Assembly (NCBI GenBank): GCA_030066885.1
Contig: JASJAT010000046.1
Span: forward strand, 1 to 37,892
DNA length: 37,892 nt
Origin: Arenicellales bacterium
GTDB lineage: Bacteria; Pseudomonadota; Gammaproteobacteria; Arenicellales; JAANXG01
Reading direction: 5' to 3'
Part shown: positions 1 through 37,892 of the stretch, piece by piece
How the letters are laid out: each line of letters starts with the position of its first letter
Numbering within the stretch: position 1 is the stretch's first letter
Notes under the pieces: generated by a model
Told to the model about the DNA's origin: nothing
Database searches by the model: none
Seen by the model: only the letters and a program-made list of their open reading frames with translations
Translations under genes and position numbers: made by a program

Positions 1-45
1 ACTGGCCGAGCCGGTTTGGGATCCTGCTAACGAGCGTTTACGAGC

Positions 46-942
46 CTAGGTTCGCTCTCGCTTAACCCATTGGATACCGAGCACGCCGGAGACTACTATA
101 ACTACACCGAGTATTTGTGTTAGCGACAGAGCTTGCCCCAGCAGCAAAAAGCCAAAAAGGACAGCCCAAACCGGTGAGGTGTTATCGATGATTGCAGTAC
201 GCAGTGGACCAACCATATCTACTGCGGTAAACAATAAAAAAGTCGCCACCACGTAACAACCGCCGCTGCCGGTAAACGCAAGCCAACCAATTGGGGTTGT
301 CGGCCATTCCAAATCAACGAAGATTAAAAATAGTACTATACTTGCGCAAGTACCGGTCAGCATGTAAAGCATCACGACAGTATTCTCATGTTGAGACATA
401 GCGCGCTCGCTGAGTATCAATAACGTAGCCAGGACCACCGCCGCGGCGAATGCAAGCAACACCCCACTGGTATTCACCATGCCTGTCGGCACCGACAATG
501 CTAGAAACAAACCAGCAAAGACAAAAAACATGAGAATCAGCTGCAAATAGGAAAACCTATCTCGCTTTGATATCCAGTCGTATATTCCGATCATAAGGGG
601 ATATGTGTACATGGTCACAATTGCCAAGGCTACAGGAATAAACACTACGGCCCCGAGCAGGACATACATCTCTATACCTAACAGCACGCCTAACAGAACG
701 CATGTTAGCTTCACTTTATTCGGAATATTCAATGCAAGGCCGTTTATCCGGGCGACAGCCAACAGCACCAGCCAAAACAAGACGGCCCTTGTGATGTTGA
801 GAGCATGAATATTGGCACCGTGCTGATAGGCCAGGCCAGCCAAAGTGACATTCATAGAAAAGGTAATGGCTGAAAATAGAGCAGCTAAGCTGCCTAACCA
901 GAGTCGTCTTCGCTTGCCGAATGCTTTGTTACTGGCCGTCAT
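46..942 (-). CDS. EamA/DMT-family membrane exporter
   Basis: A 298-residue integral membrane protein, probably a drug/metabolite transporter superfamily exporter of the ten-helix EamA type. The translation is almost continuously hydrophobic and shows two internally similar halves, each about 140 residues; the second ends with the typical 'DNTSPVWAVLFGFLLLGQ' helix pattern followed by a last membrane segment and a short basic tail (WVKRERT). Members of the family export amino acids, nucleosides or small drugs; the substrate cannot be read from the sequence. It is the last of four minus-strand genes, but 296 bp separate it from the oxidoreductase upstream, so it may have its own promoter. The start is the ATG at 942, which opens a positively charged leader before the first helix, as expected for inside-positive topology. 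Confidence 0.85.
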   Translation of the reverse strand: MTASNKAFGKRRRLWLGSLAALFSAITFSMNVTLAGLAYQHGANIHALNITRAVLFWLVLLAVARINGLALNIPNKVKLTCVLLGVLLGIEMYVLLGAVVFIPVALAIVTMYTYPLMIGIYDWISKRDRFSYLQLILMFFVFAGLFLALSVPTGMVNTSGVLLAFAAAVVLATLLILSERAMSQHENTVVMLYMLTGTCASIVLFLIFVDLEWPTTPIGWLAFTGSGGCYVVATFLLFTAVDMVGPLRTAIIDNTSPVWAVLFGFLLLGQALSLTQILGVVIVVSGVLGIQWVKRERT

Positions 943-1238
943 TTACCGCTCACATGTTGTTTGAGGTCTAACAGAAAGCAGGGCTTGGTAGGTGGTACGT
1001 GTGGATGTTCCACGTCTGGTTTTACTTGAATGTACCGTTAACAGCGCTGGGTATATAAAGCTTCAATCTTAGGTAATGAAGTGGTATTGCAGTTTCTTTC
1101 TTGGCGTGCTTTGCGACTTTGCGAGAGAGTAATAAGACCATATCAACGATCGCGAATGGGAGGTCCGATTATTTTCAGCAAGAGCGATGTTTCTGTGGGC
1201 ACTATGCCACCGAGGCCACAACAAACCAGGTATCCTTG
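943..1238. other. Gene-free spacer with one short palindrome
   Basis: A 296-bp stretch between two minus-strand genes. No plausible coding frame is seen. It holds a short interrupted palindrome, ACGTG-tggatgtt-CCACGT at about 997-1015, roughly 55 bp upstream of the exporter start on the minus strand. This could be an operator or a weak mRNA hairpin, but nothing in the sequence decides. No clear -10/-35 pair was recognised. Confidence 0.3.
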
Positions 1239-2342
1239 CTATGGCACAATGACGAAGTTACCAACGTGTTTTTTCTTTAAGAACTCCGATTGTGCAGTGC
1301 CAATTTCTGCCAGAGAGAACGTTTTCGCAAGCAAGGGCTTGAGTTTTCTTTGCTCGATCATGTCGACCAACCGGGCAAAGACATCTTGCGGCATGACTGT
1401 TGCGCCCCAAAGCTCAAGGTCCTTCAAGTAAAGTGTACGCAGATCCAGATCGACGATCGGACCGGCAATGGCTCCGGATGTGACGTAACGACCTCCACGG
1501 GCTAACAAATCCAACCACGTTGGAAAATTGCTGCCTCCGACAATATCCGCAACAACGTCAACCTCACCTTTTAGGGTTGCTTCCCGGATTGCTTGCTCTA
1601 AATTGCTTTGCTCTCTGCCTATTACAACATCAGCTCCGACGTTACGAACTTCGTCGAGTTTTTCTCTTCCGGCAATCGCGATCACACGGGCTCCGCGTAC
1701 TTTAGCCAGTTGTACAAGAGCGGACCCCACACCACCGGAGGCTCCGGTGATCAGAACGGCCTCATCCTGAGCCAGGCGTGCCCGGACCAGCATGTACTCC
1801 GCGGTCGAGTAGGAGCACGGGAAAGTGGCTAATTCAGAGTCACCCAACTCGGTATCTACTCGGTATGCATTGACGCTGGGTACAGTGGTGTATTCGGCAT
1901 AGCCCCCGTCTCGCTCACTGCCAAAATATCCGGCAAGTGATCTGTCCGTTGGGGTTGCTGGATCTCTAATCCACGGATCAATCAACACACGCTCACCAAT
2001 TCGGTTATCGTCCACGGCTTTACCAACACCAACAATACAGCCAGCGACGTCTGCACCTTGAATTCGCGGAAAAGTCAATCCAGACCCGGCCCAGGTTGAG
2101 TCATTGGATTGAGCTTCCGCGAATCCCTCGCGTCCACCCGATCCGGTCTCCGACGTGACCGATTTGCTGTACCAGGCGGTGCGTGTATTGATATCGGTGT
2201 TATTCATGCCGCACGCGCCCACTTTCACCAGTACTTCTTCAGCTTGAGGTAGAGGAACCGGGATGTCGTCCCTGTACACGAGCTTGTCTAGTCCACCAAT
2301 TCCAGTCAGATAAACACCTCGCATGGTAGTGGGAATAGCCAT
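1239..2342 (-). CDS. MDR-family NAD(P)-dependent oxidoreductase
   Basis: A 367-residue medium-chain dehydrogenase/reductase, of the zinc alcohol dehydrogenase/quinone reductase group. The N-terminal GroES-like domain runs to about residue 170 and contains 'CGMNNTDINTR' and 'GADVAG'. The usual zinc-ligand Gly-His-Glu in the latter motif is replaced, so catalytic zinc is probably absent and the protein may act more like a quinone/enoyl reductase. The Rossmann domain begins near residue 195 with 'GASGGVGSALVQLA', the dinucleotide-binding loop. It begins 4 bp after the stop of the carboxymuconolactone decarboxylase-like gene, so the two are almost certainly co-transcribed. Reaction and substrate are unknown; oxidation or reduction of a small carbonyl compound is a family-level inference. 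Confidence 0.85.
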   Translation of the reverse strand: MAIPTTMRGVYLTGIGGLDKLVYRDDIPVPLPQAEEVLVKVGACGMNNTDINTRTAWYSKSVTSETGSGGREGFAEAQSNDSTWAGSGLTFPRIQGADVAGCIVGVGKAVDDNRIGERVLIDPWIRDPATPTDRSLAGYFGSERDGGYAEYTTVPSVNAYRVDTELGDSELATFPCSYSTAEYMLVRARLAQDEAVLITGASGGVGSALVQLAKVRGARVIAIAGREKLDEVRNVGADVVIGREQSNLEQAIREATLKGEVDVVADIVGGSNFPTWLDLLARGGRYVTSGAIAGPIVDLDLRTLYLKDLELWGATVMPQDVFARLVDMIEQRKLKPLLAKTFSLAEIGTAQSEFLKKKHVGNFVIVP

Positions 2343-2346
2343 GTTT

Positions 2347-2724
2347 TTATGCGTCCTGCTCGGAGAGTACTTTGCGTGCTATGCGAAAACACTCAACGCC
2401 AACCGGCACACCGCAATATATTGTGATTTGGTGCAGTGTGGCTTTGAGCTCATCTTTGGTAAGGCCGTTGGTGATAGCCCCTCGAAAGTGACTTTCCCAT
2501 TCATGCATTCGGTTCAACGCAGCCAGCATTCCCAGGTTCAGCAAGCTACGGCGTTTTCGGTCTAGGGTGTCGTCACCCCAGCACACGCCCCAGCAATACT
2601 CGGTCACCAGCTCCTGAAACTCGCGATTAAAATCATCAGCACTATGCAGGGTGTTGTTAACATACTCTTCGCCCAAGACAGCGCTGCGTGCCTTGAGACC
2701 TTTATCAAAGCGACTTTTATCCAA
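2347..2724 (-). CDS. Carboxymuconolactone decarboxylase-family protein (PcaC-like)
   Basis: A 125-residue protein of the carboxymuconolactone decarboxylase/AhpD fold. It shows the PcaC-type pattern 'R.AVLGEEYV', 'LVTEYCWGVCWGDDTLDRKRRSLLNLGMLAALNR' and 'HQITIYCGVPVGVECFRIA'. True PcaC decarboxylates gamma-carboxymuconolactone in protocatechuate degradation, but no other pca gene is visible here, so the function may differ. The start is a TTG at 2724 preceded by a GGGAGA Shine-Dalgarno about 7 nt upstream, which supports this rare start codon; no ATG lies nearby in frame. It precedes the MDR oxidoreductase by 4 bp, suggesting the two act in one pathway. Confidence 0.8.
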   Translation of the reverse strand: MDKSRFDKGLKARSAVLGEEYVNNTLHSADDFNREFQELVTEYCWGVCWGDDTLDRKRRSLLNLGMLAALNRMHEWESHFRGAITNGLTKDELKATLHQITIYCGVPVGVECFRIARKVLSEQDA

Positions 2725-2755
2725 TTTGGTCTCCCGTCGATTTTGGGTTTAGGTT

Positions 2756-2812
2756 TCGTGGGGAGCAGACCTAAAGCTAGTAGAGTTAGTTGTGGTCTGA
2801 CCCTAATTCTAG
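2756..2812. repeat. REP-like palindrome entering the hydrolase 3' end
   Basis: An interrupted palindrome with arms GGGAGCAGACC and GGTCTGACCC around an AT-rich loop. The right arm provides the last codons of the alpha/beta hydrolase (Gly-Ser-Asp-His-Asn) and its stop codon. The arrangement resembles REP-type elements; no associated transposase gene is present in the window. Confidence 0.45.
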
Positions 2813-4261
2813 AAACTGAACGATGCGTTTAGCCATATAGTCGAAAAACGGATTATGACGCAACCTTAAGAAATAGTTGTCTGGAATCTGCAGCAAGTTT
2901 CTTTCACCGCGAATGTGAACCGCACCCAGCGTAATACCCTGATCTCGAGGGTCGTGGATCGCGCCGTACAACGGGTCTTGAGGTGAGAAAGGCACGGCGA
3001 CATGGGATAGTGAAAACACTTCGATAGGCCACGAAAGGCCGAGAGGTTCGTCTTGAATAATTGGGGTTTGTGCAGTCTTGGTGCGCGCCATAACGTCGTC
3101 GGTGGTTCTGTCCACGTTTGTCACAATTGTCAGGTCGAAGGGTAGAGATGGGTTTTCAAGCAACTGTTGCACCAAAGTTTCAGGATCCTGCTTAAGCAGG
3201 GGTTCGGTTTCTGTGTGTCGGTTAACATCGAACAACACCAGTTCGTGGTTGCCCGGCTCGAGTTGCATAAAAAGATTGTCGAGCAGGGTCATCGGTGGCA
3301 CAGTCGCGTCGACCACTGATTGAAAGGCAATGGTCTTTGGAAAATAGGCTAAGCCATGACCTCCGGAGAGATTGCCGATACGACGGGCGATTTCCGTAGT
3401 GAGTTGGTGGATTTGATCTCCCGCATTAACGGAGAACGAGTTGTATTTGTATGGATCGAATTCGAGTTGGATCGAATTCCACGCCAACTTTTCTAAACCG
3501 GCAAACTTTCCCAAACGTTCTTGCCAACGTGCTAACGCGGCCACAGGTGATACACCAATCGCCGGAGACAGCAATACAAGTGCATCGACTTGTCGCGCCA
3601 TCACACCTTCGAGCGGCAATAAAGCGTATTCCACGGCCAGTGCTGCTCCATTGGAGTAACCCACAATGTATATTGGTTTATCACCGACACGTTTTACCAA
3701 ATGGCGCAATCCAACCCGTACAGCCGCGACGAAGTCTTGCCAGTGGACGTCGAGCAAACCGGCTGGCGCAGTGCCATGCCCCGGTATTCTTAATCCGAGT
3801 GACAGCACGCTGTGTTTATGCAGCACTTCTCCTATCGCACGCAGGCTGTAGGGCGAATCGGATAGACCGTGCAACAGCAACGCACCGGCGACGGGTTGAT
3901 CGGGAACGAGCTCAAATGTCCGATTCCAGTTTTTCGGTTGAGCTTCCGGGTCCATAGTGCTGCCGCGGTGATAGCGTACCAATTGGCGTTGATCGTCTTT
4001 AGAGATTCGGCCGTAAACTCGTTCATTGAGTTGTTGCATAACCCGTTCTTCGATCGCCAAATAAGCATCTAGATCAGGAACGTGTTCTGCTTGGTCAGCA
4101 GTAAACTCGGCATCAAGTTTGGCGAGGTGCCAAACCTTTAAATCTGGACGGCTCTGCAGTACGTATATATATATGCCCAACGCAACCAACAGAGCCCCCA
4201 ATGCTCCATAGCTAAGTGCGAACAGGACGTGTTTTATAATGATTCGGGTTCGCCAATTCAT
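2786..4261 (-). CDS. Membrane-anchored alpha/beta hydrolase
   Basis: A 491-residue serine hydrolase with an N-terminal membrane anchor. From the ATG at 4261 the protein starts MNWRTRIIIKH followed by one hydrophobic helix (about residues 8-33), so the catalytic domain should sit in the periplasm. The hydrolase core has 'LLLHGLSDSPYSLRAIG' (oxyanion region) and the nucleophile elbow 'VGYSNGAALAVEYALL' (G-x-S-x-G). A later 'VVDATVPP' is a good candidate for the acid residue. The ORF track begins at a TTG (4327) without a good ribosome site, so I prefer the ATG. Substrate is unknown; lysophospholipase-like or esterase activity is plausible. The last five residues are encoded by a palindromic repeat, suggesting the original C terminus was replaced or trimmed. 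Confidence 0.75.
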   Translation of the reverse strand: MNWRTRIIIKHVLFALSYGALGALLVALGIYIYVLQSRPDLKVWHLAKLDAEFTADQAEHVPDLDAYLAIEERVMQQLNERVYGRISKDDQRQLVRYHRGSTMDPEAQPKNWNRTFELVPDQPVAGALLLHGLSDSPYSLRAIGEVLHKHSVLSLGLRIPGHGTAPAGLLDVHWQDFVAAVRVGLRHLVKRVGDKPIYIVGYSNGAALAVEYALLPLEGVMARQVDALVLLSPAIGVSPVAALARWQERLGKFAGLEKLAWNSIQLEFDPYKYNSFSVNAGDQIHQLTTEIARRIGNLSGGHGLAYFPKTIAFQSVVDATVPPMTLLDNLFMQLEPGNHELVLFDVNRHTETEPLLKQDPETLVQQLLENPSLPFDLTIVTNVDRTTDDVMARTKTAQTPIIQDEPLGLSWPIEVFSLSHVAVPFSPQDPLYGAIHDPRDQGITLGAVHIRGERNLLQIPDNYFLRLRHNPFFDYMAKRIVQFLELGSDHN

Positions 4262-4357
4262 GGTGTAAGAGTGAGACAATAGTCCATCGATTATACCCGG
4301 AATATATTCTGCACCGTTTGCGAACAATCGAGTGTTTCTGCGTCTTTGGAGTGATCA

Positions 4358-5542
4358 ATGACAGATAATAAGCAAGATGAAACCATAGCGGTCCGCGCTG
4401 GAAGACATCCACGGCAAAATCATGGTGTCGTCAATCCACCGGTGTATCACGCATCGACGATTTTGTATCCTACGGTTGAAGAATTCGACGGGCGTGTAGA
4501 CCGGCGAGGTCAACCCGGCGAAGTGGTGTATGGATTACATGGGACGCCAACTACGTTTGCGCTGGAACAAGCCATGGTCGAGCTGGAAGGAAGTTACGGC
4601 TGTGTGGTGCTTCCATCCGGTCTTGCGGCGGTGGCGATGGCTATCCTGGCCTTCGTCAGGAGTGGTGACCACCTGCTTATGGTCGATTCTGTATACGAGC
4701 CGAGTCGCATATTTTGCGACAACGTGTTATCCAGTCTGGGTGCTGAAACGACTTACTACGACCCGTTAGTTGGATCAGGTATCGAGAAGCTGATCCGTCC
4801 AGAGACAAAAGCCGTATATCTTGAGTCACCTGGCTCGCTAACGTTTGAGGTCCAAGATGTCCCAGCCATTGCCGAGGTGGCGCATCGCCATGGTGTGAAA
4901 GTGTTGCTCGACAATACCTGGGCTACGCCGCTGTTTTTCAAGGCTTTTAGTCATGGTGTCGATGTATGTATTCATGCCGGTACGAAATACATAGCGGGAC
5001 ACTCAGACGTCATGGCCGGGCTGGTCACAGCTACCGAACAGACATATGCCACCGTTCGTCAAACAGTGCTGGAATTTGGTCAGTGTGCAGGACCGGATGA
5101 TACCTACACGGTGCTGCGTGGAATTCGAACCCTGCCAACTAGACTAAAACAACACAGCATACAGGGGTTAGAGATCGCGCGATGGTTGAGACAAAGACCA
5201 GAAGTCATGCGGGTGTTGCACCCCGCGTTGTCAGAGTGCCCTGGCCATGACATCTGGCAACGGGATTTTCTAGGCGCCACCAGTTTATTTGGTATTCAGC
5301 TCAAGGATTACACGAGAGGTGCCTTAACCGCCATGTTGGATGGCATGCAGTTATTCGGCTTAGGTGCAAGTTGGGGAGGTTTTGAAAGTCTACTGATTCC
5401 TGCGTACCCCGAGAAACTTCGCACCGCCGTGCCTTGGCAGGGGGAAGGCCCACTGCTCCGTATCCACGTCGGCCTCGAAAACACTAGGGATCTGATTACA
5501 GATTTAGATCAAGGTTTCGCTAGATTGAACGCGGTTTCATGA
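4358..5542 (+). CDS. metC: Cystathionine beta-lyase
   Basis: A 394-residue PLP enzyme of the trans-sulfuration family. It would cleave cystathionine to homocysteine, pyruvate and ammonia in methionine synthesis, in the cytoplasm. MetC-type signatures are 'NHGVVNPPVYHASTILYPT', 'YGLHGTPTTFALEQAMVELEG', 'YEPSRIFCDNVL', 'ESPGSLTFEVQDVPAIAEVAH' and 'DNTWATPLFF'. The PLP Schiff-base lysine is Lys210 in 'HAGTKYIAGHSDVMAG'. Length matches the family (about 390-400). A GGAGTGA ribosome site lies just upstream of the ATG. It is transcribed divergently from the alpha/beta hydrolase across a 96-bp spacer and followed by a repeat-rich region, so it is probably monocistronic. Other beta-lyases of this family (e.g. 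cysteine desulfhydrase-like) cannot be excluded. Confidence 0.85.
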   Translation: MTDNKQDETIAVRAGRHPRQNHGVVNPPVYHASTILYPTVEEFDGRVDRRGQPGEVVYGLHGTPTTFALEQAMVELEGSYGCVVLPSGLAAVAMAILAFVRSGDHLLMVDSVYEPSRIFCDNVLSSLGAETTYYDPLVGSGIEKLIRPETKAVYLESPGSLTFEVQDVPAIAEVAHRHGVKVLLDNTWATPLFFKAFSHGVDVCIHAGTKYIAGHSDVMAGLVTATEQTYATVRQTVLEFGQCAGPDDTYTVLRGIRTLPTRLKQHSIQGLEIARWLRQRPEVMRVLHPALSECPGHDIWQRDFLGATSLFGIQLKDYTRGALTAMLDGMQLFGLGASWGGFESLLIPAYPEKLRTAVPWQGEGPLLRIHVGLENTRDLITDLDQGFARLNAVS

Positions 5543-5550
5543 CGCCCGAG

Positions 5551-5665
5551 CCGATCAATCGCGGCGAGGGCGCCACTCCTACATAACAGTAGTGAGTAGC
5601 TTGTATCTATTAGCTCGCAACAAACTAACGGATACTGTACTAGCTACTCTTGACTAGTTACCTCA
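5551..5665 (+). repeat. Composite palindromic repeat, family A copy 1
   Basis: Begins with a REP-like head (CCGATCAATCGCGGCGAGGG ... CTCCTACATAAC) followed by an inverted repeat, GAGTAGCT-tGTATC ... GGATAC ... AGCTACTC. The same head-plus-palindrome organisation recurs at 6021 and, inverted, at 15598. It begins 8 bp after the metC stop codon and its stem could end metC transcription. Confidence 0.6.
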
Positions 5666-5766
5666 TTGTAGGAGGCACGCCCTTGGGTCAATCGAATCGC
5701 AGCGAGGGTGCCGCTTCTGCGAAGGTCTTTGCGAGGTTGTGAAAATAGACGTGGCAATCCACCTCG

Positions 5767-5922
5767 CCGTCATTCCCGCATGTCTTTAGCGGGAATCCAG
5801 TGAGTACGTATTTGAGTATTGTGTCTGTGCAGCAGGATACATGCTTTGTGATACTCCACGGTTCCAGTTGAATGACGCATGGATTCCGGCTCTACTCGCT
5901 TCGCTCCTCGGCCGGAATGACG
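5767..5922. repeat. Long 'TCATTCCCGC' inverted-repeat element, copy 1
   Basis: About 155 bp bounded by CGTCATTCCCGC on the left and GGCCGGAATGACG on the right. The left end has its own hairpin, ATTCCCGC-atgtcttta-GCGGGAAT. An 'ATGGATTCCGGCTC' segment near the right end is typical of dispersed proteobacterial elements of this class. A related, more degenerate copy is at 21786. Confidence 0.6.
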
Positions 5923-6020
5923 ATTTCTAAATGTAGGAACAAGTCCAGGGTAAGTCGACAAAACAAACGTTTATAGCAAAGAACAGTTCGTTCCTTTCTA
6001 ATCACCGTATCACCTTCGCG

Positions 6021-6148
6021 CCGATCGAATCGCGGTGAGAGCGGCTGATCCTACATAACTGTAGCTAGGTGCTAGTATCGAGCAGCAAGTAAAAATAACT
6101 AACCGATACCACACTCGATACTAGTCATTAGCCACTAGCTACTCTTTT
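6021..6148 (+). repeat. Composite palindromic repeat, family A copy 2
   Basis: The head CCGATCGAATCGCGGTGAGA...ATCCTACATAACTGTAG matches copy 1. The following inverted repeat pairs AGCTAGGTGCTAGTATCGAG (6063-6082) with CTCGATACTAG...ACTAGCT (6114-6140). On the plus strand it is followed by ACTCTTTTTT, so it looks like a factor-independent terminator for transcripts arriving from metC. The T run touches the stop codon of the convergent cyclase gene. Confidence 0.6.
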
Positions 6149-7906
6149 TTATTCCGGTAACCCTGCGGCCCGCAGACCTTCTAAGTAATGCTCTAAATCG
6201 GCCTTGTGCTTATATCGGAGTGAGCGAGCGTAACTGCTGATTGTGAAGTCGGGATCAAGTTCAAGCAGCTTCTTTTTACATTCGTCGACCTGGGAAATCT
6301 GATTCAGCTTGGCATGGCAGGAAATACGGTAGGCTTGATGGGTCGCTTTCGGTTCCGGTACGCGCTTGAAGACGTCTATTGCATCCTCATATTTGTGCGC
6401 TGCGTGCAGCACGATCCCGAGATTAGCGTAATAGGCTTCGGGATGAAACGGATCCAGGCGGATCACCTTGTTCATCCAGTCTACACCTTCATCCGGTCTG
6501 CCGACATAAGCAAGTAGATATCCTCTCTGCGCTAACAGCAGGGGATTGTTCGGATTCAATTCTAGACCGCGTTCATTGTGATATTCGGCTTCGTCGTATA
6601 CCCGTCCCAGCAGGCGAATTTCGGAAGTGATACGGTGGCATTCGCTATCTTCTCTATCGAGTTCCATCGATCTTTTAGCGGCTTCCACACACCTTTTCCA
6701 GAGTTTGTCGGAATCCGGCATGTAGTCGCGGGTCCAGGCCTGGCCCACAGTACAGGAAAGCCATGCCCACGCCTGGGCGAAATTTGGATCCAATTCAACC
6801 GCTTTTTCGAGCAGCTGGACTCCTTGCCGACACGCCTCTTGTTCATACTTGTGATGACACTCACGGCCTCGCAAGAAATAATCGTAGGCTACCATTTGAT
6901 CGGTCCCTTTGCGCCGACCTCGTTCCAGGTCTGCGGCCTCGATGCGTTCCGGCAAGGCGGTTACGATTGATTGTGTCACTTCGTCTTGAACTGCAAAGAT
7001 GTCGTCGAGATCCCGATCGTAATTTTTTGCCCAAAGGTGATTGCCGTTACTGGCGTCAATTAATTGAACGGTAATGCGGACCCGGTTTCCGGCGCGACGC
7101 ACACTGCCTTCGACAACGTAGCGGGCTCCCAGCTCCTTCCCGACCTGTTGAATCTTTACTGCTTGCCCCTTGTACGTAAACGTTGAGTTGCGGGCGATCA
7201 CAAAAAAAGAATGGAAACGGGAAAGCGCAGTGATGATGTCCTCGGTTAGACCGTCAGCGAAATACTCCTGCTCGGCATCACCGGACATATTGGTGAAAGG
7301 AAGAATCGCAATCGAAGGTCTGGAAGCGGTAGGGGACAACGTGGTGGTTGTCGAGTCCGACGATACTGAAGGTGTCGAAGTGTCGATCCTGACTTTGTGT
7401 GCCAGGACCGGGTCTTCGATGTTTTTTACTTCCTGCGGCCCGAGAGATTCGTACTGCAAGGAAAGTTTCGTCCCAACCGCGCTACGTATGGATTCTGAGA
7501 CACAGATACCGCCCGGTTCTGCCAGGCTCTCCAAGCGCGCTGCGACGTTGACCCCGTTGCCATATATATCACCACGGTCCTCGATCACATCGCCAAGATT
7601 AACCCCCATGCGGAACTTGACACATTCATTGTCGGGCCGGTCTTGACTGCGTTGTTGCAGGTCCTTCTGGGCCTCTACCGCACACGCAAGCGCATCACTC
7701 GCCGCGTTGAAACAGGCCAGGACGGCGTCTCCGGCATAGTGCACAACTTTGCCGCCATGCTTGTTCACCGTGGAAGAAATGAGGTCGAGACAATGGCTGA
7801 GCCTACGGTGGGTTGCGTCCTCATCCTGCCCAGTTAGCTTACTGTAGCCTGCAACGTCGGCGTAAAGAATGGCAGCTAGTCTTCTGGGCAGTGGATCATC
7901 AGTCAT
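6149..7906 (-). CDS. Class III adenylate/guanylate cyclase with TolB-like and TPR regions
   Basis: A 585-residue soluble signalling protein. The class III cyclase catalytic domain (about 10-180) carries both metal-binding aspartates, Asp17 in 'YADVAGYS' and Asp60 in 'YAGDAVL', and transition-state residues Asn120 and Arg124 in 'NGVNVAARLE', so it should be active in making cAMP (or cGMP). A low-complexity Ser/Thr linker (about 180-200) leads to a TolB-like segment 'SIAILPFTNMSGDAEQEYFADGLTEDI', then TPR repeats to the C terminus. This architecture is common in rhizobia and marine proteobacteria; the TPR part probably binds a regulatory partner. No transmembrane helix is seen. The ATG start has no clear Shine-Dalgarno. 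A truncated relative lies at 12611. Confidence 0.85.
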   Translation of the reverse strand: MTDDPLPRRLAAILYADVAGYSKLTGQDEDATHRRLSHCLDLISSTVNKHGGKVVHYAGDAVLACFNAASDALACAVEAQKDLQQRSQDRPDNECVKFRMGVNLGDVIEDRGDIYGNGVNVAARLESLAEPGGICVSESIRSAVGTKLSLQYESLGPQEVKNIEDPVLAHKVRIDTSTPSVSSDSTTTTLSPTASRPSIAILPFTNMSGDAEQEYFADGLTEDIITALSRFHSFFVIARNSTFTYKGQAVKIQQVGKELGARYVVEGSVRRAGNRVRITVQLIDASNGNHLWAKNYDRDLDDIFAVQDEVTQSIVTALPERIEAADLERGRRKGTDQMVAYDYFLRGRECHHKYEQEACRQGVQLLEKAVELDPNFAQAWAWLSCTVGQAWTRDYMPDSDKLWKRCVEAAKRSMELDREDSECHRITSEIRLLGRVYDEAEYHNERGLELNPNNPLLLAQRGYLLAYVGRPDEGVDWMNKVIRLDPFHPEAYYANLGIVLHAAHKYEDAIDVFKRVPEPKATHQAYRISCHAKLNQISQVDECKKKLLELDPDFTISSYARSLRYKHKADLEHYLEGLRAAGLPE

Positions 7907-7975
7907 AGTTAGTAATACTAGTACGGCAGATTGGGCTGGGTATTATACGAGTATGTGCAAGGAGGATCGACGCTA

Positions 7976-8052
7976 CCGGGGACAGTATACTTTTTAACAA
8001 CGTTGGCTGAGCTCTACGTAATATAATAGTTAAAAAAGTATACTGTCCCCGG
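7976..8052. repeat. 'GGGGACAGTATACTTTTT' palindrome, copy R1
   Basis: A near-perfect inverted repeat: GGGGACAGTATACTTTTT-AAC on the left (from 7976) and its complement on the right (8029-8052), differing by one extra A, with a 30-bp loop that starts AACGTTGGCT. It ends 2 bp before the sulfatase stop codon and lies about 70 bp upstream of the cyclase start. The second copy is at 9626-9741. REP-like; possibly of the type moved by RAYT (IS200-like) transposases. Confidence 0.75.
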
Positions 8053-8054
8053 TT

Positions 8055-9626
8055 TTACCACTGACCGATCAAGATACCCAGTTCTGCGTCCCGTTCAGGA
8101 CCCATTTCAAAAAGCAGATCGGTGGGAATCTCGGTTCGCATTCGTCTTTGTCGGATCCAGTTAAACAAAAGCTCATGTAAGTCACGGCGCTCTGACTCGA
8201 ATGCAGGGTCAGCTCCAAGGTCGCGATACTCTTCTGGGTCATTCTTTAAGTCAAACAGTTGTGGTCGAAAACCTTCATACAGGACATACTTCCAGTCGGC
8301 AGTGCGAATCATATAAGCCCGACATTGATAAGGGTGTAGATTGAGCAACGTGCGCGGCCCCCGTTCGCTGTAATCGATTTCGCTAACGACGTACTCGCGC
8401 CAATCACTGACTGAACCGGTACCTCGTATCAATGGAAGTAAAGAGCGTCCTTCCATACGTTCGTGGTTTTGCGTACCACCGACGTAGTCCACCAGCGTGG
8501 GGACAATATCTATGGCTTCCACAGGTTCATCGTTTGTTGTACCACGCGTTGCGTCTGCGCCGGAACTGGGGTCGTAAAGGATTAGGGGGATGCGAACTGA
8601 AGGTTCGTGGAAAAGGTCCTTCTCACCCAGCCAATGGTCCCCCAAATAGTCGCCATGGTCTGCAGTAAAGACGACCATGGTGTTGTGCATGAGTTGTTTG
8701 GATTCCAGGAATTCGAACACACGCCCAAGATGATCATCGATTTGTTTGATCAATCCCATGTAAGTGGGAATTACCCGGCGACGTACTTCCTCGCGTGAAA
8801 AATTTTGACTGTATTCCTGTTGCATAAAGGCGCCGTAGACCGGGTGGGGGTTTTGTCGTTCACACTCATGTCGTACGGCTGGTACGACTTGATCCTCTGA
8901 ATAAACGGCGTGATAAGGGGCCGGCGCAAGATAGGGCCAGTGTGGCTTGATGTAGCTCAGGTGTATGCACCAACTCTGATCATGGCTGACGGTGTCTAAG
9001 AACTCCAGCGCCCGATTGGTGACAAAGGCAGTCTCCGAATGTTCTTCCGGAATAATGGCGGGTTTGTCCGCGTGACGCATTTGCCAGCCACTGACGTGTC
9101 GCCCGCTCCTGTCGATTGCGCTGTTGGCGTAGAGCTCCCAAGGATTGTCACCGGCGAAACCTTTTGCTCGCAGGTAATCGTTGTAGCCTAAATGGCTGGG
9201 TAGTACGGGGTCGGGGTACAATCCCGCAAAATCCTCGTAGAATTCGAAACCGTCTTGTGCGACAAGTCGACCTATTTTTGTATCATCGCCAATTCCTAAA
9301 CGTGCCAAAGCTTTGTGGTTAGGTGATGCCTCTGATTTTCCTATGAGTGTGGAGTGTATGTTTGCATCACGTAGATAGTCACCCAGGGTTAATTCCCCTA
9401 TCTTGATTGGATCCTTGTTTGCCATGACCCCGTGCGACGACATATAGCGTCCTGTGTAAAAACTCGCCCGGGAGGGCCCGCACAGCGGCGCTTGGCAATA
9501 AGCGCGAGTGAATCGAACGCCTTTCTTGGCGAGGCTATCGATATGCGGGGTTTGTAGATGCGGATGTCCGTAACACGATAGGTAGTCCCACCGCAGTTGA
9601 TCACACATGATAAACAGAATGTTCAC
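8055..9626 (-). CDS. Type I (formylglycine) sulfatase
   Basis: A 523-residue enzyme of the alkaline phosphatase-like sulfatase family, hydrolysing a sulfate ester (or possibly a phosphonate/phosphate ester). It begins 'VNILFIMCDQLRWDY', the usual metal-binding N-terminal strand, with no signal peptide, so it is probably cytoplasmic. Cys49 in 'LCGPSRASFYTGR' is the C-x-P-S-R site matured to formylglycine; 'SYIKPHWPYLAP' and 'VFTADHGDYLGDHWLGEKD' hold further metal and active-site residues. The ORF track extends to 10019, but that extension translates the palindromic repeat ('KYTVPGLIQKYTVP') and antisense of the next gene. I place the start at the GTG overlapping the repeat edge. No formylglycine-generating enzyme is in the window. 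Choline-sulfatase or arylsulfatase are possible; the substrate is unknown. Confidence 0.8.
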   Translation of the reverse strand: MNILFIMCDQLRWDYLSCYGHPHLQTPHIDSLAKKGVRFTRAYCQAPLCGPSRASFYTGRYMSSHGVMANKDPIKIGELTLGDYLRDANIHSTLIGKSEASPNHKALARLGIGDDTKIGRLVAQDGFEFYEDFAGLYPDPVLPSHLGYNDYLRAKGFAGDNPWELYANSAIDRSGRHVSGWQMRHADKPAIIPEEHSETAFVTNRALEFLDTVSHDQSWCIHLSYIKPHWPYLAPAPYHAVYSEDQVVPAVRHECERQNPHPVYGAFMQQEYSQNFSREEVRRRVIPTYMGLIKQIDDHLGRVFEFLESKQLMHNTMVVFTADHGDYLGDHWLGEKDLFHEPSVRIPLILYDPSSGADATRGTTNDEPVEAIDIVPTLVDYVGGTQNHERMEGRSLLPLIRGTGSVSDWREYVVSEIDYSERGPRTLLNLHPYQCRAYMIRTADWKYVLYEGFRPQLFDLKNDPEEYRDLGADPAFESERRDLHELLFNWIRQRRMRTEIPTDLLFEMGPERDAELGILIGQW

Positions 9627-9741
9627 GGGGACAGTATACTTTTGGATTAAACCGGGGACAGTATACTTTTTAACAACGTTGGCTAGTCTCAAAGCGAATA
9701 CGACAGTTAAAAAGTATACTGTCCCCAGTATACTGTCCCCG
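9626..9741. repeat. Nested 'GGGGACAGTATACTTTTT' palindrome, copy R2
   Basis: A full inverted repeat (left arm 9652-9674, right arm 9706-9726, loop starting AACGTTGGCT as in R1) is flanked by a second, outer pair of partial arms: 9626-9643 and 9727-9741. The whole 126-bp region between the divergent sulfatase and ureidoglycolate lyase-like starts consists of this element. The arms contain AGTATACT, so each carries a -10-like TATACT on both strands. Confidence 0.75.
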
Positions 9742-9752
9742 AGGGTAGAACC

Positions 9753-10421
9753 ATGATTGATGCAGTTGCGCCCAATTTGGCGCCAAAAGGCACAGACATG
9801 CCGACTTTGCCGACTTATCAGATTCCACTGGTAGTAGCGACTGATGAGAGTATAAAAGGCTACGGTCATTTGGTCGAAGACCCCGAAAAATGCCAGGTCG
9901 AGATCGTTCGATGGCCAGCGCAAGGCTGGCGTCCTGTTGATCCCGATACTGGTGATCAGGGTGGAACCACCGAAGGGATTTTTAACTTTTTCTGGCGAGG
10001 CAATACATTGCATGCGCACAATGCTTCGGTAGTCAATCAGAATGAATATGTGTTGGGATGGAGTTGTGAGCCACAGAGGGCATCAGACGATGACATATCG
10101 ATCCCACGTGACAAGGTTCTGCTGTGGCACGCCAACTATCACCCGGACGGCGGGCAGCTATTCTTTCCGCTGGATTCGGGCTCATTCATTTCCCCCCTGG
10201 CCCTACCGGGCGATGACGTGAAACCGGGTGACTTTGTTGCATTTTGGTTTGATGGCTCGCAGGGGTTATACATCAATCCAGGTGTCTGGCACGAAGCGGT
10301 CTTTCCGGTTAATGATTCGCATCGTTTCTTCGATAAGCAAGGCAAGGTGCACGCCAGGGTAAGCGTCGATTTCAGCAAAGAGTTTGGGTGTTATCTCTGT
10401 GCTTCATTGATCGAACCTTAA
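9753..10421 (+). CDS. Ureidoglycolate lyase-like cupin protein
   Basis: A 222-residue protein that I assign to the ureidoglycolate lyase (AllA-type) cupin family, which splits ureidoglycolate to glyoxylate and urea, the last step of purine ring breakdown. The C-terminal half fits: 'PGDFVAFWFDGSQGLYINPGVWHEAVFPV' followed by 'VHARVSVDFSKEFGCYL'. The N-terminal part ('VRWPAQGWRPVDPDTGDQGGTTEG', 'LLWHANYHPDGGQLFFPLD') is longer than in E. coli AllA (about 160 aa). GAGGG lies 7 nt before the ATG, at the very edge of the repeat. A second ATG at 9798 is a possible start. It is 13 bp from the next gene. The urate operon 16 kb downstream makes a purine role plausible but does not prove it. Confidence 0.65.
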   Translation: MIDAVAPNLAPKGTDMPTLPTYQIPLVVATDESIKGYGHLVEDPEKCQVEIVRWPAQGWRPVDPDTGDQGGTTEGIFNFFWRGNTLHAHNASVVNQNEYVLGWSCEPQRASDDDISIPRDKVLLWHANYHPDGGQLFFPLDSGSFISPLALPGDDVKPGDFVAFWFDGSQGLYINPGVWHEAVFPVNDSHRFFDKQGKVHARVSVDFSKEFGCYLCASLIEP

Positions 10422-10434
10422 TCCGGCGATCGCT

Positions 10435-11313
10435 ATGCGCATCATCGTTGCCAGCTACAACATCCAGTTTGGCCTCGGACAGGATGGCGTGTACAACCTC
10501 GATCGCATAGTTAGTGATGTAAAGGATGCAGATATTATTTGCCTGCAGGAAGTCACTACCAATTGGCAAGCCTGCAACGGTGACAATCAACCCCACCTGC
10601 TAACAGACAGGCTCAACATGTTCGGTGTGTATCAAAGTGCGTTCGAGCTGGATTCCAGTTACAGAAAAAGCAATGGTTGTGTAGTTAACAAACGGAGAAC
10701 TTTCGGAAATATGGTTTTATCGCGCTGGCCGATCACCTATTCGAGATCACACTCGTTGAGTCGTCCACCTACGGTAATTCCCGATGATTTCAAGGATCCC
10801 AGAACGGACTTGCCCCGCAACGCGGTGGAAGCGGTGATCGACATCCCTGGCACGCCAGTCAGGGTGATATCGGTGCATCTAAGTCACTTACCTGGGTCCC
10901 AACGTGTCCGCCAAGTAGAAACCTTACGCGACCTGTTATTTTCTTTGCCGAACGAAGCTTCACTCTGGGAGAAAAACGATACTGTGATTGAACCGTGGAC
11001 CCAGGGCCATCCCGCACCACCTGTAGCGGAACAGACTATATTGGCTGGGGACTTTAACTTTACGCCTGACGATCCTGAATATGTCGCTTTGCTAGGGTCA
11101 TCTAACGGGCATGACTTGGTTGATGGCTGGTTAGCGGCACGTCAAGCCCTAAGCCCACACCCTGCAACATGCGTTGAGTTAGATGGTTCCGGAGTCACCC
11201 TAGACTATATCTTTCTCACTTCGGAAATATCGAATTCGGTTGTTCGTGCCGAGGTGAGGAACAATACAAAGGCATCAGATCATTTTCCGTTGATATGTGA
11301 ACTAGAGTTGTAA
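10435..11313 (+). CDS. Endonuclease/exonuclease/phosphatase-family hydrolase
   Basis: A 292-residue metal-dependent phosphoesterase of the EEP superfamily. The diagnostic residues are present: Asn9 in 'ASYNIQFG', Glu39 in 'ICLQEV', the His in 'ISVHLSHLPGS', Asp/Asn in 'LAGDFNFTPDD' (near 205) and the terminal catalytic His in 'ASDHFPLICELEL'. There is no signal peptide or anchor. The family includes DNA-repair nucleases, sphingomyelinases and small phosphodiesterases; nothing here selects one. Its 13-bp spacing from the ureidoglycolate lyase-like gene suggests one transcript. Confidence 0.8.
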   Translation: MRIIVASYNIQFGLGQDGVYNLDRIVSDVKDADIICLQEVTTNWQACNGDNQPHLLTDRLNMFGVYQSAFELDSSYRKSNGCVVNKRRTFGNMVLSRWPITYSRSHSLSRPPTVIPDDFKDPRTDLPRNAVEAVIDIPGTPVRVISVHLSHLPGSQRVRQVETLRDLLFSLPNEASLWEKNDTVIEPWTQGHPAPPVAEQTILAGDFNFTPDDPEYVALLGSSNGHDLVDGWLAARQALSPHPATCVELDGSGVTLDYIFLTSEISNSVVRAEVRNNTKASDHFPLICELEL

Positions 11314-11386
11314 CATACGGAACGGGAATCAGTGATATTTACTACCCACGTAATAATCCCACTAACCTGTATAGGTGAGCTTGACA

Positions 11387-12607
11387 ATGGGCGCAGATAA
11401 CGAAAGTGACAGCATACTTTGGGGAGACAGGACGCGTGCCGTCCATGTAGGAGAGGGCGTTGACCCGGTCACACGGGCATCTTCACCAAACCTCGTAATG
11501 TCCTCTACTTTCTCACCAGATCGGATTGCCGGTTTCTCTGCGCTCAATAGATCGGATTACGAAGGCTACACCTACGCACGTGTTTCAAATCCAACAGTGG
11601 AGCAACTGGCCAGTAAGGTTGCCTCTCTGGAAAGGGCACCTGCAGCTTTGTGTTTTGCGTCGGGTATGGCAGCTTCACATGCGCTGTTGGCTGGTCGGTT
11701 GAGTCATGGTGATCACTTGGTGATCTCCGATACCAACTATGTAGGTACTGCAGAACTGGTCAGGGACAGCTTGCCTCGATGGGGTATCGAGGTCTCTCCC
11801 ATCGACAGCTCCGACCTGGCGCAAGTCGATGCAGCCATTACGCCTAAAACCAGGATGGTGTGGATTGAAACTCCGGCCAATCCAATCATGCGGCTCAGTG
11901 ATATCAAAGCGATTTCCACACTCGCCCACGAGCGTGGTGTCAGAGATGTTGTCGTGGACTCAACGTTTGCTACTCCGGCCGCAACACGACCGATGGAACT
12001 TGGGGCGGATTTCGTCATGCACTCGTTGACCAAATACATCGGTGGGCATGGCGACGCTATGGGTGGCGCAGTAGTTGGCCGCAAAGAAGACCTGGAAGCC
12101 CTTAACCTGGAAGCGACGGTGCACTACGGAGGTATCTTGTCGCCTTTTAATGCCTGGCTGATCTCACGGGGTATCGCAACCTTTCCGTTACGTATGATGG
12201 CACACGAGCAAGCGGCGATAGCGGTTGCCGGTTATCTCGAACAACATCCCGCAGTTGAACGTGTGCTATATCCGGGGTTGCCATCCCATCCGCAACATGA
12301 TCTGGCTATACGGCAAATGCACAACTTCTCAGGCATGATGACCTTCAAAACCACCCAGCCAGGCGAGCAGGTGGCTCAAAGGATGATTGAAAACTTACAA
12401 GTGATCCATTACGCAGTGTCGCTGGGCCATCATCGTTCGTTGATCTACTGGATTCCGACGAAGATGCTAATGGACTCGACATTCCGCCTGGGACGGCAAG
12501 CGGAAAGCAGGTACAGGGCATTTGCAGGAGATGGCGTTTTTCGATTCTCTGTCGGTATCGAGGATGCGGATGATATATGTGCGGATCTCGGTCGGGTGCT
12601 GGGATGA
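11387..12607 (+). CDS. Trans-sulfuration family PLP enzyme (cystathionine gamma-synthase/lyase-like)
   Basis: A 406-residue PLP-dependent lyase or synthase related to cystathionine gamma-synthase, gamma-lyase and methionine gamma-lyase. It shows 'YTYARVSNPTVEQLASKVASLE', 'ASGMAASHALLAG', 'WIETPANPIMRLSDI', and the PLP lysine Lys216 in 'HSLTKYIGGHGDAMGG'. The tail contains 'VSLGHHRSLIYWIPT' and 'FRFSVGIEDADDI', as in the family. The track's GTG start at 11375 lies inside the AGGTGAG ribosome site of the ATG at 11387, so the ATG is preferred. It is the second enzyme of this fold in the window; the first (4358) is MetC-like. With 73 bp to the upstream gene and 3 bp to the cyclase remnant it could be part of a loose operon. 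Exact reaction undecided. Confidence 0.8.
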   Translation: MGADNESDSILWGDRTRAVHVGEGVDPVTRASSPNLVMSSTFSPDRIAGFSALNRSDYEGYTYARVSNPTVEQLASKVASLERAPAALCFASGMAASHALLAGRLSHGDHLVISDTNYVGTAELVRDSLPRWGIEVSPIDSSDLAQVDAAITPKTRMVWIETPANPIMRLSDIKAISTLAHERGVRDVVVDSTFATPAATRPMELGADFVMHSLTKYIGGHGDAMGGAVVGRKEDLEALNLEATVHYGGILSPFNAWLISRGIATFPLRMMAHEQAAIAVAGYLEQHPAVERVLYPGLPSHPQHDLAIRQMHNFSGMMTFKTTQPGEQVAQRMIENLQVIHYAVSLGHHRSLIYWIPTKMLMDSTFRLGRQAESRYRAFAGDGVFRFSVGIEDADDICADLGRVLG

Positions 12608-12610
12608 CTA

Positions 12611-12937
12611 GTGACTGGCAATACGAAGCAGCCTAGCCCGATGGCTCCAGACAACGACCGCCTACCTAGAAAGCTGAGCGCTATTCTTTATGCCGATGTC
12701 GCCGGCTACAGCCGGCTCATGGGTGATGATGAGGACCGGACACATCGACTGTTGAGGGACTACCTCGATGTGATCACAGCAATCGTTTCCTCGCACGGCG
12801 GCCACGTTGTGCACTATGCCGGCGATGCGGTGCTTGCGGAGTTCTCTACGGCGACGTGGCAAGATTATTACGCTTATGAACCGTATAACGACGGTCTTTG
12901 CGACGGCTTGCGCAAAGCATGGCAAATCGACCGATAA
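12611..12937 (+). pseudogene. Truncated class III cyclase with unrelated tail
   Basis: A 108-codon frame. Residues about 20-80 closely match the start of the intact cyclase at 6149-7906 ('LSAILYADVAGYSRL', 'HGGHVVHYAGDAVLAEF') and keep both metal aspartates. Right after 'AEFSTA' similarity stops, and the final 27 residues ('TWQDYYAYEPYNDG...') are unrelated to any cyclase. The transition-state Asn/Arg, the rest of the catalytic domain and the TPR part are missing, so it cannot be an active cyclase. Starts are GTG 12611 or ATG 12641. A REP-like hairpin follows 4 bp after the stop. Most likely a deletion remnant fused to other DNA; a short functional decoy cannot be excluded. Confidence 0.7.
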
Positions 12938-12940
12938 CGG

Positions 12941-12975
12941 TTGTAGGAGCGGCGCCTCGCCGCGATTGAAGCGAG
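12941..12975. repeat. REP-like 'GTAGGAGCGGCG' hairpin between convergent genes
   Basis: TTGTAGGAGC followed by GCGGCG-cct-CGCCGC (12949-12963) and GATTGAAGCG. This is the same head motif as family A repeats but without the long inverted-repeat tail. It fills the 41-bp spacer between the cyclase remnant and the convergent secreted protein gene and may act as a two-way terminator. Confidence 0.55.
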
Positions 12976-12978
12976 GGG

Positions 12979-13506
12979 TTATTTTCTTGTCAACGTCGTC
13001 TCAATTGCCTTAAACGTTTCGCCATTTCTGATACGTGAGAACTTAACCTCTAGATTATTATCACTTGTCAAAATACGATCAAACGTCTGCATCTCGTAAC
13101 CCCCATCGTCGGTAACGATCAAGACAAAAACAGTGAGTTTGTTTCCTTCGATGCGAGCCCAGGCATAGGGTTCGCCTTTCATTGGGTCTAAAGGGTCTCG
13201 ACCACCAAAGAGGTTTTTCTTCTGCGCGGCTTCGTAGATATGTTCCCGATCGGTTTCAAGAAAATCGATGCTATATGTCTTTTCTTTAGCTTTGTCTTTT
13301 TTAAAAGTGACCGTTTTCCACGTGATATTGAAGCCATCATCCACTTCTTCGATCTCGACACTCAGGTCACGGTTGTATTTCTCTCCTTTGGGAGAAATAT
13401 ATTTTCCTTCGTAGCTGCCTATGAAGCTGTCATAGTCTGCCGCACTGACGACGGAGAAAACCAACAACAGAACGATTGTAGAAACAGCGATTTTTAGATT
13501 GCGCAT
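12979..13506 (-). CDS. Secreted hypothetical protein
   Basis: A 175-residue protein not recognised as a named family. From the ATG at 13506 it begins MRNLKIAVSTIVLLLVFSVVSAADY, a clear Sec signal peptide with likely cleavage after Ser-Ala-Ala or Val-Ser-Ala. The mature part is about 150 residues, beta-rich looking, with 'FIGSYEGKYISPKGEKYNRDLSVEIEEVDDGFNITWKTV', similar in feel to small lipocalin-like or avidin-like periplasmic domains, but this is only an impression. There is no cysteine in the mature chain and no lipobox. The track start (13521) is five codons earlier; the later ATG has GGAAG at a good distance. It is convergent with the cyclase remnant and apparently monocistronic. Confidence 0.7.
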   Translation of the reverse strand: MRNLKIAVSTIVLLLVFSVVSAADYDSFIGSYEGKYISPKGEKYNRDLSVEIEEVDDGFNITWKTVTFKKDKAKEKTYSIDFLETDREHIYEAAQKKNLFGGRDPLDPMKGEPYAWARIEGNKLTVFVLIVTDDGGYEMQTFDRILTSDNNLEVKFSRIRNGETFKAIETTLTRK

Positions 13507-13826
13507 TATTCTTCCTACCATTTTTTACAAGGTACTCAGATATGGTTTCTGCACCGTGATTGATCGGCCCGAGGCCCTACAATCTATACTGCAACATGGT
13601 TCAGAGCAATATCGTAAACATTAAATTTTCCCAAGCCGCGTGCGGGGTTAAGGTGAACAACCGATCGATTGACTATGAGCGGCACTAAACTCCTTCAATT
13701 GCTCATTTATTGTTCAGGTGTGGTTGTCATTAAAATATCGGTTTATGCTGTAAATAATCCTTTTGAAAAAAGGTACTTGACGACTTAAACTCCCAAAGGC
13801 CCGGGACTGAAATATGAGGTATAAAA
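13507..13826. other. Divergent intergenic region with partial REP
   Basis: About 320 bp between the divergently transcribed secreted protein and class II aldolase genes. It contains a short REP remnant, GATTGATCGGCCCGAGGCCCTAC, at 13559-13580. The remainder is AT-rich and presumably holds both promoters; I could not assign a convincing -35/-10 pair. A GAGGTA ribosome site precedes the aldolase ATG. Confidence 0.4.
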
Positions 13827-14597
13827 ATGGCCGTCAGTGAGCTTAAACAGCGCAGCGAAGAATTCCGGAACGACCCACATTACGAGCAACGTGTCGATCT
13901 AACCTGTGCGTTTCGATGGGTTTACCGGCTCGACATGCACGAGTCTGTAGCTAATCACTTCAGCTTATCGGTATCGGAGGACGGCAGTAAATTCCTGATC
14001 AATCCCAATGGGCGGCACTTCTCGAAAATTCGTGCCAGCGAGCTACTGCTCGTAGATGCCCATGACCGCAAGACCATGAGCCGAAAGGACGCCCCCGATC
14101 CAACCGCATGGGGCTTGCATGGATCCCTGCACCGAAATTGCCCCCACGCACGTTGCGTTATGCATGCTCATCCTGCCTACGGGACCGTGCTGGCCAGCCT
14201 GGCAGACAGTACCATGTTGCCCATAGATCAAAACACTGCTCGATTTTACAACCGAGTTATCGTCGATGAGGGTTTCGGCGGCATGGCCTTTGAAGAGGAA
14301 GGCGAACGCTGCTCGAAATTACTCGGCAACCACAAGGTCATGATAATGGGCAATCACGGTGTGCTGGTAGCGGCCCCCTCGGTGGCGGAGGCTTTCGATG
14401 ATCTCTATTACTTTGAGCGTGCAGCCAGAAATTTAATATTGGCGTACAGTACCGGTAAAGATTTGAAACTGCTGTCGAATGAAGTCGCCGAGAAGACAGC
14501 CAGACAGTGGGAAGACTACGCAACAAACGTTGGTTTGGCACATTTCAGCGAATTGAAGGCGATCTTGGACGAAGAGGAACCGGATTACCGAACCTGA
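13827..14597 (+). CDS. Class II aldolase/adducin-family protein
   Basis: A 256-residue protein of the class II aldolase/adducin fold, which includes fuculose-1-phosphate and ribulose-5-phosphate aldolases/epimerases. Zinc ligands are visible: His113 and His115 in 'VMHAHPAYGT' and His177 in 'IMGNHGVLVAAPS'. The phosphate-binding region is less like the sugar-phosphate enzymes, and the adducin-like subgroup often has unknown substrates. It is a single gene, with the orphan ParA gene convergent downstream. Cytoplasmic; no signal. The start ATG has GAGGT upstream. Substrate not inferable. Confidence 0.8.
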   Translation: MAVSELKQRSEEFRNDPHYEQRVDLTCAFRWVYRLDMHESVANHFSLSVSEDGSKFLINPNGRHFSKIRASELLLVDAHDRKTMSRKDAPDPTAWGLHGSLHRNCPHARCVMHAHPAYGTVLASLADSTMLPIDQNTARFYNRVIVDEGFGGMAFEEEGERCSKLLGNHKVMIMGNHGVLVAAPSVAEAFDDLYYFERAARNLILAYSTGKDLKLLSNEVAEKTARQWEDYATNVGLAHFSELKAILDEEEPDYRT

Positions 14598-14669
14598 CAA
14601 AGTTTGTCTTAGGGTGAACGCCCGTAACTATGGTGATCCTATGCCCGGGACAGCTTCCCCTCTTGTCCG

Positions 14670-15389
14670 TTAGCGAACCGCACGCAGGATAGGCTTTCCT
14701 GCCCTTGAGTGGACAACGGCTCTAGGTCGAGGCCGGCCATGATTGGCAAGAGGCATCCGGCCTTTTTCTGCGGCCTCGTTGATCCATCGTAACAAAGGTT
14801 GCCACTGTTCTATATCTCGATTAACCATCAAGGGATCCATCTCGAATATCCCTATGCCATGGATAGACGCGTGAATGTAATTTTGTGAATCCCTCAAGCT
14901 TGTAACAAATGGCAGCCTGAGACTCGCAAGAAAACTCTTCAACAGATCGTAGACGGCAGTGTTTGTTTTGACCCGGTTTGCCACTATGGCAAGGGGCTTT
15001 TGTGTTGTACGGATTCTGCCGTACACCACGAGATCCCGAATGAAATCTGCAGCGGCATGGATGTCTATTGGCGAGGGTAAAACGGGAATGATAATGACAT
15101 CCGAACGTGCAATTAGCGACATCATATCTTTACGCGTAATACCAGCGGGTGTATCCATGATCATCCAGTCATAGTCATCTCCACTGCGATACTCCCAACC
15201 CGTGATTGAATCGATCTTACGTCGCGATGGATCCCGTCGCTCTAACCAGCGAACACCGGACATTTGACGATCGAAGTCACATAGCGCGGTGCGCCCTTTG
15301 AACGAAAAATAACTGGCGAGGTTTGAGGTCAAGGTCGATTTGCCGACCCCCCCCTTTGAGTTGATCACGAGTATCTGTTTTGCCCCCAT
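14670..15389 (-). CDS. Orphan ParA/MinD-type ATPase
   Basis: A 239-residue deviant-Walker ATPase. 'INSKGGVGKSTLTSNLASYFS' (residues 9-29) is the ParA Walker A with the signature lysine; 'ALCDFDRQMSGVRWLERR' is the A' box and 'DWMIMDTPAGITRKDM' the Walker B. These proteins dimerise on ATP and position plasmids, chromosomes or protein clusters. There is no ParB, parS-like array, flagellar or chemotaxis gene beside it, so the cargo is unknown. The C-terminal about 25 residues are strongly basic ('GRPRPRAVVHSRAGKP'), possibly a DNA-binding tail. The ATG at 15389 is preferred over the track's GTG at 15404. It is flanked by a repeat-rich 490-bp spacer, which hints at acquisition. Confidence 0.8.
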   Translation of the reverse strand: MGAKQILVINSKGGVGKSTLTSNLASYFSFKGRTALCDFDRQMSGVRWLERRDPSRRKIDSITGWEYRSGDDYDWMIMDTPAGITRKDMMSLIARSDVIIIPVLPSPIDIHAAADFIRDLVVYGRIRTTQKPLAIVANRVKTNTAVYDLLKSFLASLRLPFVTSLRDSQNYIHASIHGIGIFEMDPLMVNRDIEQWQPLLRWINEAAEKGRMPLANHGRPRPRAVVHSRAGKPILRAVR

Positions 15390-15880
15390 CGAACTTGCCC
15401 CCACGTATTACAAGTTGCTTTGCTGTCGCGCCGGACGAACGTATATTTATTATAGACAAAGGGACTGACAAACGGTAATTATTCGTAGACGGAATGTATT
15501 TTATCAATAATAACAATGAGATAAATACCCTTCGGTTCTCACCTCAGCCTGTACTTTGCCCCATCAAGCAGATGGTGTTCTCGTGCCAAGGTGTGAATCA
15601 GTAGCTTGTCTCTAGTTGACTGGTATTGGATAGAGTATCCGTTATTTGTTTGTACTAGCTGCTAGATACAAGCTACACGAAACTATGACGTAAGGGCAGC
15701 GCCCTCGCCGCGATAAATCGGCCCGGGGCGGGCTTCCCACAAGGAATCTTGTCTTTTGACAGCAGCGGCGCTGTAATTGTGCCTGTGTCGTTTCGGGTGA
15801 GTAAGAAGACGTTACCTAGTGCGGCAGCTGGTTGGTGTTTCTCCCTACTAGCTACGAGTTACTCGCATCTCATAGTTTTG
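15390..15880. other. Gene-free spacer with inverted family A repeat
   Basis: About 490 bp between the ParA and cysteine desulfurase genes, both on the minus strand. No credible gene. The AT-rich part at 15420-15540 probably carries the parA promoter. Family A copy 3 occupies 15598-15722. A further 'CTAGCTACGAGTTACTCGC' fragment at about 15849-15867 resembles family A stem sequence just downstream of the desulfurase stop. Confidence 0.45.
15598..15722 (-). repeat. Composite palindromic repeat, family A copy 3 (inverted)
   Basis: Reverse complement reads CCGATTTATCGCGGCGAGGG, then GTAGCTTGTATCTAGCAGCT, then AACGGATACTC, in the same order and spacing as copies 1 and 2. It is the only copy in this orientation in the window. 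Confidence 0.6.
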
Positions 15881-17035
15881 CTATTTCCTTAGTTTTTTGA
15901 CAGCGTCAGCCACGGCTTCGATCACATAGTCGATCTCTTCTGTACTGGTAAAGCGTCCGAAGCTGAAACGTACTGTACTGCCGATTTGATCATCACTGAG
16001 TCCCATGGCTTTCAATACATGGGATGGTTCCTGCGCAAACGAGCTGCATGCGGCTCCACTCGATAGGGCTATGTCGCTCAACTCCAGCATTAAGTCTTCA
16101 CAGTTGACGTCTTCAAAACCCACGTTCAAGATCCCACCGACACACTTGTCAAAAGACCCGCTCAGCCATGTACCTGGAACGGTTTGGAGGCCTGTCCAGA
16201 GACGCTGCTTGAGCTGGCTGATGCGCAGCTCATCAGCAGTGAGCTCTTCTTCAGCAATCTTAAACGCCTGGCCCATGCCTACGATCTGATGGGTAGGCAA
16301 GGTGCCGGCCCGCAATCCCCATTCGTGACCACCACCGTGTATCAAGGCTTGCTTGCCGAGTACCGACGGGTCTCGAACGTAGAGTGCGCCAATACCTTTG
16401 GGGCCGTAAGCCTTATGGGCACATATACTCAAGAGGTCTGCACCCAGTTGCTCGACCGCCACGGGTAGTTTGCCCACACTTTGTGCAGCATCGACATGAA
16501 GGACGATATTTCGATGTTTGGTAATTTGACCTATGTTCGCGATATCCTGGATAACACCGGTTTCATTGTTAACATGCATGATTGAGGCCAAGATTGTGTC
16601 GGGTCGTAACGCCTCTTCAAACTCACTTGGGTCAATCAATCCGCTGGGGGTGGGCTTGACGTAGGTTACAGAAAAATCTTCTTGTTCTAGCGCATGGCAT
16701 ACGTCGAGTACCGCCTTGTGTTCAGTTTGTGCGGCAATAATGTGGCTGCCGTTTTGGCGCAGGTTCCGAGCAGCACCCTTAAGGCCCAGGTTGCACGACT
16801 CTGTTGCGCCCGAGGTCCAAATAATCTGTGCTGGTTTGGCACCAATTGAATTGGCAACTTGTCGACGTGCAGCTTCAACCGCGGCTTTTGCCTGTCGCCC
16901 AAAATGATGGTTTACGGACGCCGGATTGCCGAAGTCACCTGCCATAGTTAAGTAGTGCATCATTCGGTCTGCCACCTGGTTGTCGACAGGGGTGGTCGCC
17001 GCATAGTCAAAGTAGAGGGGCGTTTTATTTTGCAT
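15881..17035 (-). CDS. Cysteine desulfurase (NifS/IscS-type, class V aminotransferase)
   Basis: A 384-residue PLP enzyme that removes sulfur from cysteine as a persulfide for Fe-S cluster, thio-cofactor or tRNA modification. It shows 'YFDYAATTPVD' at the N terminus, 'TSGATESCNLGLKG', the PLP lysine Lys208 in 'SICAHKAYGPKGIG' and the active-site Cys330 in 'SSGAACSSFAQEPSHVL', group I-like. The track start is a TTG at 17038 immediately before the ATG at 17035, which is preferred. It lies 22 bp downstream of nhaA on the same strand. No iscU, iscA, hscA, fdx or thiI is nearby, so it may be an accessory desulfurase; supplying sulfur to molybdenum cofactor or Fe-S clusters of the xanthine dehydrogenase is a speculation. 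Confidence 0.85.
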   Translation of the reverse strand: MQNKTPLYFDYAATTPVDNQVADRMMHYLTMAGDFGNPASVNHHFGRQAKAAVEAARRQVANSIGAKPAQIIWTSGATESCNLGLKGAARNLRQNGSHIIAAQTEHKAVLDVCHALEQEDFSVTYVKPTPSGLIDPSEFEEALRPDTILASIMHVNNETGVIQDIANIGQITKHRNIVLHVDAAQSVGKLPVAVEQLGADLLSICAHKAYGPKGIGALYVRDPSVLGKQALIHGGGHEWGLRAGTLPTHQIVGMGQAFKIAEEELTADELRISQLKQRLWTGLQTVPGTWLSGSFDKCVGGILNVGFEDVNCEDLMLELSDIALSSGAACSSFAQEPSHVLKAMGLSDDQIGSTVRFSFGRFTSTEEIDYVIEAVADAVKKLRK

Positions 17036-17057
17036 CAACTAGGTGACCCCGGCTTAG

Positions 17058-18377
17058 TCATCCGGTTGCCGAGGGGGTTTTGGGCAAGGCATAACTAAGG
17101 ACGATAACCCCAACAACACCGGCAGCGAACGACGCGGCCAGGATCCCGACTTTAGCCTGGTCGATCAGGGCGGTGTCAGTGAATGCCAATTCGCTTATAA
17201 AGATCGACATGGTAAAACCAATACCGGAGAGGCACCCTGCACCCAGTAGTTGGGCCAGTGTAACGCCCTGGAGTTCGACTTTGGCCAGCTTCAAGGCCAA
17301 CCAGCTAGCCAGAATAACGCCGATCGGTTTTCCCACCACTAGGCCGGCAATCACTCCCAAACTTATCCCAGTCGGAAAACCCTCTAGATTCTCGGGGCTC
17401 AGCGCAACGCCAGCGCTGAACAACGCAAACAAAGGAAGTATAACGAAGGCTGACAGGGGGTGAAGACGGTGCTCCAACGCCTGCGCCGGTGGAATCGCGT
17501 CTTCTACCGTTAGTAAGAATTGCGCCAAGGTAGCACGCCGTTTGGAATCGTGTATCAATGCTTCGAGAGAATTATCTTTACCCCGTGTCTGTTTTATCAG
17601 TGTGCTCGCTGCGTCCATGAGTTCTCCGGGGTCAACGCTAGGTCGAACTGGGATAACCATCGCCACCATAACCCCGGCAATAGTTGCATGCACACCGGAC
17701 CCCAGAACATCGACCCAAACCAGTAGGGCGAGTACGGTGTATACCCAGGTGGCTCGAATCCCAACCCGATTTGCTACCACCATGAGTGCGGTACAGAGGA
17801 CGGCTACCATGAACGGTAACACCGATAGATCAGGTGTATAGAACACTGCTATGACCGCTACAGCAATTAGGTCATCGGCTATTGCAAGAGCGGTAAGGAA
17901 TACCTTGAGCCCGAGTGGCACGCGAGGCCCGAACAAGGAGAGTACGCCAAGGGCAAACGCGATGTCGGTTGCCATTGGAATGCCCCAGCCGGAGATCCCT
18001 TCCTCCCCTAAGTTTAACAATGCATAGAAAATAGCGGGTACAGCCGCGCCGCCAAGTGCCGCACACACCGGCAGCATGGCCTTCTCTTTGCTGGAAAGTT
18101 CGCCGACAACGATTTCGCGCTTGATTTCCAGGCCGACGACAAAGAAGAATATGGCCATCAGGCCGTCCTTGATCCAGTGAGAGAGCGACAGTGTGAATTC
18201 CCATTCGCCGAACTTGATGCCTAAATACGTGTGGGATAGCTCAAAATAGTACTGCCCCCAGGGTGAGTTGGCCCAGATCAGCGCGATAGCCGTCGCCGCT
18301 ACCAGAACCACACTGCCCGCTACCTGCGAATGCAGGAAACGTTGGAACATGTTGTATTGTGAAACGTGGCCTACCAT
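17058..18377 (-). CDS. nhaA: Na+/H+ antiporter NhaA
   Basis: A 439-residue inner-membrane antiporter that exports Na+ (or Li+) in exchange for protons. The translation has about twelve hydrophobic helices and the family's key residues: Asp138 in 'MATDIAFALGVL' and the sodium-binding pair Asp168-Asp169 in 'LAIADDLIAVAVIAVFYT', which align with E. coli Asp133, Asp163 and Asp164. 'FFFVVGLEIKREIVVGEL' and 'GKPIGV' also match. It is somewhat longer than E. coli NhaA (388 aa), with an insertion in the middle ('AASTLIKQTRGKDNSLEALIH'), a variant seen in other bacteria. The start ATG has AAGGAG 7 nt upstream. It fits a marine or saline habitat. Translation may be controlled by the leader (see 18378-18480). 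Confidence 0.9.
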   Translation of the reverse strand: MVGHVSQYNMFQRFLHSQVAGSVVLVAATAIALIWANSPWGQYYFELSHTYLGIKFGEWEFTLSLSHWIKDGLMAIFFFVVGLEIKREIVVGELSSKEKAMLPVCAALGGAAVPAIFYALLNLGEEGISGWGIPMATDIAFALGVLSLFGPRVPLGLKVFLTALAIADDLIAVAVIAVFYTPDLSVLPFMVAVLCTALMVVANRVGIRATWVYTVLALLVWVDVLGSGVHATIAGVMVAMVIPVRPSVDPGELMDAASTLIKQTRGKDNSLEALIHDSKRRATLAQFLLTVEDAIPPAQALEHRLHPLSAFVILPLFALFSAGVALSPENLEGFPTGISLGVIAGLVVGKPIGVILASWLALKLAKVELQGVTLAQLLGAGCLSGIGFTMSIFISELAFTDTALIDQAKVGILAASFAAGVVGVIVLSYALPKTPSATG

Positions 18378-18835
18378 CCGTAACTCCTTATTGATAGATT
18401 GGTCAAACCATTGGCGCTAAATATCAACACAAATTGAAGTAACCCCTCTACACTCCGGGCCTATGGCCTTCCGACACCAAGTCGCGAAACGTGCGCGAGA
18501 CAAAAACTTTATACTATTCGACTCAGGATCGAGTCTCAGTAAAAGACCGCCTTTGGCCCCAAGATGGCGTTGGGTCTTAGCAAAGTGTGATAAAAACTTC
18601 GTTCTAAAAGAAACAGACCAAATACTCCTGGGACGGAGCACGTGCCCTTCCTTTAGAACGTTATACGAAGTGGATAAATTCATACAGAGATATAAAGGTC
18701 GAGAGGATTAGCCTGATTCCTCTTTATTCAGTATCCTTTCCAGGGTTGTGTGTATCTATGGGATAACGCGCACTCCTTACGAAGAAGCCGACTTTTTTAC
18801 TAAATTGGTCCACACCTTTTAATATATATGGAATC
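18378..18835. other. Gene-free nhaA leader and spacer with small hairpins
   Basis: A 458-bp spacer between divergent nhaA and the small secreted gene at 18836. Two overlapping ORFs (18417-18683 minus, 18463-18711 plus) have no ribosome site or recognisable family and are discounted. Structure seen: GGCC-tat-GGCC at 18458-18468, GACTC-aggatc-GAGTC at 18520-18535, and AAGACC/GGTCTT at 18543-18578 with an inner GCC/GGC. A direct repeat, GAcAAAAACTT/GAtAAAAACTT, brackets the last two. On the minus strand the first hairpin lies in the nhaA leader. Confidence 0.4.
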
Positions 18836-19225
18836 ATGAGACCGTTTACCTTGTTACCCGCGATTGCTTTTCTGGTTTTTAGTGTTGGCCAAGCTCAAGA
18901 TAACACATCTGGCACGGTCGAATTCAAACCTGATCGGTTGAAATTTAAGGTTGTCCTGGATCGTTGCGTTTCGAAGAAAGTAAAAGCGATCAACCGCGGA
19001 AGCGCAAGTATCATGGAACCGGTGTTCAGTCTGCAGGGCACGAAGGAGTTCCGCATTGATAATAATTTTCAGAAGTGCCCCAATCCACTCGAGCCTGGTC
19101 AAGTCTGCAGCGTTTACATCGCCTTCTGTCCGCGTAACATAGGCACCTCAGAAGCCAAGCTGTTTTTCTCGGGCACAGAAACAGGCGTAAAGTTGACTGG
19201 TCGTAGCCGGCAGCAAGGAAGGTAG
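18836..19225 (+). CDS. Small secreted protein with ASH/HYDIN-like domain
   Basis: A 129-residue protein with a signal peptide, MRPFTLLPAIAFLVFSVGQAQ, cleaved probably after Gln-Ala. The mature part is a single immunoglobulin-like domain of the ASPM-SPD-2-Hydin / choice-of-anchor D type: 'VEFKPDRLKFKVVLDRC', 'KAINRGSASI', then 'CPNPLEPGQVCSVYIAFCPRNIGTSEAKLFF'. The four cysteines could make two disulfides in the periplasm. In larger proteins the domain is repeated and mediates adhesion or binding; here it stands alone. Function unknown. The start is ATG with a poor ribosome site. It may be co-transcribed with the membrane protein 68 bp downstream. Confidence 0.65.
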   Translation: MRPFTLLPAIAFLVFSVGQAQDNTSGTVEFKPDRLKFKVVLDRCVSKKVKAINRGSASIMEPVFSLQGTKEFRIDNNFQKCPNPLEPGQVCSVYIAFCPRNIGTSEAKLFFSGTETGVKLTGRSRQQGR

Positions 19226-19293
19226 ACGGGTAGGTTACGAGGAATCGATTTACGGTTGATTGGTTTTTACACGACGATTTAGACGACAAAGCA

Positions 19294-19791
19294 GTGGGAA
19301 GATTGAGTGTACTTTGGGGGTTGGGCGGGATATCGGTTTTGTTACTCTACGCGATAGCTAGACTGACAGGTATTGGCCTTGATTCGTTTGCTTTCGACTA
19401 TCGCTGGTACCATTGGTTGTTGTTATTTCTGAATGTTGCGTTTATGGCCTACTCCGAAGGGTACAAAGGCTTTCAAAAGGCATATTCTCCTCGATTGGCG
19501 GCTCGCATTAAGTACATGCGTGACTATCCTAGGCTCTCTCATTTTCTATTAGCACCTTTGTTTAGTATGGGTTACTTCCACACAACTCGAAGACGCCTTG
19601 TTACCACCTACGCGATGACTGCAGCTATCATTGTGTTTATATATGTAGCACACCAACTGCCCCAGCCTTGGCGTGGTATTTTAGACATTGGTGTGGTAGT
19701 AGGTCTGTCTTGGGGTTTGATTTCGATACTGATATATAGCTGGCAAGCGCTGACCTGGAATGAGTTCCCCTATTCGCCGGAGGTACCTTAG
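19294..19791 (+). CDS. Conserved small membrane protein, unknown function
   Basis: A 165-residue inner-membrane protein with about four predicted helices (residues 5-20, 34-52, 105-123, 130-150) and a polar segment 'AYSEGYKGFQKAYSPRLAARIKYMRDYPR' in between. This segment looks strongly conserved-type, but I do not recognise a characterised family. The start is GTG 19294 with a weak ribosome site, so the true start could be slightly further in. The gene ends just before a hairpin shared with the convergent methyltransferase gene. Function unknown. Confidence 0.6.
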   Translation: MGRLSVLWGLGGISVLLLYAIARLTGIGLDSFAFDYRWYHWLLLFLNVAFMAYSEGYKGFQKAYSPRLAARIKYMRDYPRLSHFLLAPLFSMGYFHTTRRRLVTTYAMTAAIIVFIYVAHQLPQPWRGILDIGVVVGLSWGLISILIYSWQALTWNEFPYSPEVP

Positions 19792-19815
19792 TTGGATACC
19801 GCAGGATTATTTTTG

Positions 19816-19842
19816 ACAAGGTTGCGCGATGCGCGGCCTTGT
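19816..19842. terminator. Hairpin in convergent spacer
   Basis: ACAAGGttGCGC-gat-GCGCggCCTTGT, a 12-bp stem with two mismatched pairs, midway between the convergent stops at 19791 and 19862. No U tract follows on either strand, although TTTTTG precedes it on the plus strand, so termination strength is uncertain. Confidence 0.45.
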
Positions 19843-19861
19843 GGGTCCAATCGACAGACGG

Positions 19862-20734
19862 TTAACCCGGATTTTTGGCGCTAATTTTCCAGGAACTGGA
19901 TTGCATGACGATGCCTTCGGGCGTTTCGTATTGACTCAACTCTTTTTTTAACGCGCGAACAATTTCATCATGTTTTTGTTCAGCTTCCTCACCGGCTTCC
20001 CGGTAGACTTCACCGGCTGGCCCTAGCGCAAGCTGGAAGCCTACGGCGTCGTCCGGATTGTTCCCCACCATCAACGGAGCATCAATGCGCTCGAATTGGA
20101 TGTCGTTATAACCCGCAATTTCTAGTTGTTTAGTAACCATTTCCTGGTCGGCCATAGAAAACGGACCGGGGCCACACGTTCTGGCATCCTCACCTGGAGG
20201 TGGTAGATAGTCGAGCACGATGCCTTTCGGCAAACCCAACCATGGATTGTCGTCGATAGTACGCCATACAATCATGACCATCTCACCCTCCTGCCTGAGT
20301 GATGACCGCATGCTGCGTAAACCCGCCACCGGGTTTTCGAAGAACTGGGTACCAAACCGTGCAAAACAAAAGTCGTGAACGCTTTTAAACGGATAACCCT
20401 GTACGTCGGCTTCGACGAACTCGATAATGTCATCGACGCCTGCGGCTTTAGCATCCCGGCGGCCAAATTCCAAGAAAGCGTCACAACAGTCAAGAGCCAT
20501 CACGGAACCTGTGGGACCAACCCGTTGTGCAAACAGTATGGCAGTGTCTCCAAAGCCACAACCGACATCGACAACTTTGTCGCCTTCATAGACGTTGAGT
20601 GATGAAAAAATCTTTTCGCTGTGATGGTTGAGCCCACCCACCAGTATATGTTTGTACTTCACGAATTTTGGTACAAGGATCTCATTCCAAAACTCGACAA
20701 ATTCGGTGTTTCCATCGGGCACAACTGTACTCAT
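19862..20734 (-). CDS. SAM-dependent class I methyltransferase
   Basis: A 290-residue Rossmann-fold methyltransferase. Motif I is 'KVVDVGCGFGDTAILFAQRVG', followed by 'VMALDCCDAFLEFGRRDA' (motif II acidic residue) and 'IIEFVEADVQGYPF', and later 'RSSLRQEGEMVMIVWR' (post-motif III strand). The C-terminal part is Glu/Lys rich. It resembles UbiE/COQ5-like or small-molecule methyltransferases; the acceptor is unknown. The ATG has GGAGG five nt upstream, a strong ribosome site. It is divergent from a second methyltransferase gene at 20963; the pair may belong together. Confidence 0.85.
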   Translation of the reverse strand: MSTVVPDGNTEFVEFWNEILVPKFVKYKHILVGGLNHHSEKIFSSLNVYEGDKVVDVGCGFGDTAILFAQRVGPTGSVMALDCCDAFLEFGRRDAKAAGVDDIIEFVEADVQGYPFKSVHDFCFARFGTQFFENPVAGLRSMRSSLRQEGEMVMIVWRTIDDNPWLGLPKGIVLDYLPPPGEDARTCGPGPFSMADQEMVTKQLEIAGYNDIQFERIDAPLMVGNNPDDAVGFQLALGPAGEVYREAGEEAEQKHDEIVRALKKELSQYETPEGIVMQSSSWKISAKNPG

Positions 20735-20777
20735 TTGGTCCTCCGACGACCGTTCAATCGCAATTCTCAGCGGGCCT

Positions 20778-20785
20778 ATTATAAT
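20778..20785. promoter_or_regulatory. Overlapping -10 boxes on both strands
   Basis: ATTATAAT contains TATAAT on the plus strand (20780-20785) and on the minus strand (20778-20783). The minus-strand box lies 44 nt before the methyltransferase ATG at 20734. No good -35 was found at 17 bp for either direction, so this is only a candidate. Confidence 0.3.
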
Positions 20786-20962
20786 TGATCGCAGGCAAGA
20801 TTCTGTCTAACTTACCCGCGTTCGCCGAAAGTTTTGTCGATTTTTATCACCTGTGTTCAGCCGAGAGTGAAATGAATCCTGGTGTTACGTGTTCGACATC
20901 GATACTACAAACTCCCGATAATCAGTTGCCATTGCGACCTGGTCGAAAAAGAGGTTCTTAAC

Positions 20963-21751
20963 ATGAGTGGATGTGAAGTCGAATATGACGAACAGGAATC
21001 GAGAACAACCGAACGTGCTTATCAAACGCCTGAAATAACGGCTCAAAGAGTGGCAACGTTACAAGCCTTGTCCTTGCGTACCGGTGAGTCTGTTTTGGAT
21101 ATTGGGGTGGGTCCTGGTTTGCTTTCTTATGATATGGCGCAGTTGGTGGGTGAGAAGGGCAGGATAGTGGGTATTGATAACGCCTCAGCTATGGTAGCGA
21201 TAGCGCAAAATCGTTGTGGTGGTTTTGCACAGGTTGAGATTGCCTTAGGTGACGCTCAACATTTAGAGTTTACAGACGCTGACTTTGATGCCGCGGTTTG
21301 TGTTCAAGTTCTGCTATACATCCCGGAAGTACGGAAAGCGTTGGTGGAGATGCATAGGGTGCTTAATCCGGGAGGGCGGGTTGTAATTATAGAAACGGAT
21401 TGGCGCGGTTTGGTATTGAATTCCTCTTTCCCGGAATTAACGGAAAAAATGATCGCAAGTTGGGACGCTGCTGTGTCCAGCCCTCAGCTGCCACCGGTAC
21501 TGGAGCAAATGCTTAAGCGAGTTGGCTTTAGCGGTGTGTCAGTGATGGCGGTTCCGGTCCTCGCTAATAGTTATGTTAAGGGCAACTATGCACATACCAT
21601 GTTAAACCAGCTAAGTGAGTATGCGGTTAAACAGAACAGAGTGACAAAATCACAGGCACAAGAGTGGCTCGGTGACCTTAGCCGCAAGCAAAGCGATGGC
21701 GCTTTTTTCTTTTGCGTAAATCGATTTTTATTCAAGGCATTCCGACGGTAG
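20963..21751 (+). CDS. SAM-dependent methyltransferase, UbiE-like
   Basis: A 262-residue class I methyltransferase. Motif I is 'SVLDIGVGPGLLSYDMAQLVG', then 'RIVGIDNASAMVAIAQNRCGG', 'IALGDAQHLEFTDADFDAAVCVQVLLYI' and 'HRVLNPGGRVVIIETDWRG'. This layout matches UbiE/ArsM-like enzymes; the 'IETDWRGLVLNSS' segment is seen in several uncharacterised relatives. I chose the ATG at 20963 because GAGG lies just upstream and the longer track start (20882) has no ribosome site and no family similarity. Substrate unknown. Divergent from the other methyltransferase; followed by REP-like DNA. Confidence 0.8.
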   Translation: MSGCEVEYDEQESRTTERAYQTPEITAQRVATLQALSLRTGESVLDIGVGPGLLSYDMAQLVGEKGRIVGIDNASAMVAIAQNRCGGFAQVEIALGDAQHLEFTDADFDAAVCVQVLLYIPEVRKALVEMHRVLNPGGRVVIIETDWRGLVLNSSFPELTEKMIASWDAAVSSPQLPPVLEQMLKRVGFSGVSVMAVPVLANSYVKGNYAHTMLNQLSEYAVKQNRVTKSQAQEWLGDLSRKQSDGAFFFCVNRFLFKAFRR

Positions 21752-21785
21752 GAGCAGTGTCTTTACCGGCACGACGGGGATTAAG

Positions 21786-21962
21786 TCGTTATTCCCGTAT
21801 GCTTTTCATACCTGTTATTCCCGCATGTTGTTAGCGGGAATCCACCTTGGATCGCGGTAAGGGCGTTGTTTCAAATGAATTCCGGTTCTGCGCCCGACTC
21901 CTTAGGTCCTTGCGAGTTTTGTGTTTTGGCTGTAGGTGGCGGGCCACGCTCGCCGCTCCTAC
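21786..21962. repeat. Degenerate 'ATTCCCGC' inverted-repeat element plus REP
   Basis: Between the convergent genes ending at 21751 and 21976. ATTCCCGTAT...ATACCTG is followed by ATTCCCGC-atgttgtta-GCGGGAAT (21818-21842), then a GAATTCCGGTTCTGCGC segment like the right part of the 5767 element. The spacer ends with a REP head, GCTCGCCGCTCCTAC at 21948-21962. Confidence 0.55.
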
Positions 21963-21975
21963 GATAGACTGAACC

Positions 21976-24900
21976 TTAGGATTGCTGTAACGCTTCGTCC
22001 AAAGCAGGGATAGCGGCTAGCAAACCGACTTGTTCGGCCTGACTTCGCAAATTCACAAGGTGAGCAGTAGTTTCCTCGTCTTGGCCGTTTGATGAATGTC
22101 GTGCCAGGGCCCTTGCACGATCGATAAAGAATGCACTCCGGGGTAGGGGTTCAGGTCGGCAAAATTCTTCCAATGCATTTGCATATCGGTGCACCTCATC
22201 CCATTGTTGCCAGCGGAGTGAAGTTTCCATGGCCATCCGGTAAAAAGCGAAATAGTTGTGACCGACACAATTGCCGCTCAATATTTCTTCACCCTGTTGC
22301 AGGGCTCGCTGACTTTGATCATGTTCGGGTTCTACGAATGCTAGGGTGGCGAGTACCCAAGGGCCCACAAAACCAATGCTCGTTTGACGAGAAATATCCG
22401 TTGCTTCTTTCAGCAATTTGACGATTTCACTGCGCGCTACATTCTTTTCAAGTTTGATTCTTGCCAACTGGGTAATCAAAAAAGGATTGAACCGATTGGC
22501 ACCAAGCTTATCCGCGATAGCGAGGCCACGCTCGATATGTTCGGCTGCGGACTCATAGTCAGCGAGTTCGATGAGAGTGCGACCAGCTGCCAAACGTGCC
22601 ACCATCTCAGCTCTTAGATAGTTGTGTGCCGTGGCAGACTCAATCGCATCCAGGGCTTCCGACAACGATTGTCTTACCTCATTCATGTAAAGCTGGGTCC
22701 AGGCCAGCATGTACTGATTGCCTGCCACAATGTGGTAATGCTGGTGTTGTTTCGAAAGTTCTATGGAGCGCTGAAAATGCTCGTGCGCCGTGCGCATGCG
22801 GCCCTTTGAATAATGTGCATCGCCCAACCCAGCCAGCGCCCTCGCTTCGTTTTCGGTGTCACCTGCTTGCTGCGAAAATTGTAGCGCGCGCTCATGTTCC
22901 TGTAAGCATCCCTCGGTGTTGCCGAGAGGAAAGTACAGATTCCCGCGAAGATGATGAATGCGAGTTAGCTTAGCAACGTGTTGTCTTTCACTGGCAAGTG
23001 CTTGCGCCTCAGTCAATGCCTCTAAAGCGGTTTCATATTCATCGGTCAATCGCATGTTACCGGCCAATCCGATCAGTGCTTCGCACCGGTCTTCGGCGTC
23101 TTCTGCGATATCCAAAACCCGTCTATACGCCTCCATTGACATTTCTGTCGAGCCTTGGTGATGTAACAGCTCCGCTGACTTCAACCAATATCCAATGGCC
23201 CGTTTAGGCAGGTTGGCAGCGGTGTAATGATGCGCCAACAATGCGGGTTCAGTTTGTGCTTTCTCTGGAAATTCCTCCTCAAGTACTTGGGCAATGCGAC
23301 TGTGATACTGGTGGCGTTTACTTCTAAGTAAGGATGCATACGCCGCGTCCTGAACCAATGCGTGCTTAAACTGACAAGTCACATTCGGTGGCAAGCCATA
23401 GCGATAAATCAACTCGGCTTTTTCAAGTTGCGCTAACGCGGTTTCCAAGTCTGATTCCGATAGATCGCTGACGGCTAATAGCAGCTCGCGACTAAAGTTT
23501 CGACCTATGGTGGCGGCCAACTGTGCCACTTCCTTAACGGGCGCCAAACGGTCGAGCCTCGCCATAAGCGAGTCTTGCAGCGAAGCGGGTATAGCCAGGG
23601 GTGGTATTGGGCCGGTCAATTCGTAGTGAGTTTCTGCGTCTGTAAGCAAACCTGATTCCAGAATGGTTTTAGTCAACTCCTCGACAAAGAGTGGCACGCC
23701 ATCTGTTTTCGCCACGATTTGATCCAAGAGCTCTTGTGGTAGACCTTTTCTGTTGGTGATCTCATTGACCATGGCAACCGTTTCACGACGGCTCAATCTG
23801 TTCAGGGTCAAAACCGTAACCTGACCTCGACTGCTCCACGGCGATTCAAACTCGAGCCTATAAGTGATGACCAACAGCATCGGTAAGCGTGGGATGCGGT
23901 CGATAATCAAGTTAAGAAGCTCTCTGGTGGAGGTATCTATCCAATGTACATCTTCAACCACCATTACTATGGGATTTTGTATAGCCATCGCTTCTATGAT
24001 GGCCATCAGCACCTCGAGGGTTTTGATCTTGGCTTCGTCCGGCGGTAGCGTCAGCGGAGGATAGTCTTCGCCAGTGGGGATGGATAACAATGACCCTAAG
24101 ATAGGTACGCATTCACGCGGTGGCAGGTTAAGGGCGGCTAAGGTATTGGTCAGCTTATCCAGTTTCGCAACCGCGTCATCGAGTTGATCGAAACGAAGCG
24201 CTCGACCAAGCTGATCGATCTGTGGATACAAAGCTGTGTTCTGGTGATATGGAGAACAATAGAAAAGAATGCGGTTGGGATTCTCACTTTTAATCCGTTT
24301 TTGAAATCTTTCCAGGATTCTGGATTTACCCACACCCGCTTCGCCGGAAAGTAATACAACTTGGCCGTCACCCTCCTTTGCTTGTTCCCAACGTTTCATC
24401 AACAAGCCGATCTCCTCGTCGCGCCCCACCAGCGGGGTTAGTCCGCGTGTGGCCGCTGCTTCAAACCGGCTGCCGATCTTGCTCTCACCCAATACGTGCC
24501 AGGCGCGCACCGGCTCGGAAATCCCTTTGAGCTTGAGATCTTCAACGGATTCATACTCAAAACGGCCGACGGTGAGTTCGTGTGTGGAAGCAGAAATGAC
24601 TATGGAATTGGGTGCTGCCGCACTTTGTAAACGGGCGGCAAGGTTTGGTGTTTCGCCGGCCGCTGCACTTTCCTGGGACGCGCCTTCGCCAATTGAATCG
24701 CCCACAACAACGGAGCCAGTTGCAATTCCGACGCGGACTTTAAGCTCGTTTTCAGGACCCGAGCGAGACGGATCTTGCCAGGTGCGCAGCCTCGGCCCGA
24801 CGCGGCTGTTTAGTTGGGGCATGGCCCGCACGACATCGAGCGCTGCCCGCACCGCCCTTTCGGCATCGTCTTCATGCGCCTTCGGGTACCCGAAATAGGC

Positions 24901-25305
24901 TAATATCCCATCACCCATGTAACGGGCCACATAACCTTCGAATCGGTCAATCGCTGTTTTGCAGGTATCTTGGAAGGCACGGGTTACGTTGTTCAAATCT
25001 TCGGGATCGAGTTGCTGTGCCAGCACGGTGAAGTCAACGAGGTCACAAAACATTACGGTCAGCTGCCGCCGCTCCGCCTCCGGGCTTTCTTTAGCTGGGG
25101 GTACGCTCCGGGTCACTGTATCTCGGGCACGCAGTTCACCGATCGATTTGAGCAGCTTTTTGCGATGGCCGAGCGGTATATTGAGTTCTTTAAGGTCGTC
25201 GTCAACCAGCTCGACAACCGTTTCCAGGTCGACTGCGTTCTCGGCGAAAACGGTGGCATATTGATCAAGGCCAATCCGTTTAAGCCAATGCGCTAAATCG
25301 TTCAT
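21976..25305 (-). CDS. SAM-domain/class III cyclase/AAA ATPase/TPR signalling protein
   Basis: An 1109-residue multidomain protein. Residues 1-60 are a sterile-alpha-motif domain ('LAHWLKRIGLDQYATVFAENAVDLETV'). Residues 80-270 are a class III cyclase with Asp88 ('FCDLVDFT'), Asp132 ('YMGDGILAYFG') and Asn221/Arg225 ('NLAARLQSAA'). A STAND/AAA-type ATPase begins near 290 ('LVGRDEEIGLL'), with Walker A 'GEAGVGKS' at 321-328 and Walker B 'IVMVVEDVHWID' near 430. TPR-like helices fill the C-terminal half. Full length and key residues suggest an active cAMP-producing sensor/regulator. It is divergent from the urate operon across 138 bp, so a regulatory link is possible but unproven. The ATG at 25305 begins the SAM domain and is well placed. 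Confidence 0.85.
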   Translation of the reverse strand: MNDLAHWLKRIGLDQYATVFAENAVDLETVVELVDDDLKELNIPLGHRKKLLKSIGELRARDTVTRSVPPAKESPEAERRQLTVMFCDLVDFTVLAQQLDPEDLNNVTRAFQDTCKTAIDRFEGYVARYMGDGILAYFGYPKAHEDDAERAVRAALDVVRAMPQLNSRVGPRLRTWQDPSRSGPENELKVRVGIATGSVVVGDSIGEGASQESAAAGETPNLAARLQSAAAPNSIVISASTHELTVGRFEYESVEDLKLKGISEPVRAWHVLGESKIGSRFEAAATRGLTPLVGRDEEIGLLMKRWEQAKEGDGQVVLLSGEAGVGKSRILERFQKRIKSENPNRILFYCSPYHQNTALYPQIDQLGRALRFDQLDDAVAKLDKLTNTLAALNLPPRECVPILGSLLSIPTGEDYPPLTLPPDEAKIKTLEVLMAIIEAMAIQNPIVMVVEDVHWIDTSTRELLNLIIDRIPRLPMLLVITYRLEFESPWSSRGQVTVLTLNRLSRRETVAMVNEITNRKGLPQELLDQIVAKTDGVPLFVEELTKTILESGLLTDAETHYELTGPIPPLAIPASLQDSLMARLDRLAPVKEVAQLAATIGRNFSRELLLAVSDLSESDLETALAQLEKAELIYRYGLPPNVTCQFKHALVQDAAYASLLRSKRHQYHSRIAQVLEEEFPEKAQTEPALLAHHYTAANLPKRAIGYWLKSAELLHHQGSTEMSMEAYRRVLDIAEDAEDRCEALIGLAGNMRLTDEYETALEALTEAQALASERQHVAKLTRIHHLRGNLYFPLGNTEGCLQEHERALQFSQQAGDTENEARALAGLGDAHYSKGRMRTAHEHFQRSIELSKQHQHYHIVAGNQYMLAWTQLYMNEVRQSLSEALDAIESATAHNYLRAEMVARLAAGRTLIELADYESAAEHIERGLAIADKLGANRFNPFLITQLARIKLEKNVARSEIVKLLKEATDISRQTSIGFVGPWVLATLAFVEPEHDQSQRALQQGEEILSGNCVGHNYFAFYRMAMETSLRWQQWDEVHRYANALEEFCRPEPLPRSAFFIDRARALARHSSNGQDEETTAHLVNLRSQAEQVGLLAAIPALDEALQQS

Positions 25306-25409
25306 TTTTCCCCGGGCTGAATAAAAGGAAAAAGCTTACTATAAAAATGCTCTGGGCACGATTTTACAAGGGAGCACCTCGTCTACAGCGGATAACCGTG
25401 CTTTAATAG

Positions 25410-25428
25410 AGCTGGTACACCGCCAGCT
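25410..25428. promoter_or_regulatory. Inverted repeat upstream of uraH
   Basis: AGCTGG-tacaccg-CCAGCT, a perfect 6-bp inverted repeat with a 7-bp spacer, 15 bp before the uraH ATG and just before its GAAGGT ribosome site. It could be an operator for a repressor or a small hairpin affecting translation. It is the only clear symmetric site in the 138-bp divergent spacer. Confidence 0.3.
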
Positions 25429-25443
25429 AACGCGAAGGTAAAT

Positions 25444-25791
25444 ATGGGCCGACTCACCACACATGTCCTGGATACCGCCCAAGGCAAGCCCGGGGCGGGG
25501 ATAAGCATCAGCTTGTTTAAAGCGGACAACGAACGGCAGCTCGTTAAAACCGTCGCTACCAACAAAGACGGGCGAACGGATGAACCTCTCCTGGATGAGT
25601 CAGAATTCAAACCGGGGGCATGGGAGCTCGTTTTTGCTGTGGACAATTATTTTTCCAAAGCAGGGCTTGCTGTGGCTGATCCACCTTTTCTGGATCAAAT
25701 TACAGTCAGATTTACCATCTCCTCTGATACGCACTACCACGTCCCGCTTTTAGTTTCGCCATGGAGCTACTCCACCTACCGCGGAAGTTAA
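25444..25791 (+). CDS. uraH: 5-Hydroxyisourate hydrolase
   Basis: A 115-residue transthyretin-like enzyme that hydrolyses 5-hydroxyisourate to OHCU, the step after urate oxidation. Signature elements are 'LTTHVLDTAQGKPGAGISI' at the N terminus and the C-terminal 'HYHVPLLVSPWSYSTYRGS', where Y-R-G-S is diagnostic for the hydrolase as opposed to transthyretin. 'VATNKDGRTDEPLL' carries the active-site arginine. Length is normal and no signal peptide is seen. It is the first gene of the purine set, with xdhA starting 4 bp after its stop, so the whole group probably starts from a promoter in the divergent spacer. Confidence 0.92.
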   Translation: MGRLTTHVLDTAQGKPGAGISISLFKADNERQLVKTVATNKDGRTDEPLLDESEFKPGAWELVFAVDNYFSKAGLAVADPPFLDQITVRFTISSDTHYHVPLLVSPWSYSTYRGS

Positions 25792-25795
25792 TCTC

Positions 25796-27319
25796 ATGGC
25801 CGACACCAAACGTAACAATCCCGCAAAAAATGAGATCCGTTTCTTTCTGGACGACGAAGTCATCACTGTCAAGGATATAGATCCGACCAGAACCATCCTG
25901 CAATACCTGCGTGAGGATCTACGCTATACGGGGACCAAGGAAGGTTGCGCGGAGGGTGATTGCGGTGCCTGCACTGTGGTTTTGGGCGAGCTTGCCGGCG
26001 ACGACACCTTGAACCTGCGTGCAGTGAACTCCTGTATCCAGTTTTTACCCACCCTTGACGGTAAGCGGCTCTTTACAGTTGAAAGCTTGAGCGGACCGGG
26101 TGGCCCTCTGCATCCTGTACAAAAGGCCATGGTCGAGTGCCACGGATCGCAGTGTGGTTTCTGTACTCCCGGATTCGTGATGTCCTTGTTTGCGCTTTAC
26201 AAGTCCCAACAAAATCCCACGCGTAAAGATATCGACGACGCGTTGGCGGGTAATCTTTGTCGATGCACCGGTTACCGTCCTATCATCGACGCCGCGCAAA
26301 AAATGTATACCTACCAGACAGCATCGGCAAAATGGCTAACCCATCCTTTTAGGCACGAGGCCAAGCCATCGGAGGAAGAACAACAGATAATCGACAAGCT
26401 TAAATCTCTGCGTAGAGAGTGTAGCCTTGAGATTACATATAACGGGACCCGCTTTTTTATTCCAAACAGCATGCAGGTCCTCATCCAGCTTGCGGAAACC
26501 TACCCGGATGCTCATTTTCTTGCTGGCGGCACCGACGTTGGATTGTGGGTGACCAAACAGTTGCGGGAATTGGATTGCATCATATATATCGGCAATGTCG
26601 ATGAGCTTAAAAAGATTGCTGTTACGCAGGACCATATAGAAATTGGCGCAGCGGTGACTCTAACCGATGCCATGCCGATCCTGTTGGAGCATTACCCAGA
26701 ACTGGAAGAACTTTTTATTCGCTTTGCTTCACCGCCCATCCGCAATGCAGGGACTCTGGGTGGAAACATAGCGAATGGATCACCCATCGGTGATTCCATG
26801 CCGGCACTGATGACATTGGGAACGACTATTGTACTGCGTACCGCACGTTCGTCGCGTGAAGTTGAACTGGACCAGTTCTATATCGACTATCAGAAGAATG
26901 ACCGCCGTCCGGGCGAGGTGTTGGAACGAATCCGTGTTCCGCTGCCTAAGCCCAACACACATATCCGCAGTTACAAAGTCTCTAAAAGATTCGATCAGGA
27001 TATCTCAGCAGTGTGCGGTGCATATTGCATGCGGCTGGAGGAGGATAGGGTCGCCAGCATTAAGATCTCTTATGGTGGCCTCGCGGCAATTCCAAAGCGG
27101 GCGACGATTTGTGAGCAAGCTTTGCTCAAGAAATCTTGGAACGAGGCATCAGTGCAGACGGCCATGGCGAGCCTAGATCGGGATTTTCAACCGATTACGG
27201 ATATGCGTGCGAGCAGTCATTACCGAAGCACCATTGCTCGAAATCTGCTTTACAAATTCTATCTGGAAACTTCGGGTTTCGATCAAAATCAGACACGGGT
27301 CTACGACTATGGCCGGTAA
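25796..27319 (+). CDS. xdhA: Xanthine dehydrogenase small subunit (Fe-S/FAD)
   Basis: A 507-residue subunit that passes electrons from the molybdenum site to NAD+. The plant-type [2Fe-2S] cluster uses Cys51, Cys56 and Cys59 ('GCAEGDCGAC') with Cys80; the second cluster uses Cys120/Cys123 ('CGFC') and Cys155/Cys157 ('CRC'). The FAD domain from about 215 has 'FLAGGTDVGLWV' and 'PPIRNAGTLGGNIANGSPIGDSMPALM'. Domain order and length fit the bacterial two-subunit enzyme such as that of Rhodobacter capsulatus. The ATG follows uraH by 4 bp. Its 3' end overlaps xdhB by 11 bp, implying translational coupling. Confidence 0.93.
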   Translation: MADTKRNNPAKNEIRFFLDDEVITVKDIDPTRTILQYLREDLRYTGTKEGCAEGDCGACTVVLGELAGDDTLNLRAVNSCIQFLPTLDGKRLFTVESLSGPGGPLHPVQKAMVECHGSQCGFCTPGFVMSLFALYKSQQNPTRKDIDDALAGNLCRCTGYRPIIDAAQKMYTYQTASAKWLTHPFRHEAKPSEEEQQIIDKLKSLRRECSLEITYNGTRFFIPNSMQVLIQLAETYPDAHFLAGGTDVGLWVTKQLRELDCIIYIGNVDELKKIAVTQDHIEIGAAVTLTDAMPILLEHYPELEELFIRFASPPIRNAGTLGGNIANGSPIGDSMPALMTLGTTIVLRTARSSREVELDQFYIDYQKNDRRPGEVLERIRVPLPKPNTHIRSYKVSKRFDQDISAVCGAYCMRLEEDRVASIKISYGGLAAIPKRATICEQALLKKSWNEASVQTAMASLDRDFQPITDMRASSHYRSTIARNLLYKFYLETSGFDQNQTRVYDYGR

Positions 27320-29657
27320 CGACGCGTTTTCTACGAAAGTAAAAGGAGGAGTGGGTGAAAAACTTCCGCACGACAGCGGTCATCTTCATGTCAGTGGAAG
27401 GGCTTTTTATATTGATGATCTTCCCGAGCCAAGAGGATTACTGCACGTCGCTATCGGCACCAGCAGTAAAGCGCATGCCCTTGTAGTAAAAATGGACCTA
27501 AGCGCAGTCTTAGCATCGCCAGGCGTGGTGGCGGTATTTACGGCAAAGGATATTCCCGGCAAAAACAACTTTGGTCCGGTACTTGAAGACGATCCGATTT
27601 TTTCACCCGGACTGGTGCAATATGTCGGTCAGTCTATTTTCGCCGTGGCCGCCGAAACCTTCACCCAGGCTCGTCGTGCCGCCAGGCGCGCTGTTATAGA
27701 GTACGAGGAGCTCGAACCCATTCTAGATATAGATGACGCCGTAAAAGCGAATAGCTTTGTTCTGCCGTCGGAACATATCAGACGGGGCGATAGTAAGCAG
27801 GCGATAGCAATGGCTAAACACCGACTCAACGGCCGGGTGTATGTAGGTGGTCAGGATCAGTTTTATTTGGAGGGACATATTGCCATGGCTCAGCCGAAGG
27901 AAGATGGGGACATGCTGATCTACAGTTCGACCCAGCACCCCGGTGAAGTGCAACACCTGGTCGCCCATGCGCTAAACAAAGAGTCCAAGGACATCATCGT
28001 TGAGTGCAGGCGTATGGGTGGAGCGTTCGGTGGCAAAGAGAGTCAACCCGCTTTGTTCGCGGCTATCGTTGCACTGGTTACCCACAAGACCGGACGTGCG
28101 GCGAAGCTGAGGCTCGACCGTGACGATGACATGATCATGACTGGCAAGCGGCACGATTACAACATCGACTATAACGTGGGGTTCGACGAGCAAGGACGAA
28201 TCAAGGGTTTAGAGTTCACGTTTGCCTCACGCTGTGGTATGTCGGCCGATCTTTCCGGTGCCGTCAATGACCGTACCATGTTCCATTGTGACAATGCCTA
28301 TTACCTGGAGAACGTAGATATCGTCTCGCACCGGTGTAAGACCAACACAGTATCGAATACGGCTTTCCGTGGATTCGGAGGGCCACAGGGAATGTTTGCT
28401 ATTGAATATGTGGTGGACGAGATTGCCCGTTTTCTGGAAAAAGATCCTTTGCAGGTCCGCCAAATCAATTTTTACGGCGTCGGTGAGCGCGATGTGACAC
28501 CCTACCATCAAAAGATCGAAGACAATATCATCCACGATATCGTCAATCAGTTAAAAGACTCCGCGGAGTACACCACACGACGTAACGAGATTAGGCAATT
28601 TAATGCCCAAAGTCCTTTTCTAAAGAAAGGCATTGCGCTGACCCCGGTTAAATTCGGTATATCTTTTACCGCTACCCACCTAAATCAGGCCGGTGCTCTG
28701 GTCAATGTATATACCGATGGAACGGTACACCTCAATCATGGTGGTACTGAGATGGGACAAGGACTATTTACCAAAGTTGCCCAGGTCTTGGCGGAAGAGC
28801 TACAGGTCGATATTGATCGGATAAAAATTACCGCGTCGGATACCAGCAAGGTACCCAACGCTTCCGCGACGGCCGCGTCCAGTGGTTCGGATCTAAACGG
28901 TAAGGCCGCTCAAGCGGCGGCGCGTACAATCAAAGAACGGTTGATTGCGTTTGCGGCCGAACATTTCAATGTGGCGGCTGGCGAAGTGCAGTTCAGCAAC
29001 AACTATGTGCATATCGCCGGTGAGACCATGCCTTTTGCCGAATTCGTTAAATTGGCTCATTTTCATCGAGTGTCGCTATCGTCGACGGGTTTTTACCGTA
29101 CACCCAAGATACACTACGACCGCAAAACATTCAGCGGACGGCCGTTCTATTACTATGCCTATGGTGCAGCGGTATCGGAGGTCGTCATCGATATGCTGAC
29201 CGGTGAATACCGTTTGCTACGTGTCGACATCCTGCATGATTGCGGGCAGTCTTTAAACCCTGCTATCGACCTTGGGCAGATTGAGGGAGGCTTTATCCAG
29301 GGTGCCGGTTGGCTGACTTCCGAAGCACTTTGGTGGAACGAAAGCGGTGAGCTCAAGACCCATGCTCCTTCCACGTACAAAATTCCCGTGTGTTCAGATT
29401 TGCCGGTTGATTTCAGAGTAACCATGCTCGAATCCGGAACAAACCGTGAAGACAGTATCTATCGATCCAAGGCGGTCGGTGAGCCCCCTTTAATGCTGGG
29501 CATCTCGGTGTTTCACGCCATTAAGGATGCGGTGGCCAGTATAGCTGACTACAAGAGCAGCCCCAGACTCAACGCGCCGGCGACCCCCGAGGAAGTCATT
29601 ACGGCGATAGAAGGAATCAAATCACAACGAGTTGTGAACCGGAGGCAAACCGGGTGA
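27309..29657 (+). CDS. xdhB: Xanthine dehydrogenase large subunit (molybdopterin)
   Basis: A 782-residue molybdenum-cofactor subunit that hydroxylates hypoxanthine and xanthine to urate. Visible motifs are 'GGAFGGKESQPALFAAIVAL', 'RGFGGPQGMFAIEYVVDEIAR', 'GGTEMGQGLFTKVAQVLAEEL' and near the C terminus 'KAVGEPPLMLGISVFHAI', whose glutamate is the catalytic base in the R. capsulatus enzyme. The track start at 27207 lies inside xdhA; the ATG at 27309 overlaps xdhA by 11 bp and gives the family's length (about 780). The stop overlaps the GTG start of xdhC by 4 bp. Cytoplasmic; needs sulfurated molybdenum cofactor, supplied with XdhC. Confidence 0.93.
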   Translation: MAGNDAFSTKVKGGVGEKLPHDSGHLHVSGRAFYIDDLPEPRGLLHVAIGTSSKAHALVVKMDLSAVLASPGVVAVFTAKDIPGKNNFGPVLEDDPIFSPGLVQYVGQSIFAVAAETFTQARRAARRAVIEYEELEPILDIDDAVKANSFVLPSEHIRRGDSKQAIAMAKHRLNGRVYVGGQDQFYLEGHIAMAQPKEDGDMLIYSSTQHPGEVQHLVAHALNKESKDIIVECRRMGGAFGGKESQPALFAAIVALVTHKTGRAAKLRLDRDDDMIMTGKRHDYNIDYNVGFDEQGRIKGLEFTFASRCGMSADLSGAVNDRTMFHCDNAYYLENVDIVSHRCKTNTVSNTAFRGFGGPQGMFAIEYVVDEIARFLEKDPLQVRQINFYGVGERDVTPYHQKIEDNIIHDIVNQLKDSAEYTTRRNEIRQFNAQSPFLKKGIALTPVKFGISFTATHLNQAGALVNVYTDGTVHLNHGGTEMGQGLFTKVAQVLAEELQVDIDRIKITASDTSKVPNASATAASSGSDLNGKAAQAAARTIKERLIAFAAEHFNVAAGEVQFSNNYVHIAGETMPFAEFVKLAHFHRVSLSSTGFYRTPKIHYDRKTFSGRPFYYYAYGAAVSEVVIDMLTGEYRLLRVDILHDCGQSLNPAIDLGQIEGGFIQGAGWLTSEALWWNESGELKTHAPSTYKIPVCSDLPVDFRVTMLESGTNREDSIYRSKAVGEPPLMLGISVFHAIKDAVASIADYKSSPRLNAPATPEEVITAIEGIKSQRVVNRRQTG

Positions 29658-30727
29658 ACAGTTGGTTGAATCCGTTGCTGCTACTTACTCAACGAGGCAA
29701 GGAATCCGTATTGGTGAGTATTGTGGAAGCGTTGGGATCGACCCCGCGTGAACTCGGCACGAAAATGATCGTTACTGATGACGATACGTTTGCCACGATT
29801 GGCGGCGGCCAGTTTGAATACAATTGCATCTTGTTTGCCCGTGAACTCTTGCGAAACAAAGTAGATTTTACAACTAAGCGTTTCTCGTTGGGTCCCAGCC
29901 TTGGCCAATGTTGTGGCGGTGCGGCGACCGTTTCGTTTGATCGCATCGCAGCTCTGCCTGAGTGGCTAAGCCAATTGAGCACTTTTCAAAAAGAGCAACA
30001 GCCGGTGGTGCTGGCCAGTGTTGTCAAAACGGCGGCAGGCACAACGCCCAAGAGTCAAAAATTCATTATTGGTGAACACGATGTCATCGGTGATACAGCA
30101 AAGCTGGTGCTGGAGCCAATTGTTGCTGCGAGTAGACAATTGTTGGGAGGGGAAGAAGGGGCGGTGTCTGAAACTTTTATTGATGCGACCGGAGAGGATG
30201 TTACTTTACTGCTCGAACCTTTTTGTGCACCAGACTTCAATTTGATGCTGTTCGGCGCAGGTCATGTCGGCAGGGCTGTTGTGCGCGTGCTTGCTGAATC
30301 GCCTTGCCAGATAACGTGGGTGGATAGCAGACGGAATGGTTTCCCGGATGATATTCCCGCCAACGTTACTTGTGTGACGACGGTTTCACCCGAGTATGAG
30401 GTGGATGAGGCACCTGCCGGTGCGTATTTTCTGGTTATGACTCACAGCCATCCCCTGGATCAGGCAATATGTGAGAGAATTTTGAACAGAGACGACTTTC
30501 GGTATTGCGGGTTGATCGGCTCGATATCTAAACGTAAGAAATTCGAAAAACGTTTTCGCGCCGCCGGCATCTCTAAACAAACTTGTAGTAAATTAACCTG
30601 TCCGGTCGGCATCGCCGGGATTTCGGGCAAGCACCCCACCGAAATCGCAGTCTCGATCGCAGCCGAACTGTTACAACTGCAAGAACAGTCAGCTCAAGTG
30701 GTGAAGGAGCATTTGTTAGCAAGTTAA
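29654..30727 (+). CDS. xdhC: Xanthine dehydrogenase maturation factor XdhC
   Basis: A 357-residue factor that binds molybdenum cofactor, promotes its sulfuration and hands it to XdhB. N-terminal 'VSIVEALGSTPRELGTKMIV' and 'TIGGGQFEYNCI', the conserved 'LGPSLGQCCGGAATVSFD' (residues about 76-93) and a Rossmann-type C-terminal region 'LMLFGAGHVGRAVVRVL', with 'YCGLIGSISKRKKFEKRFRAAGI' and 'CPVGIAGISGKHPTEIAVSIAAELL', define the family. The GTG start overlaps the xdhB stop (GTGA). It is followed 5 bp later by the transporter ATPase gene, so the transporter probably shares the transcript. Confidence 0.92.
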   Translation: MNSWLNPLLLLTQRGKESVLVSIVEALGSTPRELGTKMIVTDDDTFATIGGGQFEYNCILFARELLRNKVDFTTKRFSLGPSLGQCCGGAATVSFDRIAALPEWLSQLSTFQKEQQPVVLASVVKTAAGTTPKSQKFIIGEHDVIGDTAKLVLEPIVAASRQLLGGEEGAVSETFIDATGEDVTLLLEPFCAPDFNLMLFGAGHVGRAVVRVLAESPCQITWVDSRRNGFPDDIPANVTCVTTVSPEYEVDEAPAGAYFLVMTHSHPLDQAICERILNRDDFRYCGLIGSISKRKKFEKRFRAAGISKQTCSKLTCPVGIAGISGKHPTEIAVSIAAELLQLQEQSAQVVKEHLLAS

Positions 30728-30732
30728 TAAAA

Positions 30733-32290
<1,558 letters not shown>

Positions 32291-32298
<8 letters not shown>

Positions 32299-33382
32299 GA
32301 TCGAGCCAAGGCCTCAACCATCAAAGCAGATGGCCTACTTGTCTCCGCTGATCGCGGTGGGGTTGACTTTGGTGACCGGTGTCATTTTTTCTCTACTGGT
32401 CGGTCTTAATCCCCTGTCTGCCTTCCACGCGTTTTTCATCTCGCCTATCGATGACCTCTATGGACTGGGTGAGTTAGGTGTCAAGGCCGCCCCCTTGATG
32501 TTGATTGCAGTCGGTTTAGCCATCGGGTTTCGTTCTAATGTGTGGAACATCGGCGCGGAAGGCCAGCTCACCTTCGGTGCCATTTGTGGCGGCGGTTTGG
32601 CACTGTATTTTTACGAAGTTGAAAGCGCGTGGATTCTACCGATCATGATCTTGGGCGGGGCAGTGGGGGGTATGCTGTGGGCATCCATCCCGGCTTTTCT
32701 CAGGACACGTTTCAATACCAACGAGATCCTGGTCAGCTTGATGCTCAACTATGTGGCCATACTCCTTTTGAGTTACCTGGTGCATGATCCCTGGCGTGAT
32801 CCGGACGGATTCAATTTCCCGGAATCTCGATTGTTTTCCGATTCTGCCTTGTTGCCGGTGGTGTTGGAAGGCACCCGCCTGCATCTGGGTATTATTATTG
32901 CGTTGATCGCAGTTGTATTGGGTTGGATATTCGTACGCAAGAGTTTTGTCGGATATCAAATGCAAGTGGCCGGACTGGCCGATCTGGCTGCGTTGTATGC
33001 CGGATTTAAACGTAAACGAATGGTCTGGATCGGGCTGTTGGTTGGCGGTGGTGCCGCCGGCATAGCCGGTTTGTGTGAGGTTGCGGGCCCGATAGGCCAG
33101 CTGCTTCCGTCAGTGTCTCCCGGTTATGGTTATGCTGCGATCATTGTTGCCTTTGTCGGTCGCCTTCATCCAATCGGTATCCTGTTAGCCAGCTTGTTGA
33201 TGTCGCTGCTGTACCTGGGCGGGGAATCGGCCCAAATGGATTTAGGTTTGCCTTCCGCCATAACCGGTGTATTTCAAGGCGTACTTTTGTTCTATTTATT
33301 AGGGGCGGATCTTTTCATCAATTTTAGAGTGAAGATAACAAAGACTGTTGCCACAAGGTCTGTTGGAGAAGTGGCGTCATGA
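32291..33382 (+). CDS. BMP-type ABC transporter permease 1
   Basis: A 363-residue inner-membrane permease of the branched-chain/BMP-transporter type (NupP/YufP-like). It has about eight to ten hydrophobic segments and the family stretches 'VGLAIGFRSNVWNIGAEGQLTFGAICGG', 'FNTNEILVSLMLNYVAILLLSYLV' and 'GPIGQLLPSVSPGYGYAAIIVAFVGRLHPIGI'. It pairs with permease 2 to form the translocation pore. It overlaps its neighbours on both sides (8 bp and 4 bp), typical of translational coupling. Confidence 0.9.
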
Positions 33383-34302
33383 CCGAAACCATGGTCGGTA
33401 TACTTTTAGCCACCTTGGGCGCTGGAACGCCGCTTGTGTTTGCTGCTCTTGGTGAATTGGTCACCGAGAAATCAGGTGTACTCAACCTCGGGGTGGAGGG
33501 CATGATGATCGTGGGTGCGGTCTGCGGATTCGCCGTTGCCGCGGAAAGCGAAAATTTATGGCTCGGGGTGGTGATGAGTGTTTTTGCCGGAGCGGGGATG
33601 GCATTGTTGTTTGGCATTTTGACTTTGACCTTTCAGGCCAATCAAGTGGCGGCGGGATTGGCGCTGACAATCTTCGGTATAGGTTTAAGCGCGTACATTG
33701 GATTGGATTACACCAGTGTTGCCCTGACAGGAATTCAACAGATCCACGTTCCCGTATTGAGCGACATTCCAGTTATCGGCCCGTTGATATTCTCTCTTGA
33801 TCCGCTGCTCTACTTATCTTTCGTGGCGTTTGGTGCGATTACGTATTTTCTGTACAAAACGAAAACCGGTCTGTTGTTACGTGCGGTCGGGGAGTCGCCT
33901 GAATCCGCGGTGTCTTTGGGTTATCCGGTGATCGCGATTCGCTATATGGCGGTTCTTTTTGGGGGCGCGATGGCGGGTCTGGGCGGAGCGTATCTTGCCC
34001 TGGTCTATACGCCGTTATGGGTGGAAGCCATGACAGCAGGACGCGGCTGGATCGCCCTGGCACTGGTGGTGTTTTCGACCTGGCGTCCGGCTCGAGTCAT
34101 GGTTGGTGCCTATCTGTTCGGAGGCGTCACAATTATCCAGTTCCACGTGCAGGGATTTGGAGTTGATATTCCCTCGCAGTTGTTGTCCATGTTGCCTTAT
34201 CTGGCAACCATTGTTGTGCTAGTGTTGATCTCGCGAGACATCAACACGATTCGTTTGAACGCGCCCGCCTCTTTAGGTAAGGCGTACCATCCTTCTGTAT
34301 AA
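33379..34302 (+). CDS. BMP-type ABC transporter permease 2
   Basis: A 307-residue permease, shorter than its partner, of the NupQ/YufQ-like kind. Hallmarks are 'AALGELVTEKSGVLNLGVEGMMIVGAVCGF', 'FQANQVAAGLALTIFGIGLSAYIG' and 'GRGWIALALVVFSTWRPARVMVGAYLFGG'. The ATG sits in an ATGA overlap with the previous stop. It ends 4 bp before the track's TTG start of the binding-protein gene and 37 bp before the ATG I prefer. Confidence 0.9.
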   Translation: MTETMVGILLATLGAGTPLVFAALGELVTEKSGVLNLGVEGMMIVGAVCGFAVAAESENLWLGVVMSVFAGAGMALLFGILTLTFQANQVAAGLALTIFGIGLSAYIGLDYTSVALTGIQQIHVPVLSDIPVIGPLIFSLDPLLYLSFVAFGAITYFLYKTKTGLLLRAVGESPESAVSLGYPVIAIRYMAVLFGGAMAGLGGAYLALVYTPLWVEAMTAGRGWIALALVVFSTWRPARVMVGAYLFGGVTIIQFHVQGFGVDIPSQLLSMLPYLATIVVLVLISRDINTIRLNAPASLGKAYHPSV

Positions 34303-34339
34303 ACCATTGGAGATGACTTTTAGCATTGGGGAGATGACC

Positions 34340-35428
34340 ATGAGACTAATGAATATAAGTAAGCTGTTGTTAATATCCACTGCGGGGGTGATGTCGGCGA
34401 TATTGAGCTTGGCTGCCCTCGGCGCCGACTCGCTTAAAATTGGCTTTGTTTACGTCAGCCCTATCGGAGATGCGGGTTGGACCTACCAGCACGACCAGGG
34501 CCGACTGCAGATGGAAGAGGCCCTTGGCGGCAAAGTGGAAACCAAATATATCGAAAGCGTACCCGAGGGCGGCGAGTCGGAACGTGTAATACGGCAGTTT
34601 GCTACCGATGGCTATGGCTTGGTGTTTACTACTTCTTTTGGTTACATGAACCCGACCATAAAAGTTGCCAAGCAGTTCCCCAAAGTCGTATTCGAGCACG
34701 CCACCGGTTATAAGAGCGCTAAGAATGTTGGAACTTATGTCGCCCGGTTTTATGAGGGAAGATACCTGGCAGGTATCGTCGCAGGGAAAATGACCAAGAG
34801 TAACGTCGCGGGCTATGTTGCCGCTTTTCCGATTCCAGAGGTATTGCGTGGAATCAATGCTTTTACTTTGGGTATGCGCAGCGTTAACCCCGACGCCACG
34901 GTCAAGGTTATTTGGGTTAACTCCTGGTTTGATCCCGGTCGTGAGCGTGAAGCGGCAGATGTGTTCATTGCCCAAGGTGCGGATGTGGTGACCCACCACA
35001 CCGATTCCACAGCCGTTGTTCAGGCCGCCGAGGAAGCCGGTGTATGGTCGGTGGGCTATCACTCCGATATGTCCAAATACGGCCCGAAGAGCCACTTGAC
35101 CGCAGCCACCCACCACTGGGGCGACTACTATACGAAGGTCGCTGAAGAAGTGATGGGGGGAAACTGGGCGAGTACGGATATCTGGTGGGGTATTAAAGAA
35201 GGCATGATTAAATTGGCGCCTTTAAACCAGGCCGTTCCTGAAGACGTAGCCAAGCATGTCGCAGAAAAGGAAGCTGCCATTAAAGATGGGTCGCTGCATC
35301 CTTTCCAAGGCCCGATCAAGAACCAGGCGGGCGAAGAGGTTGTTGCAGCGGGCACAGCTCTGACCGACGAGGACCTATTGAAAATGGAGTGGTACGTCGA
35401 GGGTGTGGAAGGAAAACTTCCTAAGTAA
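34340..35428 (+). CDS. BMP-family substrate-binding protein
   Basis: A 362-residue periplasmic binding protein of the BmpA/PnrA (Med) family, which in characterised relatives binds nucleosides. From the ATG at 34340 it has a signal peptide (MRLMNISKLLLISTAGVMSAILSLAALGA) with cleavage near Ala-Leu-Gly-Ala; there is no lipobox cysteine, so it is a soluble periplasmic protein, unlike the lipoprotein versions of Gram-positives. Mature domain motifs: 'IGFVYVSPIGDAGWTYQHDQGRLQMEEALG', 'VFTTSFGYMNPTIKVAKQFPKVVFEHATGYK' and 'FYEGRYLAGIVAGKMTKSNVAGYVAAFPIPEVLRGINAF'. The ATG has GGGGAG upstream; the track's TTG at 34307 is less likely. Ligand: purine nucleoside or base, from context. Confidence 0.88.
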   Translation: MRLMNISKLLLISTAGVMSAILSLAALGADSLKIGFVYVSPIGDAGWTYQHDQGRLQMEEALGGKVETKYIESVPEGGESERVIRQFATDGYGLVFTTSFGYMNPTIKVAKQFPKVVFEHATGYKSAKNVGTYVARFYEGRYLAGIVAGKMTKSNVAGYVAAFPIPEVLRGINAFTLGMRSVNPDATVKVIWVNSWFDPGREREAADVFIAQGADVVTHHTDSTAVVQAAEEAGVWSVGYHSDMSKYGPKSHLTAATHHWGDYYTKVAEEVMGGNWASTDIWWGIKEGMIKLAPLNQAVPEDVAKHVAEKEAAIKDGSLHPFQGPIKNQAGEEVVAAGTALTDEDLLKMEWYVEGVEGKLPK

Positions 35429-35440
35429 CCAATCTTGAAT

Positions 35441-35469
35441 ACAGCGCCGGTAGGGGACACCGGCGCTGT
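35441..35469. terminator. Strong hairpin between binding protein and puuD
   Basis: ACAGCGCCGGT-aggggac-ACCGGCGCTGT is a perfect 11-bp stem with a 7-nt loop, starting 12 bp after the binding-protein stop and ending 17 bp before the puuD ATG. No U tract follows, so it is unlikely to end transcription fully. It more likely protects the upstream mRNA and lowers downstream expression, as often seen after binding-protein genes. Confidence 0.55.
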
Positions 35470-35486
35470 CCAATCGCCACCTTCAG

Positions 35487-36689
35487 ATGGAAGCATACGT
35501 TGTTGACTGGTTGAGCCTGGTTGGTCGCTGGGTTCACCTGGTCACTGGTATCGCGTGGATCGGTGCGTCATTTTATTTTGTATGGCTCGACAATCACCTG
35601 GAGCCACCCAAACAACAAGCGGACGTCGATCGAGGTGTTGGTGGCGAGGTATGGTCCGTCCATGGCGGCGGGTTTTACCACGCACAAAAATATAAATTAA
35701 CACCGCCCAAGTTACCGGAGACTTTACACTGGTTTAAATGGGAAGCGTATTCGACCTGGTTGTCAGGCATATTCTTACTGATACTCATATATTGGTACAG
35801 TGCGGAGGTTTACCTGATCGACACAAGGATTTCCGATATCAGTAAACCGATCGCCATTACCATCGGAATCACATCGCTGATAGGAGGTTGGATTGTATAC
35901 GACCTTTTGTGTAAATCTCCTCTGGGGCAGAAGGATTCAACCTTGGGGATTGTCCTGTTTGTCTTTGTTGTGGTTGCAGCTTTTCTCCTGTGTCAGGTCT
36001 TCAGCGGACGTGGCGCTTTTATTCATTTTGGTGCGATGCTGGGCACCATCATGGTTGCCAACGTGGCCATGGTCATCATTCCGGGGCAAAAAGAGCTGGT
36101 CAACGCGACGAAAGAAGGTCGCGACCCAGACCCAAAACATGGCATCAAAGGCAAACAGCGTTCGGTTCACAATACCTATTTCACCCTGCCGGTGTTGTTC
36201 GTCATGATCAGCAATCACTACGCCATGACCTATGGCCACGAATATAACTGGTTGATTCTCGTAGCCCTTTCCCTCGCCGGTGCACTGGTCCGGGTTTACT
36301 TTGTTGCCCGCCATAGCGGCAGAGCATCTCCAATACCTTTGGTTATCAGCGTCATTCTGTTACTCGGTGTAGCGGCGGCTATTGTCCCGGGCTCGGCCGC
36401 GACCAAGAGCATCGAGGCGACATCAAAATTAAGCTTTGCACAAGTTGAGTCGGTTATTAAGCAACGATGTGCCAGTTGTCATGCCAGTCAACCTACTCAA
36501 CCCGGTTTCACCGGCGCACCAGCAGGTATCGTGTTCGACAGCGCCAAGGATATCGTCAACCAGGCCATACAAATCCATCAACAGACCGTAGTCAGTAAGG
36601 TTATGCCAATAGGCAACCTGACCGGAATGACCGAGGAGGAAAGGTCATTGATAGATAGTTGGTTCAAGGCCGGCGCCAAGATAGATTAG
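35487..36689 (+). CDS. puuD: Membrane urate oxidase with C-terminal cytochrome c domain
   Basis: A 400-residue PuuD-type urate hydroxylase that oxidises urate to 5-hydroxyisourate and passes electrons to the respiratory chain instead of to O2 directly. Residues 1-310 hold about eight membrane helices with the family's 'WVHLVTGIAWIGASFYFVWLDNHLEPP', 'VHGGGFYHAQKYKLTPPKLPETLHWFKWEAYSTWLSG' and 'KGKQRSVHNTYFTLPVLFVMISNHY'. The last about 75 residues are a cytochrome c domain: haem-binding 'CASCH' near 328 and a likely axial methionine in 'KVMPIGNLTG'. It replaces the soluble uricase; none is in the window. It lies after the strong hairpin and is followed by an inverted-repeat insertion before puuE. 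Confidence 0.92.
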   Translation: MEAYVVDWLSLVGRWVHLVTGIAWIGASFYFVWLDNHLEPPKQQADVDRGVGGEVWSVHGGGFYHAQKYKLTPPKLPETLHWFKWEAYSTWLSGIFLLILIYWYSAEVYLIDTRISDISKPIAITIGITSLIGGWIVYDLLCKSPLGQKDSTLGIVLFVFVVVAAFLLCQVFSGRGAFIHFGAMLGTIMVANVAMVIIPGQKELVNATKEGRDPDPKHGIKGKQRSVHNTYFTLPVLFVMISNHYAMTYGHEYNWLILVALSLAGALVRVYFVARHSGRASPIPLVISVILLLGVAAAIVPGSAATKSIEATSKLSFAQVESVIKQRCASCHASQPTQPGFTGAPAGIVFDSAKDIVNQAIQIHQQTVVSKVMPIGNLTGMTEEERSLIDSWFKAGAKID

Positions 36690-36794
36690 TGTCCATGCGC
36701 CAAGACGCCAAGAACGCAGTAGTGGTAGGTGGATGTACCGTTAAAGGAGCCAAGGATGCAAAGGTTTATTCTTGTGAAAAACGTGGATGGACAC
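36689..36794. repeat. Small inverted-repeat element between puuD and puuE
   Basis: About 106 bp bounded by GTGTCCAT (36689-36696) and ATGGACAC (36787-36794). It contains CGCCAAGACGCCAAG and GCCAAGGATGCAAAGG, motifs of a dispersed family found widely in proteobacterial genomes. It starts at the last base of the puuD stop codon, as expected for a MITE-like insertion. No coding content. Confidence 0.5.
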
Positions 36795-36823
36795 GGGACT
36801 AAGCGAGATGGAGATATCAAATT

Positions 36824-37732
36824 ATGACTGACTACCCACGTGATCTGATTGGCTACGGTGCCCAACCGGTGAATCCCAAGTGGCCGGATAATGCACGCAT
36901 TGCGGTACAGTTTGTCGTCAACTATGAAGAAGGCGGTGAGCGCTGCGTTCTACATGGTGACACCGAGTCGGAGGCTTTTCTATCCGAGATTATCGGTGCA
37001 GTTCCGATCCCGGGTGCACGCCACGTTAATATGGAATCGATATACGAATACGGACCACGCGCTGGCTTTTGGCGTTTGCACCGCTTGTTTACAGCACGGC
37101 AAATCCCGGTTACGGTTTTCGGTGTGACTATGGCTCTGGAGCGTAATCCAGTTGTTGTGGAGGCCATGGTGAACGCGGACTGGGAAATTGCCTGCCACGG
37201 CTACCGGTGGATCGACTATCAGAATATCGATGAGTCGGTAGAATGGGATCACCTGGTCAAAGCCATTGAAATTCACACGCGAGTGGTTGGTGAGCGTCCA
37301 CTGGGATGGTACTTAGGCCGGTGTAGTCCGAATACGCATCGGTTGGTCGCTGAAGAAGGTGGTTTCCTTTACAACGCAGATTCCTATGCGGATGATGTGC
37401 CGTACTGGGACTATTCCTACGACACTAAACAACTTATCGTCCCTTATACGCTCGATGTGAACGATATGCGTTTTTCGACCAACCAGGGTTTTAACTCGGG
37501 TGAGCAGTTTTACAACTATCTTAAAGATACCTTTGATGTGTTGTACGCAGAGGGAGAAGCCGTCCCGAAGATGATGTCCGTAGGATTGCACTGTCGTCTG
37601 GTCGGTCGCCCAGGGCGCATAGCAGGGCTACAGAAGTTTATCGAATATATCGATCGGCATGAGCAAGTCTGGTTCGCTAAACGCATCGATATCGCCAGAC
37701 ACTGGTATCAGCACCACCCGGCAAAAGAGTAA
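36824..37732 (+). CDS. puuE: Allantoinase PuuE (polysaccharide deacetylase fold)
   Basis: A 302-residue metal-independent-type allantoinase of the polysaccharide-deacetylase fold, opening allantoin to allantoate. The start 'YPRDLIGYGAQPVNPKWPDNARIAVQFVVNYEEGGERCVLHGD' and 'SIYEYGPRAGFWRLHRLF', 'WEIACHGYRWIDYQNI', 'GWYLGRCSPNTHRLV' and 'MSVGLHCRLVGRPGRIAGLQKFIEYI' match PuuE proteins closely in order and length. Unlike the amidohydrolase allantoinase AllB, it needs no dinuclear zinc site. ATG start; the ribosome site is weak (GAGAT). It ends 6 bp before the uraD start. Confidence 0.92.
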   Translation: MTDYPRDLIGYGAQPVNPKWPDNARIAVQFVVNYEEGGERCVLHGDTESEAFLSEIIGAVPIPGARHVNMESIYEYGPRAGFWRLHRLFTARQIPVTVFGVTMALERNPVVVEAMVNADWEIACHGYRWIDYQNIDESVEWDHLVKAIEIHTRVVGERPLGWYLGRCSPNTHRLVAEEGGFLYNADSYADDVPYWDYSYDTKQLIVPYTLDVNDMRFSTNQGFNSGEQFYNYLKDTFDVLYAEGEAVPKMMSVGLHCRLVGRPGRIAGLQKFIEYIDRHEQVWFAKRIDIARHWYQHHPAKE

Positions 37733-37738
37733 TAAACT

Positions 37739-37892
37739 GTGTCTTCACCTCGGTTTAAGCCGCCTCCCAGTGAAATGACCAAAGAGGAGTTTGTATCGCG
37801 ATATGGTGGGGTATACGAACACTCGCCTTGGATCGCAGAGAGGGCATGGGAGAGCGGACTGGAGACGACCCACGATTCGGTAGAAGGTCTCA
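37739..37892 (+). CDS. uraD: OHCU decarboxylase, 5' part (cut by window edge)
   Basis: Only the first 51 codons are in the window and the frame is still open at the end. The start GTG at 37739 gives 'FKPPPSEMTKEEFVSRYGGVYEHSPWIAERAWESG', which fits the N terminus of 2-oxo-4-hydroxy-4-carboxy-5-ureidoimidazoline decarboxylase; 'YEHSPWIAERAW' is characteristic. An ATG at 37775 is possible but would cut off the conserved 'PSEM' lead. The enzyme makes (S)-allantoin from OHCU. It lies 6 bp after puuE, so it is in the same operon. Confidence 0.85.
   Translation, partial: MSSPRFKPPPSEMTKEEFVSRYGGVYEHSPWIAERAWESGLETTHDSVEGL

Follow-up and report, generated by a model that had tools for sequence, protein, structure and literature searches.

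The window analyzed here, a stretch of 37,892 nucleotides from the draft genome of an Arenicellales bacterium, contains a sulfatase gene with a palindrome at either end, which raises the question of whether gene and repeats form a mobile unit or whether such repeats lie at gene ends in general. An earlier note on this DNA had described two palindromes with common arms and a common loop start, the second one with a nested outer arm pair, and all of this was confirmed. Palindrome R1 (7975 to 8053, no strand) has two arms of 21 nt each (7975 to 7995 and 8033 to 8053) that are 100% complementary, with 37 nt between them and 73 bp from GGGG to CCCC. Palindrome R2 (9627 to 9741 as a whole) consists of an inner palindrome (9651 to 9726, no strand; arms at 9651 to 9671 and 9709 to 9726), with the same arms and the same first 10 loop bases (AACGTTGGCT) as R1, and of two partial outer arms, the left one (9627 to 9643) on the plus strand and the right one (9727 to 9741), a 14-bp repeat of the arm end plus G, on the minus strand. 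The 17-base arm motif was found 6 times in the window (up to 3 mismatches; 0.06 expected), and RNA folding of both R1 and R2 was far better than that of shuffled sequence (for R1, -38.2 kcal/mol; z, -8.8).

The sulfatase (8055 to 9626, minus strand) encodes 523 amino acids from a GTG start to a TAA stop, with a match to PF00884 (E value, 2.7e-51) and the type I sulfatase motif CGPSR. Its stop (8055 to 8057) is separated from the ACCGGGG arm end of R1 by 1 bp and from the GGGG core by 4 bp, so that the closeness described earlier holds but not the exact figure of 2 bp. At the other end, the GTG (9624 to 9626) abuts the outer left arm of R2 and overlaps it, as had been claimed, only if its first base is counted as the G of the arm end CCCCG. 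The arm at 9627 to 9640 also gives TATACT 6 bases before the GTG, which, going by its letters, could be a -10 box producing a leaderless transcript. The gene is full length, and its ends are those of the nearest homologues (63% identical, in genomes G013 and G036), which have ATG where GTG stands here and an identical last residue. Given this agreement in start codon position and final residue, we rejected a truncated sulfatase, and the suggestion that the locus had been trimmed by repeat-mediated recombination found no support.

The arms of R1 and R2 (TTAAACCGGGGACAGTATACTTTTTAAC) belong to a large repeat family, with about 197 occurrences in the draft genome (4.1 Mb) and hardly any in three congeners. 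These counts refer to the 20-mer GGGGACAGTATACTTTTTAA with up to 3 mismatches (197 matches versus 0, 2, and 5 in the congeners); none of the 108 other genomes of the order that were searched contained this 20-mer as an exact match. The exact 15-mer GGGGACAGTATACTT had 149 copies in the draft genome and was present in low copy number in 8 of 40 relatives. Given that the family is, as far as searched, confined to one species, it is probably young. A scan of genome contigs for a closer relative, in a set that may omit the records nearest to this genome, gave at best 73 to 74% at the lyase-like gene, and a literature search for GTATACTGTCCCC retrieved no paper. Genome-wide counts come from sequence searches of the draft genome, while placement statistics come from 860 kb of stretches selected for holding elements, from which 58 inverted pairs and 32 unpaired matches were extracted. 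The arm is ca. 28 bp long, (TT)AAACCGGGGACAGTATACTTTTTAAC, with the part from GGGG through TTTTTA conserved at 94 to 100%. Several contigs (including L112, L121, L132, L136, and L155) stop within ca. 100 bp of an arm, indicating that the family breaks the assembly. The same element, with a near-identical loop, was found at two contig ends (L086, 15263 to 15368, and L155, 5030 to 5135), which may reflect either a true duplication or a single locus that was assembled twice.

The placement of the arms relative to genes followed a strict pattern, with an unusually exact anchoring to gene ends. Using stop distances that depend on a simple gene caller (the sulfatase open reading frame [ORF] runs over R2, and some small genes were missed), 67 of the 81 stop-facing arms in pairs were within 15 bp of a stop codon, and 22 of the 81 were exactly 3 bp behind it. 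Many single arms occupied the same position. In tandem gaps, 17 of 20 elements were located no more than 15 bp from the stop, compared to 7.2 under uniform placement (0 of 20,000 simulations). The share of gaps with an element in the sampled regions was 26 of 99 for convergent, 22 of 470 for tandem, and 2 of 97 for divergent gaps. Convergent gaps were almost completely filled: the DNA outside the element had a median of 10 bp, versus a median of 165 bp for gaps without an element, and this residual was ≤26 bp in 21 of the 26 element-bearing gaps, while 11 of the 73 element-free gaps were that short (P = 2.5e-9). Total gap length was not longer with an element (127 bp) than without one (165 bp; P = 0.68). 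Comparison of four gaps with congener G002 showed genes ending at the identical codon or within one codon, and these stops are therefore native. A stop-anchored motif search in G002 itself showed no enriched motif. Since stop anchoring applies to the whole family, a repeat touching the end of a gene is a family rule and not a mark of the sulfatase.

This bears directly on the proposal of the earlier note that the sulfatase is a mobile cassette. On this reading, the gene would have arrived, or would still move, as a unit with R1 and R2 as its boundaries, either by recombination between the palindromes or by means of a transposase using one arm of each. The boundaries within a few bases on both sides agree with this reading, as does the loop start of R1 and R2, common to no other sampled pair. 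Along similar lines, the sulfatase is absent from the corresponding junction in the congeners, and the closest relatives found belong to another family of the Arenicellales. However, what the congeners lack is a block of 4.2 kb that begins at 5543 rather than at R1, and this left edge carries no R1/R2-type arm. In G001 and G003, the genes matching 4358 to 5542 and 9753 to 10421 are adjacent, with ca. 120 bp between them, including a GGGGTCAG-type palindrome (GGGGTCAGAG) beside the end of the upstream gene, and in G002 there is ca. 1.2 kb of other DNA at this junction. The window holds there a repeat-rich stretch (5543 to 6148), an adenylate/guanylate cyclase-TPR gene (6149 to 7906, minus strand; PF00211 plus TPR) not found at the junction in G001 to G003, R1, the sulfatase, and R2, followed by the gene at 9753 to 10421 (plus strand; ureidoglycolate lyase domain, PF04115), which is conserved in congeners and whose start codon is 11 bp from R2. 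Moreover, the GC and GC3 values of the sulfatase match those of the neighboring genes, and in G013 and G036, neither of which has a copy of the exact arm 15-mer, the sulfatase is surrounded by none of the neighbors that it has in the window.

Double flanking is within what chance would give. Scaling to ca. 119 element loci among ca. 3,500 genes, about 4 genes should be flanked on both sides, which makes a cassette unnecessary. The search that had been advised for other flanked genes and for empty sites with a single repeat did reveal the repeat throughout the genome, but neither of these configurations. No empty site differing by the gene and one repeat was detected, the congener junctions differing by 4.2 kb including the cyclase, and no other gene had paired elements within 150 bp on both sides in an automatic scan that also missed the sulfatase (its ORF overruns R2); two loose cases (L105 and L109) involve single arms. 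We therefore consider the cassette very improbable. The sulfatase probably lies between two palindromes by chance, although, given the common loop start, the repeats could conceivably have had some part in shaping this site.

The remainder of the block and its surroundings contain further repeated sequences. Repeats of two types occur between 5543 and 6148: GTAG-type REP sequences, of which there are several, and another type with GTCATTCC...GGAATGAC. Cyclase-TPR genes are abundant, with 72 matches to the gene at 6149 to 7906 in the same genome and 45 in G002. An ORF of 108 amino acids at 12611 to 12937, with no Pfam match, has a start resembling the N-terminal part of the cyclase genes and is possibly a gene remnant.

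As for the kind of repeat, the earlier note had guessed a REP-like type, which was right in kind: the palindromes form a dispersed family of the TIRYT/REP type. TIRYTs are HUH tyrosine transposases related to RAYTs. The arms contain GGGGWSAS (GGGGACAG; consensus taken from PMC3733652 and PMC6006769), the signature of the terminal inverted repeats of TIRYT-type HUH transposases (PMC3733652; PMC6006769, subclass 2.1); such repeats also occur singly, as dimers, and in groups (PMC3733652; PMC6006769). The dispersal of the R1/R2 arms as singles and pairs corresponds to this behavior. Elsewhere in the order, genome G037 has a Y1_Tnp gene flanked by GGGGACAGTATACTTA inverted repeats that are nearly identical to the arms described here, and the congeners have Y1_Tnp genes (open frames of 238 to 244 amino acids) between inverted repeats of 25 to 35 bp with GGGGTCAGAG or GGGGACAGAT. 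Searches with Pfam and with the G037 protein found no transposase between exact R1/R2-type repeats in the genome of the window (assembly 89% complete). A transposase gene does exist elsewhere in the genome, where the earlier note had advised looking for one, but this Y1_Tnp gene (C49), the only one found, is not flanked by these repeats, which points to a transposase of the arm family that has been lost or was left unassembled. Classed by sequence and kinship, and with no flanking transposase in its own genome, the arm family is putatively of the TIRYT type. A separate RAYT-like gene goes with the GTAG REPs of the genus: in G001, a Y1_Tnp gene (L334, 1302 to 1924) is flanked by GTAGGAGCGGCGCC repeats.

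Transposition of whole elements predicts related loops, and among the extracted elements mostly none were seen; the exceptions were loops carrying GTAG-type REPs, three long loops, and those of R1 and R2. REPs of the GTAGGAGCGGCGCC type were found inside the loops of 15 of the 58 elements (e.g., L088, 10548 to 10663, and L101, 12117 to 12234). The 10 bases common to R1 and R2 were the longest loop start shared among the 58 pairs, apart from the element on two contig ends, and by our own estimate ca. 0.006 such cases would be expected over all loop ends compared. This suggests, from the sequences at hand, a local copying or conversion event, in which R1 and R2 probably copied loop sequence. No clear signal of target-site duplications was obtained (4 bases were common to 6 of 56 elements at a single offset, which lies inside the TTAA of the arm).

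Alternatively, the 28-bp arm itself could be the spreading unit, put precisely behind native stops or copied inverted by template switching, with host gap DNA as the loop. In this possible but doubtful scenario, palindromes would be the product of two gene ends facing each other or of an arm duplicated in inverted orientation. The unrelated loops, the single arms in the same position behind stops, the native stops, and the convergent gaps that are exactly filled and not lengthened all speak for such an arm-by-arm addition. Repeated addition is also favored by the ca. 27-fold enrichment of GTAG REPs in loops over the sampled sequence and by the truncated older arms outside newer ones, which recur in the family (13 of 147 arms versus 1.4 expected). 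However, 10 of the 58 elements are exactly 73 bp long, suggesting a fixed-size unit, and five orthologous gaps differed from those of G002 by +89, +81, -5, +78, and +1 bp and were too diverged to show the origin of the loops. We also count against it that, to our knowledge, no enzyme adds arms this way, and we regard it as rather unlikely. A further reading, in which the arm is a functional 3'-end element of the host (terminator or RNA-processing site) under selection and not a mobile repeat, would fit the strongly fixed orientation and distance to the stop. Yet arms are nearly absent from congeners, only ca. 10% of the sampled genes carry one in regions selected for containing arms, partner arms were also found upstream of start codons, and similar arms flank transposase genes elsewhere, which makes a host signal highly improbable.

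The explanation that we consider likely is that R1 and R2 are copies of a species-restricted family of REP-like palindromes with terminal inverted repeat arms of the TIRYT kind, spread by a TIRYT and forming hairpins at mRNA 3' ends. As observed, the highly conserved arms are scattered over the genome, mostly as inverted pairs, a few bases behind stops, and they nearly fill convergent gaps. A TIRYT now lost or unassembled would have spread them, and the arm pairs would form hairpins with REP-like effects on transcript or translation. Of the two elements at the sulfatase, the one behind the stop is in the position typical of the family and the nested one occupies the divergent gap next to the start, and finding both is within chance. 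The combination of exact, conserved arms anchored at native stops with unrelated loops could have arisen in two ways, by insertion of whole palindromes followed by drift of the loops or by addition of single arms around native gap DNA. Work cited in PMC12306157 reports ribosome stalling by Escherichia coli REPs located no more than 15 nt from a stop, and the ends of GTAG REPs often supply the stop codon (PMC3733652). By analogy, arms of the R1/R2 type may affect expression in a similar way. Species-restricted arms fixed at stops around unrelated loops are a good test case for whether REP-like repeats originate as whole elements or arm by arm, and the false lead of a mobile sulfatase cassette is removed.

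In integron gene cassettes, a gene is closely bounded by palindromic attC sites with variable loops; here, in contrast, the arms are perfect and genome-wide, the same arms bound unrelated gaps, and no cassette array was seen. Families of TIRYT terminal inverted repeats (PMC3733652; PMC6006769) resemble the R1/R2 family in their GGGGWSAS arms, in occurring as singles, dimers, and clusters, and in related genomes that hold a transposase between such repeats, but the genome of the window has none between exact repeats, and placement behind stops is much stricter than the text of PMC3733652 and PMC6006769 gives for such repeats. The REPINs of Pseudomonas fluorescens SBW25 (PMC3116915; PMC8049555) likewise consist of inverted pairs, with some single remnants, and R1/R2-type pairs share with them the conserved ends, the diverse spacer, and the predicted capacity to form hairpins. 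Unlike REPINs, their arms are unrelated to GTAG REPs, most loops have no common sequence, and loop length varies widely. The arm consensus does not end in the GTAG tetranucleotide and differs in sequence from GTAG REPs (PMC3733652), although both kinds coexist in this genome, with GTAG REPs inside some loops. They are alike in preferring convergent and tandem gaps and in a repeat end that can supply the stop codon, TAG there and TAA here.
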